Assembly (NCBI GenBank): GCA_026388095.1
Contig: JAPLKL010000067.1
Coordinates: 1 to 64,000 of the forward strand
Direction of reading: 5' to 3'
Length of the DNA stretch: 64,000 bases
Source: Elusimicrobiota bacterium
GTDB taxonomy: Bacteria > Elusimicrobiota > Elusimicrobia > UBA1565 > UBA9628
Below, in pieces: positions 1 to 64,000 of this stretch (positions are counted from its first letter, which is position 1; each line of letters opens with the position of its first letter). The notes below the pieces were generated by a model that saw nothing but the letters and a program-made list of their open reading frames with translations, was not told where the DNA came from and searched no databases. A program made the position numbers and the translations under genes.

Positions 1-246
<246 letters not shown>

Positions 247-312
247 GTTCGATCTCTCCTTGACATTATGCGCTGACTGTCCGTCCTGAGGCGGCGTATT
301 CTAACATAAACC

Positions 313-385
313 AGCTGGGGATGGGAATCGAACCCACGACCTTCTCCTTACCATGGAGATGCTCTACCAACTGAGCTACCCCAGC
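313..385 (-). tRNA. tRNA-Thr (anticodon GGT)
   Basis: Read on the minus strand, a full cloverleaf is visible: acceptor GCTGGGG paired with CCCCAGC, D-arm with AGCTCAGTTGGTAGAGC, anticodon stem TCTCC/GGAGA with loop ATGGTAA giving anticodon GGT, and T-arm GGTTCGATTCC. The discriminator is T and CCA is not encoded (GGT follows). It sits between tRNA-Gly and tuf and is probably processed from the same transcript. Confidence 0.97.
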
Positions 386-393
386 ATCTGAAC

Positions 394-467
394 TGGAGCG
401 GGCGATGGGAATCGAACCCACGTAACGAGCTTGGAAAACTCGTGTTCTACCATTGAACTACGCCCGC
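394..467 (-). tRNA. tRNA-Gly (anticodon TCC)
   Basis: Minus-strand cloverleaf with acceptor GCGGGCG/CGCCCGC, D-arm TAGTTCAATGGTAGAA, anticodon loop TTTCCAA giving TCC, T-arm GGTTCGATTCC and an encoded 3' CCA at 394-396. It is the first gene of the tRNA-Gly, tRNA-Thr, tuf group and lies about 70 nt downstream of a strong promoter. Confidence 0.96.
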
Positions 468-544
468 GTCCCAGCCCGCCGACCCATAAGCATTCCGCTC
501 TTGTGCCGGAAAATCTCGGGGATTTGCGGCGGCGGGACCTGGAT

Positions 545-574
545 AATATAGCGATTTTTCCTAAAAGGTGTCAA
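545..574 (-). promoter_or_regulatory. Strong sigma-70-type promoter for the tRNA-Gly/tRNA-Thr/tuf operon
   Basis: On the minus strand TTGACA (569-574) and TATATT (545-550) are separated by 18 bp, with an A/T-rich spacer. Transcription would start near 538, about 70 nt before tRNA-Gly. The TGA inside TTGACA is the stop codon of the upstream cytosine deaminase gene, so the -35 box and that gene's end coincide. Confidence 0.8.
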
Positions 575-1017
575 ACCCCTATGTCTTCGTTCCATAACTC
601 CGGGCGGCGGCGTATGAAATCCGCCATCAGCTCGCGGCACTCGGCCAGGTCGAGGTTGACCAGACGGGTGAAGCGGCGCGAGTAGCTCTCCGGGCCCTTG
701 AAGGTCCGGTTCTCGCCGATGACCACGCGGGGGATCTTGTAGAGGAGGATGGCGCCGGTGCACATGGCGCAGGGCGAGAGCGTCGAGTAGAGCGTGCAGC
801 GCCGGTAGTCGCGGGCCTTGAGCCGGCCGGCGTTCTCCAGGCAGTCCATCTCCGCGTGCAGGATGGCCGACTTCTTCTGCACCCGGCGGTTGTGGCCGCG
901 GCCTATGACGCGGCCGCCCTTGACCAGGACCGCTCCAATGGGGATGCCGCCTTCGCGCAGGCCCTGGCGGGCCTCTCGGATGGCGGCTTTCATGAACTTG
1001 AGATCGTCCTTGCGCAT
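571..1017 (-). CDS. Yeast-type cytosine deaminase / nucleoside deaminase
   Basis: Predicted zinc-dependent cytoplasmic deaminase of 148 residues. The zinc and proton-shuttle motif is HAE (H54, E56) and the second motif is SPCAMC (C83, C86). The stretches GRGHN, TLYSTLSPC, GAI and the C-terminal WNEDIG match fungal cytosine deaminase (FCY1-type, cytosine to uracil) more closely than tRNA adenosine deaminase, so cytosine is the likely substrate; guanine deaminase is an alternative. An upstream ATG at 1047 is possible, but the start at 1017 is preceded by GGAGG at proper spacing. An adenosine deaminase lies 1.6 kb away, so base salvage is a local theme. Confidence 0.85.
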   Translation of the reverse strand: MRKDDLKFMKAAIREARQGLREGGIPIGAVLVKGGRVIGRGHNRRVQKKSAILHAEMDCLENAGRLKARDYRRCTLYSTLSPCAMCTGAILLYKIPRVVIGENRTFKGPESYSRRFTRLVNLDLAECRELMADFIRRRPELWNEDIGV

Positions 1018-1077
1018 GGGGCCTCCGTGGTCGAGGGATGATACCAAATCTCCCTGAAAAGAGTTATCATCACCGGC

Positions 1078-1311
1078 ATGAGTCCATCAACGCAGTCGGC
1101 CCTGTCCGGCCTCCTGGGGGCGGCTCTAGCGGTGGCGGGGGTGCTCTACGCCCAGCGCGTCCTGCGGGAGAACAAAGAGAACTGGGCGCGGGCGCATCAG
1201 GAGCAGCAGGCTCCGGCGCAGCCCGCCCCGGCGGCGCAGGCACAGCCCGCCCCACCGCCGCAGGCGCAGCCGGCCCCCGCGCCGCAGGCGCAGCAGCCTC
1301 AGTCGCCCTGA
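1078..1311 (+). CDS. Small membrane protein with Pro/Ala/Gln-rich tail
   Basis: Unrecognised 77-residue protein. Residues about 8-25 form one hydrophobic segment, followed by a charged stretch and then a low-complexity tail of Ala-Gln-Pro repeats (PAPAAQAQPAPPPQAQ type) likely to sit in the periplasm as a spacer. TATCAT at 1065-1070 ends 7 nt before the ATG and there is no clear Shine-Dalgarno, which suggests a leaderless mRNA. The next gene starts 3 nt after the stop, so the two are probably one operon. The repetitive tail has no assignable function. Confidence 0.6.
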   Translation: MSPSTQSALSGLLGAALAVAGVLYAQRVLRENKENWARAHQEQQAPAQPAPAAQAQPAPPPQAQPAPAPQAQQPQSP

Positions 1312-1314
1312 CCT

Positions 1315-1830
1315 ATGTCGCGGCTCTGGCCGTGGGCGCCGCTGCTGCTCTGCCTGGCGCTGACCGCCTGCCCCTACGGCGCTCCGGTCCCGCTCGGAGC
1401 GCCCGAGGCCGGGAAGATCGACGGGCGGCTGCTGGGGCGCTGGGTCCAGGTCCATGAGCAGGAGGTCGGCTTCGCCGAGTTCGAGTTCTTCGCCTTCAAC
1501 GACCACGAGTATGTCGTGGAGATGCGCAGCCACGAGCCCTATAAGCCCGAAGAGGCGGCCCACTACCGGGTCTTCTCATCGGAGGTGGGGGGGAAGAGCT
1601 TCCTGAACTGCCGGGACCTCGGCGAGAAGGAGTCCTACAACCTCGCGGTCTACGAGTTCCCGGCCCCGGACAGCGTGACCTTCTCCTTCGTCAAGGACGA
1701 CGCGATGAAGCCGGCGGGCGAGGTCAAGACCTCCAAGGCCCTGCGGCGCTTCGTGGCCGAGCACATCGCGGACAAAGGCTTCTTCGAGCCCGGCTTCACC
1801 TTCAAGAAAGCCGAGCCGGCCCGCAAGTAG
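1315..1830 (+). CDS. Hypothetical lipoprotein
   Basis: 171-residue protein with a short charged N-terminus, a hydrophobic core and the lipobox LTAC (Cys near residue 19), so probably a lipid-anchored envelope protein. The mature part has GRWVQV and repeated beta-rich, aromatic segments (FAFNDHEYVVEM), reminiscent of small beta-barrel or lipocalin-like lipoproteins, but no family can be named. It follows the small membrane protein by 3 nt and its stop abuts a perfect 13-bp hairpin that could end transcription. Confidence 0.75.
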   Translation: MSRLWPWAPLLLCLALTACPYGAPVPLGAPEAGKIDGRLLGRWVQVHEQEVGFAEFEFFAFNDHEYVVEMRSHEPYKPEEAAHYRVFSSEVGGKSFLNCRDLGEKESYNLAVYEFPAPDSVTFSFVKDDAMKPAGEVKTSKALRRFVAEHIADKGFFEPGFTFKKAEPARK

Positions 1831-1957
1831 TTCCGGTCACGCCATAGGCGTGACCGGAACCCAGCGCCGACACTCCGGTCGGCGCTGATCCGTTGTCGGC
1901 TGAGCGGGTTCTGCCGCCCGCTGCGCGGGCGGTTGCGGGCGAGCGGAGCTCGCCCGC
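1831..1957. repeat. Train of four perfect hairpins
   Basis: Four inverted repeats in 127 bp fill the gap between convergent genes: 1831-1859 (13-bp arms, loop ATA), 1862-1887 (10-bp arms, 6-nt loop), 1914-1932 (8-bp arms, loop TGC) and 1935-1957 (10-bp arms, loop GGA). All arms are perfect. No U-tract follows. They may terminate transcription from both sides, or belong to a dispersed hairpin repeat family seen elsewhere in the window. The segment GGGTTCTGCCGCC here recurs in inverted form in the element at 22793-23039. Confidence 0.85.
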
Positions 1958-1969
1958 TCGGGGGACGGA

Positions 1970-2479
1970 CTAATCCATCCGGCGGAACTTCTCCGGCGGC
2001 AGGCCGCAGACCCGGCACTTGCCAGCGGGCTTGCCCAGCTCCAGGTGGCCGCAGACCGGACAAAGGTAGATCTCAACCTGGTCGAGGTCCTTGCCCCCTT
2101 GCACGGCCTGCAGGGCCTTCCGGTAGAGGCCGGCGTGGACTTCCTCGACCTGGAGCGCCCAGTTGAACATGGTCTTGGCCTTGTGGCCGTCCTTCTGGGC
2201 CTGGGCCAGCATGGGCGGGTACATCTCGGTGAACTCGTAGGTCTCTCCCTGCACCGCGGCCTTGAGGTTGTCGGCGGTCGGGCCGATGGCGTCCATGGCC
2301 GCGAGATGTCCCAGCGCGTGGATGGTCTCGGCCTCGGCCGCGGCCCGGAACAGCTTGGCCACCTGCGGGAAACCGTCCTTCTCGGCCTTCTGGCCGAAGG
2401 CGAGGTACTTGCGGTTGGCCTGACTCTCGCCTGCGAAAGCGGTCTTGAGGTTCTCTCTCGTGTCGGTCATCACTGGCAT
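1970..2479 (-). CDS. Rubrerythrin
   Basis: 169-residue cytoplasmic non-haem di-iron protein, expected to reduce hydrogen peroxide in low-oxygen metabolism. The first 130 residues form the ferritin-like four-helix domain with iron-ligand motifs ([38 protein letters not shown]). The C-terminal rubredoxin-like knuckles are CPVC and CRVC. AGGAGG lies 6 nt before the ATG at 2479, fixing the start. A TATAAT on the minus strand at 2509-2514 is the likely -10 box. Confidence 0.95.
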
Positions 2480-2508
2480 CGTTCGCCTCCTATCCTAAGA
2501 CGACGGCC

Positions 2509-2514
2509 ATTATA
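2509..2514 (-). promoter_or_regulatory. -10 box of rubrerythrin gene
   Basis: Minus strand reads TATAAT, 29 nt upstream of the rubrerythrin ATG and followed by AGGAGG. No convincing -35 element is seen at 16-18 bp. Confidence 0.5.
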
Positions 2515-2602
2515 GCCTTTTTGACCGTCTCCCCTCGGTTGGAAAAATTTCGTAGGATAGGAGTCCTCTGGAGGCCATACCCTGAAGACCACACATCCCG
2601 CG

Positions 2603-3817
2603 ATGAAAGACCGGATCACCACCGAGTTCATCCGCCGCATCCCCAAGTCCGATCTGCACCTGCACCTCGACGGCTCCCTGCGCCTCAAGACCCTCATCGA
2701 GCTGGCCCGCCAGGAGAGAGTGAAGCTGCCTTCCACCAGCGAAGCCGGGCTGCGCAAGCTCGTCTTCAAGGACTCCTACCGCGACCTCCTGGAGTACCTC
2801 CACGGCTTCGCCTACACCTGCGCGGTCCTGCGCCGGCCCGAGAACCTCGAGCGCGTGGCGCGGGAACTCGTGGAGGACAACGCGGCCGAGGGCGTGCGCT
2901 ACATCGAGGTCCGCTTCGCCCCCCAGCTGCACGTCTGCGACGGGATGAGCGCAGGCGACGCCGTGCGGGCCGTGGCCAAGGGGCTCTGGGCCGGCGCCAA
3001 GGCCCACAACCGGCGGGCCGCCGTGCGTTCCGGCGCCGACCTGCCGTTCCATTACGGCATCATCGTCTGCGGCATGCGCAAGTTCAAGAAGGGCATGTCC
3101 CCGTATTTCGCGAGCCTGCTGAGCCTCATGGAGTACGCGGACAAGGACGACGTCTACGCCGCGGCCTCCTTGGAGCTGGCGCGCTCGGCCGTGGCTTGGG
3201 CGCGGGAAGGCATGCCGGTCGTGGGCTTCGACCTGGCCGGAGAGGAGGCGGGCTACCCGCCCGAGGACCATCGGGAGGCCTACCAGTACGCGCACGACCA
3301 CTTCATCCGCAAGACCGTCCACGCGGGCGAGGCCTACGGCCCGGAGTCCATCTGGCAGGCCATAACCCAGTGCCACGCCAACCGCATCGGGCACGGGACC
3401 TTCCTCTTCGCCCACGAGATGATCAAGGCCTCGGACATCCCCGACCACCGCCGCTACGTCGAGGACCTGGCCAGCTATATCGCCAGCCAGCGCATCGGCA
3501 TCGAGGCCTGCGTCACCAGCAACCTGCAGACCACGCCGACCATCAAGACCATCGCGGCCCACCCCATCAAGACCATGATCGACTACGGCCTTTCGGTCAG
3601 CATCTGCACGGACAACCGCCTGGTCTCCAACACCACGGTGTCGCGCGAGCTGGAGCTGGTGACCCGCGCCGTGGGGCTCTCGCGCCACCAGCTGCGCAAC
3701 CTGGTCATCGCGGGCTTCAAGGGCAGCTTCTTCCCGGGCTCCTACAACGCCAAGCGCGAGTTCGTGGCCTCGGTCGTCGCGCACTACCGCCGCATCGAGA
3801 CCGAGCTCCTCGGCTGA
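2603..3817 (+). CDS. add: Adenosine deaminase family protein
   Basis: 404-residue metal-dependent amidohydrolase predicted to convert adenosine to inosine in purine salvage. The zinc motif HLHLDGS (H19, H21) is near the N-terminus, HAGE supplies a zinc His and the catalytic Glu, GHG follows, and SICTDN supplies the last metal Asp. It is longer than classic Add proteins (about 340); an insert around residues 145-190 may reflect a relative that acts on another purine nucleoside. No clear Shine-Dalgarno precedes the ATG. It is divergent from rubrerythrin and convergent with the GH75-like gene, whose stop codon abuts its own. Confidence 0.88.
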   Translation: MKDRITTEFIRRIPKSDLHLHLDGSLRLKTLIELARQERVKLPSTSEAGLRKLVFKDSYRDLLEYLHGFAYTCAVLRRPENLERVARELVEDNAAEGVRYIEVRFAPQLHVCDGMSAGDAVRAVAKGLWAGAKAHNRRAAVRSGADLPFHYGIIVCGMRKFKKGMSPYFASLLSLMEYADKDDVYAAASLELARSAVAWAREGMPVVGFDLAGEEAGYPPEDHREAYQYAHDHFIRKTVHAGEAYGPESIWQAITQCHANRIGHGTFLFAHEMIKASDIPDHRRYVEDLASYIASQRIGIEACVTSNLQTTPTIKTIAAHPIKTMIDYGLSVSICTDNRLVSNTTVSRELELVTRAVGLSRHQLRNLVIAGFKGSFFPGSYNAKREFVASVVAHYRRIETELLG

Positions 3818-4582
3818 TCAGAGGGAGGCGAGCCGGGTGTCGGAGGGGCCGGCCAAAGCGGCCTTGAGCGCCCGGGGTCCGGAGTAGCTCCGGCCCGAGC
3901 CGGGATAGAAGGAGTAGGTCACGCCGCCGGACACGCCGCCGCTGGTGCCGCTGGCCGGGATGCCCAGGCTCTCGGCCAAGGCGACCGAGCCTTCCCCGAA
4001 GCGCGGCCCGCAGTCGCCGACCACGGCCATGACGCGGCGGCCGCCGTATTCGACCTCCACCAGGTCTCCCAGCAGGCTTTGGTGCCGCTTGGGCACCACG
4101 ACATAGGGTATCTCCGCCGGGTTCAGGGAGCTTCCGTCGCTGTAGCGCAGGGAGGTGCGGGCCTGCCGATAGGGGTCGTTGTGGATGCGCGGATCATAAT
4201 TCGCGGTCTTGCCGTCCGTGTCGATGGCCATGCCCGCGCGGACCACCATGGGCTTGCCGGCCACGGCCGGGGCCAGGGCCTGGCGGGCGGAGCCGTCGAA
4301 GCGCACCCGGCCCTCCTGCACGCCGCGCAGATCGGCGTCGGGCGAGGAGCCGTCGGCGGGCCCGATGGCGGCCAGCTCCCGGGCTCCGGCCATGAGCCCG
4401 GCCGCGGCGGGGGAGAGCTGGGGCTGCTGGGGCGAGCCGAAGCGGGCGGGCGCCGGGGCGGAGAGGCCCGCGGCCGAGACGGCGCTGCCGTCCGCGCCGC
4501 AGGACGGGTCGCAGCCGCACAGCCCTCCGGCCAAGACCGACCAGCCGAGCAGGACCGCGATCCCCCGCCAAGAGCGCTTCAT
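3818..4582 (-). CDS. GH75 chitosanase-like lipoprotein
   Basis: 254-residue predicted lipoprotein (lipobox LCGC, Cys24) with an Ala/Pro-rich linker to about residue 85. The C-terminal domain has GMAIDTDG, the dehydrated-substrate region DPYRQARTSLRY, PYVVVPKR, GDLVEVEYGGRRVMAVVGDCG and FGEGSVALAESLGI, the pattern of glycoside hydrolase family 75 (fungal-type chitosanase), with the Asp and Glu of GDCG...GEGS as likely catalytic residues. Such domains in bacteria may cut chitosan or cell-wall glycans; the substrate here is unknown. The start at 4582 has TACACT 6 nt upstream (4589-4594) and no Shine-Dalgarno; an upstream in-frame ATG at 4609 would spoil the signal peptide. Confidence 0.72.
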   Translation of the reverse strand: MKRSWRGIAVLLGWSVLAGGLCGCDPSCGADGSAVSAAGLSAPAPARFGSPQQPQLSPAAAGLMAGARELAAIGPADGSSPDADLRGVQEGRVRFDGSARQALAPAVAGKPMVVRAGMAIDTDGKTANYDPRIHNDPYRQARTSLRYSDGSSLNPAEIPYVVVPKRHQSLLGDLVEVEYGGRRVMAVVGDCGPRFGEGSVALAESLGIPASGTSGGVSGGVTYSFYPGSGRSYSGPRALKAALAGPSDTRLASL

Positions 4583-4639
4583 GGGAATAGTGTAGGCCTC
4601 TGGGCCCAATCGCGCCTGGAGAATAGGTCCCGGCAGGGC

Positions 4640-6145
4640 CTAGGACTTTCGACCTAGGCCCTGCAGGAGCCGGTCCAAAGACCGGATCCGGGGCCGGCCA
4701 GCCATGAGAGCCACGGCGCGGGCGAAGAGCGGCAGCGGGTCGGGCGGCTCCGGGCAGCCCTCCTGGGGCGGCAGGAGCGCGGCTACGGCCCGGGCCTCCT
4801 CGTCGTCCTCGGCCAGGCCCCTGCGGTTGGTGGAGAGCCGGCGCGCCAAGCGCCACAGGACCGCGGTCTGGGGATGAGCGAAGCGCCAGGGCAGCTCCTC
4901 CTGGTCCGCGGCCACGACGCAGCCGGAGTTGTAGGAGCGGTCGTCGTGCCGGCGCAGCACGAGCCCGTCTGCCTCGGCCAGGGCCGTGATCGGGCGCCCC
5001 GGGAAGAGCTGGAGGCGGCTGCCCAAAGCCGAGCCGTGGTGGATGAGCGGGCAGCGCCCGATGGCGCGCAGGTTGACGCGCAGGTCGGCCGGCGTGGTCC
5101 AGGGCGTGAAGAGGATGGTGCTCAGATGCCGGGACGGGTAGCGGAAATGGCGGGGCCAGCGGCGGCTCAGCTCGGCGATGAGCCGCACGGCTTCGTGGAC
5201 CTGGGCCGCGGAGATGCCTTTGTTGAGGCGCCGGTTCTCGGCGGGCGAGAAGTTCTCCACGCCCATGCCGTAGAGCCGCAGGGAGAGACCCCGGGCGGCC
5301 AGGCGGGGCAGGCAGCGCTCCAGCGCGGCTCGCGCGGCCAGGAACTCGTCTATGCGCGGCATGAAGCCGAGCTCGGCTGCGCGCACGCCCTGCCGCGACA
5401 GGGCGCAGGCGAGCTTCTCCAGACGCCGCCAGAGCTCGTGGCCGACGAAGACGAAGCGCCGCTCCAGGCCCGCGGGGAGACGCGCCCGGCAGGCGGCCGC
5501 GGCTTCGCGCGCGGCGAAAGCGACCGGGTCGCGCGCGAAGGGCTGTTCCGGAAGGCAGCCGGCGAAGCAGAAGGAACAGCCCATGTGCCGCAACGGCAGG
5601 CTCAGACCGCGGTAGAGGGGGAGGCCGGCCAGGCGCTTGCGGTAGGAGCAGCGCAGACCGGCCACCACGCGGATGGGCGGCGCGGCGGCCCAGGGCGCGG
5701 CGTTGATGACCCGGCGCGCGAAGCCCGGCCGGACGCGGTCCGCCAGATAGGGGTCGTCGAGGCCGGGCCCCTCGGCGCCGAGGTGTTCCTTGACGAACCG
5801 GCCCAAGGCTGAGAGGTCCTCATCCAGCGGGCAGTAGACCAGGCGCGCGCCGCCGGCGCCGAGCTCGGTCCACTGGCCGTCGCGCAGGCGCTCGTTGAGC
5901 ACGACGATATCGGGCTTGCGCCGCCGCAGCTCGGCGCGCAAGAGCTTCAGGTCGCCGGGCTCCAAGGCGTAGCTCAGGGTGGGGTCGTAGCGCACGCCCA
6001 GCGCGATCCAGGAGGCGCGCCAGCCCAAGGGTCGGGCCAAGCCCATGAGGAACGGGTAGGAGCTGGCGCGGAAATGGCGGTCCGCCTCGTCGGGGACCAG
6101 CTCCACGAGCAGCAGGCTCATGGGTTTGCGGGCTGGGCCGGGCAT
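4640..6145 (-). CDS. Radical SAM-like protein with CX2CX3C motif
   Basis: 501 residues. The central segment MGCSFCFAGC carries cysteines C190, C193 and C197, and a later stretch RLYGMGVENFSPAENRRLNKGIS matches the strand-helix region typical of radical SAM barrels. The usual cluster motif is CX3CX2C; here the spacing is inverted (CX2CX3C). C166 is a possible extra ligand. The N-terminal 150 residues look like a Rossmann-type domain, as in B12-binding members. The start is uncertain: 6145 (TATCCT 9 nt upstream), 6121 and 6181 are in frame. Convergent neighbour on the left, divergent with signal peptidase on the right. Reaction unknown. Confidence 0.6.
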   Translation of the reverse strand: MPGPARKPMSLLLVELVPDEADRHFRASSYPFLMGLARPLGWRASWIALGVRYDPTLSYALEPGDLKLLRAELRRRKPDIVVLNERLRDGQWTELGAGGARLVYCPLDEDLSALGRFVKEHLGAEGPGLDDPYLADRVRPGFARRVINAAPWAAAPPIRVVAGLRCSYRKRLAGLPLYRGLSLPLRHMGCSFCFAGCLPEQPFARDPVAFAAREAAAACRARLPAGLERRFVFVGHELWRRLEKLACALSRQGVRAAELGFMPRIDEFLAARAALERCLPRLAARGLSLRLYGMGVENFSPAENRRLNKGISAAQVHEAVRLIAELSRRWPRHFRYPSRHLSTILFTPWTTPADLRVNLRAIGRCPLIHHGSALGSRLQLFPGRPITALAEADGLVLRRHDDRSYNSGCVVAADQEELPWRFAHPQTAVLWRLARRLSTNRRGLAEDDEEARAVAALLPPQEGCPEPPDPLPLFARAVALMAGRPRIRSLDRLLQGLGRKS

Positions 6146-6188
6146 ATGAGGGCTAGGATAACAAATTGCAGGCTTGCGCACCGTCTGG

Positions 6189-6203
6189 TATCATTGTCCC
6201 TAG
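6189..6203 (+). promoter_or_regulatory. Probable leaderless promoter of signal peptidase gene
   Basis: TATCAT at 6189-6194 is 9 nt from the GTG start at 6204. TTGCAG lies 17 bp upstream of it. No Shine-Dalgarno precedes the GTG. Confidence 0.5.
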
Positions 6204-6716
6204 GTGAAGCTCCCCAGGCTGTTGTTTTTGGTCAGCGTGGCCGTGTCCATCGCGCTGGCCCTGCGCATCTGGGTCTGCGAGTCCATCTTCGTGGCTTCGG
6301 GCTCCATGGAACCGACTCTGCTCGTGGGCACGCACCTCGTCGTCGAGAAGGTCACCCTGCGCCTGCGGCCGCCGCGGCGGGGAGACATCGTCGTCTTCCA
6401 CTCTCCGACCGGGGAGAGCCTGGACCTGGACAAGAGGGTGATCGCTTTGCCCGGGGAGACCGTGGAACTGCGCGCCAAGACGGTCTATGTCGGCGGCCGC
6501 GAGCTTCCGGAGCCTTATGTCGAGCACAAGCGGGCCGGGGAGCGGCTTCTGGGCGACAACCTGGGACCGCTGCTCGTGCCGCCGGGCGAGATTTTCGTGC
6601 TCGGCGACAACCGCGACGAGTCCTACGACGCCACCGTGTGGAAGGACGCCGCCGGCAAGCCCATCTATTTCATCCCCATCGCAGGGCTCCAGGGGCTGGT
6701 GCGGGGAGTCTACTAA
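6204..6716 (+). CDS. lepB: Signal peptidase I
   Basis: 170-residue inner-membrane serine protease that removes signal peptides from exported proteins. One N-terminal membrane segment (residues 5-22) precedes the catalytic Ser in SGSMEPTL (S34). The Lys general base is in DKRVIALPGE (K77), and the conserved GDNRDES box follows near the C-terminus. It starts with GTG. The next gene, an outer-membrane barrel, begins 11 nt after the stop with its own AGGAGG, so the two are likely cotranscribed. Confidence 0.95.
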   Translation: MKLPRLLFLVSVAVSIALALRIWVCESIFVASGSMEPTLLVGTHLVVEKVTLRLRPPRRGDIVVFHSPTGESLDLDKRVIALPGETVELRAKTVYVGGRELPEPYVEHKRAGERLLGDNLGPLLVPPGEIFVLGDNRDESYDATVWKDAAGKPIYFIPIAGLQGLVRGVY

Positions 6717-6727
6717 AGGAGGGGTCC

Positions 6728-7537
6728 ATGACAGACAAGACGCGCGCGGCGGCGGCGGTCCTGTTGCTGCTTTCGGGCTGGGGGGCCGGGGCCCGCGCCG
6801 AGACCTTCATAATGAAGAGCGGGAGCCGCTTCGAGGGCAGGCTCCTGTCCGCCACCACCGATTACCTTGGAGTCTCGGTCCAGGGCCGCGCGCTCGACAT
6901 CCGCCGGGACAGCATCCGGCGCATCGACTACGAGCCGGACTGGGACGGGCGCTCCGTGCGTCTGGGCGAGCGCGTCATCAAGGCGGGCTTCGGCGGGGCC
7001 TTGCCCCTGACCAGCTACGGCTTCAAGCGCGTGGCCAACGGCGGCTCGGCCGCGGACGTCGAGTTCCTCGTCCACTGCAAGCCCGAATGGGACCTGGGCC
7101 TGCGCCTCGACAGCATGGGCTTCACCAAGGCCCGGCCGCAGAGCGCGACGCTCGACGGCACGGCCCAGGTCCAGGCCTCGGTCCTGCTCTTGGAGGGCCG
7201 CTGGCTGCCCCGGCCCGGCCGCCGGGTCAGCCCGTTCTTGGTGGGGGGCCTCGGGGCCAATGTCTATTCCGAGGAGATCGAGATGACGCCCAAGGCGGGC
7301 TCGGTCTGGAGCGACACGGGCACGCGGGAGATGCGCGAGATCGACGAGACTTCGACCGGGCTGGCGGTCATGCTGGGCGGCGGCGTGCAGGTGCTGCTCT
7401 CCCGCAGCTACGTCGCGGATTTCGAGGCCGGCTGGCACTACTGGACGATCGCTGGGGCCAAGTTCGGCAACTCCATCCAGTCCTCCAGCCAGGTCCAGGC
7501 CGTATCCCTTCTGGCGCGGCTGGGCTGGCGGTTCTAG
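6728..7537 (+). CDS. Predicted outer-membrane beta-barrel protein
   Basis: 269 residues with a signal peptide ending near ARAE. Residues 25-60 (FIMKSGSRFEGRLLS...IRRIDY) resemble the small Sm-like fold that often precedes barrels. The rest consists of alternating beta strands with glycine turns (GALPLTSYGF, LGLRLDSMGF, VSPFLVGGLGANVY, AVMLGGGVQVLL) and ends in a terminal Phe (LGWRF), the usual signal for barrel insertion. AAAGGAGGGG precedes the ATG. Its stop codon overlaps that of the convergent Omp85-like gene in the tetramer CTAG. Confidence 0.78.
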   Translation: MTDKTRAAAAVLLLLSGWGAGARAETFIMKSGSRFEGRLLSATTDYLGVSVQGRALDIRRDSIRRIDYEPDWDGRSVRLGERVIKAGFGGALPLTSYGFKRVANGGSAADVEFLVHCKPEWDLGLRLDSMGFTKARPQSATLDGTAQVQASVLLLEGRWLPRPGRRVSPFLVGGLGANVYSEEIEMTPKAGSVWSDTGTREMREIDETSTGLAVMLGGGVQVLLSRSYVADFEAGWHYWTIAGAKFGNSIQSSSQVQAVSLLARLGWRF

Positions 7538-8805
7538 AAGGGGTAGTCGATGCCCATGTAGACCGCGGGGCCCTCGCGGCTGACGCCGGTCTCCACGCGG
7601 CCGACCACGGTCGGCTTGACCACGGCCCGGAACGCCGCCCCCACCACCGGCTCGAGGTGCTTGACCTCCAGCCGGTCCGGGCTGGGGAAGACCGTCCCCA
7701 CGTCCACGAACGGGGCGACCTGGAACTCGGTCACGGCGTTGACCACGCTGAGCCGGTGGAAGGTGAAGCGCTCCTCGATGTTGCCGAAGACCGAGCCCCG
7801 GTCCTGGAAGCGTCCCTCCGGGTAGCCGCGCAAAGAGCGCGGCCCGCCCAAGGAGGCCAGCGCGGTGAAGGGGATGGCGCGCCCGTCCGAGTATTCCCCC
7901 TGTAAGTGGAAGGCCGTACCGTGCCCGTCCGAGTGCGGCAGATAGAGCCGCCATTGGCCCCCATAGCGCTGGAAGGAGGAGTCGCTGCCCAGGGCCTGCC
8001 GGGAGAATTCCGTGAAGAGCTCGGCGAAGCTGCCCTGGCTCGGCGTGGAGCCCAGGTCCCGGGTGTCGCGCGAAAAGGTCAAGCGGGGCATGGAGTAGCC
8101 GGCGGTCTCCAGGCGGGCCGGGTCGAAGGCGGCCGGCGCGGCCACGGTGCCGGGCAAGGTCTCGGCGCGGCGGAACCGCCAGCCGGCGCTGGCTTCCAGG
8201 CCGTGGCGGAACTTCACCCCGAAGTCGGCCTGCGCCAAGCCTTCCTTGAGCCGGTAGCTCGACTCCCCGCTCTTGGGGCTCGCCGGCCCGACGCCGAAGA
8301 AGCGGGGCGTGCCGTCCTCCTCCAGGTTGGTGTCGACCCGGATGAGGCAGCGGTCGCCCAGGAAGGCGCGGTCCTCGTAGCGCAGGGCGGCGCGGCCGTT
8401 GACCTTCTGCGCCTTCTGCAGCACGGCGCGGAAGTTGGCGTCGGCCGAGGGGTACCAGTAGTAGGTGCCCAGGAAGGCCGGCCCGAAGAGCTGGTTGTAA
8501 TTCACCATGGGCGCGATGATGTGCTCGACCTCGTGGCGGGGGTTGGTCAGGATGGCGACCGGCAGGACCCCGTAGGTCACCCCGGAGTTGGGGTTGGCCG
8601 AGATGGCGGGCAGGAAGACCAGCCCCACGGGGCCGTCCATGTGGGTGAACACGCGCGCCGCGCCTTTGAGGAAGCGGTCGACGGGGCCCCCCTCGGCCGT
8701 GGATGGGGACGACGGCGGCATGCGGGGTTGGGCGGACGCGGCGGCGGGACTCAGCAGCAGCGCGGCCGCGAGCAGGGCGGTTGCGAGGCGTGCGGAGCGC
8801 TCCAT
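7534..8805 (-). CDS. Omp85/BamA-superfamily barrel without POTRA domains
   Basis: 423 residues with a clear signal peptide (hydrophobic run then AASAQP). The C-terminal half carries the Omp85 signature LRGYPEGRFQD followed by NIEERF and PFVDVGTVF, and ends in Phe (GIDYPF). No POTRA repeats can be seen in the N-terminal part, which itself looks beta-rich (NPNSGVTYGVLPVAIL), so this is a surface-antigen (D15-like) stand-alone barrel rather than BamA. The start at 8805 has TATCCT 7 nt upstream and fits the signal peptide; an upstream in-frame ATG at 8859 does not. Possible role in export of surface material. Confidence 0.82.
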   Translation of the reverse strand: MERSARLATALLAAALLLSPAAASAQPRMPPSSPSTAEGGPVDRFLKGAARVFTHMDGPVGLVFLPAISANPNSGVTYGVLPVAILTNPRHEVEHIIAPMVNYNQLFGPAFLGTYYWYPSADANFRAVLQKAQKVNGRAALRYEDRAFLGDRCLIRVDTNLEEDGTPRFFGVGPASPKSGESSYRLKEGLAQADFGVKFRHGLEASAGWRFRRAETLPGTVAAPAAFDPARLETAGYSMPRLTFSRDTRDLGSTPSQGSFAELFTEFSRQALGSDSSFQRYGGQWRLYLPHSDGHGTAFHLQGEYSDGRAIPFTALASLGGPRSLRGYPEGRFQDRGSVFGNIEERFTFHRLSVVNAVTEFQVAPFVDVGTVFPSPDRLEVKHLEPVVGAAFRAVVKPTVVGRVETGVSREGPAVYMGIDYPF

Positions 8806-8862
8806 GGCCGGAAGGATATCATAAAGGCCTGGACCGGAGCAGGATGTAGTCTTGCCCAATCC

Positions 8863-8954
8863 AACGGAACCGGCGCCCCCGGTTCACCCCCAACGACACG
8901 CCGGCCCCCCTCGTAGGGGGGCCGACTGACTCGGCACCCTGCGGGTGCCGAGTC
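8863..8954. repeat. Dispersed hairpin repeat unit, copy A
   Basis: The unit reads ACGGAACCGG, then CACCCCCAACG, then a 10-bp hairpin (8902-8924, CGGCCCCCCT with loop CGT), then a 12-bp hairpin (8928-8954, GACTCGGCACCC with loop TGC). The reverse complement of 39184-39285 shows the same modules in the same order (CACCCCCCAACG, GGCCCCCC hairpin, CGGCACCC hairpin), with the loops changed but the arms still paired. It may also terminate transcription around the end of the VIT-domain gene. Confidence 0.85.
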
Positions 8955-8956
8955 CT

Positions 8957-11293
8957 TTACTGCGGCGCCACCTCGTAGAGAGTGTCGCCGTCCATGACCT
9001 TGAGGCTGCTCCCCAGGGCGAGATAGCGCGCCAAGGCCGGCTTGCGGGACAGCAGGTCGAAGTATTCCGGGCTGAGGTAGACGACGCGCACGGTCTTGGG
9101 CGCGGCGCCTTCGCGCAGTTCGTAGTCGCCGTCCACCCAGGTCTGGCCGCGCTTGTAGAAGGTCTTGCCCGCGATGGTGCGGGTCTGCGTCGCCCGGGAC
9201 CCCTGCCGGCCCATATCCTGGCGGACGGCGGCCTCCTGCTCGGCCATCATGTCCATGGGCGCGGCGGCCGCGCCGGAGATCATGGCCATAGACGAGCCCG
9301 ACAGGGCGCCGAGGAAGCGGGAAGCGGACTGCGCCTTGCGGGCCACGCCGGCGCCTCCGGAGAAGCCGCTGGACGCCGCGTCCAGGGCCATGCCGCGCAC
9401 GGCCGAGACGGCCGCGGCCTGGATCGCGGGCATGTTCTGGCCCTCCTCCGCGATGAGGTAGGAGGTGTAGGGCGTGACGATGCCGTATTTCTTGGCGAGC
9501 TTGACGATGGAGGCGATGGTCTCCTGGTCGGCAGCGCCGGAGAGGCGCATCGCGTCGAGCTCGTGGGCCACCTTCATGCCGGCCCAGAGCTTGGGCAAAA
9601 AGGCCCGGTCGGCCGTCGCGGGGAGCTCGACCGGGAACACGAAGCGCGCGGCCCGGCCGGCCATGCGGCCGGTCACGACCAGGGACCCCTTGCCATGGTC
9701 GCGGTAGCGTCCCATGAGAACGAGCTCGGAGCCGTAGAACAGGTCGGTGACCGGCCGCGGGTAAAGCTCCTTGACCTCGAGGCCCTGCCAGTCGACGCGC
9801 ACGTCGGTCAAAGCCGGCTTGGCCACCTTCTGGTAGAGTCCGGAGACCTTGCCCTCGATGTCCTCCCCCGGGGCCACGTAGTCGCGGCTGCCGCGGTTGT
9901 CCGCGGCGAGCTTGTCGAGGAGCAGGGTGTTGACGTCCGAGCCCACGCCGAAGGCGAAGAGCCGGGCGTTGAGGGAGGCGTTGCGCTCGTGGGCGCGGCG
10001 CAGGAGCTCGTTGACGTCCGTGGCGCCCACGGTGGGCAGGCCGTCGGTGATGAAGAAGACCATGGGGAGGCGGCCTTCGCCGCGGCGCAGGAACTTGAAG
10101 GTCTCCTCCAGGGCGCCTTCGATGTTGGTGCTGCCGGCGGCCGAGATGCCTTCCACGTAGCGCTTGGCGCGGGCCTTGTTGGCGGCGCTGGCCGCGACGA
10201 GGCCGGTCGCGAAGGTGTTGGCGTCGGTGGCGAAGTCGACCACGGCGAAGCGGTCCTCGGCCGAGAGGCGGCCGATGCAGTAGGACAGGGCCTTGCGGGC
10301 CTGGCCCATCTTGCCGTCGTCTTCCATGCTGCCGGAGCGGTCGAGGACGAAGACGATGTCCTTGGGCGTGGCCGCGCCCTGGGCCTGCAGGCGGGGCGAG
10401 AGGTTGAGCATGAAGAAGCCGTCCTCGCCGTCCTCCTTGTAAGCCAGGAGGCTGGCGGCCAGGGGGTCGGAGCGCATGGAGAAGAAGAGGTCGAGGTCCG
10501 CGGCGGGATGCTGGGAGCTCTCTTCATAGGAGACTTCGGCCTGCCGGTCCCCGATGCGGCGGATCTGCGCGCCGGAGAGGGGGGTGTAGAGGGTGCGCAG
10601 GGGGGCGGTGGTGCTGAGCTTGAGGCGCACCGAGGCGCGGCCGGCCTGGCCTTGCAGCATGCGGGCGGACTTGACCGGGATGTTGAGCGAGACGAGCTCG
10701 CCGCTCTTGTGCAGGAGCTGGGTCAGGCCGATGTGCACGCTGATGTCGCCGCTGGGCTCGATGGGGAAGACTTTGGCGCGCAGGAGGCGCTCGCCGACCA
10801 GCTCCAGGAGCGCGGGGTCGCGCATGCGGTTGACGATGCCTTGGTAGATGGCGGAGGCTTTGTCTGATTCCAGGAGCTCGCCGTTCATCTTGTGGCCGTT
10901 GACGGTCATCGTAAAGCCGCTGAGGACGGTGTCGGCCGGGATGGGGATGAGGAGCACGCCTTCGAGCCTTTGCTGGGTGGGATTATGGAAGGTGATGTCG
11001 AAGGAGAGGTCCGCGGTCTGGTCGGCCACGGTTCCGTCCACTCGGTAGCCGGAGAAGGTCATGACCGTGCCTTCTGGCTGGGGCAGGGGCTGGGGCTGCG
11101 GGACCGGCGTCGGGGTGGGATGCGGCGGCCGGGGGACGGGCCTGAAAATGGGCGGGAGGGGTCGGATGGGCATGCCGGGCAAGAACATCCGCAGGCCGTT
11201 CTGGGAGCCCATGGGCCAGGCCACGAGCTGTTGGGCCGAGGCCGGGGCGAGGCTGGCGAGGATGAGGCCGAGGGTCAGTGCGAGGGTCTTCAT
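8957..11293 (-). CDS. Secreted VIT and von Willebrand factor A domain protein
   Basis: 778 residues. Signal peptide ends at about residue 20 (PASAQ), then a Pro-rich linker (residues 41-75). A VIT domain (about residues 75-210; SGYRVDGTVADQTADLSFDITFHNP) precedes a vWA domain with the metal-ion site DRSGSM (D318, S320, S322) and later ITDGLPT. The C-terminal 200 residues include an Ala/Ser/Met-rich linker and end in a small conserved unit (KTFYKRGQTWVDGDY). The order matches inter-alpha-trypsin inhibitor heavy-chain-like bacterial proteins, thought to act in adhesion or matrix binding. AGGAGG precedes the ATG at 11293; an upstream in-frame ATG at 11416 lacks a signal peptide. Confidence 0.88.
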   Translation of the reverse strand: MKTLALTLGLILASLAPASAQQLVAWPMGSQNGLRMFLPGMPIRPLPPIFRPVPRPPHPTPTPVPQPQPLPQPEGTVMTFSGYRVDGTVADQTADLSFDITFHNPTQQRLEGVLLIPIPADTVLSGFTMTVNGHKMNGELLESDKASAIYQGIVNRMRDPALLELVGERLLRAKVFPIEPSGDISVHIGLTQLLHKSGELVSLNIPVKSARMLQGQAGRASVRLKLSTTAPLRTLYTPLSGAQIRRIGDRQAEVSYEESSQHPAADLDLFFSMRSDPLAASLLAYKEDGEDGFFMLNLSPRLQAQGAATPKDIVFVLDRSGSMEDDGKMGQARKALSYCIGRLSAEDRFAVVDFATDANTFATGLVAASAANKARAKRYVEGISAAGSTNIEGALEETFKFLRRGEGRLPMVFFITDGLPTVGATDVNELLRRAHERNASLNARLFAFGVGSDVNTLLLDKLAADNRGSRDYVAPGEDIEGKVSGLYQKVAKPALTDVRVDWQGLEVKELYPRPVTDLFYGSELVLMGRYRDHGKGSLVVTGRMAGRAARFVFPVELPATADRAFLPKLWAGMKVAHELDAMRLSGAADQETIASIVKLAKKYGIVTPYTSYLIAEEGQNMPAIQAAAVSAVRGMALDAASSGFSGGAGVARKAQSASRFLGALSGSSMAMISGAAAAPMDMMAEQEAAVRQDMGRQGSRATQTRTIAGKTFYKRGQTWVDGDYELREGAAPKTVRVVYLSPEYFDLLSRKPALARYLALGSSLKVMDGDTLYEVAPQ

Positions 11294-11683
11294 GGCGTCC
11301 TCCTTGACGGGCATGGGGATGGGACACCGGGGGTGGGAAAAGGTTCCAGGGGGTTGCTTGTCCCCGGGATATGTCGTTGAGGATATATTCACCCCCAGCG
11401 CTGCTGGCATATGCACTTCACTCAGTCACCCAATCCGGGAATTTACGATGCCCGTTGCGAGAGGTATTGATCCGAGGGCGCCGACCACGGTCCCCGTCAT
11501 CTTTATTCGACGAATAAGCCTGGTCCGATGGTGATCGATGCGCATGTGCCGCGTCGGTTGCATCCGACAAGCGCCTGATGGAGGAGCGCCTCTCCTGCAA
11601 GTACGAATGAGGCGCAATTGAGCGTCATGCGAGGGCAGATGGTCCTACGTTTTTCAGAAAATAACGCTGAAAATATCGGTGCT

Positions 11684-11709
11684 ATTCACATCGCGCGCGC
11701 GATATGAAT
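11684..11709. repeat. 26-bp palindrome with CGCGCGCG core, copy 1
   Basis: Half-site ATTCACATCGCGC meets its reverse complement with one mismatch (ATTCATATCGCGC) and no spacer. Flanks are A/T-rich. A second, perfect copy is at 31206-31235. A zero-spacer palindrome suits a dimeric DNA-binding protein better than an RNA hairpin. Confidence 0.85.
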
Positions 11710-11854
11710 AACGCTGTAAAATAAAGAACAATTTTTAAAAATGTGAGGAAAACGGGAGGCCGTCGAGGAAATCAGAAGGCTGGCGAAGCAGACAGAAGGC
11801 GGCCCAGACCAGCTCACCGTCGGAAGAAACAAAAGGGATTCCATTGAAGTTAAA

Positions 11855-11952
11855 CTGGCGGCATATGCGCTTGAGCCGCTCAATCCGAGTCAATCCGAGA
11901 ATCTGCCAAGTGAAGCCTCGTCCGAGGGTGAGCAATGTGCATATGCCGCCAG
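11855..11952. repeat. Perfect 14-bp inverted repeat around CATATG
   Basis: CTGGCGGCATATGC at 11855-11868 is repeated inverted at 11939-11952 with 70 bp between. A related copy (CTGGCATATGCAC) lies at 11404-11416. Direct-repeat likeness between 11404-11441 and 11858-11901 also extends over the following TCA..CAATCCG stretch. Confidence 0.8.
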
Positions 11953-12007
11953 CGCCAAAGGTGAATATATTTTTGAAGGTATATCCGGGTCTGAGCGTTG
12001 GGCCGAT

Positions 12008-12358
12008 TTAGCGCGCGGCGCTCGCCGCTTGGCCCAAGGCGACGAGTCGGGCCACCTTGGCAAGGAGTTCGTCTGGCACCAACAAGAGGTGGCAATGGAG
12101 GGCGCGGGCTTGGTCTTGGATGGAGGAGAGTCTGGGATCGTGGCGTGAGCTTTCCATCCTTGCCACATGGGGCTGTTTGGCTCGGAGGGTTTTGGCGAGG
12201 CTCTTCTGGGAGAGCCATCTTCTGCGGCGCATGATGGAGAGCTGGGTGGCAAGGGGGAGTTGGGCGAACTGCTCGGCGTGGGCCTTGGCCAATGCGGGCT
12301 TGTCCTTGAGGACTTGCTGGAGGTGCTCGTCAAAACCGCTCTGTGTCACCTTTCTCAT
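12008..12358 (-). CDS. higA: XRE-type helix-turn-helix antitoxin (HigA-like)
   Basis: 116 residues. A helix-turn-helix lies at about residues 45-75 (MRRRRWLSQKSLAKTLRAKQPHV.RMES), matching XRE antitoxins of HigBA/RelBE systems. It should neutralise the toxin and repress the operon. Its ATG overlaps the toxin stop as ATGA, the toxin-first order typical of HigBA. The C-terminal tail is Ala/Leu-rich. The pair sits at the edge of an AT-richer island next to inverted repeats, consistent with horizontal acquisition. Confidence 0.85.
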   Translation of the reverse strand: MRKVTQSGFDEHLQQVLKDKPALAKAHAEQFAQLPLATQLSIMRRRRWLSQKSLAKTLRAKQPHVARMESSRHDPRLSSIQDQARALHCHLLLVPDELLAKVARLVALGQAASAAR

Positions 12359-12699
12359 GATCCTATCCTTCGCATGCGTTTGCGGGCGAGCCGGATATCA
12401 TCCAGTGGGGTCTTGGCGCTCGTCTTCTCCAGGGCATGGAGGAGCCAAGCGCAGCCTTTGTCCACGCAGAAGAAGACTCGATATCGGATGCCCTCGAAGA
12501 GCCGCTTGAGTTCCCATAACCCTTGGCCAAGAGGCCGGATGGTGATCCGTTTCGACCGAAGCCCTTCTGCTCCCAGTATCTCGAGGTCCAGGGCCAGCTT
12601 GAGAAATGCGGCTGGGCGTTGTTCGACCAGGCTGTCGAGATATTCCCGCACCGGGCCGGAGCTTCCGTCTGGATAGTATTTCGTCTTTAGGAAGCTCAT
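12355..12699 (-). CDS. higB: RelE/HigB-family toxin (phage Gp49-like)
   Basis: 114-residue predicted ribosome-dependent mRNA interferase. The pattern GPVREYLDSL, IRPLGQGLWELKR, GIRYRVFFCV, WLLHALEKTSAKTP and IRLARKRM matches Gp49-like HigB toxins, including the Leu-Trp-Glu-Leu-Arg-type core and KT.KTP tail. The chosen ATG at 12699 gives the normal family length; the frame stays open to 12810, but that adds unrelated residues. A short palindrome just upstream may be the operator. Confidence 0.85.
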   Translation of the reverse strand: MSFLKTKYYPDGSSGPVREYLDSLVEQRPAAFLKLALDLEILGAEGLRSKRITIRPLGQGLWELKRLFEGIRYRVFFCVDKGCAWLLHALEKTSAKTPLDDIRLARKRMRRIGS

Positions 12700-12706
12700 C
12701 TGTAAT

Positions 12707-12722
12707 ATAACAGATAAGTTAT
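12707..12722. promoter_or_regulatory. Candidate operator of the toxin-antitoxin pair
   Basis: ATAAC and GTTAT form a perfect 5-bp inverted repeat with a 6-bp spacer, 8 nt before the toxin ATG in an A/T-only stretch that includes TATATT on the minus strand. Position and symmetry suit autoregulation by the antitoxin; binding is not shown. Confidence 0.4.
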
Positions 12723-13029
12723 TTATTATCAAGTGCCCTGGCCTTGGGTTTTGGTCCGGGCGCATGACCGACCCCACTCTATATACGATCAAAGCCTTGA
12801 AAAGTTCCAAGGGGAATGGGTGGCGTGTTATGCGGCCCGGCCTGGACGGCCCTTGCCGAATAGGTGGGCCCTTCTGTCCATTGCTTTGCGAAGGCGGGAG
12901 AACTATAATTCCGATGGACGGCGCTTTATGCCGTCAATGTTATACTGACCAACAGAATCACACGTAGGGCAATGTCGAAAAACAGAACAGCTAGACTGCA
13001 CCGCCGGTAATCATCAGCCGCGTCGCTTT
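12723..13029. other. 307-bp gap upstream of caspase gene
   Basis: No convincing gene. It is AT-richer than the chromosome average. TATAAT at 12904-12909 and TATACT at 12941-12946 are candidate -10 boxes for the rightward caspase gene, with a small hairpin GACGGC/GCCGTC (12917-12935) between them. A 67-codon frame at 12764-12967 has several Cys but no other support. Confidence 0.5.
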
Positions 13030-16000
13030 ATGAAGCCTATGAGGACAAGAACCACGAACTGTTGGCTCGGCCTTCTGCTGTTGCCAGCGCTGATTCCGAC
13101 GGTGTGGTCCCAGGCATTCGGCAAGCAGTCGGGCCTGCAGCTCGAACTCCAGACGGGGCATACGGCTCACGCCACCTCCGCAGCCATCACGTCGGACGGG
13201 AAGTATCTCATCAGCGCGAGCGACGACGAGACCGCAAAACTGTGGGAACTTTCCACGGGGATACTGATTCGGACCTTCCGGGGGCAGGGCTCCGGGATAA
13301 GAGCCATGGCAGTGAACGCCGATTGCGACAACCTGGCAACGGGGGACCAGGCCGGGAATGTTGTGTTGTGGAATCTCTCCACGGGGCGACGCATGGGGAC
13401 TTACCGTACCCATAATGAATGGGTGACTTTCCTCGCGCTGAACTCGGATTGCAGGCGTTTCGTCGCGGGCGGATTGGACAACACCGTCAAATCATGGGAC
13501 CTATCCTTAGGAAAAGAGCTCAGATCTTTCGGACCATTCGCCAGCCCTGCCTTCTATGCCACTGACCGCTATCTGCTGACAATAGCGGCCCGTAGGGGTG
13601 ACCACCAAGACATTTACACCTTGTGGAATACGGCTACTGGGGAGTCGGTCCGGACTTTCCAGGGCAGCGGGCTGGCGTCCGCCATCGCGATGAGTTCCGA
13701 TGAGAAACTGATGGTGACGGGTCGCGGCGATGGGACAGCCATACTGTGGGATATGAGGACGGGGAAACGAATCAGGGATTTCAAAGGACATGCCGATCCG
13801 GTCTTGGCGGTCGCAATATCCCCGGATAATAGGCGCTTGGTCGCAGGGGGGGACGGCGGGGCCGTCCAGTCATGGGATCTCGCCACAGGCAAGGAGATTG
13901 CTATTTTCAGGGGCAGAGCGCCTGTGCGCGCCCTTGCCGTGACCCCAGACAGCAGATACCTGGCCGTAGTCTCTTTTGACCAGGCCGTCAAGCTCTGGGA
14001 TTTGACGTCTGGAGAAGAAGTCCGGACGTTCACCGGCCACGCATTTCAAGCAGGCTCCATCGCCATGACGCGCGATGGGAAATATCTCGTGACCGGCGGT
14101 TCCGGCGGTTCCGAAGGCGTTGCCAAGCTTTGGGATCTGTCGACAGGGCAGGAAATCAGGACCTACCCTGCCCAGAAAGTCACCTCCATAGCCATAACGC
14201 CGGATGGAGAGTACCTGGTCACGGGCAGCTATGATTGCACGGCCAGGCTTTGGAGTCTGGTGGGAGGGCAGGAAATCAGGGTATTCCGGGGACATCACGC
14301 CGGCGTGACCTCGGTCGCCATCACCCCTGATGGGAAACAATTGGTTACCGGCGGCGAGGACCATGCGGCCAAGCTTTGGGATCTGGCGACCGGACAGGAA
14401 GTCCGTACTTATATTAGTGAAGATCTGGTGAGACCATCCGTCGCCGTAACGCCCGATGGGAAGCGCCTCATCGCGGGCGGCCTTTCGGGCGCCAACATAT
14501 GGGACATCGCCACCGGCAGGGTGGAGCGCGACTTCGGCAGGCTGGGGGCGGTCTCATTGGCTGTGAGTCCCAATGGCAGATATCTTGCGGTCGGCAGATA
14601 TTCGAGCCACAACAGCGCTCAGTGGCTGGATATCGCTACGGGTGAGGTGATAAGGACATTCGATACCGGGAAGGCCTCGTGGTCGGTCGCTGTGACCCCT
14701 GACGGGGAGAGAATGGTCACGGCCAGTGATGACACTAATGCCTATCTCTGGGACCTGCGGACAGGAGCGAAGATCCGGTCGTTCATAGGACACAGCGACC
14801 GGCTCTTGGCAGTGGCGGTAACCCCGGACGGGAAACGCGTGGTCACGGGCAGCGCCGATGGATCTTTGCGGATCTGGGATATCGAAACCGGTGAGAATCT
14901 GGCCCTCGTGAGCTCGGCTTCAAGCGACGATTGGATCATGTACACCCCTGACGGATATTTCGATGGCTCAAAGAATGCGGGGGACTTGGTCAAGATGGTC
15001 AAAGGGCTGACCGCCTACGGAGTGGATCAGTTCGCCACGAGGCTCAACCGCCCAGACGTCGTCCTCGCCAGATTGAAGCTGGGTGACCAAGGGCTGCTTC
15101 AGCATTATCTCGCGCAGCACGAGAGGCGCCTGAAGAGGTTGGGAATCCCCTACGATCTTCCGGCGGGCGACTTTCAGGCCCCTGACGCGAAGATCCTGGG
15201 CAGCAAGCAGACCGGCAAGTTCCTGCAGATCAGATTCAAGCTGCACGATGCAACGTCCCGGATCAAGAAATACAACATCTACGCGAATGACGTCCCGCTT
15301 TTTGGCGCTTACGGCAAGGATGTCGATGGCAAAGACATCGCTCGGACGGAAAGGATCGAGCTGGCGAGCGGGCGCAACAAGCTGGAGGTCTCGTGCTTGA
15401 CCGCTGACGGGGTGGAGTGTCTGAGGGCTTTGACCTTCGCTGATTATAGAGAGCAGGTCGGCGGCGACCTCTACTATATTGGCTTCGGCGTATCCGACTA
15501 TGCGAACGAGGCGCTCAATCTGAAGTACGCGCATAGAGATGCGCTCGACCTTGCGGATGCCTTCGTCAAGATGAAAGGGAAGTCTTTCAAGAACGTCTAT
15601 GCCAAGAGCTTTGTGAACAGAGAAGCCACGGTCCAGAACATCAAAGGAGCCAGGAAACTGCTGGAGAAAGCTGGAGTCGACGACACCGTCGTCATGTTCA
15701 TTTCCGGGCACGGGATCCATGATCATGATGCGGCCGCAACGTACTACTTCGCCACCCATGACGCGGATCTCCGGGACTTGTCGCGAACGGCCGCCAGCTT
15801 CGAGCTGCTGGAGAGCATCATGCAGGGGATCTCGCCTCGCAAGAAGTTCTTTCTCATGGACACCTGCGAATCTGGGGAGGTGGAGGAGAAGGCCGCGAAT
15901 CAACAATATGCTCAGGCCAGGAGCCGGGGGTTGCGCCCCAGAACGATCAAGGATATCCGGGTGCGAAGTGACGGAGGCCGGTTCTCTCCGCGGCCGTTCC

Positions 16001-16308
16001 TGCTCCAGAAGAATCGGTATATCTATAATGATCTGCTGCGCCGATCCGGAGCGATCGTGTTCTCTTCCAGTCAGGGAGGGGAATTTTCTTTTGAGCGGGA
16101 TGACCTTCAGAACGGGATATTCACGAAGGCGCTTCTCTCGGGCCTTTCAAGCGGCGCCGCTGACGGGGACGGGGATGGGACCATCTCGACCGATGAGTTG
16201 CGCGAATATGTGATTGCAGAGGTGGATAGGGTGAGTGGAGGGATGCAGCATCCGACGGTCGATCGGGACAACATCTACCAGAAGATTACATTTCCGCTGA
16301 TCAGGTGA
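13030..16308 (+). CDS. Secreted 14-blade WD40 protein with C-terminal caspase (C14) domain
   Basis: 1092 residues. Signal peptide (residues 1-28) predicts export. Fourteen WD40 repeats follow (about residues 38-640, each with forms such as AVTPDGK..VTG and LWDL.TG), enough for two seven-bladed propellers. After a linker (DDWIMYTPDGYFDGS) a caspase-like domain begins near residue 814 (YYIGFGVSDYANEALNLKYA) with catalytic His894 in SGHGIH and Cys946 in DTCESGE. An EF-hand-type loop DGDGDGTISTDE (1045-1056) suggests calcium dependence. Base composition is clearly less GC-rich than neighbours. Caspase-WD40 fusions are known in bacteria; role could be regulated proteolysis in the envelope. ATG at 13030 or 13039. 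Confidence 0.92.
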   Translation: MKPMRTRTTNCWLGLLLLPALIPTVWSQAFGKQSGLQLELQTGHTAHATSAAITSDGKYLISASDDETAKLWELSTGILIRTFRGQGSGIRAMAVNADCDNLATGDQAGNVVLWNLSTGRRMGTYRTHNEWVTFLALNSDCRRFVAGGLDNTVKSWDLSLGKELRSFGPFASPAFYATDRYLLTIAARRGDHQDIYTLWNTATGESVRTFQGSGLASAIAMSSDEKLMVTGRGDGTAILWDMRTGKRIRDFKGHADPVLAVAISPDNRRLVAGGDGGAVQSWDLATGKEIAIFRGRAPVRALAVTPDSRYLAVVSFDQAVKLWDLTSGEEVRTFTGHAFQAGSIAMTRDGKYLVTGGSGGSEGVAKLWDLSTGQEIRTYPAQKVTSIAITPDGEYLVTGSYDCTARLWSLVGGQEIRVFRGHHAGVTSVAITPDGKQLVTGGEDHAAKLWDLATGQEVRTYISEDLVRPSVAVTPDGKRLIAGGLSGANIWDIATGRVERDFGRLGAVSLAVSPNGRYLAVGRYSSHNSAQWLDIATGEVIRTFDTGKASWSVAVTPDGERMVTASDDTNAYLWDLRTGAKIRSFIGHSDRLLAVAVTPDGKRVVTGSADGSLRIWDIETGENLALVSSASSDDWIMYTPDGYFDGSKNAGDLVKMVKGLTAYGVDQFATRLNRPDVVLARLKLGDQGLLQHYLAQHERRLKRLGIPYDLPAGDFQAPDAKILGSKQTGKFLQIRFKLHDATSRIKKYNIYANDVPLFGAYGKDVDGKDIARTERIELASGRNKLEVSCLTADGVECLRALTFADYREQVGGDLYYIGFGVSDYANEALNLKYAHRDALDLADAFVKMKGKSFKNVYAKSFVNREATVQNIKGARKLLEKAGVDDTVVMFISGHGIHDHDAAATYYFATHDADLRDLSRTAASFELLESIMQGISPRKKFFLMDTCESGEVEEKAANQQYAQARSRGLRPRTIKDIRVRSDGGRFSPRPFLLQKNRYIYNDLLRRSGAIVFSSSQGGEFSFERDDLQNGIFTKALLSGLSSGAADGDGDGTISTDELREYVIAEVDRVSGGMQHPTVDRDNIYQKITFPLIR

Positions 16309-16412
16309 CCGTGCCAAGTCACCCGGTGGAGCCAGTGGTAAGGGCCATTGAACAACAGGTACATCTTCGTCATTCGTTTGGCTGCCGATGGAAGAGGGGA
16401 CTCGTGTCCGCC

Positions 16413-17063
16413 TCAGCCCTTGATCAGGCGGGAAAACGCCCCGTCCACCCATAGCGCCGCCGGCTGGCTGGCCGACCACACCCACAGCGCCACCACCGCG
16501 CCCGTGAACACATCCAGCGTGTAGTGCGCGCGCAGGACCAAGACCGCGGCTATCTCGAAAGCCGCCACGAGCAGAACGACGCCATCGAGCCAGACATAAC
16601 CCAGAGAGTGCAGGACCAGAGCGCCCAAGACCGCGATGGCCGTATGCCCTGAGAAGAACAGGTCGTTGGACACCCCGTAGGTCACCAAGAAGGACGGGAC
16701 TCCCGGGTCGCGCCAGATCATCCCTTTGGGCGGCGGCAGGGAAGTCGTGGCCTGGCACAACTGGCGCAAGGAGAAGATTATCAGGAGAGCGATCAACGGC
16801 CGAACGCTCGGCCCGAAGATCGAGTAAAGGATGGTCGTTGCCCCAAGCAGGTCTATGCCCAAAGAACTCGCGATGAGCAAAGCATCCGCCGCTTTCGGGT
16901 TCCGAGCCAGCGCCGCGTTCCAGGACTCGGTCCAGACATGCACTTGGTCTCCGACCGCGCCCGGCGCGCCGGAGCGCCTCCCGATCAGCCGCTGGGTCCA
17001 GAACCACAATCCCAAAGCCCCGACCATCGACACCCCGCGCAGAGCGGCCAGCGGGACCGTCAT
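16413..17063 (-). CDS. PAP2-like / sphingomyelin-synthase-like membrane phosphatase
   Basis: 216 residues with about six membrane segments. The motifs NDLFFSGHTA and RAHYTLDVFTG are the His-bearing boxes of the PAP2_C group (sphingomyelin synthase-like, lipid phosphatase or phosphotransferase), with His and Asp as the catalytic residues. The ATG at 17063 overlaps the stop of the acyltransferase gene (ATGA), so the two proteins are translationally coupled and likely act on the same phospholipid or lipid-A pathway in the inner membrane. A GTG at 17072 is an alternative start. Confidence 0.82.
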   Translation of the reverse strand: MTVPLAALRGVSMVGALGLWFWTQRLIGRRSGAPGAVGDQVHVWTESWNAALARNPKAADALLIASSLGIDLLGATTILYSIFGPSVRPLIALLIIFSLRQLCQATTSLPPPKGMIWRDPGVPSFLVTYGVSNDLFFSGHTAIAVLGALVLHSLGYVWLDGVVLLVAAFEIAAVLVLRAHYTLDVFTGAVVALWVWSASQPAALWVDGAFSRLIKG

Positions 17064-18274
17064 GAAGACCACCCCGTGCCCGCGGGGATGGCCGCGCCGC
17101 GGCCCAGGTCGGAGAGCATCCCCTCCAAAGCCTCGCGCAAAGACCCGGTCAGCGGGTCAGGAGAGCCGCCCTTCTCAGCCGGCACCTCGATCGCGGGCCC
17201 CACGCGCACCCGCACCGAAAGCGGACCGTGGACGGCGCAGGCGTCGGTCAGGTCCTCCTCGAAACGCTCCAGAGTCTCGATGATCCTCTCCGCGGTCGGC
17301 CGCCGCGCCACATAATCGGGAGGATACAGGCAAAGCTGCTGGGCCAGGTAAAGGTCGGCGAGTTGACCCCACCGCCGGGCCCGCTCCGCTTCGTCTATGG
17401 AGCCCTCGGCCATCTCCGGCAGGATGGCCGAGCGCAAGGCCCGCACCCGGTTGGGCACATCCGCGTCCTTCTTGGCTACTGTCCACTCGGCTTCCAGGGG
17501 AGCCAGGATCGCGTCTATGAGCCGGGCCTGCCGTTCTTCCAAGGCGCCCGGCTGCGGAGCCTTCAGATACTCCAGCTCCTTGAGCGCCAGGAGCGCTTCT
17601 CCCACCGCGATGATCCGCTCGCGCAAAGAGGCGTTCGCCTTCCTCGACCAGGTCAGCCGCGCCTCGATGCCGCTCAACATCTCATCGGCGGTCTTGAGCA
17701 GGTCGCCGCCGTAGTCGTAGCGCAGCGCGACCGGATGGATCACGATCCGGCGCCCGCTCTTCTCCCCCTGGCGCGCCGCCGAGCGCGCCATGAAGGCCAC
17801 CCCGTCGTTGAGGCGCTGGAGCTGCTCGTTGGCGCGCGAGACGAGGCCTTCCGGGAAGACGATCAGCGGCCCGCGCGCGTCGCGCAGGATCGCGATCGCC
17901 TCCTTGAGCGAGGCGGAGTCCAGCCCCTCGCGGTACACGCTGAACGCTCCCAGCCGCGGCAGCAGCCACGCCATGACGCGCCCCTGCATGAACAGATGCC
18001 AGCTCGCCATGATGAACAGCTTGCGCCCCAGCTCGCCGTTGAGCAGCCCCATGACCATCGGGTCGCACGGCCGGCAGTGGTTGGGCGCCAGCAGGACCCC
18101 GTGCCCCGCGTCAAGCGACGCGCGCAGATGCTCCAGCCCCTCGAAAGTAATCTTCTCCAAACCGTGCTGGCGCCGCAGTAGCGGCCGCAGGATCGGCTGG
18201 AAGACTTTGGGCCAGAGCGGATTGTGGTTCGGAGGGACGAACTTGTACGGCTTGTCGATGATGATGTTCTGCAT
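17060..18274 (-). CDS. plsC: PlsC-family acyltransferase with long C-terminal extension
   Basis: 404 residues. The acyltransferase boxes are NHCRPCD (N65-D71, the HX4D motif) and FPEG further on, so transfer of an acyl chain to a glycerolipid (1-acylglycerol-3-phosphate type) at the membrane is expected. The domain ends near residue 215; the remaining 190 residues are helical and charged, longer than the usual 240-residue PlsC, and unlike any domain I can name. First gene of a two-gene operon with the PAP2-like protein. Confidence 0.85.
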   Translation of the reverse strand: MQNIIIDKPYKFVPPNHNPLWPKVFQPILRPLLRRQHGLEKITFEGLEHLRASLDAGHGVLLAPNHCRPCDPMVMGLLNGELGRKLFIMASWHLFMQGRVMAWLLPRLGAFSVYREGLDSASLKEAIAILRDARGPLIVFPEGLVSRANEQLQRLNDGVAFMARSAARQGEKSGRRIVIHPVALRYDYGGDLLKTADEMLSGIEARLTWSRKANASLRERIIAVGEALLALKELEYLKAPQPGALEERQARLIDAILAPLEAEWTVAKKDADVPNRVRALRSAILPEMAEGSIDEAERARRWGQLADLYLAQQLCLYPPDYVARRPTAERIIETLERFEEDLTDACAVHGPLSVRVRVGPAIEVPAEKGGSPDPLTGSLREALEGMLSDLGRGAAIPAGTGWSS

Positions 18275-18332
18275 GGGCGGTCATCCCGGCTCCGGGTATT
18301 GTATGATAGCGGCGCAAACGGAGCAATCTCCC

Positions 18333-19736
18333 ATGTGGAACAAGACCAGCATCATCTGCACTTTGGGCCCCGCCACATCCAAGCGGAAGACCCTCCTATC
18401 CCTCATCTCGGCCGGCATGGATATCGCCCGGCTCAATTTCTCTCATGGGGACCTCGAACAGCACCGCGGCTTCATCAAGCTCGTGCGCGACTGCTCCCAG
18501 CGCGCCGGCCGCGCCATCGGGATACTCCAGGACCTCCCCGGACCGAAGCTGCGCGCCGGCAAGCTCCCCGGCGACACCCTCGAACTCCACGCCGGCGAGC
18601 AAGTCCTCCTCTCCCCGCGGCCCCAGCCAGGCCTCAAGCACCTCCCCTTCCCGGACCAACGCCTCCTGCGCGCCCTCAAGCCGGGAAACGACGTCTGGCT
18701 GGCCGACGGCATGTCCCACCTCAAGGTCCTTAAGGTCGAAGACGGAGCCGCCCTGTGCCGCTCCCTCTCCCACGCGGTCCTGCGCTCGCACTGCGGGGTG
18801 AACCTCCCGCACGCCGGGCTCTCCATCGCGGCCTTCACGGCCGCCGACCGCCGTTATCTCCGTTTCGGCCTGGCGCAGGGCGTCGATTTCGTGGCGGTCT
18901 CATTCGTCTCCGGGCCGGAGGACCTGCGCGCCGTGCGCCGCGCCCTGGCCGGAGCCCGCCGCAAGCCCCGGCTCATCGCCAAGATCGAGCGCGCCGAGGC
19001 CATGGACCGACTCCCGGACATAGTCCGGGAGTCGGACGCCGTCATGGTCGCGCGCGGCGACCTCGGAGTCGAGCTCCCCTTCTCCCAGGTGCCCTTCGCC
19101 CAGAAGGAGATCGTCGCCGAGTGCCGAAGACAAGGCCGGCCCGTGATCGTGGCGACCCAGATGCTGGAATCCATGATCTCCAGCCCCCGGCCCACCCGCG
19201 CGGAGATGACCGACATCGCCAACGCGGTCCTCGACGGCGCCGACGCGGTGATGCTCTCGGGCGAGACTTCGGTGGGCAAGTTCCCCCGCGAGGCCGTCGC
19301 GGCTCTGGCCGCGGTGGCCCGCGAGGCGGAGGCGCATCTTGAGCCCCAGGTCTGCTGCGACTATCCCTTCGCCTCGCCCAGCGCCCGCGCCATCGCCGCC
19401 TCCGCCGTGACCTTGGCCGAGGGCGTCCGCGCCAAAGCCATCGTGGTCCCGACCTTCACCGGCGACACGGCGCGCTGCGTCTCGCACCTCAAGCCCCGCT
19501 GCCCCATCGTGGCCCTGTGCGCTCCCGGCCCCGAAAGCCAGCTCACCCTGCTCTGGGGCGTGCGGGCCTACGTGGTCCCGGGCCTGGGCCGGCGCCTGGA
19601 GGGCATACTCGCCGAGTCCCGCCGCGCCGCGCGCCGTCTGAGGCTGGCGCGGCCGGGCGAATCCATCGTGGTGACCTGCAGCCTGCCGGGCCGGGGGACT
19701 TCGGACGGCCGCATCACGGCCGCGGTCAGGGTCTGA
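18333..19736 (+). CDS. pyk: Pyruvate kinase
   Basis: 467 residues; phosphoenolpyruvate plus ADP to pyruvate plus ATP, glycolysis. Visible signatures: KTSIICTLGPATS at the N-terminus, RLNFSHG, the active site LIAKIERAEAM with the catalytic Lys, VARGDLGVE, and TQMLESM followed by SGETSVGKFP. The central B domain is present (residues about 70-155). GGAG lies about 10 nt before the ATG; TATGAT at 18302-18307 is a possible -10. The frame is open far upstream, but family alignment fixes this start. The stop TGA and the stop of the convergent radical SAM gene are adjacent (TGATCA). Confidence 0.97.
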   Translation: MWNKTSIICTLGPATSKRKTLLSLISAGMDIARLNFSHGDLEQHRGFIKLVRDCSQRAGRAIGILQDLPGPKLRAGKLPGDTLELHAGEQVLLSPRPQPGLKHLPFPDQRLLRALKPGNDVWLADGMSHLKVLKVEDGAALCRSLSHAVLRSHCGVNLPHAGLSIAAFTAADRRYLRFGLAQGVDFVAVSFVSGPEDLRAVRRALAGARRKPRLIAKIERAEAMDRLPDIVRESDAVMVARGDLGVELPFSQVPFAQKEIVAECRRQGRPVIVATQMLESMISSPRPTRAEMTDIANAVLDGADAVMLSGETSVGKFPREAVAALAAVAREAEAHLEPQVCCDYPFASPSARAIAASAVTLAEGVRAKAIVVPTFTGDTARCVSHLKPRCPIVALCAPGPESQLTLLWGVRAYVVPGLGRRLEGILAESRRAARRLRLARPGESIVVTCSLPGRGTSDGRITAAVRV

Positions 19737-21179
19737 TCACCCGGGCTTCGGGATGTTCTTCTCGCGCAGGAGCTTCTCCTGCCGGTCCGACTCCTCGGAG
19801 GGCCGCTTCTCGCGGACCAGGCCCAGCGGAGCGAGGGCCTCGATCATGCGCCGGCGGCGGTCCTGGCGGATCGCGTGGGTGTTGGAGAAATCCCGCAAGT
19901 GCCAGGCGCCGGGCGGCTCGTTGTCGGGGATGATGCCCCAGGCGTCGAACCGCTCCGATATGGGCGAGTAGGTCTGCGGCCCCATGACCGAGACCGACCC
20001 GATCGTCGAGATATACCCGGCGTTGCGCTTGATGAAGTCGATGGTGGCCTGGAAGTCGGCCTCCGTCTCCCCGGGGAAGCCGACCATGACGCAGACCGCG
20101 GCGTCGATGCCGTGGCGCTTCATGTCGCGGAGGACCGCCTCCGCGTGCGCGAGCTTGAACCTCTTGCCCATCGCGTCGAGCACGCGCTGGGAGCCGCTCT
20201 CGAGCCCGAAGTTGAGGCAATAGCAGCCGGTCCGGCTGAGCTTCTCGATGGCGGCCTCGTCCATGAGCGGATGGAACACCGCGAAGCCTTCCCACTCGAT
20301 GGCGAGCTTCCGGCCGATGATGAGGTCGCAAAGCTTGAGCAGTTCCTTCATGTCGGAGTTCGCGGTCGGGCTGGACTCGAAGAAGGAGCTGATCCCGTAG
20401 CGGCCGACCTGGTGCTCCAGCTCCGCGCAGATGCCCTCCGCCGAGCGCGACCGGAACTCGGGGATGTAGCCCGGCACGCTGCAGAAGGCGCAGCGCCAGG
20501 CGCAGCCGCGGTTGAACGCGATGGGCAGCTGCTTGTCCACCAGGCTGAGGTCGTAATCGGAGAAATCCGGGAACGGCAGCCGGTCCGGGTGGACGACGGG
20601 GCGCGGGGGGCCTTGGACCATGTCCGCGCCCTGGCGGACGTAGGCCCCGGCGCAGGGCGCCAGCCGGCCCCCGGCCTCGTAGGACCCCAGCAGCTCGAGC
20701 ACGGTGAGCTCGCCCTCGCCGTAGACGACCGCGTCGACGGCGGGCTCTTGGGCCAGCCGGTCGCCGTGCCAGCGGGGCATGCAGTCCGGTCCTCCGAAGA
20801 TGACGACGCACCGGGGATCGCGGCCTTTGATGATGCGCGCGAGGGCGATGCTGTTGTCCCGGTTCATCTCCCAGACGCTGAGGCCGAAGACCCGGTAGCC
20901 GGAGGCGATCAGGCCGTCGATCTCCGCCACGATCTCCGGCATGAAGCGCTGGAAGACCTCCGCCGACATCCGGACGTACTGGCTCGTGTCGGCGCCGTAC
21001 CAGTGCCAGGCGTCGCGGGTCGCTTCGTCCACGCGGCCGTACAGCGTCCAATTGTAGTCCAGGACCTTGACGTCGTAGCCCGCGCGCGCGATCACGGCCC
21101 GGAGGTAGCCGACGGCGAGGTCCGGCGGGAACGGCAGCGTGACGCAGGGGCAGCGGATCAAGGCGATCTTCGTCTGCAA
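19737..21179 (-). CDS. B12-binding-domain radical SAM enzyme
   Basis: 480 residues. The N-terminal 190 residues form a cobalamin-binding-type Rossmann domain (PPDLAVGYLRAVIARAGYDVKVLD, VFGLSVWEMN, VVIFGGPDCMPRW, VVYGEGE). The radical SAM cluster motif is C226-X3-C230-X2-C233 in NRGCAWRCAFCS, followed by FFESSPTANSDMK and NFGLESGSQRVLDAMGK. The class includes methyltransferases and enzymes of lipid or natural-product modification; substrate unknown. Its stop codon abuts that of pyk. The divergent amino acid permease starts 90 nt from its ATG. Confidence 0.9.
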   Translation of the reverse strand: MQTKIALIRCPCVTLPFPPDLAVGYLRAVIARAGYDVKVLDYNWTLYGRVDEATRDAWHWYGADTSQYVRMSAEVFQRFMPEIVAEIDGLIASGYRVFGLSVWEMNRDNSIALARIIKGRDPRCVVIFGGPDCMPRWHGDRLAQEPAVDAVVYGEGELTVLELLGSYEAGGRLAPCAGAYVRQGADMVQGPPRPVVHPDRLPFPDFSDYDLSLVDKQLPIAFNRGCAWRCAFCSVPGYIPEFRSRSAEGICAELEHQVGRYGISSFFESSPTANSDMKELLKLCDLIIGRKLAIEWEGFAVFHPLMDEAAIEKLSRTGCYCLNFGLESGSQRVLDAMGKRFKLAHAEAVLRDMKRHGIDAAVCVMVGFPGETEADFQATIDFIKRNAGYISTIGSVSVMGPQTYSPISERFDAWGIIPDNEPPGAWHLRDFSNTHAIRQDRRRRMIEALAPLGLVREKRPSEESDRQEKLLREKNIPKPG

Positions 21180-21269
21180 GGCTAGATTCTACCTGATTGC
21201 CGCATCGTTTTTTTGTAGGATTTGGCGGGAACTTTCCCCAAAACCCAGCCGCAGCAAGGAACCCTCCAT

Positions 21270-22796
21270 ATGAAACACCTTTTCGCCCGCAAGCCTCTGA
21301 GCCTGCTCCTGCAGGAGATGGAAGGCGAGCATCGCCTGCGCCGCGTCCTGGGCCCGGTGCAGTTGACCGCCCTCGGGGTCGGCTGCATCATCGGCACCGG
21401 CATCTTCGTCTTGACCGGCGTGGCCGCGCACGACAAGGCGGGCCCGGCGCTCATCCTCTCCTTCGTGGTGGCGGGCCTGGCCTGCATCTTCTCGGCTTTG
21501 TGCTACGCGGAGTTCGCGGCCATGGCGCCCGTGGCCGGCTCGGCCTACACCTACGCCTACGCCACCTTGGGCGAGCTCTTCGCCTGGATCATCGGCTGGG
21601 ACCTGGTCCTGGAATACACCGTAGCCGCCGCCACCGTGGCCCACGGCTGGTCGCACTACTTCCAGAATTTCATCGGGATATTCGGGCTGAGCATCCCCCA
21701 GTCCATATCCATCTCGCCTTTCGACTTCAGTCCGGAGCTGGGGCGGCTGGTGGCCACGGGCTCGGTCCTGGACGTGCCGGCCATCGTCATCGCCGGCATC
21801 ATCACCTGCATCTTGATCGTGGGCATCAAGGAGAGCGCCTCCTTCAACACCGCGATGGTGGGCATCAAGGTCGCGGTGGTGTTCTTCGTCATCATCGTGG
21901 GCGCCTTCTACATCCATCCCTCCAACTGGATCCCTTTCGCTCCCTTTGGGCTGACCGGGGTGAGCTTCTTCGGGCACACTTTGGTGGGGCAGACCGGAAA
22001 CGGGGGTGAGCCGCTGGGCATGCTGGCCGGCGCGGCCATGATCTTCTTCGCCTATATCGGCTTCGACTCGGTCTCCACGCATTCGGAAGAGGCCAAGAAC
22101 CCGCAGCGCGACGTCCCCGTCGGCATCATCGTCTCCCTGCTCCTGTGCACCGTGCTCTACATCGCGGTCTCCGCGGTCCTGACCGGCATGGTGCCCTACA
22201 ACCATCTCGACATCCACGCGCCGGTGGCCGACGCCTTCCGCCAGGTCGGCCTGCCCTGGGCCCAGTTCATCATCGACGTGGGGGCTTTGGCCGGCATCAC
22301 CTCGGTGCTGCTGGTGCTCATGCTCAGCCAGCCGCGCATCTTCCTGGCCATGGCGCGCGACGGGCTGGTCCCGGCGAGCATATTCGGCGCCGTGCACACG
22401 AAGTTCCGCACGCCCTACAAGTCCACCATCCTGACCGGCATCCTGGTGGGCATCCTGGCCGCCTTGGTGCCCCTGCGCGTGCTGGCCGAGTTGGTCAACA
22501 TCGGCACGCTCTTCGCTTTCGTCATCGTCTGCGCGGCCGTGCTCATCATGCGCCGGATCGAGCCGCACGCCAAGCGGCCCTTCCTCTGCCCCATGGTGCC
22601 GCTCGTCCCCATCCTGGGCATCCTCCTGTGCTTGCTGCTCATGTTCTCCCTGCCCGCGGAGAACTGGCTGCGGCTCATCGTGTGGCTGCTGCTGGGCTTC
22701 GTGGTCTACTTCCTCTACGGCCGCCACCACAGCGTGATGGCGCAGCACCGCAAGAGGTCCCAGGCCCCGCTGCCCGCCCCGATCGAGGCGAACTAG
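21270..22796 (+). CDS. APC-family amino acid permease
   Basis: 508 residues, about 12 membrane helices; the first has the substrate-backbone motif GVGCIIGTGIFVLTG of cationic amino acid transporters (YfnA/CAT type). FFAYIGFDSVSTHSEEAKNPQRDVP is the conserved loop of that group. It should import amino acids with protons. AAGGA lies 9 nt before this ATG; an ATG at 21222 is less supported. The TAG stop (22794-22796) lies inside the left arm of the inverted-repeat element at 22793-23039, so the element may have set the protein's present C-terminus. Confidence 0.93.
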   Translation: MKHLFARKPLSLLLQEMEGEHRLRRVLGPVQLTALGVGCIIGTGIFVLTGVAAHDKAGPALILSFVVAGLACIFSALCYAEFAAMAPVAGSAYTYAYATLGELFAWIIGWDLVLEYTVAAATVAHGWSHYFQNFIGIFGLSIPQSISISPFDFSPELGRLVATGSVLDVPAIVIAGIITCILIVGIKESASFNTAMVGIKVAVVFFVIIVGAFYIHPSNWIPFAPFGLTGVSFFGHTLVGQTGNGGEPLGMLAGAAMIFFAYIGFDSVSTHSEEAKNPQRDVPVGIIVSLLLCTVLYIAVSAVLTGMVPYNHLDIHAPVADAFRQVGLPWAQFIIDVGALAGITSVLLVLMLSQPRIFLAMARDGLVPASIFGAVHTKFRTPYKSTILTGILVGILAALVPLRVLAELVNIGTLFAFVIVCAAVLIMRRIEPHAKRPFLCPMVPLVPILGILLCLLLMFSLPAENWLRLIVWLLLGFVVYFLYGRHHSVMAQHRKRSQAPLPAPIEAN

Positions 22797-23039
22797 CAGG
22801 CTGCTGATAAAGTCCGTTCTGCGAGCGCCCGGCGGCCGTCTGCCGGGCGCAACCGACCCGCGAAGCGGGGCGGCAGAACCCATCCGATAGGCTGCACGAA
22901 GGATGGCGCCTTCGGCGAGACTGGCCCAGACAGGCTGCGCCTGTCTGGGCCAGTTCGGGGATGGACTGTTGCCCGCTACCGAAAGGACTGTGTCCGGACA
23001 TAGTCCTTTCCGCAGGAGGGTTTATCAGCAGCCTGCTAG
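22793..23039. mobile_element. 247-bp structured element with perfect 19-bp terminal inverted repeats
   Basis: CTAGCAGGCTGCTGATAAA at 22793-22811 is repeated exactly inverted at 23021-23039. Between them lie perfect hairpins at 22825-22850 (9-bp arms) and 22921-22953 (15-bp arms CTGGCCCAGACAGGC, loop TGC), and a near-perfect 30-bp palindrome at 22981-23010. No open reading frame of note. Outer CTAG or TA may be a target duplication. This is the form of a MITE or other non-autonomous element. The GGCGGCAGAACCC module recurs inverted near 1905-1918. Confidence 0.8.
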
Positions 23040-23247
23040 CGCGCGGCGGCCGCGGGAGGTCTCCAGGCGGACGATGCGCTGGTCGTGGTCCTTGCTGTTC
23101 CAGGACATCAAGGAATGGTCGCGTCGGGGTTGCGGCCTGACCGGCCGCAACCTTCAATTGCGGCGGCTTTTGAGGCGCTGTGGGCATTCGGCCGCCGCTT
23201 TCCAGGCCGCAAGGCGGGGCCCGGCAATTCATATAATAGGACCTGCC
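23040..23247. other. Gap between inverted-repeat element and response regulator
   Basis: Contains a perfect hairpin at 23128-23152 (GGTTGCGGCC, loop TGACC). A 27-residue minus-strand frame (23108-23025) would use a TGA inside the element's right arm as its stop; too short to call. TATAAT at 23232-23237 is 10 nt before the response regulator ATG. Confidence 0.5.
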
Positions 23248-23631
23248 ATGGCGAGACTCTGGATCGTCGACGACGACCCCACTTGTCTCAGCATACTCGG
23301 CGGGATCCTGCGTCCGATGGGACATGAGCTGGTGCTGTTCCACGACGGTTCCGAGCTGCTCAAGCGCCTACAGGATCCGCAGGAAGCGGTCCCCGACCTC
23401 ATCCTGATGGATGTGATGATGCCGGGCTGCGACGGCTACACCCTGCATCAGAAACTGCGGGATGACAGCCGGTTCCGCAGAGTCCCCGTCATCGTCATGA
23501 CCGCAAAGAGCAACATGCGCGAGTTATTTTCTCCGGAGCAGGGAGTGGTCGCCTTCCTCGAAAAACCTATCAAGTTCAGCTTGTTGCGGGACACCGTCAC
23601 CAATGCCCTGGAGGGAAAAGGGACTCTTTAG
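23248..23631 (+). CDS. Stand-alone response regulator (receiver domain)
   Basis: 127-residue CheY-like receiver with no output domain. Acidic pair in IVDDDP, phospho-acceptor Asp in LILMDVMMPG, Thr in VIVMTAKS and Lys in FLEKPIK. It should relay phosphate from a histidine kinase to a partner protein. No kinase gene adjoins; the nearest, NtrB-like kinase lies 12 kb away. TATAAT (23232-23237) just before the ATG indicates its own promoter with a very short leader. The frame is open upstream, but those residues are not receiver-like. Confidence 0.93.
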   Translation: MARLWIVDDDPTCLSILGGILRPMGHELVLFHDGSELLKRLQDPQEAVPDLILMDVMMPGCDGYTLHQKLRDDSRFRRVPVIVMTAKSNMRELFSPEQGVVAFLEKPIKFSLLRDTVTNALEGKGTL

Positions 23632-23636
23632 TCAGT

Positions 23637-23783
23637 GTGTCGCCCTTCGGCATGTTCGGAGGCGGGAGGACCTCGATGGGGACGAGCGCAGGCATCAACA
23701 CCGAGGGGGCGGGCGCGGGCGAGAGGCTGCGCCTGAGCTTTGAGAACGACCGGCTGGCGAGCATCAAGAGCCGGTCCTCCTAG
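23637..23783 (+). CDS. Possible small ORF of 48 codons
   Basis: GTG at 23637 (or ATG at 23652) opens a Gly-rich frame ending ...RLRLSFENDRLASIKSRSS. It directly follows the response regulator. The C-terminal half reads like the tail of a structured protein, so it may be the remnant of a larger gene. No ribosome site or homology supports it. Confidence 0.25.
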   Translation: MSPFGMFGGGRTSMGTSAGINTEGAGAGERLRLSFENDRLASIKSRSS

Positions 23784-23795
23784 GCCGGCCGCTGC

Positions 23796-24545
23796 CTAGA
23801 GAGGCGTCCCCCCCCGCAGTCTTGCGGCTTTCGGGAAGAGGATGTTGTTCTCCAGGTGCACATGCTTATGGAGGTCGCCCTCGAACTCCTCGATATCCCG
23901 ATAAACGACCATGAAGGCGTTGCATACATCGCCAGGGATGGCATAGTCCTTGGCGAGACGGCGGATCTCGTGCATCGCGCCGCCGATCTCTTCGTGTTCG
24001 CGGATGAATTCCTTTACGCAGCGCTCGATCGTTCGGACGTCCTGCGCCTGCGGCGAGGAGCCTGACTGCCGAGCCGCATCGGCTCGCTTCATGGCCGGGA
24101 AGCCGATCTCCTCTTCCTCCTTCATATGGGCCGTCAAACGGGCTGTCGTCGTCTCGAAGAGGCTGGCGATCGCGATCGCCTCGGGATGGGGGGCGCCATG
24201 GACGGACGCGATCTTCTTGGCGGAGGCGACGATCCTCCCGGTATTCTCCTTGAGATAGGCATGGTGGGTCTGGACGATGTAGTCGGCCAGGAGCGTCACC
24301 TGCCAGGCCGCATAATCCAAGCTCCGTTCGCCCCGCGCGCTCGTCGCCGCATCGAGCTCCGCCGTCATCGCGGCAAGGTCGGCGCCTTTTTCCGCGCAGG
24401 CCTTCGCCAGGGTGGCCTGGCCTCCGCAGCAGAAATCGATCCCGTGCTCAGCGAAGACCTTGGCGCTCCTGTAGTCGGCGGTGACGATCTCGGCGACGGT
24501 CTGGTCCGGGGCGTACATGGGGTGCTCGGCTTGCGGTCCTTTCAT
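23796..24545 (-). CDS. ric: Iron-sulfur cluster repair di-iron protein (Ric/ScdA/YtfE family)
   Basis: 249 residues. N-terminal ScdA_N domain (about residues 12-70) with the double-cysteine motif HGIDFCCGG (C39, C40), then a hemerythrin-like di-iron domain with ligand motifs QTHHAYLKE, MKEEEEIGFP, EHEEIGGAM and HKHVHLENNILFPKA. The family mends iron-sulfur clusters damaged by nitric oxide or oxidants in the cytoplasm. AGGAGG sits 5 nt before the ATG. The gap upstream contains TATCAT on the minus strand (about 24646-24651) as a possible -10. Together with rubrerythrin it points to an anaerobe or microaerophile exposed to oxidative or nitrosative stress. Confidence 0.95.
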   Translation of the reverse strand: MKGPQAEHPMYAPDQTVAEIVTADYRSAKVFAEHGIDFCCGGQATLAKACAEKGADLAAMTAELDAATSARGERSLDYAAWQVTLLADYIVQTHHAYLKENTGRIVASAKKIASVHGAPHPEAIAIASLFETTTARLTAHMKEEEEIGFPAMKRADAARQSGSSPQAQDVRTIERCVKEFIREHEEIGGAMHEIRRLAKDYAIPGDVCNAFMVVYRDIEEFEGDLHKHVHLENNILFPKAARLRGGTPL

Positions 24546-24808
24546 GGCATCCTCCTGGTCCTGGCCCGCGGAGCGCGGCCAGGGCGGGCGTCCCTGAGGC
24601 TGTGGTCAGCGCGGGGTCTCAGCCTCGGGACACCTGCATGCTGGGATGATACTCTCTTCGCGGGGTCCCGGCTATGCGGAGTTATACGCGGGACGCCGGG
24701 TAGAATCCCGCACTGGGCCGGCGACCGGTAGGGGCGAGGCCAGACAGAAGAGACTGGCGATCCGGGCGGACCGTCGGCGGATCAGAGAGGGGCTATTTCT
24801 CCTGCAAC
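24546..24808. other. 263-bp gap between ric and glgP
   Basis: No gene seen. A minus-strand TATCAT near 24646-24651 may serve ric. An imperfect hairpin with CAGCCTC/GAGGCTG arms lies about 24592-24630. Nothing terminator-like with a U-tract follows glgP. Confidence 0.4.
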
Positions 24809-27313
<2,505 letters not shown>

Positions 27314-27344
27314 ATTGGGTATCATACATCATTAAGGGAAAAAC

Positions 27345-28253
27345 ATGGCCGACCCGACGCGCCTGAAAGTCCTGCTGGCCGTGCTCATCTGGGGCGCCTC
27401 CTTTTCCTTCACCAAGAGGGCTCTGGCCGAGGTCTCGCCCCTGGCTTTGGTCCTGGCGCGCTGCGGCCTGGGCAGCCTCTTCATGCTCGTCGTGGCCCGG
27501 ACTCCGAGGCTCTTCCGGGGCCTGGCGCCCAAGGAGTGGCTGCAGCTGGCGGCCATCAGTGCCTCGGGAGTGGTCGGGCAGCAGACGATCCAGGCCTTCG
27601 CCCTGCGCCACACCAGCGCCAACCATGCCGGCTGGATCCTGGCCGCCACTCCCATAGCCGTGGCGCTGGCCATGGCCCTCTTCTTCGGAGAGCGCATGGG
27701 CCTGCAAAGGTGGTCCGGTTTCGGCCTGGGCGCGGCCGGCACGCTCCTCGTCATCCTCTCCCGCCAGCTCGTGGCCGGCGCCGGGCTCATCCCCACCGGG
27801 CGGGGGGACTTCCTGGTCATGCTCAGCTGCTTCAATTGGGCCCTCTATGTCATCATGATGGACCGCTGGCTCAAGTCCCGGTCCCAGCGGGACGTCACCG
27901 TCATGAGCATGGTCGCGGGCTTCGCGTTCATGGCCGCCGCGGCTCTGGCGGGCGGGCAGGCGCATGAGCTCTGGCACGTCAGCGCCAAGGGCTGGGCCTG
28001 CCTGGCCTACCTTGGGCTGCTGTCCTCAGGGCTCGGCTATCTCTTCTGGAACGCCGGCGTCGAGAAGATCGGCCCTTCGGCCTCGGCGGCTTTCCTTTAT
28101 CTGGAGCCCCTGGCCGCGCTGGCCGCGGGCCGGCTCATGCTGGGAGAAGGCATCGCGGCCACCTCCGTGCTGGGGGGGGCGCTGATCCTGACCGGAGTCT
28201 ACTGGGTCAACGCCGGGCGCAAGCTCCCCGAAACGCCCGAAGAAGCGGCCTGA
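27345..28253 (+). CDS. EamA-family (DMT) transporter
   Basis: 302 residues, ten predicted membrane helices as two EamA repeats (residues about 6-133 and 155-290), with the tell-tale WGASFSFTKRAL, FFGERMGLQRWSGFGLGAAGTLL and YLEPLAALAAGRLMLGE. Probable exporter of amino acids or metabolites. TAAGGGA precedes the ATG by 6 nt. Divergent from glgP at very short distance. Confidence 0.93.
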   Translation: MADPTRLKVLLAVLIWGASFSFTKRALAEVSPLALVLARCGLGSLFMLVVARTPRLFRGLAPKEWLQLAAISASGVVGQQTIQAFALRHTSANHAGWILAATPIAVALAMALFFGERMGLQRWSGFGLGAAGTLLVILSRQLVAGAGLIPTGRGDFLVMLSCFNWALYVIMMDRWLKSRSQRDVTVMSMVAGFAFMAAAALAGGQAHELWHVSAKGWACLAYLGLLSSGLGYLFWNAGVEKIGPSASAAFLYLEPLAALAAGRLMLGEGIAATSVLGGALILTGVYWVNAGRKLPETPEEAA

Positions 28254-28262
28254 GGCCGCCGT

Positions 28263-28706
28263 TCAAAGACGAGATCCGCACCGTCTCCTTGGCGCCTCCC
28301 GCTCCTGCATGTAGCGCTGGGCCATCATGAGCAGGGTGACGTACGCCATGAAGAGGCCGAAGCGGATCAGCGCGTTCCAGATCCCCATCCCCATATGAGG
28401 ATAGATCTGCCCGGCCAGGAACTCCGCCCACAGCCAGCCTCCGGCCGACAGGGCCGGCGCAATCACGTTCCAGGCCCCGCCGAGGCACAGCACCGCCACG
28501 GTGATGGGCACGAAGGACAGGATCGGCGCGCTGACGTGCGGGCCGGACAAGTACTCGACGAAGAACACGGCCGTCACCAGCGCCGCGACCAGCGCCACGG
28601 CGACCGGGCGGGGCATGCGCCGCAAGGGCTGCGGAAGAATCTGCAGCAGAGCGGGCCAGAGCGGCGGGTCCTTGCGGGCGGCATCAGCCTGATATATTGG
28701 ACTCAT
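28263..28706 (-). CDS. Stand-alone membrane sensor domain (DUF4118/MASE-like)
   Basis: 147 residues with four hydrophobic segments (about 36-52, 60-80, 84-100, 112-128). The arrangement AVFFVEYLSGPHVSAPILSFVPITVAV...GGWLWAEFLAG...WNALIRFGLFM is what precedes GGDEF or kinase domains in many sensors, but here the protein stops 17 residues after the last helix (MQEREAPR). It could be a truncated receptor or a partner subunit. GGAGG is 6 nt before this ATG. Convergent with the EamA gene at 9 bp. Confidence 0.65.
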   Translation of the reverse strand: MSPIYQADAARKDPPLWPALLQILPQPLRRMPRPVAVALVAALVTAVFFVEYLSGPHVSAPILSFVPITVAVLCLGGAWNVIAPALSAGGWLWAEFLAGQIYPHMGMGIWNALIRFGLFMAYVTLLMMAQRYMQEREAPRRRCGSRL

Positions 28707-28899
28707 GGGCGCCTCCAAGGTCAGTTTAGCCGAGGGGTGGACAGTCTTCCATCTCGGGGAGTCAGGATTTGTCAGTGAGAGTCAGGGTCCGCGCGTCCGC
28801 GGCCTGCACCAGGGGCCCCCTTCCGCCTAGGCCTCTTGCCGCCCCGACGTGGGACCTTGGCTTCTGGCCGCCCTGACGCTCCGGGGCCATAATGACGGT

Positions 28900-29955
28900 A
28901 TGAGAGGGAAGTCTCTGTCCCGGCTCCTGGCTCTGCTTCTGGCCATGCTGCCCGGCTCCGGCTGGGGCGCGCGCGTGGCCCTGCCGCCGGCCGTGGCGCC
29001 GACGCGCTTCGCCGGCCCCCTGGCCGTGGCGGTCCGGGCCGGCACGCCGCTGGCGCCGATCTCTCTGAGCCTCGGGTCCTTGCAGCCGGGCGTCCCGCCG
29101 CTGCTGGCGCCCGCGCTTCCCATGGCCCCGGCCGTTGTCCCGGCGGCATCGCCGCTGGCGGTCCTGAAGCAGACCGGCGTTTTCTCGGGCCAAGCGCTAA
29201 AGGCCGCGCCTGCCGAGGCGGCCGCGGCGTCGGCCGCCGCGGTCTTCGACCAGGCCGACCTCGGGCTGGGGGACGTCCGGCGCCGCTGGGGCAAGCTCTA
29301 TCAGGACGGCCGGGAGTTGGAGGTCCTGGGCGAAGGCTCTTTCGGCCGGGTCTACGTGCATCCTCGCGACCCGGGCGCCGTGGTCAAGCTGATGACCAGT
29401 CTATCCGGCGACATCGCCCGGCAGTCGGCCCGGCAGGACAGCCAGGTCGGCATGAAGCTCGCCCAGGCCGGCGTCGGCCCCGCGGTCCTGGGGGTCTACG
29501 ACATCCCCGGCCGGCCCAGCCGCCTGCGCCGCTGGCTCTGGCGCCTCTTCGGACTGGAGGCCCGCGCTCCGCCGCGCCCGGCCGTGGTCAAGCAACGGGT
29601 CTACGGGAGCACGGTCTTGGAGCTCATCGATGAGCTCCGCTTCACTCAGAAGGATTACGAGCTCGTCATGCGCATGCTCGAGCGCATGGCCGACCGCGGC
29701 CTGAAGGTGGGAGACCTGCGCACCGCCAACATCATGATCGGGCGGACCGCCGCGGACCCGGAGCCGCGAGCCTATCTGGTGGACGGCGGCTGGCTGCTCC
29801 CGGTGAAGGAAGGCGCGAGCCGGGAGGAGAGGCTGCGCGAGCTCAAGACCCAGCAGATGGAGATCCTCGGCGCCGGCGGTTCCGTGGGCTGGGCCAACGT
29901 CCTGGACCCCTTCGACGACATCCTTCAGGAAGGGCTCAGGGCTTCTCGGCCATGA
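28900..29955 (+). CDS. Secreted protein-kinase-like protein
   Basis: 351 residues. An N-terminal signal peptide (GSGWGAR) is followed by a long Ala/Pro/Leu-rich leader to residue 110. Then a kinase fold: glycine loop VLGEGSFGRVYVH (about residue 142), Lys in AVVKLM, catalytic-loop-like GDLRTANIMIG (about residue 270; Asp and Asn kept, the usual HR lost) and VDGG in place of DFG (about 293). All key ATP and metal ligands are present, so activity is possible, though ATP would be lacking outside the cytoplasm. CATAAT lies 6 nt before the ATG. Its 3' end overlaps the convergent methyltransferase gene by 20 bp. Confidence 0.68.
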   Translation: MRGKSLSRLLALLLAMLPGSGWGARVALPPAVAPTRFAGPLAVAVRAGTPLAPISLSLGSLQPGVPPLLAPALPMAPAVVPAASPLAVLKQTGVFSGQALKAAPAEAAAASAAAVFDQADLGLGDVRRRWGKLYQDGRELEVLGEGSFGRVYVHPRDPGAVVKLMTSLSGDIARQSARQDSQVGMKLAQAGVGPAVLGVYDIPGRPSRLRRWLWRLFGLEARAPPRPAVVKQRVYGSTVLELIDELRFTQKDYELVMRMLERMADRGLKVGDLRTANIMIGRTAADPEPRAYLVDGGWLLPVKEGASREERLRELKTQQMEILGAGGSVGWANVLDPFDDILQEGLRASRP

Positions 29956-30892
29956 CCTCGAAGTCGTAGCCGAACTCGGTGTCGGCAAAACGCCAGAAGT
30001 GCTTGAGGCGGTCTCCCCAGAGATAGCGCGGCCAACTGGGCTGGGGCGGGATCAGGGCCCGTCCCTGCTCCAAAGAGAGCTCCTCGACCTTGGCCGCGGC
30101 CGCCTCGGCCCAGGTGTCCCTCTTGAAATTCTTGTAGGCTCTGGGCAGCCAGCCCCGCGCCTTCATGCCGAGCTTGAGGTGGAAGCAGCGCAGCGAGACC
30201 ACGCGCAGGCCTAAGGAGCCGAGCAGGCCCAGCAAAGAGCGGCGCGAGAAGAAGAACAGGTGTCCGCCATGGCGGGTGTGCACCGGGCGGCCCCATCGTC
30301 GGCTCAAAGTCCTATTGGGCATGAGGTCCACCGGGCCGTTGGGCACGATGAGCTCCAGTCGGCCGCCGGGCCGGAGCATGCGCGCCACGCTGGCCACGGC
30401 CGCGCGGGGGGCGGGCTCGTGCTCGAGCACGTTGTTGAGGAGGATGTAGTCGAAGCTCTCCGGCGGATAGGGGGACTCGGAGAGCGGGCAGCTGGCGATC
30501 TCCAGGCCGTTGAGCCGCCGGCCCAGTTCCGCGGCCGCAGCCGAGAACTCCAGGCCGCGCACCCGCCAGCCCGAATGGTCGCGCAGTCCGGCCAGCATGG
30601 TGCCCAAGGCGCAGCCGGTGTCCAGGAAATCGCCGCTGGTGCGCCACTGCGAGAGGCGCAGGCCGATGGCCCGGCCCTTATAGTAGTCTCGTCAGTATTG
30701 CTTGAAGAAGGTCCCGAAATAGACCGGCGGGTAGCAGCGGGAGATCTCCTCGGCCGAGGGCGTGGGGTGGTAGAAGGCGGCGCCGCAGTCCGGGCAGTCG
30801 TAGACGTCCTTGACGCGGTCCAGGCAGAGCACGGCCGGGCAGGCCAGTCGTATCCGGGCGCCCAGGCAGACCGGGCAGGCGTTAGCGGGCAT
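29936..30892 (-). pseudogene. SAM-dependent methyltransferase interrupted by one in-frame TGA
   Basis: The 66 residues from 30892 hold a zinc ribbon (CPVC...CPDC) and end FGTFFKQY at a TGA (30692-30694). The same frame then runs on to 29936 as RDYYKGRAIG...FLDTGCALGTML, a class I methyltransferase with EFDYILLNNVLEH and GGRLELIVPNG. Both halves together make a normal-length two-domain protein of 318 residues. Trp (TGG) is the natural residue between QY and RDYY, so the TGA is a single-base change, a read-through site or a sequence error. TACAAT lies 8 nt before the ATG. Likely target: sugar or lipid in surface polymer synthesis; unproven. Confidence 0.8.
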
Positions 30893-31107
30893 GGCGGCCT
30901 ATTGTAGCTGTTTGCCCCGCCGCGGGGTAGGGCCGCTAGTCCAAGGCGCGAAACGCGTCTCCTGCGACTTCTCGACTTCACTCACTTTCTTCGTTGCCGT
31001 TGCAGAAGGTTCCAGCGCACAGCGCCGGAATCCGCCCGCCGCAGGCGCCCAAGAGGGGCTGACCACTAGCCTTTATGATTTCGCGCCGACAAGGAACGGG
31101 CGACGCC
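30893..31107. other. Left part of a 474-bp gap
   Basis: No gene seen. Holds the minus-strand TACAAT (30901-30906) for the methyltransferase gene and several short GC hairpins, including CCCCG/CGGGG at about 30916-30928 and CAGCGC/GCGCCGG near 31013-31026. The sequence is neither coding-like nor a copy of the main hairpin repeats. Confidence 0.4.
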
Positions 31108-31139
31108 GGGGTTGGCGCGGCGAACGCCGCGCCAACCCC
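31108..31139. terminator. Perfect 15-bp hairpin with 2-nt loop
   Basis: Arms GGGGTTGGCGCGGCG and its reverse complement with loop AA. No U-tract on either strand. May act as a transcriptional insulator between the two divergent genes, or as a repeat. Confidence 0.5.
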
Positions 31140-31178
31140 GAGAAGTATGCCTGGGCATGCGGTATTCCCTACACTTTC

Positions 31179-31264
31179 TGAAAATTTCTGCTGGATTTTG
31201 TGAAGTAATTCACATCGCGCGCGCGATGTGAATTATGATTACTAACTAAGCAGAATTTTTTCAA
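31179..31264. repeat. Nested palindrome with perfect 30-bp core, copy 2
   Basis: The core 31206-31235 is a perfect zero-spacer palindrome of half-site TAATTCACATCGCGC. It is nested within outer inverted arms (GAAAATTTCTGCT at about 31179-31191 and AGCAGAATTTTTTC at about 31249-31262). The core matches the palindrome at 11684-11709 in all but one base over 26 bp. Confidence 0.85.
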
Positions 31265-31331
31265 AAACGAAGGCTCGCAATGAACCCCAAACATCTCACA
31301 AGAGGTGGGTGAAGTCGCGCTACGACTTGCC

Positions 31332-31366
31332 TTGACAATCCAAGGTGCTGGGGCTACCCTTAAGAT
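31332..31366 (+). promoter_or_regulatory. Leaderless promoter TTGACA-17-TACCCT
   Basis: TTGACA at 31332-31337, 17-bp spacer, TACCCT at 31355-31360, then 6 nt to the ATG at 31367. With normal spacing the transcript would begin at or within 1-2 nt of the start codon. Confidence 0.7.
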
Positions 31367-32545
31367 ATGGCGACCCCTCTCGCCTTCTTGTTGCTGGCGG
31401 CCGTTTCCTCGAGTCACGCCGAGGCAACGGCCTACCTGCCGCACACCCGGACCAGCGTCCTGGCCGCAGCCTACGAGAGCGGGACTCCGGTCCAGCAGGC
31501 GCTCGAAGCCGAGCCTCCTATGCCGGAACTGGCCCCGTACGGCGCGGCGCGCTTCGCCGGACTCATGCCGCGCATCGCCGCGATCCAGTCCCCGCAGCCC
31601 GCGGCCGACTGCGCCGCGATGGGCAGGGAGATCGACGAGGTGACCGCCACCGTCGTCCTGGATGAAGCGGTGCGCCCCACGGTGGCGGAGATGTACAAGT
31701 CGCTCAAGGGCTGCTCGCCGAACAAGTCCGCCGGCGCCTTCTGGACGCAGGAGCGCGACTATCGGCGTGCGGGCTTCGCGCGCTCCCAGGCGGCTCAGCG
31801 CGCCGCCTACGAGCGCAACGAGCGGGTCCAGAAGCGGCTCGCGGGCGTGGACGGAAGCGTCTTCGGGAAGACCGGCGATCCGGGCGCCGTCGGAGCTCCG
31901 TCCGCAGCCGTGCAGGGCAGCGCGGGCAACGGCGCCAAGGGAGTCCCGGCTTCGGCCTATCTTCCTTCCGCTGAGGTCCCCGCTTCGATCAAGCACAACG
32001 CCGCCGACCCTCCGCCGCTCACCCAGGCCGGGGCGAATCCCTCCGTCAACCGCGAGGTCATGCGCGTGCTCGCCATCGCCCAGGACAGCGTCTGCCGCCT
32101 CAACCGACAGGGCCTGAGGAGCGCGGGCTCCGGAGAGGCCAACGGCATCTTGAACAACACCCTGAGCACGTTCACGGATAGGATCCGCTGCTACCCGCAG
32201 TCCGAGGAGGTGGTGGCGGACCTCAAGAAGTGGGGCGTCGGCGGCCCCGCCAGCCCGTGGCAGGTCGAGATCCGGAACAAGGAGGGATGGAAGCCCGCTT
32301 CCGACGCGGAAGCCGAGACTCTGAAGGGCCGGATCAAGACGCAGATATACAACAACGGCCATTGGTGGGTGCGCCTCAAGCCCAAGGACCCGTCCGCCCT
32401 TCCCGTGGTCGTCAACATCGATCCCTGGGCGGGGATCTACTCGGTGGATCCCCCCGACAATGTGAAGCCGCGCGAGCAGTGGCAGGTCATCCCGACCGCC
32501 GACCAGAAGGACTGCCAGCCTTCCTTGCCGTCCCCATCTCCGTAG
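31367..32545 (+). CDS. Uncharacterised secreted protein
   Basis: 392 residues with a signal peptide (MATPLAFLLLAAVSSSHAEA). I do not recognise a family. The N-terminal half is helical with paired Cys (AADCAAM, LKGCSPN); the middle is Ala/Pro/Ser-rich; the C-terminal part (about residues 235-392) looks folded: VCRLNRQG, DRIRCYP, then WQVEIRNKEGWKPASDAEAE and NNGHWWVRLKPKDP, rich in Trp and ending in a Pro-rich tail. Cys pairs suggest disulfides outside the cytoplasm. It has its own promoter at 31332-31360 and follows the long palindrome. Confidence 0.7.
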   Translation: MATPLAFLLLAAVSSSHAEATAYLPHTRTSVLAAAYESGTPVQQALEAEPPMPELAPYGAARFAGLMPRIAAIQSPQPAADCAAMGREIDEVTATVVLDEAVRPTVAEMYKSLKGCSPNKSAGAFWTQERDYRRAGFARSQAAQRAAYERNERVQKRLAGVDGSVFGKTGDPGAVGAPSAAVQGSAGNGAKGVPASAYLPSAEVPASIKHNAADPPPLTQAGANPSVNREVMRVLAIAQDSVCRLNRQGLRSAGSGEANGILNNTLSTFTDRIRCYPQSEEVVADLKKWGVGGPASPWQVEIRNKEGWKPASDAEAETLKGRIKTQIYNNGHWWVRLKPKDPSALPVVVNIDPWAGIYSVDPPDNVKPREQWQVIPTADQKDCQPSLPSPSP

Positions 32546-32599
32546 GCCTGGGCCCCTGGCGCCGCGCGTGCTCTAGGGGACGGTCTGGCCGGCAGTCAG

Positions 32600-32893
32600 T
32601 CAGAAAGAGCTCTCGACGCTGCAATCGAACTTGGTCGTGGAGAGCTTCAGCAGGCGGGGCTCCAAGCCGTCAAGGTCCTGGCTGAAGATCTTGCTCGCGC
32701 CGGCGGGCAGGCCTTGGACCGAAAAGAGCTTGCTCGCCACGACGATCCCGTTGCTGCGGACGATCACGCGGAGATGGACGGTCGAGATATGCCTGGAGGT
32801 CTTGTTCCGTATCTCGCCCCGGAGGGAGACCTTGTTGCCGGACTCCGAGTCGCTGCTCAGACCCACGTGAATCAGCTCCAGATCTCCCCACAT
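32600..32893 (-). CDS. FxLYD-like small beta-sandwich protein
   Basis: 97 residues with no signal peptide in the called frame. The pattern KVSLRGEIRNKTSRHISTVHLRVIV...GIVVASKLFSVQGLPAGASKIFSQDL is that of FxLYD-type domains, which usually decorate extracytoplasmic proteins. It may instead be cytoplasmic. AGGA precedes the ATG. TACAAT lies about 24 nt upstream on the minus strand. Divergent from the MBL-fold gene. Confidence 0.6.
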   Translation of the reverse strand: MWGDLELIHVGLSSDSESGNKVSLRGEIRNKTSRHISTVHLRVIVRSNGIVVASKLFSVQGLPAGASKIFSQDLDGLEPRLLKLSTTKFDCSVESSF

Positions 32894-32959
32894 TGGCGTT
32901 TTTCCTAGCTCCGTGTATTGTACTATACCGATTGCCGTCCCCCTCGGGGCCGGTAGACC

Positions 32960-33910
32960 ATGAAGATCCGGTTCTGGGGGACCTGCGGCTCCATCCCCGC
33001 CCCGACGGATGCCTCCGCGATACGCGGGAAGGTCCTGGGCGCGCTGAACGCGGCCCGGGGGCGGCGTTTCGACGGCCTCGCCGATCTCGAAGGCTTCGTG
33101 GACTCGCTGCCGTTCGCGATGCGCGCCACCTACGGCGGGAACACCTCATGCGTCGAGATCTCCCACGGCGCGGATCGCGTCATCTGCGACGCGGGGACCG
33201 GGATCCGCGACCTGGGCGTCCGCCTGCTATCCCGGAAAGACGGCGGCGCGCGGAAAGTCTTCCACATCTTCCTCTCGCACATCCACTGGGACCACATCCA
33301 GGGGCTCCCCTTCTTCCTGCCGGCCTATGTCCCCGGGAACACCGTCCATATCTACGGCTGCCATGCGGATATCGCGGCGGCCGTCTCCGGGCAGCAGGCC
33401 GCGCCCTATTTCCCGGTCCCCTTCCCCTCCCTGCCCGCGACTTTGCGTTTCACGGTCCTTTCCCCGGGGCAAGACTACGAGCTCGGCGGCTTCCGGGTCC
33501 GCGCCTTCGCGCAGGCCCACCCCGGGGGCTCCTTCGGCTATGCGTTCACGGCCGCAGGCCGAAAGGCGGTCTATTCCACGGACTCCGAGCACAAGGCCGA
33601 CGACGTCCAGGAGTCGCGCTTCGTGGAATTCTTCTCCGCGGCCGACCTCCTCGTCTTCGACGCCCAATACTCCCTGGCCGAGGCGGAACTCTCGAAAAAG
33701 GACTGGGGGCATTCGAGCAACGTGCTGGGGGTGGAGCTCGCGGTCCAAGCCCGAGCCAAGCGCCTCGTCCTGTTCCACCGGGAGCCCCGGTCCAACGACG
33801 AGGCTCTGGACCGACTGCTCGCCGACACGCGCCAATACGTGAAGCTCTACGCCGAGACGTCGGACTTGGCCGTGGACCTGGCCTACGACGGGCTCGAGAT
33901 CGAGCTCTGA
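32960..33910 (+). CDS. MBL-fold metallo-hydrolase
   Basis: 316-residue cytoplasmic protein. The start MKIRFWGTCGSIPAP and the metal motif SHIHWDHIQG are typical of metallo-beta-lactamase-fold phosphodiesterase-like hydrolases; further ligands are likely in FAQAHPGGS, VYSTDSEH and WGHSS. The group resembles those near RNase Z and PhnP. A 65-residue insert follows the first strand (residues 13-55). Substrate unknown; TACTAT at about 32921-32926 may be its -10 box. Confidence 0.88.
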   Translation: MKIRFWGTCGSIPAPTDASAIRGKVLGALNAARGRRFDGLADLEGFVDSLPFAMRATYGGNTSCVEISHGADRVICDAGTGIRDLGVRLLSRKDGGARKVFHIFLSHIHWDHIQGLPFFLPAYVPGNTVHIYGCHADIAAAVSGQQAAPYFPVPFPSLPATLRFTVLSPGQDYELGGFRVRAFAQAHPGGSFGYAFTAAGRKAVYSTDSEHKADDVQESRFVEFFSAADLLVFDAQYSLAEAELSKKDWGHSSNVLGVELAVQARAKRLVLFHREPRSNDEALDRLLADTRQYVKLYAETSDLAVDLAYDGLEIEL

Positions 33911-34000
33911 GTCGAGCTTGGACGGTCCGTCACCGATCGGTGGGTCCTTAGGCCTAATCGCGGCGCGGCCAAAGGTCCCTGGTCCTTTGGGCCATCCGGG

Positions 34001-34026
34001 GTCACGCTCCTATTGTCGGAGGTGAC
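34001..34026 (+). promoter_or_regulatory. Hairpin that masks the ribosome site of the repeat lipoprotein gene
   Basis: GTCACGCTCC (34001-34010) can pair with GGAGGTGAC (34018-34026) across loop TATTGTC with one bulge. The paired arm contains the Shine-Dalgarno GGAGG, 6 nt before the ATG at 34029. This could lower or regulate translation. Confidence 0.45.
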
Positions 34027-34028
34027 TC

Positions 34029-35033
34029 ATGAAACTCGATCGTCCAGCGTGCGCCCTCGCAGCGGTCCTTTTGTTCGGAGCCTGCAAGCCTGAAGGCAAG
34101 GACGCTCCGGCCAAGACCGGGGCCGCCGCGAGCCCGCCGGCCGCTTCGAGCCCGATCGGGCCGGCTCAGCAGGGCCCCGCCCAGGCCGTCGCGAAGAGCA
34201 TCCTGCCCGCCGCGCCGGCCTCCGGCGCCGTCGCCGCGGATGAGAAGGCCAAGCAGGACGCGGGGCGGGTGTTCGACAACACGCCGGCCGCCGACGAGCT
34301 CTCCAAGCTCGCGGGCGACGACAAGCCGGCGGTCGCGGCCCCGGCGCCGTCGCCGGACGACAAAGCCCGGGCCGATGCGAGCCTGACCGCCGCGGCCGTC
34401 CCCGCGGTGGCGCTGGACGATCCGTCCCGAGCTCCGGCCGCTCCGGAGGTCGCGGAGGCGGGGCCTGGCTTCTGGGCGGGCGTGAAAGACCGCGCGGGCG
34501 CGGTCGTGGACGGCGCGAAGGAGCTCGCGGCCGGCGCGGCCCAGGCGGTCAAGGAATACGTCGTGGAACCCACTGTGGCCTTGGCCGAGAAGGTCGGCGA
34601 CAAGGCCGGGGAGCTTTACGCGAGCGCCAAGGAGCAGGTGGTGGAGACCTACGCGCGGGCCTCCCAGGCTGTCAAGGAACACGTCGTGGAACCAGCCAAG
34701 GCCCTGGCCGAGAAGGTCGGCGGCAAGGCCGGGGAGCTTTACGCGAGCGCCAAGCGCCAGGTCGTGGAGACCGCCGCGCGGGTGAAAGAGAAGGCGCAGG
34801 AGCTCGTCGCCTCGGCGACGACCAAGGTGACGGAGGTCGCGGCGCAGGTCAAGACCGCGGCGCAGGAGTTCGCGGCCCCGGTGACGGCCAAGGTCGCGGA
34901 GGTCGCGGCGAAGGTCAAGGAGACCTCCGCACAGGTCAAGGCGGCGGTCGGCGATAAGATCGGTCAGGCGACTCAGGCCGCGCGCGGGCTGTTCGACGGC
35001 GCGCTGAAGTGCTGGGGAGCCTTCGGCCGATAG
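34029..35033 (+). CDS. Lipoprotein with tandem 41-residue amphipathic repeats
   Basis: 334 residues. Lipobox FGAC marks acylation near residue 19. An Ala/Pro-rich linker is followed from about residue 155 by long amphipathic helices. Residues 172-212 and 213-253 are a near-exact tandem repeat (starting QAVKE.VVEP and containing [13 protein letters not shown]), matching DNA repeats at 34542-34664 and 34665-34787. The rest is LEA/apolipoprotein-like with KV.EVAA.VK units. Such helices may coat membranes or protect against drying; no defined family. GGAGG lies before the ATG, inside a hairpin. Confidence 0.78.
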
Positions 35034-35054
35034 ACAGCCTTCTCTTCGTAAAGA

Positions 35055-35774
35055 CTAGGCCCGCGGCAGGTCGAAGCCGAACACCGCGCCGCCGCCCGGC
35101 CGCGGCTCGACCCAGAGCCGGCCGCCGTGGAGGCGCACGATCTCGGCCGAGGTGAACAGGCCCAGCCCGGTGCCCTGGCCCTCGGGCTTGGTGGTGAAGA
35201 AGGGCTCGAAGATGCGGTCCGCCACCTCGGGAGGCACCCCCGGCCCGTCGTCGGCCATCTCCACCTGCAGGCGCCCGCCGGCCTCCTCCAGGCGCAGCCA
35301 GATCTTGCCGCCGCGGCCGTCGATGGCCTGCGCGGCGTTGAGCACGAGGTTGAACAGCACCTGCTTGAGCGCGTGGGCGTCTCCCAGCGCCGAGGGCAGG
35401 CCCGGCGCGGCCTCTATGGCCGCTTGCACGCGGCGGCGCTTGAGCTCCGGGGCGGCCAAAGCGAGGGTCTCCTCGGCGACTTGGCGCAGCTCCACCGGGC
35501 CCAAAGCCGGCGCCGCGCCGCGCGAGAAGCCCAGCATCCCCGTCATGATCTTCTGGATGCGGTCGACCTCGGCGTGGATCTTGAGCAAGGTGGCCATATG
35601 GTCCGGAGGGGTGTCGGGCCGGCGCAGGAGGACTTCGGTCAGGCCCATGATGGCGCTGAGCGGGTTGTTGACCTCATGGACGATGCCGGCCGCCATGCGG
35701 CCCAAAGCGGCCATCTTCTCGACCTGCACCATTCGGCGCGCCAAGTCGGCGCGCGCGGCCTCGGCTGGAGTCAT
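35055..35774 (-). CDS. Sensor-less histidine kinase (NtrB-like)
   Basis: 239 residues, no membrane segment and no sensing domain. Dimerisation box with phospho-acceptor His33 ([15 protein letters not shown]), N-box [11 protein letters not shown] boxes MADDGPGVP and GTGLGL, and F box EPFFTTK. It probably pairs with a response regulator elsewhere and receives input through protein contacts. TATCCT lies 9 nt before the ATG with no Shine-Dalgarno. Divergent from the DUF2079 gene. Confidence 0.93.
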
Positions 35775-35858
35775 CGCCCTGAGAGGATAGCAGGCCGGCC
35801 GCGTTTCGTGGTGTCGCCGTTGTTACGGCGCGGCGGGAAAGGGCTATAATCTCAGCCG

Positions 35859-37469
35859 ATGAGGAGGGCGTCTTGGGCGGCGGGGGGGCTGTGGCTCCTG
35901 GCCGTGCTCATGCCTTGGACCGGCCTGCCTTGGCGGGCCTTCAGCATCCCGGCCGGAGCGCTGCTCATGCTGCTGGCGGCCGCGCTGGCGCTGTCGCCCG
36001 CGGGGGTGGGCGCGGCCGAGGAGACGGCGCAGGGCCTCGAAGCGCTGGACCCGGAGCGCTCGGCTTGGCGCCTGGCCGCGCTCTTCTTCTTGTGGCTGGC
36101 CAGCCTCAAGCTCTGCCAGTACGCCTCCTTCCAGTCCCACTACGGCGATCTCGGCCAGGACGCCAACATTTGTTGGAACACCTTGCACGGCCGCCCTTTC
36201 TTCGACTCCATGACGGGCACGAACTTTCTGGGGGACCATTTCGAGCCGGTGCTGGCCCTCTGCGCTCTGGCCTTGAAGGTCTGGCCCAGCGCCGCGGTCC
36301 TGCTCCTCATCCAAAGCCTGGCCTTGGCTTTGGCCGTGGTCCCTCTGGCCGCACTGGCGCGGCGGCATTGCCGGCACCACGCCTTGGTCCTGGCCGCGGC
36401 GGTCCTCTTCATGCTCAATCCCTATCTGCACCTGGTCAGCGAGTTCGATTTCCATCCCGAGGCGCTCTTCATCCCGGCCGCGCTATGGGCTCTCCTCTTC
36501 TGGGAGCAGGGCCGGCCCTGGCTGGCCGGATTCACGGCCTTGCTCTGCCTGGGTCTCAAGGAGGATGTCCCGCTGGCCCTGGCCGGCTTCGGGCTCTACG
36601 CGGCGCTGTTCCGGGGCAAGAAGGCTGGCTGGGTCCTGGCCGCTGTTTCAAGCGCGGCTTTCGCCGTCATCGCTCTGTGGGTCATCCCGCATTTCGCGGG
36701 CAGCCGGGTCTCCTTGCACCAGGACCGCTACGCGAGCCTGGGGGCCAGCACGGCCGAGATGATCCGCAACATCGCCTGGCATCCCTGGGTGGTGCCCCTG
36801 CGGCTGCTGCGGCCCCGGGTGCTGCTGACTTCGGCGGCCTTGCTGGCCAGCGTGGGCTTCCTGCCCCTGGCCGCGCCTGCGGCCTTGGTGCCGGCGCTGG
36901 GGGCCTGTCTGCACCATCTGCTCTCCGACTACCGTTCGCAGTACTGTCTGGTCTCGCAGTACTCGGCGCTGACCGTGCCCTTCCTCTTTTACGCCGCGCT
37001 CAAGGGTCTGGCCGTCTGCGAGGAGAGGCTTTGGTCCAGGAAGGGCCGGCTGGCCTCGGGCTTCCTTTTCCTTTACGGAGCGGCGCTCGCCTTCCAGCCC
37101 TTCTATACGGGGCCTTTCAAATGGGGCGATATCCTGGAGGCGGCGGCCCTGGTCCGGCAGGTCCCGGACCATGCCTCCGTGGCCGTGGACGGCAGCCGCG
37201 GCCGGGGCCGGGAGGACCTGCTGCCGCATCTGGCCCTGCGCGGCCAACTGTCCCAGTTCGACGCGGCCCGGCCCTTCCAGGAGCCGTCCGCGGAGTATGT
37301 GCTCCTGGACCATCGGCTTTCGGCGGAATTCGCCGCCGGCCTGGCCAAGACCGGAAGATTCGCGCGGCTGGGCGCGGGCGACGGCTTGGAGTTATGGCGC
37401 CGGCTGGAAGACCACGGGCAGCTCGCTGCGCGGGATGACGCGCCAGCGCTGCTCCGGCCGCGGCGCTGA
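35859..37469 (+). CDS. DUF2079 multi-pass membrane protein
   Basis: 536 residues with about 11 hydrophobic segments. The loop GDLGQDANICWNTLHGRPFFDS...GDHFEPVLAL is the hallmark of DUF2079, a group related to the GT-C membrane glycosyltransferases; the Asp and the DHFEP acidic site would be catalytic. The C-terminal 150 residues form a soluble domain (DHASVAVDGSRGRG). TATAAT (35845-35850) ends 8 nt before the ATG. The 3' end overlaps the extended anti-sigma frame on the other strand by 78 bp. Confidence 0.85.
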   Translation: MRRASWAAGGLWLLAVLMPWTGLPWRAFSIPAGALLMLLAAALALSPAGVGAAEETAQGLEALDPERSAWRLAALFFLWLASLKLCQYASFQSHYGDLGQDANICWNTLHGRPFFDSMTGTNFLGDHFEPVLALCALALKVWPSAAVLLLIQSLALALAVVPLAALARRHCRHHALVLAAAVLFMLNPYLHLVSEFDFHPEALFIPAALWALLFWEQGRPWLAGFTALLCLGLKEDVPLALAGFGLYAALFRGKKAGWVLAAVSSAAFAVIALWVIPHFAGSRVSLHQDRYASLGASTAEMIRNIAWHPWVVPLRLLRPRVLLTSAALLASVGFLPLAAPAALVPALGACLHHLLSDYRSQYCLVSQYSALTVPFLFYAALKGLAVCEERLWSRKGRLASGFLFLYGAALAFQPFYTGPFKWGDILEAAALVRQVPDHASVAVDGSRGRGREDLLPHLALRGQLSQFDAARPFQEPSAEYVLLDHRLSAEFAAGLAKTGRFARLGAGDGLELWRRLEDHGQLAARDDAPALLRPRR

Positions 37470-38585
37470 GCCCAGCGGCCGGAAGCTGACCACGATGCGG
37501 TCGGCGCCTGGGACCACGGATTCGATGCGGGCCTGGCCGAAGAGCACCACCAGCATCTCTTTGGAGAAATCCACGCGCGGGGCGGAGCCGGGCAGACCTT
37601 GCTCGCGTCAGAGCAAGACCGACTCCTCCATGGAGTAGACGGCCCGGCCGGTCTCCAGGGGAGCGGCCGCGGGCAGGGGCACGCCCTCCTTCTTCAGCTT
37701 GGCCGGGGCCCGGCCGCCGCTGAAGTCCTCCGGCGGCACCAAGGCGCCCTCGGCCGCGCTGCGGCCCGGGCCCTGCGGCTGGGCCAGGAGCGTGCTGGTC
37801 TGGCCGACGAGCGGGGCGGGGACGGACTCAGCTACGAAGCTCGGCCCTGCCGCGGGCGCGAGGTCGCGCGCCGCGCCCCGCAGGGCGCGCACCACGGAAT
37901 TCGGGGTGAGGATGCGCTGGATGCCCATGCGGGCGCGTTCGGCCTCGAGGTGCTTCTGCAGGGCTTCGTTGGAGTAGGCGGGCTTGGCTGCGGGGGCTTC
38001 ATCGAGGGCTCTGCCGCCGAAGCCCTTCGGGGCCGCCGGGGCGGAGAGTCCGGCCGCCGAGATGCCTGCGGCTCCCGCGTCTGCGCCGCGCAGGGCCGCG
38101 ATGCCTTCGGCGCGTCTCTGCTCCTTGGACAGGGCCACCAGGTCGCTGACCGTGACCGGGCCTGCCGGCCCAGCCGGCGGCGGTGCCGCCACGGATTTTA
38201 AATCGGAGGCCGCGCCGGAGACCATCCCTTGCAGCGGCTCGGCCATGCGCGGCGGGGTCTGGAGGTTCAAGGTCTTGTAGGTCACGAAGATGACGGCGAA
38301 GGCGCAGGCCGCCCAGGCCGCGTTGCGCGGCGCCAGCAAAGAGGCCCAGCCCTCGGTCCGGGTCTCCTGCCTGCGCCGATTCTCCAGGCGCTGCAGGAAT
38401 CCCGCGGGCAAGGGCTTCTGGGGCAGGCCTTTGACCATGCCGCAGGCCTTGCGCAGGTCCTCGAGCTCGGCGCGGCACTCGGCGCAGTCCTTCAGGTGCG
38501 CCTCGATGCGGCCGCGCTCGGCGTCCGCCGCGGCCCCGTCCAGATAGCCGGAGAGGTTCTCTTTCTCGTGTCTCATGTTCGTCAC
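37392..38585 (-). pseudogene. Zinc-finger anti-sigma factor split by in-frame TGA from a PrcB-like C-terminus
   Basis: From GTG 38585 the first part (325 residues) has a zf-HC2 zinc finger (H30, C34, C37 in HLKDCAEC), one membrane helix near residues 88-105 and an Ala/Pro-rich periplasmic region, ending SMEESVLL at TGA (37608-37610). The same frame continues for 72 codons: REQGLPGSAPRVDFSKEMLV..., closely like the C-terminal PrcB-type domain, to TAA at 37392. Trp is expected at the TGA (LL-W-RE). The start overlaps the sigma gene's stop (GTGA), the normal sigma/anti-sigma coupling. It should hold the sigma factor inactive at the membrane. Confidence 0.78.
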
Positions 38586-39124
38586 GGCGCCACCTTCTTC
38601 AGCAGCCGGGCCTTCAAGGCCTCGCGGGCTCGGGAGAGGCGCGACTTGACCGTCCCTTCCGGCACGCCCAGGGCCTCGGCCAGCTCCTGGTACGACTGCC
38701 CCTGGATCTCGCGCAGCACGATGATGCCGCGGCTGTCCTCATCGAGCTCCATGAGCGCTGACTGCACCTGCGCCTCCTGCTCCGCCTTCTCCAGGCCCTG
38801 GTCCAGGGGCGGATCGTCGGCCGGAAACGGAGCCTCCTCGTCGCCCTCCTCGCCCGTGAACAGGCCCAAAGAGACCGTCTTCCAGAACCCCCGCCGCTTC
38901 TCGGAGCGCACCCGGTTCTTCCAGGTGTTGACCGTGATTCGGTAGACCCAGGTCTTGAGGCCCGACTCGCCCCGGAAACCGGGGAGGGCCTTGAGCGCCC
39001 GGATCAGCGAGTCCTGGGCCAGATCCTCAGCGTCGGCGGCGTTGCCGGTCAGGCGCAGCGCCACGTTGTAGACCAGCTGCGCGGTCTGAGCCAGGAGCTC
39101 CTGTTCGCCTATTCTGTTGGACAC
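38582..39124 (-). CDS. ECF-type RNA polymerase sigma factor
   Basis: 180 residues with sigma region 2 (VYNVALRLTGNAADAEDLAQDSLIRALKALPGFRGES and LKTWVYRITVNTWKNR) and region 4 (LREIQGQSYQELAEALGVPEGTVKSRLSRAREALK). It directs transcription of a stress or envelope regulon and is coupled to the downstream anti-sigma gene. It starts with GTG; no good Shine-Dalgarno. A hairpin train lies directly upstream, between it and the metK operon. Confidence 0.95.
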   Translation of the reverse strand: MSNRIGEQELLAQTAQLVYNVALRLTGNAADAEDLAQDSLIRALKALPGFRGESGLKTWVYRITVNTWKNRVRSEKRRGFWKTVSLGLFTGEEGDEEAPFPADDPPLDQGLEKAEQEAQVQSALMELDEDSRGIIVLREIQGQSYQELAEALGVPEGTVKSRLSRAREALKARLLKKVAP

Positions 39125-39151
39125 CGGGCCGCCGCCGTTTGTTCCTGATGA

Positions 39152-39285
39152 GGACGCCGCCAGGGGCGGCGTCCGAACAACGAGCGCGGCACCCTGTGGG
39201 TGCCGCGCAACCGGCGGCCCCCCCTCAGGGGGGGCCGCCGGTTCCGTTGGGGGGTGAGCCGCTATCCCTCAACGGAACCCGCTCT
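39152..39285. repeat. Dispersed hairpin repeat unit, copy B
   Basis: Perfect hairpins at 39152-39174 (10-bp arms, loop AGG), 39184-39208 (GCGCGGCACCC arms, loop TGT), 39209-39243 (16-bp arms, loop TCA), then TTCCGTTG/CAACGGAA arms (39242-39277). Read on the minus strand the modules match copy A at 8863-8954 in order. The right part overlaps the 3' end of the small membrane-protein gene. Confidence 0.85.
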
Positions 39286-39542
39286 ACGGCGCGCACGGAG
39301 AAGTCCTTGTAATCGACCCGCAGCAGCTGGCGGAACACCCAGATCTGGGCTCCGAAGGCCAAAGGCCAGGCCACCGCGCGGGCCAGGAACAGGGCCGTGG
39401 CCTGCTCCGGCTTGAAGACCGCCACGAGGATAGCGACGGGCACCAGCGGCACGAGCATCACCAGCGGCCAGCGCCAGGTGAAGGACCACCAGAGGCGCAG
39501 GGCGTGCTTCCAGCCCGGCGCCTCTATGGTGGAGTTGCCCAC
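39225..39542 (-). CDS. Small membrane protein downstream of metK
   Basis: 105 residues, two hydrophobic helices (about residues 24-43 and 50-68) after a Trp-rich start (WWSFTWRWP), then a charged strand QLLRVDYKDFSVRAVERV. GTG at 39542, 7 nt after the metK stop, so translation may be coupled. The last 15 residues (SPPNGTGGPP) are encoded inside a hairpin repeat, suggesting that the repeat's insertion supplied a new C-terminus. Function unknown. Confidence 0.6.
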   Translation of the reverse strand: MGNSTIEAPGWKHALRLWWSFTWRWPLVMLVPLVPVAILVAVFKPEQATALFLARAVAWPLAFGAQIWVFRQLLRVDYKDFSVRAVERVPLRDSGSPPNGTGGPP

Positions 39543-39549
39543 GGCGGCC

Positions 39550-40767
39550 TCAGGCCGCCGTGAGGACCTTGCGTCCCGCCTTGGAGGGAGCCTTGCCCAG
39601 CAGCTCCTCGCGCAGGGCTTCGGCCTTGTCCGTCTTCTCCCACTCGAACCCCTTCTCCTCGCGGCCGAAGTGGCCGAAGGCGGCTGTGGCCCGGTAGATG
39701 GGCCGGCGCAGCTTGAGGGACTCGATGATGCCGCGCGGGGTCAGCGCGAAATGCTTGCGCACCGCGGCCTCGATGCGGCTCTCGTCGACCTGGCCCGTGC
39801 CGTGGGTGTTGAAGTACACTCCCACCGGCTCGGCCACGCCGATGGCGTAGGCCAGCTGCACCGTGCATTCGTCAGCCAAGCCGGCGGCCACGACGTTCTT
39901 GGCGATGTGGCGGGCCATGTAGCAGGCGGAGCGGTCCACCTTCGTCGGGTCCTTGCCGGAGAAGGCGCCGCCGCCGTGCGGGGCGCGGCCGCCGTAGGTG
40001 TCCACGATGATCTTGCGGCCGGTCACGCCGGTGTCGGAGACCGGGCCGCCCACGACGAACTTGCCCGTGGGGTTGATGAGGATCTTGGTGTCCTTGTCCA
40101 TGAGGCGCTTGCCCAGGACCGGCTTGATGATGGCCTCTGTGATCTCGGCGCGGGCCTTGTCCGTGATCTGCTTGCCGGAGCGGTCCAGGATCTCGGTGGT
40201 GTGCTGGGTGGAGACGACCACGGTGTCCACGCGCAGGGCGCGGCCGTCCACGTACTCCACGGTCACCTGGGACTTGCCGTCCGGCCCGAGGTACTTGAGG
40301 CCGTTGGCGCGGCGCACGTCGGAGAGCTTGCGGCAGAGCTTATGGGCCAGCATGATGGGCAGGGGCATGAACTCGGGCGTCTCCCGGCAGGCGTAGCCGA
40401 ACATGATGCCCTGGTCGCCGGCTCCGCCGGTGTCAACGCCCTGGGCGATGTCCGGGGACTGGCGGCCGATGCAGTTCATGACGCCGCAGGTCGCGGCCTC
40501 GAAGCCGTACTTGTGATGGTCGTAGCCGATCTCCTCGATGACCTGGCGGGCCAGCGCGTCGACGTTCACGAAGGTCTTGGTGGTGATCTCGCCGCCCACG
40601 ATGACCATGCCGCGCGTGATGAAGCTCTCGCAGGCCACGCGCCCGGTCGGGTCGTCCTTCATGACCGCGTCGAGGACGCCGTCGGATATCTGGTCGCAGA
40701 CCTTGTCCGGGTGGCCTTCGGTGACCGACTCCGAGGTGAAAAAGTACTTGCCGTTGTCGCGCTGCAT
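39550..40767 (-). CDS. metK: S-adenosylmethionine synthase
   Basis: 405 residues; ATP plus methionine to S-adenosylmethionine in the cytoplasm, feeding the methyltransferases and radical SAM enzymes common in this window. Signatures: [13 protein letters not shown] at the start, [12 protein letters not shown], and [23 protein letters not shown] lies 4 nt before the ATG. Upstream, TTGAGT and TATCAT at 18-bp spacing on the minus strand (about 40820-40849) form a candidate promoter with a leader of roughly 50 nt; no riboswitch fold was recognised. Confidence 0.97.
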
Positions 40768-40870
40768 GCTTCCTCCTGCCGTGGATTATCGACGGCTCGC
40801 GGCCGCCTGGGAGATAAGATGATAGGAAATATCCCGCCTGCGACTCAATCCCGCGGTGGACTCGTGGTCC

Positions 40871-40899
40871 TTGACAAGACCGGGCCCAGGCCCTATCCT
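40871..40899 (+). promoter_or_regulatory. Promoter TTGACA-17-TATCCT of zinc protease operon
   Basis: TTGACA at 40871-40876, 17-bp spacer, TATCCT at 40894-40899. The transcript would start near 40906, and GGAGG follows before the ATG at 40921. A conventional, led promoter, useful as a contrast to the leaderless set. Confidence 0.8.
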
Positions 40900-40920
40900 T
40901 AGTAGTGCCGGAGGCATCCC

Positions 40921-42606
40921 ATGACCCCTCGCCCCCGCGTGTGCGCCGTCCTTTGCCTGGCCCTGCTGGCGGCCTGGCCGGTGGTGTCCGCCCGCTCGGC
41001 CGCCGCCCCGTCCGAGACCGGCGCCAGCCCCCTGACCGAGGACGAACGGAAGTCCTTCTCCCTGTTGGGCCTGAGCGTCGACAAGCTGGCCGCGCCGGAC
41101 CTCGCCCGGTACCGGGCGCCGTTCGATTTCCACAAGGAATCCCTCAACGACGAGGAGAAGGACGGCCTGCTCTACGCCGGCAACCGCTTCGACGAGGACA
41201 CCGGGCACATCCTCTCTCTCCAGAGCAAGCAGCCCCTCACGGTCCTGGATATCGAGGTCTCCCGCCGGAACACCCTCCTCGGCCAGAAGGACGCCATCCT
41301 GGCCAAGCTCTCCCTGCTGCTCTCCCAGCAGGAACCCGGCAAACCCCTCTCCCCCCAGGCCCAGACCCAGGTCAAAGCCCTGGTCGACGCCTATCCCGGC
41401 GCCCTGCCGCCCAGCCTGGTCAAGACCCTGACCACGCCCGGGCTGAGCGCCTCCTCGCTGCATGCGGACGCGGCGCAGGCCTACGAAGCCTCCACCCGCT
41501 TCTTCGACGGCCAGAACACCCTCAAGGATTGGGTCGGCAACGCACTGCCCGTCAAGGCCGAGCCCACCTCGGCCTACGCCGCCAAGGTCTACTTCGACGA
41601 CACGGAGAAGAGGCTGGGCCAGACCCTGCGCGCCTCGGTGGCCGACGAGCTCATGAAGAACCCCGTGGGCCGGGAGCTCCTGGACCATTTCCGGGACCGC
41701 AAGGGCGAGCTGGACCTGCCCCACTTCCTCATCCTCAGGATCGACCCCAAGGCCATGGCCGTCTACAGCAGCTCCAACAAATCCGTGGTCTTCAACCAGC
41801 GGATCATCGAGGACGCCCTGATGGACGGCGTGCCGGCGAAAGACCAGCCCAAGCTGCGCCGGGAGCTCGCCGACTCCAAGAAGTTCGCGGCCTACCTGCT
41901 GGCTCATCCCGAGGCCTTCCAGAAGGCGGTCGCGGCCAACGGAACCACCTTCCTCCATGAACTCACCCACGCCTGGCAGGACCGGCGCGAAGGACTCATG
42001 GGCGAGGGCGACCGCGGCAACGTCCCGGGCGTGAACGCGATCGAGAACGAGCACGAGGCCTTCCTCATGGAGGTCCGCTGGCTCCACGCCCGGCTGCTGG
42101 CCGATCCGAAGTCCGCGGCCAAGGACGAGATGCTCGACAGCTACCGCCAGTTCCTGGCCAACCCCGACCTCTGGCGCAACGACATCACCCAGCGCTACCT
42201 GGCCAACTGGCCCCAGTCCTCGGCCGATTTTCCCACGGCCCTGCAGCTGCAGGAGCAGCGCGTGGGCGTGGCCCGCAAGTTCATGGGCGAGGGGCTCCAC
42301 CAGCGCCTGGTCCAGGCCATCAAGCTGCTGGGCTACCAGCGCGGCACCGAGGAGATGAAGAAGTCCGAGTCCGCCGCGCGCAAGCGGGTCGCGGAGTTCG
42401 ACAAGACCGTGTACCCGCAGATGCGCCAGGAGGGGATGCGGGGACTGGCCGAGCTCTTCTTGTCTTTGGCCCGGGAGGCCGAGGACGCCGACGACCGGAA
42501 GGAAGCCTTGAAGCAGGCCGAGGGCTACGCCCAGGAGCTCAACGATAAGGAGCTCCAGCGTCGCGTGGAGGAGCTGCGGCCCAAGCCCGGGAGGAAGGGC
42601 CGATGA
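40921..42606 (+). CDS. Secreted HExxH zinc metalloprotease-like protein
   Basis: 561 residues with a signal peptide (residues 1-28, ending SAAA). The zinc motif is HELTH (H346, E347, H350) in GTTFLHELTHAWQDRREG; NEHEAF about 28 residues later is a likely third ligand, as in gluzincin-type enzymes. The flanks are helical. I do not recognise the family beyond the zinc site. Its stop overlaps the next gene's ATG (ATGA), so the following lipoprotein probably works with it. GGAGG precedes the ATG. Confidence 0.75.
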   Translation: MTPRPRVCAVLCLALLAAWPVVSARSAAAPSETGASPLTEDERKSFSLLGLSVDKLAAPDLARYRAPFDFHKESLNDEEKDGLLYAGNRFDEDTGHILSLQSKQPLTVLDIEVSRRNTLLGQKDAILAKLSLLLSQQEPGKPLSPQAQTQVKALVDAYPGALPPSLVKTLTTPGLSASSLHADAAQAYEASTRFFDGQNTLKDWVGNALPVKAEPTSAYAAKVYFDDTEKRLGQTLRASVADELMKNPVGRELLDHFRDRKGELDLPHFLILRIDPKAMAVYSSSNKSVVFNQRIIEDALMDGVPAKDQPKLRRELADSKKFAAYLLAHPEAFQKAVAANGTTFLHELTHAWQDRREGLMGEGDRGNVPGVNAIENEHEAFLMEVRWLHARLLADPKSAAKDEMLDSYRQFLANPDLWRNDITQRYLANWPQSSADFPTALQLQEQRVGVARKFMGEGLHQRLVQAIKLLGYQRGTEEMKKSESAARKRVAEFDKTVYPQMRQEGMRGLAELFLSLAREAEDADDRKEALKQAEGYAQELNDKELQRRVEELRPKPGRKGR

Positions 42607-43163
42607 GGCCCGCGCGCTTGGCCCTGGCCGCCTGCCTGTGCCTGGCGGCCTGCTCGCGCAAGGCCGCCAGCCCCCCACCCGCCCGTCAAGGAGAGACCCC
42701 CGGCATGGCCATCTATCAGCAGCCTCAGCACCTCTTCACCTGCCAGGCCCCCGCGGACTGGCGCGTCCTCGAAGACCAGGGCGGGGCCCAGCGCGTCACC
42801 TTCCTGGGTCCGGCCTCCGGAACGACGCCTTTTTCGGCTTCCATCAGCATCTACCAATATCTCAAGGCGGGCTCCGTCTTCGACTCTCCCCAGGCCTATG
42901 CCCGGGCCCAGGCCACGGTCGGAGGCCAGGTCACTGCCCTCAAGCCCAGGGCTTGGCCGGGCGGGGAGGCCTTCGAGTTCAGCCAGGTCCGCAAGGGGCC
43001 GCACATCGGCGCGCTCAAGCCCGAGGCCCGCAGCGAGCTCACCGTGCTCATCCCGGTCAAGGACGGATTCTTCGCTTTGGCGCATTCCGCGCCCGAAGGC
43101 GCGCGCGAGCTCACCGCTCCGCAGTTCGAGGCTCTCGTCGGGAGCTTCCGCGCGGCGCCCTAG
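42603..43163 (+). CDS. Lipoprotein, PsbP/DcrB-like fold possible
   Basis: 186 residues; lipobox LAAC with Cys near residue 17. The mature part FTCQAPADWRVLEDQGGAQRVTFLGP...SISIYQYLKAG and the final LVGSFRAAP suggest the small mixed alpha/beta fold seen in PsbP and DcrB proteins. Translationally coupled to the zinc protease by ATGA. Confidence 0.7.
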   Translation: MRPARLALAACLCLAACSRKAASPPPARQGETPGMAIYQQPQHLFTCQAPADWRVLEDQGGAQRVTFLGPASGTTPFSASISIYQYLKAGSVFDSPQAYARAQATVGGQVTALKPRAWPGGEAFEFSQVRKGPHIGALKPEARSELTVLIPVKDGFFALAHSAPEGARELTAPQFEALVGSFRAAP

Positions 43164-43178
43164 CCGGCCGCCCGGCGG

Positions 43179-44216
43179 CTACTCCCGGATGTTGAGGACC
43201 GCGGCCTCGTAGACCGTGATGTTCTCCCGGACCTGGCCGTTGGCGCCCAGGATACAGTTGGAGAGGTGCACGTCCTGGCCCACGGTCACGTTGTCGAAGA
43301 GGATGCAGTGGTCGAGCTTCGCCTGGGCGCAGATCAGCGCCCGGTCTCCCACCACGGTGTAGGGCCCGATCTGGGCTCCGGCCTCGATGCGGCAGCCCTT
43401 GCCGATGAGGCAAGGGGCGCGCAGGACCGCCTTGGGGTCGATGGCGCTGCCGCCTTCGACCCAGACGCCTTTGCGCGCCTCGGTGCCTGGGATGTTGATG
43501 TGGATGTTGCGGTCCAGGGCGTCGATCTGGCAGCGCCGATACTCGGAGAGGTTCCCCACGTCGGTCCAGTAGCCCTTCCACTCGTAGGCGTAGATGGGCT
43601 TGCGCAGCTTCAGCAGCTTGGGCCAGAGCTCATGGCCGAAGTCGTAGACCTTGCCGCGCGGGATGAGGCGCAGGACCTCGGGCTCGAAGAGGTATATCCC
43701 GGTGTTGACCATGTTGGAGAATACGTCGCTCCAGAGCGGTTTCTCCTTGAAGCCCCGGATGCGGCCGGAAGGCCCCAGCAGGGTCACGCCGTAATCGAAG
43801 CGGGAATCCACGGCCTTGACCGCCATGGTGGCTAGGGACTTATGCTTGCGGTGGAAGGCCAGCATGGCCGTAAGGTCGATGTCCGAGAGGCCGTCTCCCG
43901 ACATCACGAAGAAGGGTCCGTCCTTGAGGAAGGGCTCGACCTTCTTGACCGCGCCCGCCGTGCCCATGAGCTTGGGCTCCGGGGAGTAGCGGATCTTGAG
44001 GCTCCAGCGCGAGCCGTCGCCGCAGTAGCCGCGCACCTGGTCGGCGTGGGCGAAGAGGTTGACCGCCACCTCTTTGATGCCGTGGCGCAGGAGGTTGTCC
44101 AGCACGTGGTGGATGACCGGCCGGTTGACCACCGGCACCATGGGCTTGGGGGTCTCATAGGTCAGGGGCCGCAGGCGCGTGCCCGCGCCGGCCGCCAACA
44201 CGATGGCTTTGACCAT
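43179..44216 (-). CDS. Nucleotidyltransferase with left-handed beta-helix (NDP-sugar pyrophosphorylase)
   Basis: 345 residues. N-terminal nucleotidyltransferase domain with AAGAGTRLRPLTYETPKPMVPV, GTAGAVKKVEPFL and GDGLSDIDL (metal Asp), then from about residue 255 a hexapeptide-repeat domain (LIGKGCRIEAGAQIGPYTVVG). It should join a nucleotide to a hexose-1-phosphate, with mannose-1-phosphate guanylyltransferase or glucose-1-phosphate thymidylyl/uridylyl transfer the main options. Last gene of a three-gene operon; starts 3 nt after the mutase stop. Confidence 0.88.
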   Translation of the reverse strand: MVKAIVLAAGAGTRLRPLTYETPKPMVPVVNRPVIHHVLDNLLRHGIKEVAVNLFAHADQVRGYCGDGSRWSLKIRYSPEPKLMGTAGAVKKVEPFLKDGPFFVMSGDGLSDIDLTAMLAFHRKHKSLATMAVKAVDSRFDYGVTLLGPSGRIRGFKEKPLWSDVFSNMVNTGIYLFEPEVLRLIPRGKVYDFGHELWPKLLKLRKPIYAYEWKGYWTDVGNLSEYRRCQIDALDRNIHINIPGTEARKGVWVEGGSAIDPKAVLRAPCLIGKGCRIEAGAQIGPYTVVGDRALICAQAKLDHCILFDNVTVGQDVHLSNCILGANGQVRENITVYEAAVLNIRE

Positions 44217-44219
44217 GGG

Positions 44220-45638
44220 CTAGGCCAAGGTGGGCCCGATCCACTTCTTGGCCAGTTCCAGGAGTTCGGCCGTGCGCTTGGCGGAGTCCGTCTCCGCGTA
44301 GACGCGCATGAGCGGTTCGGTGCCCGAGGGCCGCATGAGCAGCCATTGGTCGCCCGCCAGGATGATCTTCAGGCCGTCGATCTGGGACAAGGACTGGATC
44401 TCCGCGCCCAGGATCTTCTTGGGCAGCTTCTTGATCAGCTTAGCCGCGAAGGCCGCCTTGTCCAGCACCGGCTTGTGCAGGCGCAGGTCCAGGCGCTTGA
44501 AATGCGAGGCCCCGTACTTGGACTCGATCTCCTTCCAGAGCTGGGAGGTCGTGCGCCCCGACATCGCGAGCATCTCCAAGAGCAGCAGCGCGCTGCGCAG
44601 GCCGTCGCGCTCGGCCAAGCCGCCCTGCCAGCCGTACCCCCCGGACTCCTCGCCGCCGATGACCGCGCCGCCCGAGGCCAGGCGCTCGGCCACGTGCTTG
44701 AAGCCCACCGGCAACTCCTCGAACGGCAGGCCGTGAGCCTTGGCGATGCGCGCAGCGATGCAGCCTAAGGACACCGTCTGCACGATCTTGCCTTTGAGCT
44801 TCTTGCGCGAAAGGAGATGGTCCACGATCATGGGGAAGACCTGGCAGGGGGTCAGGTAGGTGCCGTTCTCGTCGACCACGCCCACGCGGTCCGCGTCGCC
44901 GTCCAGGGCGATGCCGATCACGGCCTTCTCCGCCTTGACCCGGGCGCAGAGCTCCTTGAGATTGTCCGCCACGGGCTCGGGGGGGAGGCCCCCGAAGAGC
45001 GGGTCGTGCTCGCAGTGCATGGCGATCAGGCGCGGGGAGGGCAGGACCTCCTCCAGGAGTCCGGCGGCCGAGCCGTAGAGATAGTCGATCACGAAGGGCT
45101 TCTTGAGCCGCGCCCGGATGATCGGGAGGTTCGCTTTCGCGCGCAGATACTGCAGATAGGCCTCCCGGCCCGACTTGGCCTTGATCTCGGTGGCGCGGGT
45201 GGGCTGGGTGCGGTCGAGGCAGGCCTCGATGGCCCCAGTCAAGGACTCCGGGGCGGTCTGGCCCGCGAACTTGATCTTGATCCCGTTGTAGGCGGCGGGG
45301 TTGTGGCTGGCCGTCACCACCACGCCCAGGCCCTTGCTGCGCTGGGTCAGCAGGCTCACCGCCGGCGTGGGCAAGGACTCGGCCAGGAACACGGCGCCCA
45401 GCTTGTTGCCCTCCAGGACCTTGACGATCTCGCGCGCGAAGGCCTCGGACTGGAAGCGGCGGTCGTAGCCCACCACCACGGGCGCGGCCCAGGGGGTCTT
45501 CTTGCGGTTGGCGGACTTGAGGATCTCGTCGTGCAGATGGTCGGCGATGGCCTGCGCCACGCGGCGCACGTTCTCGAAGGTGAAGTCGCGCGCCATGACT
45601 CCCCGCCAGCCGTCCGTCCCGAACCTGATGGTATCCAT
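44220..45638 (-). CDS. Phosphomannomutase/phosphoglucomutase
   Basis: 472 residues of the alpha-D-phosphohexomutase family. Start IRFGTDGWRG, phosphoserine loop VVTASHNP, metal loop DGDADRVG, sugar loop GGEESGGYG and phosphate loop MRPSGTEPLMRVY are all present in order. It makes hexose-1-phosphate for the two flanking nucleotidyltransferases. It starts 13 nt after the upstream gene's stop. Confidence 0.95.
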   Translation of the reverse strand: MDTIRFGTDGWRGVMARDFTFENVRRVAQAIADHLHDEILKSANRKKTPWAAPVVVGYDRRFQSEAFAREIVKVLEGNKLGAVFLAESLPTPAVSLLTQRSKGLGVVVTASHNPAAYNGIKIKFAGQTAPESLTGAIEACLDRTQPTRATEIKAKSGREAYLQYLRAKANLPIIRARLKKPFVIDYLYGSAAGLLEEVLPSPRLIAMHCEHDPLFGGLPPEPVADNLKELCARVKAEKAVIGIALDGDADRVGVVDENGTYLTPCQVFPMIVDHLLSRKKLKGKIVQTVSLGCIAARIAKAHGLPFEELPVGFKHVAERLASGGAVIGGEESGGYGWQGGLAERDGLRSALLLLEMLAMSGRTTSQLWKEIESKYGASHFKRLDLRLHKPVLDKAAFAAKLIKKLPKKILGAEIQSLSQIDGLKIILAGDQWLLMRPSGTEPLMRVYAETDSAKRTAELLELAKKWIGPTLA

Positions 45639-45651
45639 GGATCCTCCCGAA

Positions 45652-46713
45652 TCAGAACTGACTGAACGGCCGCAAGGTCGAGCCTCCCGCCAGGGCCGTG
45701 CCCGCAGACATCACGGCGTGGTGTCCGACGCGGCAGCGGGGGCCGACCACGCAGCCCTTGAGGGCCGCGCCGTCGCCGATGCGCGCGCCCGCCAGGACCA
45801 CGCAGTCCTCCAGCGCCGCCCCCTTGCCGATCTCGCAGCCCGCGCCCACGCAGACGCGCCGGGAGAAGCGCGCGAAGTCGGCCACGCGCACCCGGTCGCC
45901 CAGCACCGTGAGGCCTTCCCGGTCGAAGGTGAGCTCCCGCCCGAGACGCACGCCCCGGCCCGCGCGCAGGCCCGGGCGCCGATGCCCCGGCGGCAGGGGC
46001 AGGCGCGTCGCGCCGCCCAGGATGTCCAGGTGGACCTGGAGGTACTTGTCCACGGTCCCGATGTCCATCCAGTAGCCGCGGGAGACGTAGCCGAAAAGGC
46101 GGGCGCCGTCCTCGAGCAGGTGCGGGAACAGCGAGCGCTCCAAGGAGTAGTTGACTCCCGGCGGGATGCGCGCCACCACCGAGGGCTCGAAGAGATAGGC
46201 CCCCGCGTTGATGGTGTTGGTCACGATCTCGTCCCAGGAGGGTTTTTCCAGGAACCGGCGCACGCGCCCCGAGGGCTCGGTCTCGACCAGGCCGTAGAGC
46301 GTGGGGTCCTTGACCCGGGTCAGCGCGATGGAGAGGTCGGCGCGGTTGCGGCGGTGGAAGCGCAGGAAGGCGGTCACGTCGAGCGTGTGGAGCACGTCGC
46401 CGTTCAAGACCAGGACGGTCTGCCCGATATGCGGCTGGGCGTTCTTGACCGCGCCGCCCGTGCCCAGGGGCCGGCGTTCGTGGACGTAGCGCAGGCGCAG
46501 GCCGCGCCCGCGGCCGTCGCCGAGCATGCGATGGAACCAGGCCGGCTTGTAGGCGGTGCACAGCACGATGTCGCGCACGCCGTGCCGCTTGAGCACGTCG
46601 AACTGGTACTCCAGGAACGGGCGGTTGACCACGGGCAACAGCGGCTTGGGGAAATCGCAGGTGAAAGGCCGCAGCCGCGTCCCGGCCCCTCCGATCAGGA
46701 TCAAGGCGATCAT
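45652..46713 (-). CDS. Second NDP-sugar nucleotidyltransferase
   Basis: 353 residues. N-terminal motif LIGGAGTRLRPFTCDFPKPLLPV, GTGGAVKNAQPHI and the metal Asp in LNGDVL mark a mannose-1-phosphate guanylyltransferase-like domain; the C-terminal part (about residues 235-353) is a left-handed beta-helix with hexapeptide repeats. First gene of the operon. It and the downstream paralogue are only distantly alike, so two different nucleotide sugars are likely. Confidence 0.88.
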   Translation of the reverse strand: MIALILIGGAGTRLRPFTCDFPKPLLPVVNRPFLEYQFDVLKRHGVRDIVLCTAYKPAWFHRMLGDGRGRGLRLRYVHERRPLGTGGAVKNAQPHIGQTVLVLNGDVLHTLDVTAFLRFHRRNRADLSIALTRVKDPTLYGLVETEPSGRVRRFLEKPSWDEIVTNTINAGAYLFEPSVVARIPPGVNYSLERSLFPHLLEDGARLFGYVSRGYWMDIGTVDKYLQVHLDILGGATRLPLPPGHRRPGLRAGRGVRLGRELTFDREGLTVLGDRVRVADFARFSRRVCVGAGCEIGKGAALEDCVVLAGARIGDGAALKGCVVGPRCRVGHHAVMSAGTALAGGSTLRPFSQF

Positions 46714-46746
46714 AGTGGTTTAGGCTGGCGAATTGTACAAAAAATA

Positions 46747-46760
46747 TATACTAGGGGCCT
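46747..46760 (+). promoter_or_regulatory. Probable leaderless promoter of GT gene
   Basis: TATACT at 46747-46752 lies 8 nt before the ATG at 46761, in an A/T-rich stretch. The divergent operon starts 47 bp away. Confidence 0.5.
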
Positions 46761-48890
46761 ATGGATGATGCGCGCCCGTCTCCCCGGGCCTTGGCTCTGA
46801 GCCTGGTCGGCTTGGCCTTCTTCCTGTCCTGGCAGGCCCTGGCTCTGCGCTCGTATATGCGGGCCGACGCCCAGCCGCCCGCGTGGGAGCCGGCGGCCAA
46901 CCTGCAGGCCGCCCTGGACTTGCGGGAGGCCGCCCCGGCGCAGGGCTGGGCCGCTCTGTCCCATGCCGCGCCCGAGGCGCGGGCGGCCGCCGCGCCGCCG
47001 CTCTATCTCATGCTGCTGGGGCGCTTCTGCACCGGCCCCGACCCCGCGGGGGCCGGTCTTTGGCTCAACTGGTTCTATCTGGCCCTGCTGAGCATCGCGG
47101 TCTTCGGCATCGCCTGGCACTTCCGTCCTGACGAGACCGCGCTCTTGTCCGCGGTCATCCTGGCGGGGTCGCCGGCCCTGCAGGAGCTGCTGCACACGCA
47201 GGTCGCGGACTTGGCGCTCGTGGCCGTGACCGCGGCGGGCTATTGGGCTCTGCTGCGCAGCGACGAGTTCCGCAAGTGGCCCGCCTCCTTGGCCTTCGGG
47301 GCCGTCTTCGCGGCGGGGATGCTGCATGGCTGGAGCTTCGCCTCCTACTTCCTGCCGGTCCTTTACATGGGCTTGCGGGCCCTGTACCGGCCGAGCAGCC
47401 GGCTCAAGGTCCTGGCCGCGGCCGCGGTGGCCTGGGCCGGGTTCTTACCCTGGTACGCGGCGCACCTTCCGGCCTTGCTGGTGAGGGTGCTGCAGTCTTC
47501 GGGCATCTCCTTGAGCGCGCTGTGGCAGGGCGGGGCCATCCTGGGCTATCTCGTTCCGATGGCCAACGGCCTGGGTGCGCCGTTCTTCGCCTTCGCTTTG
47601 GCGGGCCTGTGCGTCCCGCAGTTCCGACGCAACTGGCACCGCGGCTGGGTGCTGGTGGCGTGGTTCGTCGCGTCCTATCTGCTTTGGTGCCTGGCGCCGG
47701 ACCCCCAACTGCGCTGCCTCATCCCCTGCCTGCCGGCTTTGGTCGTGGCGGGCCTGGGCGCTTGGCCACGAGCTTTGGTCTGGGTCCTGGCGCTGGTGCA
47801 GCTTTTCACCATGGTCAACTTCACTTCGGGGATGCTCTCGACGATCACCATCCCTCTGCCCACCGCCAGAATCCTGCTCTTCCCGAGCCAGCCTCCGCTC
47901 CGTCAGGACTGGGGCGTCGACGAGATCCTGCGCGAGGCCCAACTGCGCCGCGACCCGCAGCAAGCGTTCTCCGACCTTACGTTGGTGGCCAACTCCGCGC
48001 GCTTCAACCAGACCACCTTCGAGTGGGAGGCCCGCCGGCTCGGGATCGCCGGGGTGCACATCCGCCAGCCCGGCATGCGGCTGTGCGAGTTGTCCGAATT
48101 CCTGCTGCTCAAGGACGGCCCCTGGAAGACGGCCGGCGCCCGCGGACCGCAGCTCCCGGAAGCGGTCAAGACCATCAAAGACCCGGAGGGCTGGTTCTCG
48201 GCCGCCTACGCGGAGGTCCGGCGCTGGCCCCTGCCCGACGATTCCTCGGCCGTGCTCTTCCAGCAGAAGCGCCGCGCCAAGCCGCCCGTGCCGGCGGGCC
48301 GGTACCGCTACCAGTTCTACACCTCGGGACAGTTCGAGGTCACGGATCTGGTCATCGAGTTCGGAGGCTGGGATGCGCAGCGGTCCGTGTTCCGCTGGGC
48401 CAAGGCCTCCGCCGCGGAGGTCCGCGCGGGCGGCCTGCGCGTCGCGGGCGTGCAGGCGGAGCTGGAGGACCTGTTGTTCCAGCCGATCTACGAGCACGGG
48501 TCCAACACCTGGGGCGACGTCCGCTTCCTCAAGCTGGGAAAGCTGCGCATCAATTCCCTGCGGGTCGATCGCGAGTCCACGCGGGCGTTTCTGGAGGGAC
48601 GCTTCCCGGGCCTGCGCATCTCGGGGCTGGAGCTGGACCAGACGGCGCGGCTGCGCGGCCGGCTGGGCAATATCCAGGTCGGCGCGGAGGCCTCCGTGCG
48701 CCTCGAGACCTCGCCGCCCGCGCTGCGCATCGAGATCATCAACGCCCAGTCCGGGGCGAACCAGCTGCCGGGTTTCTTCCTGGCGCCCTTCCGGACCTTC
48801 CGGAGGCCGCTGACGCCCACCACCGAGACCCCCTTCGCCATCGAGCTTCCGGGGCTGACGCTCTCCAACGGCTGGCTGTCGATCCCTTAG
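46761..48890 (+). CDS. GT-C type membrane glycosyltransferase-like protein
   Basis: 709 residues. The first 370 residues hold ten or so hydrophobic segments in the layout of PMT/ArnT-like (GT39/GT83) enzymes, with an acidic site early on (YMRADAQPPAW) and LIPCLPALVVAGLGAWP. The C-terminal 230 residues form a soluble, beta-rich domain with EVTDLVIEFGGWD and repeated R.S.LE strands, possibly extracytoplasmic. Predicted to move a sugar from a lipid carrier to an acceptor outside the inner membrane. Confidence 0.7.
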   Translation: MDDARPSPRALALSLVGLAFFLSWQALALRSYMRADAQPPAWEPAANLQAALDLREAAPAQGWAALSHAAPEARAAAAPPLYLMLLGRFCTGPDPAGAGLWLNWFYLALLSIAVFGIAWHFRPDETALLSAVILAGSPALQELLHTQVADLALVAVTAAGYWALLRSDEFRKWPASLAFGAVFAAGMLHGWSFASYFLPVLYMGLRALYRPSSRLKVLAAAAVAWAGFLPWYAAHLPALLVRVLQSSGISLSALWQGGAILGYLVPMANGLGAPFFAFALAGLCVPQFRRNWHRGWVLVAWFVASYLLWCLAPDPQLRCLIPCLPALVVAGLGAWPRALVWVLALVQLFTMVNFTSGMLSTITIPLPTARILLFPSQPPLRQDWGVDEILREAQLRRDPQQAFSDLTLVANSARFNQTTFEWEARRLGIAGVHIRQPGMRLCELSEFLLLKDGPWKTAGARGPQLPEAVKTIKDPEGWFSAAYAEVRRWPLPDDSSAVLFQQKRRAKPPVPAGRYRYQFYTSGQFEVTDLVIEFGGWDAQRSVFRWAKASAAEVRAGGLRVAGVQAELEDLLFQPIYEHGSNTWGDVRFLKLGKLRINSLRVDRESTRAFLEGRFPGLRISGLELDQTARLRGRLGNIQVGAEASVRLETSPPALRIEIINAQSGANQLPGFFLAPFRTFRRPLTPTTETPFAIELPGLTLSNGWLSIP

Positions 48891-48915
48891 GGTCGGGCGC
48901 GGCTGCGCTGAACCG

Positions 48916-50385
48916 TCAGCGCAGCCGGAAGATCAGCAGGCCGTCCTGGTCGTAGGCGACCGGGAAGCGGGCATAGAACCGCCGCGCCGTCTCCCCTTCC
49001 CGGTCCTGGAAGGGGCCGGATTTCGGCGCGAAGAAAAAGCGCGCCCCGGCGGCGATGCGCCGATCCAGCTCGGCCCATGCGGCGGCGGGGTCCCCCTCGA
49101 TCCCGACCCCCCAGCCCCGGCGATGCAGATAGAAGAGGAACAGCGGCAAATGGACCGAGTTGCACAGGAAGAGGTCGTCCGGCGCGCTGACGCGATCCGC
49201 GGCCGCCGCGGCTCGTACCAGCGCGGGAGAGCCGATGCTGTACCAGCGCCGGATGCGCAGCACGCTGTAGACCGGCATGCCGGCCACGAGGAGGGCCAGG
49301 CCCGCCAGGGCCCACGCCTTGGGGCGCGGGCGCAGCGCCGAGGCCTTCTCGCGCAGGAGGAGCAGGCCCGCGCCCATGAAGGCCGCGTTGACCGGCGCCC
49401 AGGGCAGGGAGGTGTATTCATGGTCGAAGGTATAGGAGCCGCCCGCGACCAGGCTCAAGCCGAATGCCGCGAACCAGGCCTCGTAGAAGAACAGCCGCCG
49501 CCGCATGAAGAGTACGGCTCCGGCGGCCAGCGGCAGGAGGCCCAGGTGGGTGGCGCAGAGCTCCGGGAATCGCGAGATGAACTGCCGCGGGATATAGTGG
49601 AGCTTGTAGTTCAGCAAGGCCCCGAACTCCCCCGGCTTCGAGGGGATGACGAAGGTCCCGGTGCTGGCGTGCTTGTACCAGGCGGCGGTCCCGGCTAAGG
49701 CCAGCCCAAAGGCCGCCCAGCCGCGCAGGTCGCGCCAGAACGAGCGCCCCAGCCGCTCCCAGGAGAGCCAGGCCAGGGGGGCGAACAGATAGACGTAGGG
49801 GAGCTTGAGCGAGACGGCCAGGAAGGCGGCCAGCGTCGCGGCCGCCCAGTGCGCCCAAGGGCGCGCGGGTCCGAGGGCGAGGCGCCAATGATAGAAGGCC
49901 GCGACCGTGGCGCACAGCGCCATGGCCTCGGGCTGCACGGTCCGGCCGAAAAAGATCTCGATGGGCAGGAAGGAGAACAGGATCCCGGCGTAGAGCGCGG
50001 CCTCGCGGCCGAGGTCCTCCTCCAGGAGCAGGAACAGATAGACGGCGGTCAGCGCCGAGAAGGCTGTCGCGAGCAGGCGCCCCCACAGCTCGCCGAGGCC
50101 GGCCAGGGGCCAGAGCAGGGCGGTCAGCCAGCTGAAGAGGGGGAATTCCGTCGCCGCCAAGCCGCGGTAGGGGCCGGCCCAGTCGATCTGGGGGCAGAGC
50201 AGGCGCATGCCGTTCTCATGGAAATTGCGCGCCAGCGTAGCCGTGTAGCTCTGGCGCCAATAATGCACGTCCGCGAGGGGCGAGGAGATCCCTTTGAGAT
50301 GCATCACCACGGACAGGGCCGCGACCAAGGCCAGGCCCAGCGCGCGGCCGCGCCAGGCGGGGGACGATCCGTTCCTTGATGGCAT
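48916..50385 (-). CDS. Glycosyltransferase family 39-like membrane protein
   Basis: 489 residues and about ten hydrophobic segments. The first loop ADVHYWRQSYTATLARNFHENGM corresponds to the catalytic region of GT39/ArnT-type dolichyl- or undecaprenyl-linked transferases. The C-terminal 100 residues (FLCNSVHLPLFLFYLHRRGWG) are soluble. GAGG lies 5 nt before the ATG at 50385. TATAAT on the minus strand (about 50405-50410) lies 19 nt upstream and interleaves with the divergent htrA promoter. Confidence 0.82.
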   Translation of the reverse strand: MPSRNGSSPAWRGRALGLALVAALSVVMHLKGISSPLADVHYWRQSYTATLARNFHENGMRLLCPQIDWAGPYRGLAATEFPLFSWLTALLWPLAGLGELWGRLLATAFSALTAVYLFLLLEEDLGREAALYAGILFSFLPIEIFFGRTVQPEAMALCATVAAFYHWRLALGPARPWAHWAAATLAAFLAVSLKLPYVYLFAPLAWLSWERLGRSFWRDLRGWAAFGLALAGTAAWYKHASTGTFVIPSKPGEFGALLNYKLHYIPRQFISRFPELCATHLGLLPLAAGAVLFMRRRLFFYEAWFAAFGLSLVAGGSYTFDHEYTSLPWAPVNAAFMGAGLLLLREKASALRPRPKAWALAGLALLVAGMPVYSVLRIRRWYSIGSPALVRAAAAADRVSAPDDLFLCNSVHLPLFLFYLHRRGWGVGIEGDPAAAWAELDRRIAAGARFFFAPKSGPFQDREGETARRFYARFPVAYDQDGLLIFRLR

Positions 50386-50404
50386 AGACCTCAAAGGGGC
50401 CGCA

Positions 50405-50423
50405 ATTATATAAAATTGACCTG
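50405..50423. promoter_or_regulatory. Overlapping divergent promoters of GT39 gene and htrA-like gene
   Basis: AATTATATAAAATT is nearly palindromic. Read left it gives TATAAT for the GT39 gene; read right it gives TAAAAT at 50411-50416, 7 nt before the protease ATG. One bound polymerase would exclude the other. Confidence 0.55.
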
Positions 50424-51455
50424 ATGAGACGATCCGCGGCCCTCGCCGTCATCCTGTCCCTGGCGGCCTCCCCGCTGGGCGCGGCTCTCAACCCCGAGGA
50501 GCAGAACACCATCGCGGTCTTCAAGTCGGCCGCCCCCGCGGTCGTGTTCGTCACCAACATCGCGGTGCGGCAGGACTTCTACATGGACGAGTTCGCCATC
50601 CCCCAGGGCAGCGGCTCGGGCTTCGTCTGGGACGACGCCGGGCACATCGTCACGAACTACCACGTGGTGGCCGGCGGCGACGCCTTCCTGGTGACGCTCA
50701 AGGACCACACCGAGCTGCAGGCCGAGCTGGTGGGGGTGGAGAAGCGCAAGGACATCGCCGTCCTGCGCGTGAAGGCGGCCCCGGGCAAGATCTTCCCCCT
50801 GGCCCTGGGCGACTCCGGCCGCCTGCAGGTCGGCCAGAAGACGCTCGCCATCGGCAACCCTTTCGGCTTGGACAACACCCTGACCACGGGCATCGTCAGC
50901 GCGTTGGGCCGCCAGGTGCGCAGCGTCGCGGGCGTCCCCATCCGCGATATGATCCAGACCGACGCGGCCATCAACCCCGGCAACTCGGGCGGGCCGCTGC
51001 TGGACTCGGACGGCCGGCTCATCGGGATGAACATGATGATCTACTCTCCCAGCGGGGCCAGCGCCGGCATCGGCTTCGCCGTCCCGGTCGACATCATCAA
51101 GAGGGTCGTGCCCCAGATCATCAAGCACGGCCATGCGGCCCAGCCCGGCATCGGCATCTCGGTGCTGCGCGACGACCAGACGCTCCAGCTCCTGGGCCAG
51201 GCCGACGGCGTGGTCGTGCGCGACGTGGAGCCGGGGCTGCCCGCGGACCTGGCCGGAGTGCGCGGCCTGCGCGCCTCCCGGGGGCGGCTCGTGCTGGGCG
51301 ACATCATCGTGGGCATGGACGGCCAGCCGGTCAAGGACTACGACGACCTTTACAACGCCTTCGACCGGCACAAGGTCGGAGACCTGGTCGAGTTCGCGCT
51401 CTTGCGCGGCGGCAAGAAGCGCGCGGTCCAGATCGAACTGGTCGACGTGTTCTAG
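50424..51455 (+). CDS. HtrA/DegS-like periplasmic serine protease with one PDZ domain
   Basis: 343 residues. Signal peptide (1-21). Trypsin-like catalytic triad H80 (TNYHVV), D110 (KRKDIAVL) and S188 (NPGNSGGPL). One PDZ domain from about residue 245 (GIGISVLRDD...GDIIVGMDGQPVKDYDDLYN). The single PDZ resembles DegS or HhoA rather than two-PDZ DegP. It degrades misfolded envelope proteins or senses stress. Starts lptF two bases later (GTG), so it is in the same operon as the LPS exporters. Confidence 0.95.
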   Translation: MRRSAALAVILSLAASPLGAALNPEEQNTIAVFKSAAPAVVFVTNIAVRQDFYMDEFAIPQGSGSGFVWDDAGHIVTNYHVVAGGDAFLVTLKDHTELQAELVGVEKRKDIAVLRVKAAPGKIFPLALGDSGRLQVGQKTLAIGNPFGLDNTLTTGIVSALGRQVRSVAGVPIRDMIQTDAAINPGNSGGPLLDSDGRLIGMNMMIYSPSGASAGIGFAVPVDIIKRVVPQIIKHGHAAQPGIGISVLRDDQTLQLLGQADGVVVRDVEPGLPADLAGVRGLRASRGRLVLGDIIVGMDGQPVKDYDDLYNAFDRHKVGDLVEFALLRGGKKRAVQIELVDVF

Positions 51456-51456
51456 C

Positions 51457-52569
51457 GTGCTCGGGACCCTCGAAGCCCCACTGCGCATCCTGCCCCGCTA
51501 CTGCCTGCGGCTTTTCGCCCCGGTCTTCCTGCTGTGCCTGAGCGTGTTCACGGGCGTCCTGCTCATGAACAACTTCCTGCGGCTCTTCAACATGGCGCTG
51601 CTCAAGGGCATCTCCCTGTTCTGGATCCTGGGCTGCTTCTTCCGGCTCTTGCCGTATTTCCTGAGCCTGGCCCTGCCCATGGCCTTCCTGGTGGCCACGA
51701 TGGTGACCTTGGGCCAGCTCAGCGAGCAGGGCGAGATCACGGCTCTGCGCGCCTCGGGGTTCTCGTTCTGGGACTTGACCTGGCCCTTCTTGGCCATGGC
51801 CGCGGCCTGCAGCGCAGCGCTCTTCCTGCTCAATCACAAGATCGCCCCGGAGGGTTTCCATTCCTTCCGCAAGCAGTACACGATCGCCGCCCAGCAGGTC
51901 TCGAAGGTCGAGCTGCAGCCGGGCTCGTTCCTGCGCCTGGGCCCCTGGAAGCTCTACGCGCGCAAGGCCGACCCCGACACCGGGCGCCTGGAGGGCGTCT
52001 ACTTGGTGCGCGCCAACGCCAAGGACGCGGGCCTGCGCGTGAGCGCCCGTGAGGGTTTGCTCACCATAACGCCGGGCAAGTCGCTGGACCTGAGGCTCGA
52101 GCAGGGCGTCCTGCAGCTGCCCAACAAGGAGCCGGAGCGGTTCACCGCGGGCCGCTTCAGCCGCTACCGCCTGAGCGTGCCCGTGGCGGGGACCCCGGAG
52201 GGACGGGAATCGCTCGACATCCCGGAGATCACTTCCGCGCAGCTGCGCGAGGGCATCGCCGAGCCGGGCCGCGACGCGCAGTCCCGCAACGAATACCGGG
52301 TGGAACTGGCCATGCGCAGCGCCGTGGCCCTGGCTCCCTTCGTCTTCTTCTGGATCGCGGCGCCCCTGGGCCTGCGCTTCCAGCGCCACAGCCGCGGTCT
52401 GGGATTCGCGGCGAGCCTGCTGGTGCTCATGGCCTACTATGGCCTGGTGGCGGTGGGCGTGGGCATCGGGCGCCGCAACGACCGGTTCTCCCGGTCCGCT
52501 CCCTGGCTGGCCGACGTCGCGGCCCTGGCCTTGGGCGCGGTCTTGACCCGGAGGGTGGTGTCGCGATGA
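51457..52569 (+). CDS. lptF: LptF/LptG-family permease, first copy
   Basis: 370 residues with six membrane helices, three at each end around a periplasmic beta-rich domain. NNFLRLFNMALLKGIS and LSLALPMAFLVATMVTLGQLSEQGEITALRASGFS are the standard family segments. With LptG and LptB it extracts lipopolysaccharide from the inner membrane. GTG start 1 nt after the htrA stop; an upstream start would run into the protease. Stop overlaps lptG by ATGA. Confidence 0.93.
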   Translation: MLGTLEAPLRILPRYCLRLFAPVFLLCLSVFTGVLLMNNFLRLFNMALLKGISLFWILGCFFRLLPYFLSLALPMAFLVATMVTLGQLSEQGEITALRASGFSFWDLTWPFLAMAAACSAALFLLNHKIAPEGFHSFRKQYTIAAQQVSKVELQPGSFLRLGPWKLYARKADPDTGRLEGVYLVRANAKDAGLRVSAREGLLTITPGKSLDLRLEQGVLQLPNKEPERFTAGRFSRYRLSVPVAGTPEGRESLDIPEITSAQLREGIAEPGRDAQSRNEYRVELAMRSAVALAPFVFFWIAAPLGLRFQRHSRGLGFAASLLVLMAYYGLVAVGVGIGRRNDRFSRSAPWLADVAALALGAVLTRRVVSR

Positions 52570-53642
52570 GCATCTTCTCCTGGTACATGGTGCGGCGCTT
52601 CAGCAAGCCTTTCCTGTTCGGGCTGGGGCTCTTCGCGGTGCTCATCTTCCTGGGCGACCTCTTCAATAAGATGCACCAGCTCATGAAGAGCCATGCGTCG
52701 CTCTGGATCATCCTGCAGTACCTTTGGCTCGACGTGCCCTATTGGGGGGTGCGCATCATCCCGATGGCGACGCTGCTGGCGACCTTGGTGGCCATCACGG
52801 GCTTCATCCAGAGCGGGGAGTGGCTGGCGGGGCAGGCTTGCGGCTTCGAGTCGCGGACCTTCTGGAAGCCTCTGGTGGGCTGCGCTCTGGCCGTCACGGT
52901 CCTGTGCTTCGCCGCGCAGGAGACGATCCTGCCCGCCTGCTATCACCGCGTCCGCCAGCTTTGGGAGGACCGGATCTACCCGGAATGGGATTGGGACGTG
53001 TTCCAGGGGGTGGCTTTCGTGGTGGGCCCGGAGCGCTTCGTCTCGGCCCAGACCCTGTTCGTCAAGGCCGGCCAGCTGGAGCGCCCGGTCCTGGAGGACG
53101 TGGGAACCGACGGCGTGGCGCGCCAGCTCGACGCTTTGAAGGCGTCTTGGGACGCCTCGCTCGGACGCTGGGTGTTTCTTGACGGCGTGGAGCGCATCTT
53201 CGACAAGGGGGTGATGCGGGAGACGCCCTTCAAGCGCAAGGTCTCGGAGCTGGACCTGCCGCCGCGCACCCTGGTCCCCAAGACTGTGGATCCGGACGAG
53301 ATGTCGCTGCTGGAGCTTTTGAGCTACAGCCGGCGCATGCGCCGGCTGGGCGCGCCGGTGACCCAACTGCGGGTGGCGGCTCACGCCAAGGTGGCCTATC
53401 CCTTCACCAACGTGATATTCTGCGCCCTGGGCATCCCGATCGCCATGCGCTTGCGCCGCAGCCCCATGGTCGTGAACTTCTGCGTGGCCATGGCCATTTC
53501 CTTCCTGTTCCTGTGGTTCATAGAGCTGGGCAAGGCCCTGGGGGCGAGCGGTCGCCTGCCGCCCGTTGCCGCCGCCTGGACTCCGAACCTGGTGTTCGGG
53601 GGCTTGGCCGCGGGGTTCATCAAGCGCTGGGCTTGGCATTGA
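52566..53642 (+). CDS. lptG: LptF/LptG-family permease, second copy
   Basis: 358 residues, same six-helix layout. GDLFNKMHQLMKSHASLW, YWGVRIIPMATLLATLVAITGFIQSGEWLAGQACG and the C-terminal AYPFTNVIFCALGIPIAMRLRR place it with LptG. It pairs with the upstream gene to form the LPS-export channel. A 10-bp triloop hairpin sits just after its stop. Confidence 0.93.
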   Translation: MSIFSWYMVRRFSKPFLFGLGLFAVLIFLGDLFNKMHQLMKSHASLWIILQYLWLDVPYWGVRIIPMATLLATLVAITGFIQSGEWLAGQACGFESRTFWKPLVGCALAVTVLCFAAQETILPACYHRVRQLWEDRIYPEWDWDVFQGVAFVVGPERFVSAQTLFVKAGQLERPVLEDVGTDGVARQLDALKASWDASLGRWVFLDGVERIFDKGVMRETPFKRKVSELDLPPRTLVPKTVDPDEMSLLELLSYSRRMRRLGAPVTQLRVAAHAKVAYPFTNVIFCALGIPIAMRLRRSPMVVNFCVAMAISFLFLWFIELGKALGASGRLPPVAAAWTPNLVFGGLAAGFIKRWAWH

Positions 53643-53644
53643 AA

Positions 53645-53667
53645 TCCCCGGCGCGCAGCGCCGGGGA
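53645..53667. terminator. Hairpin between convergent lptG and TraF-like genes
   Basis: TCCCCGGCGC and its reverse complement with loop GCA, a 10-bp perfect stem 3 nt after the lptG stop. Followed by GACGGAACCGGCGG, a module also seen in hairpin repeats A and B. Likely a bidirectional end signal though no U-tract is present. Confidence 0.6.
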
Positions 53668-53700
53668 AGGGCACCCCTGACGGAACCGGCGGCGAGAAGC

Positions 53701-54963
53701 CTACTCCGCCTTGGCCGCGTCCTTGCCGCCGCCGAAGAGCATGCCCACCTGCACTCCGAGGGAGAGCTCGGCGGGGATCTTCTCGTTCTTCTGGGCGGAT
53801 TTGGTCTGCACTCGCGACGGCGAGACCATGGCCGAGGCGTCCACCATGAAGTGCAGCAAGTGGATCCCGAAGCCTCCGGTCAGGGAGGTCTTGGAGCCGG
53901 ACTGCGCCAAGTTGCGCGCCAGGCCGATCCGGAGGGGGACGTTGAAGTTCTGGCTGTTGCCCAGGTTGACCTCGGTGCCCACGCCCGCGTACTGGCTGGC
54001 CACTCCGCCCACCGAGGTCAGGTTCCTGGTGAGGTCGGCGTCTGCCGCCAGGTGCCAGAAGCTGAGGGGGCTCACGGCCACGCCCAGGCGCGCGTTGCCC
54101 TGCAGGGAGTAATTGGAGGGCGCTCCCGCGAGCTTGGCTTGGTCCGGGTTTGAGAACTGCGGGTTGTTGATGTTGCGCGCGGTGATGCCGATGCGCGGCT
54201 GGAAGGGCACGATCTCGAGCGTGCGGTGCACGTCCCAGAGAGCTCCCAGGTCCACGCCGGGCTGGACGCTGGTCTTGGCGCCGCTCATGAACTTGTTGAG
54301 GGCGTTGGACGCGCCGGGCGAGTTGGCGTTGAGGGAGTAGTCGTACCAGCCCGCCTTGCCCACCAGGATCTTGAGGTTGCCGCCCACGAACAGGCCCGGC
54401 ACCCAGGGCAGCTCCCGGCCGTAGCCGGCCCCGATCTCCGTCACGGAGAGGCCTTTGATGATGAGTTCGGATTGGTTGTTGGCGAAGGTGGCGGCCGTGG
54501 TGTTGGTGTTGTCGATCTTGGGCACGGCCGCGGCATAGCCCAGGTCGTTGACGAACACGGCCAGCTTATCGATCTTGACGTGCGCGCCCAAAGCCGCGTC
54601 GGCGCGCAGGCCGTTGTTCGGGTCGTTGAGCTTGGCCAAGGCCGAGTCGATGTTGGGCTGGGCGCACAGAGGCCCGACCGGGGTCTTTTGGCAGTCGCTG
54701 ATGATGTCGTGCGCGTCGTTGGCGCCCTCGATGACCTGCCCGGTGAGCGCGGCATGCACGTCCGCCGGCACCTGCACGCCCGAGGGGCTCTCGGCGCGGC
54801 CCAAGGAGGCCGGGTTCCAGTAGCCCCCGACTGGGCCCTCGGCGACGGCCACGCCGGCTCCGCCCATGCCCATGGCCCGCGCTCCCAGGACGTGCCACTC
54901 CGTGGCGTAACCGGCCTGGGCCAACAACGAAGTCAAAGCGACGACGAGGGAAGCTCGTTTCAT
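53701..54963 (-). CDS. TraF-like outer-membrane barrel protein
   Basis: 420 residues with a signal peptide. The opening GARAMGMGGAGVAVAEGPVGGYWNPASLG is the signature of PF13729-like (TraF_2) or PorV-like barrels; the rest alternates beta strands and Gly turns (GVGTEVNLG, GGFGIHLLHF) to a C-terminal strand before an Ala/Lys tail. Despite the name no conjugation genes are near. TATACT lies 6 nt before the ATG at 54963 (54970-54975), with TTGCGC 18 bp further; the upstream in-frame start at 55104 lacks a signal peptide. Divergent from ychF by 55 bp. Confidence 0.82.
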   Translation of the reverse strand: MKRASLVVALTSLLAQAGYATEWHVLGARAMGMGGAGVAVAEGPVGGYWNPASLGRAESPSGVQVPADVHAALTGQVIEGANDAHDIISDCQKTPVGPLCAQPNIDSALAKLNDPNNGLRADAALGAHVKIDKLAVFVNDLGYAAAVPKIDNTNTTAATFANNQSELIIKGLSVTEIGAGYGRELPWVPGLFVGGNLKILVGKAGWYDYSLNANSPGASNALNKFMSGAKTSVQPGVDLGALWDVHRTLEIVPFQPRIGITARNINNPQFSNPDQAKLAGAPSNYSLQGNARLGVAVSPLSFWHLAADADLTRNLTSVGGVASQYAGVGTEVNLGNSQNFNVPLRIGLARNLAQSGSKTSLTGGFGIHLLHFMVDASAMVSPSRVQTKSAQKNEKIPAELSLGVQVGMLFGGGKDAAKAE

Positions 54964-55005
54964 GGGGAAAGTATAGAAGAAGTCCGTCGGGAGGCGCAAC
55001 TTTGA

Positions 55006-55018
55006 TAAGATGGCTGGG
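55006..55018 (+). promoter_or_regulatory. Probable leaderless promoter of ychF
   Basis: TAAGAT at 55006-55011 ends 7 nt before ATG 55019. The ATG inside TAAGATG (55010) is in frame but would lie within the -10 box. Confidence 0.5.
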
Positions 55019-56098
55019 ATGGAGATCGGCATCGTCGGCCTGCCCAACGTCGGCAAGTCCACCATCTTCAACGCCCTGACCTCCGGCCACGCGGCCGCCT
55101 CCAACTACCCCTTCACCACTCTTTCGCCCAACGTGGGCGTAGTCGCCGTGCCCGACGCGCGCCTGGAGCGCCTGCACGCCCTCTTCCCCGCCAAGAAGAA
55201 GTTCCCGGCCACGGTGCGCTTCGTGGACATCGCGGGACTGGTGAAAGGCGCTGCGGCCGGCGAAGGCCTGGGCAACAAGTTCCTCTCGCACATCCGCGAG
55301 GTCGACGCGGTGCTGATGCTGGTGCGGCTCTTCCACGACCCGGACGTGGTCCACACCATGGGCGGAGTGGACCCGCGGCGAGACGTGGAGGTGGTGGAGG
55401 CCGAGCTCATCCTGGCCGACCTGGCCGCGGTGGAGAAGGCCATGGAGAAGCTCGTCACCAAGGCCCGCACCGGGGTAGGTGAGGCGCGCGCCGCCCTCGC
55501 CGTGCTGGAGAAGGTCAAGCCCGGCCTGCAGGCGGGCAAGACCGTGCGCCAGTTGGGACTGCCCCCGGAGGCGGTCAAGGACTTCTTCTTCCTCACGGCC
55601 AAACCCATGCTTTTCGTGGGCAACACGGATGAGAAGACGGACCCGGCCTTGGCGGAGCAGTTGGAGGCGCTGGCCCGGTCGCGGGGCGCTGGCTGCATCG
55701 CCTTGACCGGCAAGCTCGAGGCCGAGCTCGCGGAGCTGCCGCCCGAGGAGCGCGGGGCATTCCTGAAGGACATGGGGCTGCAAGCCCCCGGCCTGGAGCG
55801 CGTCATCGTGGCGGCGTACAAGCTGCTGGGCCAGATCAGCTTCTTCACCATCGGCGAGGCCGAGATTCGCGCCTGGAACCTCGCCTCGGGCTGGAAGGCC
55901 CCGCAGGCCGCGGGGCGCATCCATACGGATTTCGAGAAAGGCTTCATCAAGGCCGATGTCTATCCCTTCGCGGAGCTCGACCGGCACGGCTCCGAGGCGG
56001 CCCTGCGCGAGAAGGGCCTCATCCGCTCCGAGGGCAAGGACTATGTCGTCAAGGACGGCGATGTCTGCTTCTTCAAATTCTCCCCGCCCGGCCATTAG
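55019..56098 (+). CDS. ychF: Redox-regulated ATPase YchF (Obg-type GTPase family)
   Basis: 359 residues; a universally conserved ribosome-associated ATPase. Walker A GLPNVGKST near the start, DIAGLVKGAAAGEGLGNKFL (switch II), the NTDE specificity variant, the coiled-coil middle and the C-terminal TGS domain (FTIGEAEIRAWNL...GRIHTDFEKGFIKADV). The start at 55019 matches family length; 55010 is the alternative. Overlaps the next gene by 38 bp. Confidence 0.96.
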   Translation: MEIGIVGLPNVGKSTIFNALTSGHAAASNYPFTTLSPNVGVVAVPDARLERLHALFPAKKKFPATVRFVDIAGLVKGAAAGEGLGNKFLSHIREVDAVLMLVRLFHDPDVVHTMGGVDPRRDVEVVEAELILADLAAVEKAMEKLVTKARTGVGEARAALAVLEKVKPGLQAGKTVRQLGLPPEAVKDFFFLTAKPMLFVGNTDEKTDPALAEQLEALARSRGAGCIALTGKLEAELAELPPEERGAFLKDMGLQAPGLERVIVAAYKLLGQISFFTIGEAEIRAWNLASGWKAPQAAGRIHTDFEKGFIKADVYPFAELDRHGSEAALREKGLIRSEGKDYVVKDGDVCFFKFSPPGH

Positions 56099-57257
56099 CC
56101 CGCGCTGCTCCCATTTCGGGACCTGCGGCGGCTGCGCCAGCCAGCACCTGCCCTACGAGGAGCAGCTCCGGCTCAAGACCGAGAAGGTCCGTGCGGCCCT
56201 GGCCTCTATAAAGGATATCCCCGAGCCCAGGACCCACGCCTCGCCGGACATCTGGTTCTACCGCAACAAGATGGAGTTCAGTTTCGGGGACGTCTATCCC
56301 CCGCAGACGGGCGGGCCCACGGTTAAGCTGGGCATGAAGCCCAAGGGCCGCTGGTACGAGATCCTGGACCTGCGGGAATGCTTCCTGCTTTCCGCGGAGA
56401 CGGCGCCGCTGCTGGCGCGCGTGCGCGCCTGGGCGGAGTCGCAGCGGCTCGCCCCGTACAACGGCCACAAGAAGACGGGCTTCCTGCGCCACCTGGTGCT
56501 GCGCGAGGGCAAGAACACGGGCGAGCGCATGGTCAACCTGGTGACGGCTCCGGGGGATTTCCCGGCCGATTCCTTCCTGGCGGCCGTCGCAGAGGCCTAC
56601 CCCGCCGCCACGATCCTGCGCGGGATCAACGACAAGGTCTCGGATGTGGCGGTCAGCGACCGGCTGGAGGTGCTCTCCGGTCCGGGGCATATCACCGAGG
56701 TCCTGCGCTTCGACGACAGGGAGCTCGAGTTCCGCATCTCGCCGCATTCCTTCTTCCAGACCAATACGGGGGCCGCCAACCTCCTTTACGGCCTGGTGCG
56801 CGACTGGGTCAAGGAAGAGAAGGCCGGCACGGTGCTGGACCTCTACTCCGGCGGAGGCGGGATCACGCTTTCCGTTGCGGACTGCTGCCGCAAGGTCGTG
56901 GGCGTGGAATCCAATGCGGCCGCGGTCGAAGACGCCAAGGCCAACGCGCGGTTCAACCGGCTGCACAACGCCGAATTCTACTCCGGCTCCACGGAATTCC
57001 TCCTGCCCGCGCTGCTGGCTTTGGAGCCGCAGGTGCTCATCTGCGACCCGCCCCGGGCCGGGATGCACCCGACGGCGCGCGCGGCGCTGGCCGCCCAGGG
57101 GCCCGGCACGGTCATCTGCGTCTCCTGCAACCCGGCGTCCTTGGCGCGGGACCTGGAGGCGCTGTGCGCCGCGTACCGTCTGGAGCGCCTGGAGGTCTTC
57201 GACCTGTTTCCGCACACGGAGCATGTGGAGACCGTGGCCCTCCTGCGGCGAAATTAG
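56061..57257 (+). CDS. RNA (uracil-5)-methyltransferase of the RlmD/RumA/TrmA group
   Basis: 398 residues. Iron-sulfur cysteines near the N-terminus (C16, C22, C25 in CSHFGTCGGC), no TRAM domain. The Rossmann part carries VLDLYSGGGGITLSVA, CDPPRAGMHPTARAAL and the catalytic Cys in VCVSCNPASLARDL. It methylates a uridine of 23S rRNA or tRNA. The start is uncertain: ATG at 56061 lies within ychF and is the only normal start ahead of the cluster; no Shine-Dalgarno. Confidence 0.9.
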   Translation: MSASSNSPRPAISPRCSHFGTCGGCASQHLPYEEQLRLKTEKVRAALASIKDIPEPRTHASPDIWFYRNKMEFSFGDVYPPQTGGPTVKLGMKPKGRWYEILDLRECFLLSAETAPLLARVRAWAESQRLAPYNGHKKTGFLRHLVLREGKNTGERMVNLVTAPGDFPADSFLAAVAEAYPAATILRGINDKVSDVAVSDRLEVLSGPGHITEVLRFDDRELEFRISPHSFFQTNTGAANLLYGLVRDWVKEEKAGTVLDLYSGGGGITLSVADCCRKVVGVESNAAAVEDAKANARFNRLHNAEFYSGSTEFLLPALLALEPQVLICDPPRAGMHPTARAALAAQGPGTVICVSCNPASLARDLEALCAAYRLERLEVFDLFPHTEHVETVALLRRN

Positions 57258-57258
57258 T

Positions 57259-57264
57259 TATAAT
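57259..57264 (+). promoter_or_regulatory. -10 box of tRNA-Arg
   Basis: TATAAT overlapping the end of the methyltransferase stop region, 22 nt before the tRNA 5' end. No clear -35. Confidence 0.55.
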
Positions 57265-57286
57265 CTGGACCTTCGCTCCTGATACT

Positions 57287-57361
57287 GCGCTCGTAACACA
57301 ATGGATAGTGTCCAAGCCTGCGAAGCTTGGTATATAGGTTCGATTCCTATCGAGCGCACCA
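57287..57361 (+). tRNA. tRNA-Arg (anticodon GCG)
   Basis: Cloverleaf with acceptor GCGCTCG/CGAGCGC, D-arm with ACACAATGGATAGTGT, anticodon stem CAAGC/GCTTG and loop CTGCGAA giving GCG, T-arm AGGTTCGATTCCT, discriminator A and encoded CCA. GCG reads CGC directly rather than through the inosine anticodon ACG common in bacteria. Confidence 0.96.
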
Positions 57362-57408
57362 TTTTCCGACGAGGAACCGGCGTCTGGCCGGTCCCGCTGG
57401 CCCCCGCC

Positions 57409-57780
57409 TCACCCCAGGGCCGCTGCCACGCGCCGGCGCAGGTCCGCCATCGCGAAAGGCTTCTGCACCACCTCGTGGGCTCCGCTCATCATGGCGATGC
57501 CCTGCTCCCGGATGGTGTCCCGGCCGGTCATGATGATGATGTGGGGGGATTCGGGTCCCAGCTTGCTGGTGACCTCGCTGGCGACATGGTAGCCGTCGAT
57601 GTGGGGCATCATCACGTCGAGGAGGATGAGGTCGGGCTTCTCGGCCAGAGCCACCCGCAGGGCTTCCTTGCCGTCGACGGCGGTGAGGGTTTCGTAGCCT
57701 TGAGCGGTGAACTCCGTCCTGAGGAGCTCCAGCAGGTCCAGATCGTCCTCCGCCACTAAGATGCGCTTTCTATCCGCCAT
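57409..57780 (-). CDS. Response regulator, receiver domain only
   Basis: 123-residue CheY-like receiver: acidic pair in VAEDDLDLLELL, phospho-Asp in LILLDVMMPHIDGY, Thr in IIIMTGRD and Lys in VVQKPFAM. GGGAGA precedes the ATG at 57780. It has no output domain and no adjacent kinase. Divergent from the methyltransferase gene. Confidence 0.93.
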   Translation of the reverse strand: MADRKRILVAEDDLDLLELLRTEFTAQGYETLTAVDGKEALRVALAEKPDLILLDVMMPHIDGYHVASEVTSKLGPESPHIIIMTGRDTIREQGIAMMSGAHEVVQKPFAMADLRRRVAAALG

Positions 57781-57884
57781 GATTTGTCTCCCGGGATTCC
57801 GTGGACAGATTCTAACAGATTCTGACCTGCCGCCTCTTGTCCGCCCGGATTTGGTATTCTTCCCGCGAAGGACCAAGGCACTCT

Positions 57885-58661
57885 GTGAAGCCTCCCGCGC
57901 TCCGCGTCCCCAAGGACTGGTGGCGCAAGCTCTTCACCCCCGAGTTCTTCGACCCGGCCGATAAGCTGCACCTGGCCCTGGCTCCCATGCAGGCCGCTTT
58001 CCTCATGAAGGCCCTGCGCCTCAAACGCGGGGCCGCGCTCTTGGACCTCTGCTGCGGCCCGGGGCGGCACTCCCTGCTGCTCGCCCGCAAAGGGCTGCGC
58101 GTGACCGGCCTGGACCTTTCCAAGCCCTACCTGCGCAGGGCGCGCGAGCGCGCCCGGCGCCTGAAGCTGCCCGTGCGCTTCGTGCTCGCGGACATGCGCG
58201 CGCTCCCCTTCCGCGCCGAGTTCGACGCGGTCATCAACCTCTTCACCAGCTTCGGCTACTTCCACCGGCAGAGCGAGAACCTGGCCGTGCTGCGGGGCGT
58301 GCGCCGGGCCCTCAAGCCGGGCGGCCTGCTGTTCATGGAGATGATGCACCGAGGCTGGGTCACGCGCAATTTCACGGCGCGGGATTGGACGACCTTGGAC
58401 GGCGGCTATCTCCTGGAGGAGCGCAAGCTGCTGGCCGGGGGGCGGCGCATCGCGACCCGCTGGGTGCGCGTCTATCCCGACGGCAGACGCTTGGAGCGGC
58501 GGCTCGCCTTGCACAACTACGACCAGGCTTCTCTGTCGGCCTTGCTCCGGCGCGCGGGCCTGGAGCCCGTACGCTTCTGGGGCGGTTTCGCCGGGGAGCC
58601 CCTGCGCCAGGGCTCCAAGCGGCTCATGGTCCTGGCGCGCGCTGGAGGGAGAAGAACATGA
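57885..58661 (+). CDS. Class I SAM-dependent methyltransferase
   Basis: 258 residues from GTG at 57885. Motif I LLDLCCGPGRHSLLLARKGLRVTGLDLS, motif post-I acidic Asp, FDAVINLFTSFGYF and LKPGGLLFMEM are those of a small-molecule or ubiE-like methyltransferase. The start is chosen from family length; the frame is open upstream to 57837. Stop overlaps the next ATG (ATGA). Substrate unknown. Confidence 0.9.
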   Translation: MKPPALRVPKDWWRKLFTPEFFDPADKLHLALAPMQAAFLMKALRLKRGAALLDLCCGPGRHSLLLARKGLRVTGLDLSKPYLRRARERARRLKLPVRFVLADMRALPFRAEFDAVINLFTSFGYFHRQSENLAVLRGVRRALKPGGLLFMEMMHRGWVTRNFTARDWTTLDGGYLLEERKLLAGGRRIATRWVRVYPDGRRLERRLALHNYDQASLSALLRRAGLEPVRFWGGFAGEPLRQGSKRLMVLARAGGRRT

Positions 58662-60571
58662 ACAGATCCTGGCTGGGCTTGACCGTGGCGCTCCTGCTCA
58701 CGACGGGGCCGGCCCGCGCCGTGACCGCCTACGGCGTCCCGGCGCTGGCCCGCGAGGACTTCAACCGCCTGGCCGCGGCCCAGGGGGTGCCGCTCTACTG
58801 GCAGCCCGGCGAGGATGCCGGGCCCCTGCCCGCGCCGCAGTCGCTGCTGCCCGTGGGCGAGGCGGACCTCTCCGTCTACGTCGCGGGCGGCGCCTTGAGC
58901 AACGCCTTCCATGCCGCCTATCTGAGCCTGGTCCAGGCCCGGCGCATGGAAGCGGTGCGCCGCGAGCTCGACCAGGGCCTGCCCGTGGTCATCTACAACG
59001 ACTTCCGGCAGTCTCCCGCGGCCGAGCGGTCATTGGCCGCGCACCTGGCCGCCGCGGCCAAGCTCATCGACGAGCTCTACGCCGAGCAGAAGGGCGCGCT
59101 CAAGCTGCGCGCGCTGGTCCCCGAGGGAGACGCCGCCAGCCGGGCCCTCTTCGAGCGCAACCAGGGCCCTTGGTGCGAGGCGCCGCAGACCGAGAACGAC
59201 CCCTTCTGCAGCGCGCTGCCCACCTTCCCCAAGAAGCTCTCGGACGCCTATCCGCCCGGCTGGGAGCAGGACGCGGCGCTGTGCGAGTCCTTGGGCAAGC
59301 GGCCGGAGGGCAAGTCCCTGCTCGACCCCTTCACCGTGGTCCGCGAGAAGGAGGGGCGGCCCGAGGCGCGGCCCTTGGTCTCCGTCTACGGCGGTCCCAT
59401 GCGCCGCGTGGCCGCGGAGCTGCGTCTGGCCGCGGCCGGGCTCGGCGGCGACGAGGCCGCGCTCAAGCGCTACCTCCTGGCCGCGGCCGGGGGCTTCGAG
59501 AGCGGCGACTGGGCCGCGGCCGACGAGGCCTGGGCGGACATGAACGGCCGCAACAGCAAGTGGTACCTGCGCGTGGGACCCGACGAGACGAGCTTCGAGG
59601 CCTGCCAGGAGAAGGCGGGCTTCCATCTGGCCTGGGCCCGCGTCGACTCGGCGGCGCTGTCCTGGCAGGACAAGCTGACGCCCCTGCGCCAGGAGCTGGA
59701 GGATTCCCTGGCCGAGCTCATCGGCCCGGCCTACCGGGCGCGCCGAGCGTCCTTCGCGCTGCCGGACTTCATCGCCGTGGTCTTGAACGCCGGCGACTCC
59801 CGGCCCGGCCTGGGCGCCATCGCGGGCCAGTCCCTGCCCAACTGGGGCAAGGTGGCCGAGCAGGGCCGGCGGCGCACCATGGTCATGACCAACATCACCG
59901 CGAACCCGGAATCCCGCCGCCTGAGCCGCGAGAAGGCCCGGGAGCTGCTGGCCCCGGAGGCGCTCAAGTATTATCCGGACGACGACGAGCCGGGCGTCCT
60001 GGGCACCATCCTGCACGAGGCCGCGCACAACCTGGGGCCGCACACGAACACCAAGGTCGGCGGCAAGCTGCCCTCCGAAATCTTCGGCGGCCGCCTGGAC
60101 GGCGTCTTGGAGGAGCTCAAGGCCCAGACCGCGGCCTTGTGGTACGTGGACCTGCTGCGGCGCAAGGGCCTCGTCAGCGGCGAGCGCGCGCGTCAGATCT
60201 ACGCGCACGAGCTGGTCTGGGCTTTCGGCCACATCGCCGAGGGCATGTTCAGCGACGGGGACAACCCCAAGCCCTACAGCCAGCTCGCCGCCGTCGAGAT
60301 CGGGAGCTTCCTCAAGGACGGCGCCCTGGCCTTCGGCCGGGTGGGGGAGCGCGAGCTCTTCAGCGTGGACTTCGACCGCCTGCCCGCCTCGGTGGAGGCT
60401 CTGATGCGCCGCGTGGGCCGGATCAAGGCCGCCGGCGACGCGGCCGCGGGCCGGGCGCTCGTCGACGGCTTCGTCACGGGCGAGGACGCGCGCCTGGTGC
60501 GCATGGACGAGGTCCGGCGCCGGCTCAACCGCCTGCCTCGGCCGAGCTTCTCCTACACGGTGCGTTACTGA
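58658..60571 (+). CDS. Secreted M49-like zinc metalloprotein
   Basis: 637 residues, signal peptide ending at PARA. The zinc motif is HEAAH (H453, E454, H457) in TILHEAAHNLGPH, with LEELKAQTAAL about 36 residues on supplying the Glu ligand. SRPGLGAIAGQSLPNWGKV is also typical of the dipeptidyl-peptidase III (M49) and Nudix-fused relatives; classic M49 uses HEXXXH, so this is a variant. GGAGG region precedes the ATG, which overlaps the methyltransferase stop. Exported localisation is unusual for M49. Possible peptide scavenging. Confidence 0.75.
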   Translation: MNRSWLGLTVALLLTTGPARAVTAYGVPALAREDFNRLAAAQGVPLYWQPGEDAGPLPAPQSLLPVGEADLSVYVAGGALSNAFHAAYLSLVQARRMEAVRRELDQGLPVVIYNDFRQSPAAERSLAAHLAAAAKLIDELYAEQKGALKLRALVPEGDAASRALFERNQGPWCEAPQTENDPFCSALPTFPKKLSDAYPPGWEQDAALCESLGKRPEGKSLLDPFTVVREKEGRPEARPLVSVYGGPMRRVAAELRLAAAGLGGDEAALKRYLLAAAGGFESGDWAAADEAWADMNGRNSKWYLRVGPDETSFEACQEKAGFHLAWARVDSAALSWQDKLTPLRQELEDSLAELIGPAYRARRASFALPDFIAVVLNAGDSRPGLGAIAGQSLPNWGKVAEQGRRRTMVMTNITANPESRRLSREKARELLAPEALKYYPDDDEPGVLGTILHEAAHNLGPHTNTKVGGKLPSEIFGGRLDGVLEELKAQTAALWYVDLLRRKGLVSGERARQIYAHELVWAFGHIAEGMFSDGDNPKPYSQLAAVEIGSFLKDGALAFGRVGERELFSVDFDRLPASVEALMRRVGRIKAAGDAAAGRALVDGFVTGEDARLVRMDEVRRRLNRLPRPSFSYTVRY

Positions 60572-60574
60572 GCC

Positions 60575-62857
60575 GTGGCGGATCCGCAGGGGCGGCTGGA
60601 GACGGCGCGGGCCGCTCTGGCGCGGGTCCCCGCGCTCCTTTGGCTGGCGGCGGCCGTCGTCATCTTCTTCTGCCGCGCGGATGCCTCCCCGCTGGGCTTG
60701 TCCGCTCACGGCGATCCCCGTGACTGCGCCGTCGGGGAGGCCTTGGTCCATGGGTTGCGCGATCTGGCCGATGCCGACCCCGCCGCGATCTCCTGGAGCA
60801 TGCCCCTGCAGGGGGTCCTCTGCGATCTGTCGTTCAATCATGCTCCGCCGGCGGTGGGCCGCCTCCTGCCCGCGCTCTTTTGGCTGGCCTCTTTGGGACT
60901 CGTCTTCTCCCTGGGGCAGGGCTTGCATTCCGGCCTCTGCGGCGGCTTGGCCGCGCTCGTAGCCGCCCCCCTTCTGGAGCGCCGGTTCAACTATGAGGCG
61001 GTCTACACCGTCCTGATGCTGACGACGGCGAATCTCCTGGTCCAGCGCGCCCGGTCGTCCCGCCTCAGGGGCAGCCTCCTGCTGGCCGGGGCGTTGGGCT
61101 TGAGCCTCCTGGAGCGCTCGGTGCTATTCCTTTTCGGGCCGCTCCTGGCCCTGGGCGAGGGCCTGCGCGGGACCGCGCCGGGACGCCGAGCCGCCGTCAT
61201 CCTGGCGCTCGTCCCATTCCTGTTCCTCCTGCCGTGGGTGGGGATGAATTGGCGCTGCCACCGCGAGCTCGTCCTCTTCGAGAGGGGGCGGGCGGACAAC
61301 AACATCGCGGCCGGGGCTCTCGGGCTGCGCTCGACCGTGGAAGGCGGCGTGGTCCTGATGACGGGGGCCGGCCGCGGCGGCGTGCTGACCTGGGCCGTCG
61401 GCGAGATCGCTTCCCATCCGGGACGCTACCTGGCCGCCGTGGCGATGCGGCTCTGGCTGCTGTTCCGCCTGCATCCCCTGCTCTTCGGGCTCTCCATCCT
61501 GGCGGCTTGGCGGCTGCGCGGCGCCGGCGCCGCGCGGCAGTTGGCCCTTCTGGCCGGCTACACCATCGGGGTGCATTGTCTCATGGCGGTCAAGCCCTCG
61601 TATCTCATCCCGCTATGGCCCATCCTGGCCGCGTTGGCCGCCAGCCTGCCGGCTGATGTCATCATGGGCGGGCGCGGCCGGGCGGGCGCCGCCGCGTTCT
61701 CCAGAGCCTCGACTTTGGCGGCTTTCTGGGCGGTCTTCGCGGCCGGAGCCTTCACGCTGTACCGTCTGAGCCTGTACCCCCGGCCGGCCGCGACCACTGA
61801 CACCGCGCTCGCGGCCCACCCCGCCGATGCCGGCCTCTGGGCGCAGCGCGCGCGCCTGCGCCTGAAGGAGGGGCGGCCCGCCGAAGCCATCGCGGACCTG
61901 CGCCAAGCCCTGCTCCTGCGGTCCGACCCTGAGGTGCAGCTCGACTTGGCTTGGGCCCTTCTGGCCCGGGGCGGCCCGGGCGCCGACCACCTCCAGCGCC
62001 TCGGCCCGCCGCCGGACGGTCTTTGGCGGCGCAAGGAAGCCCAGCTGCGCATGCTGGCCTTTCTGCAGCGCGGCCGCGACCGGGAGGCTGCCGCGGCCCT
62101 GTCCGAGGCCGAGAGCCTCTGGGCGCAGCCGTATGCGCTGCCATTGGGCGGCGCGCCTGGCGACCAGCGGACGCAGGATTGGCTCATGCGCCATGATGAC
62201 AGCCTGCGCGAACAGGTCTGCTCGCTCATCGCCGGGTGGCCCGGCCCGCGGCGCTTCTCGTTGGCGGCGGGATGGGAAAGGATCGCCCGGCGTCCCGCGC
62301 GGGACTACCGGGCCGAACCCTTGTGCGGCCGGGACCGGTCCGCCGGCTGGTGGCGGGAGTCGTCTGAATACGGCCGCAGCGACGTCCACGCGCAGGAGCT
62401 GCGCGCGCTGGCGCGCGAGCAGCGCCTGCGCCCGTCGGCGGGGGAGCTCCTGGAGCCGGCTTTGGCCTGCCAGCGGTCGGGGGACCAGAGCGGGGCCCTC
62501 AGGCGCCTGGAGGGTCTGGCGCGCGAGCATCCTCGAGAGGCGGCGGTGCTCAACGCCCGGGGCATCGTGAGAGCGCTGCGCGGCGAGATCCCGGCGGCGG
62601 TGCGGGACCTGCGCGCGGCCATCAGGCTGGACCGGTTCCTTTTGGACGCTTACCTGTCCTTGGGCGCGGTCTACGCCGGCGCCGGCCAGGCGGCCGAGGC
62701 GCGGCGAGTCTACGACGAGGCGTTGCGGCTCGACCCTAGGCTGGTCGATCCGCGGCTGCGCGGGATGATCCTCGCGCAGGGCCGGAGCCCGCGGCAGGAG
62801 AGCCCAGGCGGGCCGGATAAGGTAAAATATCACGAGTGGAAACGTGCCCGGCCATAG
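60575..62857 (+). CDS. GT39-like membrane glycosyltransferase with C-terminal TPR repeats
   Basis: 760 residues. The first 400 residues hold about eleven hydrophobic segments; HGDPRDCAVGEALVHG and SFNHAPPAVG resemble the acidic loop of GT39/PMT-type enzymes. The C-terminal 350 residues hold TPR-like helical pairs (AALAAHPADAGLWAQRARLRLKEGRPAEAIADLRQALLL and later ARRVYDEALRLDP types). The pairing suggests a protein-binding extracytoplasmic tail. GTG start 3 nt after the previous stop. The 3' end overlaps the helicase gene by 22 bp. Confidence 0.8.
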   Translation: MADPQGRLETARAALARVPALLWLAAAVVIFFCRADASPLGLSAHGDPRDCAVGEALVHGLRDLADADPAAISWSMPLQGVLCDLSFNHAPPAVGRLLPALFWLASLGLVFSLGQGLHSGLCGGLAALVAAPLLERRFNYEAVYTVLMLTTANLLVQRARSSRLRGSLLLAGALGLSLLERSVLFLFGPLLALGEGLRGTAPGRRAAVILALVPFLFLLPWVGMNWRCHRELVLFERGRADNNIAAGALGLRSTVEGGVVLMTGAGRGGVLTWAVGEIASHPGRYLAAVAMRLWLLFRLHPLLFGLSILAAWRLRGAGAARQLALLAGYTIGVHCLMAVKPSYLIPLWPILAALAASLPADVIMGGRGRAGAAAFSRASTLAAFWAVFAAGAFTLYRLSLYPRPAATTDTALAAHPADAGLWAQRARLRLKEGRPAEAIADLRQALLLRSDPEVQLDLAWALLARGGPGADHLQRLGPPPDGLWRRKEAQLRMLAFLQRGRDREAAAALSEAESLWAQPYALPLGGAPGDQRTQDWLMRHDDSLREQVCSLIAGWPGPRRFSLAAGWERIARRPARDYRAEPLCGRDRSAGWWRESSEYGRSDVHAQELRALAREQRLRPSAGELLEPALACQRSGDQSGALRRLEGLAREHPREAAVLNARGIVRALRGEIPAAVRDLRAAIRLDRFLLDAYLSLGAVYAGAGQAAEARRVYDEALRLDPRLVDPRLRGMILAQGRSPRQESPGGPDKVKYHEWKRARP

Positions 62858-64000
62858 ACCTTAACTCCCTCAACCCCCAGCAGAAGGAGGGCGTGCTCCA
62901 TCCCGGCGGGCCCCTGCTGGTCCTGGCCGGGGCGGGCACGGGCAAGACCCGGGTCATCACCTACCGCATCGCGCACCTCATCAGCCGCGGCGTGGCGCCG
63001 GACCGGATCCTGGCCGTCACCTTCACCAACAAGGCCGCCGGCGAGATGCGCCGCCGCATCGAGGAGCTCGCCCCGGGCAAGGGCGCCTTGGTCTGGGCCC
63101 ACACCTTCCACGCCTTCGCCGCGCGCCTGGTGCGCCGCCACCATGACGTCCTCAAGCTCAACCGCCACTTCACCATCTACGACCAGTCCGACCAGAAGCG
63201 CCTGGTGGCCGAGGCCATGAAAGCCGTGGGCCTGGAGGACCAGGACAAGAAGGCCTCCATGTACGTGAGCGTCATCTCGCGCGCCAAGGACGACCTGCTC
63301 GACGCCCAGTCCTACTCCATCCACGCCATGACCACCGGCGATCCGGCGCGCAAGACCGCCGCCGAGATCTACCTGGCCTACCAGCGCAAGCTCGACGCCT
63401 CCGGGTCCCTGGACTTCGGCGACCTCCTGCTCAAGGCCTGCGACCTCATGCGCAACCATCCCGAGGTGCGCTCCCACTACCAGAAGTTCTTCGAGCACAT
63501 GCTCGTCGACGAGTACCAGGACACCAACCACGCCCAGTACATCCTCACCAAGACCCTCGCGGCCCAGCATCGCAACCTCTGCGTGGTGGGAGACGACGAC
63601 CAGGGCATCTACTCCTGGCGCGGCGCCAACGTGCGCAACATCCTGGAGTTCGAGAACGACTTCCCGGAGACCAAGGTCGTCACTTTGGAGCAGAACTACC
63701 GCTCCAGCTCGCGCATCCTGGAGGCCGCGGGCAGGGTCATCCGCCACAATAAGACCCGCAAGCTCAAGACCCTCTGGACCACCAAGCCCGCGGGCGAGTC
63801 CGTGGTGGTGCAGGAGCTGCCCAGCGAGATGGAGGAGGCGGGCTGGGTGGTGCGCCGCATCCGCGGGCTCCTCGACCAGGGCCGGTCCTTGCGCGAGACC
63901 GCCATCTTCTACCGCACCAACGCCCAGAGCCGCTCCTTCGAGGAGGCCCTGCGCCGCGCGGGCCTGCCCTACGTCATCGTGGGCGCCATGCGCTTCTACG
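62836..64000 (+). CDS. UvrD/PcrA-type superfamily 1 DNA helicase, N-terminal part (cut by window edge)
   Basis: 388 codons visible from GTG. Q motif LNPQQKEGV, Walker A AGAGTGKTR, motif Ia TFTNKAAGEM, motif II VDEYQDTN, motif III GDDDQGIYSWRGA and motif IV LEQNYRSS are in order. It unwinds DNA 3' to 5' in repair or replication. TAAAAT lies 7 nt before the GTG (62823-62828), inside the previous gene. Continues past 64000. Confidence 0.96.
   Translation, partial: METCPAIDLNSLNPQQKEGVLHPGGPLLVLAGAGTGKTRVITYRIAHLISRGVAPDRILAVTFTNKAAGEMRRRIEELAPGKGALVWAHTFHAFAARLVRRHHDVLKLNRHFTIYDQSDQKRLVAEAMKAVGLEDQDKKASMYVSVISRAKDDLLDAQSYSIHAMTTGDPARKTAAEIYLAYQRKLDASGSLDFGDLLLKACDLMRNHPEVRSHYQKFFEHMLVDEYQDTNHAQYILTKTLAAQHRNLCVVGDDDQGIYSWRGANVRNILEFENDFPETKVVTLEQNYRSSSRILEAAGRVIRHNKTRKLKTLWTTKPAGESVVVQELPSEMEEAGWVVRRIRGLLDQGRSLRETAIFYRTNAQSRSFEEALRRAGLPYVIVGAMRFY

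Follow-up and report, generated by a model that had tools for sequence, protein, structure and literature searches.

The window (the whole stretch of 64,000 nucleotides analysed here) is part of contig 67 (128 kb) in a draft assembly comprising 4.6 Mb in 79 contigs, and the nearest named relative is an Elusimicrobia MAG, isolate STD1_184. Beside metK, the reverse strand carries an ECF sigma factor gene whose end shares 4 bases with the start of a frame for an anti-sigma factor (Table 1). This frame opens with a GTG at 38585, with an ATG three codons in, and after 325 codons reaches an in-frame TGA, beyond which it remains open for another 71 codons up to its terminal TGA, as a first-pass annotation of this DNA had described. 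The encoded protein begins with a zf-HC2 domain, followed by a probable membrane segment, a long linker, and a PrcB-like C-terminus; as its N-terminal zf-HC2 domain is encoded beside an ECF sigma gene, it belongs to the zf-HC2 membrane anti-sigma factors, and the identity proposed earlier is upheld. From its domain and the gene order, the protein would be expected to bind and inhibit its sigma factor. A search of viral contigs with the anti-sigma protein gave no match.

Table 1. Coordinates of the sigma/anti-sigma locus, its neighbours, and the second in-frame TGA of the window.
Feature	Position	Strand	Basis or remark
Second in-frame TGA, within the frame (29936-30898) of a SAM-dependent methyltransferase	30692..30694	-	Trp in 11/11 relatives; context C-TGA-CG
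DUF2079 membrane protein gene	35859..37469	+	Pfam DUF2079, E 4.4e-60
Terminal TGA of the uninterrupted anti-sigma frame	37392..37394	-	translation
PrcB-like domain at the C-terminus (residues 314-397), interrupted by the internal TGA	37395..37646	-	alignment and profile comparison
In-frame TGA of the anti-sigma frame	37608..37610	-	column is Trp in 24/24 aligned relatives
Anti-sigma ORF, 325 aa	37608..38585	-	ends at internal TGA; zf-HC2 match
Probable single membrane segment (~residues 89-105, AAWAACAFAVIFVTYKT)	38271..38321	-	suggested by hydrophobicity of the translation
zf-HC2 zinc-finger domain (residues 9-38)	38472..38561	-	Pfam PF13490, E 1.2e-8
ECF sigma factor gene, 180 aa	38582..39124	-	Pfam Sigma70_r2, E 4.5e-19; Sigma70_r4_2, E 2e-16
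metK (S-adenosylmethionine synthetase), conserved syntenic upstream neighbour	39550..40767	-	domain match and synteny

Codon bias is gene-like both upstream and downstream of the internal TGA, and the full 397-residue protein matches one unbroken ORF in the congener G001 at 71-73% identity (tblastn), which indicates that the frame is not open past the stop by mere chance. The long ORFs nearby, in 31-41 kb of the window, are uninterrupted. The anti-sigma frame and the DUF2079 gene of the opposite strand lie tail to tail, and their 3' ends share 78 bp (37392-37469). In congeners G001 and G006 the overlap has the same length of 78 bp; in G003 it is 18 bp.

The C-terminal domain and its tryptophan column

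When the C-terminus from the window was compared with Pfam, no direct match to PrcB_C (PF14343) was obtained up to an E-value of 5, and its assignment comes from profile comparison. The C-termini of the genus align with those of other Elusimicrobia anti-sigma factors with an hhalign probability of 99.0%, and with that of a homologue (L022, in genome G053), in which Pfam calls PrcB_C at E 1.9e-11, with a probability of 96.5%. This homology to recognised members bears out the earlier description of the domain as PrcB-like. A structure prediction for the C-terminus, made from a two-sequence alignment, had a mean pLDDT of 51. The fusion of linker and PrcB-like domain is common to many aligned Elusimicrobia relatives; in the titles and abstracts of the literature on PrcB with anti-sigma factors, we found no report of such a fusion.

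The internal TGA parts this domain from the rest of the anti-sigma factor, as had been noted, and leaves 71 of the domain's residues downstream. Tryptophan occupies the column of the TGA in every one of the 24 relatives with an aligned C-terminus, and the codon is TGG in all four congeners that retain the domain, in agreement with the earlier proposal that tryptophan is the ancestral residue. None of the 24 has an in-frame stop at this column, and the conserved stop that would point to read-through was thus not found among them. The part of the frame downstream of the TGA is well preserved: relative to G001, dN is 0.097 downstream versus 0.177 upstream, the two C-termini align without gaps, and the downstream part carries two private amino acid changes on each of the two branches. 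In the pairwise comparison with G003, the downstream part holds too few synonymous changes for dN/dS. As the downstream domain is undecayed, the stop must be of recent origin, erroneous, or subject to read-through. According to a published survey, most bacterial in-frame stops last no longer than polymorphisms do (PMC7918605).

Decoding of TGA and other internal stops

TGA use was analyzed in two samples of the genome, the first of 1.17 Mb and the second of 1.91 Mb (41% of the genome) with a stricter limit on ORF length. TGA terminates 325 of 683 long ORFs in the first sample and 456 of 864 in the second. RF2 is intact (475 bits versus a cut-off of 370), and models of SelB and tRNA-Sec gave nothing above their curated cut-offs in this genome. 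ARAGORN, run on the sampled sequence and on segments surrounding the other tRNA hits from Rfam, identified 50 tRNAs, a single tRNA-Trp(CCA) among them; no tRNA in this set has a UCA anticodon. That TGA has been reassigned to tryptophan or recoded as selenocysteine would account for two TGAs at tryptophan positions in one 64-kb window, but genome-wide, both are refuted by the terminator counts, the RF2, and the tRNA and SelB results, and the 5,590 TGG codons in the ORFs of the first sample also speak against them; we regard this explanation as having virtually no chance of being correct.

The tRNA-Trp(CCA) is located at L144/L161 (contig 76 of the window genome, 34429-34502). G001, in which the anti-sigma codon is TGG, has the very same tRNA sequence, and that of G003 departs from it at a single base. 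The anticodon stem of five pairs eliminates superwobble by way of a 4-bp stem. In our own position numbering the tRNA carries C9 and a U11-A24 pair; since A9C and G24A in tRNA-Trp promote UGA read-through in E. coli (PMC13092985), it is conceivable that basal misreading of UGA by this tRNA is somewhat above average.

The surroundings of the anti-sigma TGA resemble those of ordinary gene ends. The context C-TGA-CG, to which the first-pass annotation had drawn attention, is real and common to both in-frame TGAs of the window, but it is not special, being found at 10 of the 325 ordinary TGA terminators of the first sample. In the same sample, 261 of the 5,590 TGG codons are intact C-TGG-CG codons, which excludes a systematic error at CTGGCG. 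No RNA structure was predicted downstream of the anti-sigma TGA (z +0.94 and +0.20), and stimulatory features that ordinary terminators lack were thus not found in context or structure. The fold after the methyltransferase TGA is somewhat stable (z -2.46).

A scan of the 1.91 Mb for codon bias, which would detect approximately 41-45% of TGG codons turned to stops, was run at two settings, each of which gave ten candidates. Upon inspection of the translations, the only convincing internal TGAs were that of the anti-sigma frame and that at 30692-30694, which is most likely the other TGA alluded to by the first-pass annotation. These lie 6.9 kb apart, and 1.84 Mb of other sequence from this genome holds no comparable TGA; a locally weak stretch of the assembly is one possible cause of this clustering. 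An in-frame TAA occurs at L037:9996-9998 on the forward strand, in a frame reading ...AALH*NPAGLA..., and may be another sporadic stop in this genome. The frame around it presumably resembles an outer-membrane motif of the FadL/OmpP1 type.

The module beside metK and the origin of the stop

Comparison within the genus reveals that the ECF sigma/zf-HC2/PrcB module beside metK is being eroded progressively. The congener genomes are drafts, 79-99% complete, and the losses beside metK are seen inside contigs. The window genome keeps the sigma gene, zinc finger, membrane segment, linker, and PrcB-like domain beside metK, and all five parts are also present in G001, on contigs too short to show metK. 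G002 and G003 retain the later parts at the metK locus, the sigma gene and zinc finger being absent there. G004 and G005 likewise lack both at the locus, where all that is left is a short membrane-linker ORF terminating ahead of the PrcB domain, and neither genome has a PrcB-like match anywhere. In G006 the locus is interrupted by a contig end. Within the genus, a sigma orthologue with at least 90% identity was found only in G001. The erosion spans 37392-39124 of the window and loci L003, L020/L234, L232, and L233 of the congeners, and the membrane-linker core persists. Homologues that end where the anti-sigma frame is interrupted had been suggested as a refutation of read-through, and the versions in G004 and G005 do end before the PrcB domain, albeit not at exactly this position. 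With these precedents for truncation before the domain, a stop here is plausibly tolerated.

Taken together, these results make it very probable that the TGA is a sporadic stop that prematurely interrupts the PrcB-like domain at a conserved tryptophan codon, in a module that is already eroding, and that it goes back either to a nonsense substitution of recent date in this lineage or to an erroneous consensus base in the draft assembly. The stop is confined to one genome, with tryptophan in all aligned relatives, and has a single convincing counterpart in the 41% of the genome that was scanned. It lies in a genome that decodes TGA normally, with a tRNA-Trp shared with a relative that has TGG, no RNA structure after the TGA, and a context found at ordinary gene ends, and both the undecayed downstream frame and the partial loss of the module in the congeners are in keeping with this explanation, as is the short persistence of in-frame stops in bacteria (PMC7918605). 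Two observations sit less easily with it: the only two TGAs of this kind, both at invariant tryptophans and in the same context, fall within 6.9 kb, a clustering that it leaves unexplained, and an undecayed downstream frame is equally expected under functional read-through. If the base is real, translation would mostly stop at residue 325, with at most basal read-through. The truncated protein would retain the zinc finger, membrane segment, and linker and would probably still bind the sigma factor, whereas the PrcB-like domain would lose its final 71 residues, save for basal misreading of UGA as tryptophan, a loss that is presumably tolerated because the module is already eroding.

Between the two components of this explanation, a real nonsense substitution, fixed or polymorphic, is given slightly better than an even chance. 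It is favoured by the absence of the PrcB-like domain from G004 and G005, by the disappearance of the sigma gene and zinc finger from the locus in four congeners, and by the unbroken state of the adjacent long ORFs, but it would have to be recent, as the downstream frame has not decayed, and the observation comes from a single assembly. An error of consensus or assembly, in which case the true gene encodes an intact anti-sigma factor of 397 residues, is rather less probable but still a serious candidate: the stop has been seen once, as a single-base departure from an otherwise invariant codon with the downstream frame preserved, and two convincing TGAs less than 7 kb apart are what a weak stretch of assembly would give, although other interrupted genes were not seen nearby and errors systematic for the motif are excluded by the intact C-TGG-CG codons. 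The first-pass annotation had instead envisaged regulated read-through, a switch yielding one anti-sigma isoform that has the PrcB-like domain and another that lacks it. Functional read-through of UGA by tRNA-Trp draws on the ancestral tryptophan at the column, on the misreading of UGA in E. coli, mostly as tryptophan (PMC11126739), on the 6% read-through of catA86-TGA in prfB+ B. subtilis (PMC7918605), and on the C9 and U11-A24 of the tRNA (PMC13092985). However, no relative shares the stop, G001 has the same tRNA-Trp sequence with TGG, the anticodon stem has its five pairs, RF2 is intact, no selenocysteine or suppressor tRNA was found, and neither the context nor the downstream RNA sets this TGA apart from ordinary terminators; regulated read-through, while possible, is therefore unsupported, and we consider the functional form improbable. 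Slightly more doubtful still is the related proposal that the tRNA-Trp bearing C9 and A24, common to this species and its closest relative, misreads UGA enough for a TGA at a tryptophan position to be tolerated as a low-output state, giving mostly anti-sigma factor lacking the PrcB domain and a minor full-length form.

The sporadic stop thus has the look of an isolated mutation or an error in the consensus rather than of a built-in on/off switch. Finding a single stop of this kind in one draft genome is nothing unusual and offers poor grounds for claims of recoding; the useful side result is a sigma/anti-sigma/PrcB module that is being dismantled piecewise within one genus, of which the window stop may be one more step. 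Were read-through to prove true, the genus would offer a natural setting in which to test the roles of positions 9 and 24 of tRNA-Trp in UGA misreading.

Like the sporadic in-frame stops described in bacteria by Belinky et al. 2021 (PMC7918605), the anti-sigma TGA is a single, apparently recent stop in a conserved gene of one lineage; in that study the stops used were common to at least two genomes, whereas the TGA described here comes from one draft genome and could be erroneous. As in the case of near-cognate UGA read-through by tRNA-Trp(CCA) (PMC13092985), the tRNA-Trp of this genome has C9 and A24, but here the stem is a normal one of 5 bp, TGA is a normal terminator, and the same tRNA occurs in a relative without the in-frame TGA. 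With respect to PrcB_C (PF14343), the window domain aligns with homologous anti-sigma C-termini, one of them recognised by Pfam, although the window and G001 sequences themselves fall below Pfam detection. Finally, the locus resembles the known pairs of ECF sigma factors and zf-HC2 (ZAS-type) membrane anti-sigma factors in its overlapping genes, N-terminal zinc finger, and one membrane segment, to which the window protein adds a long linker and a PrcB-like C-terminal domain.
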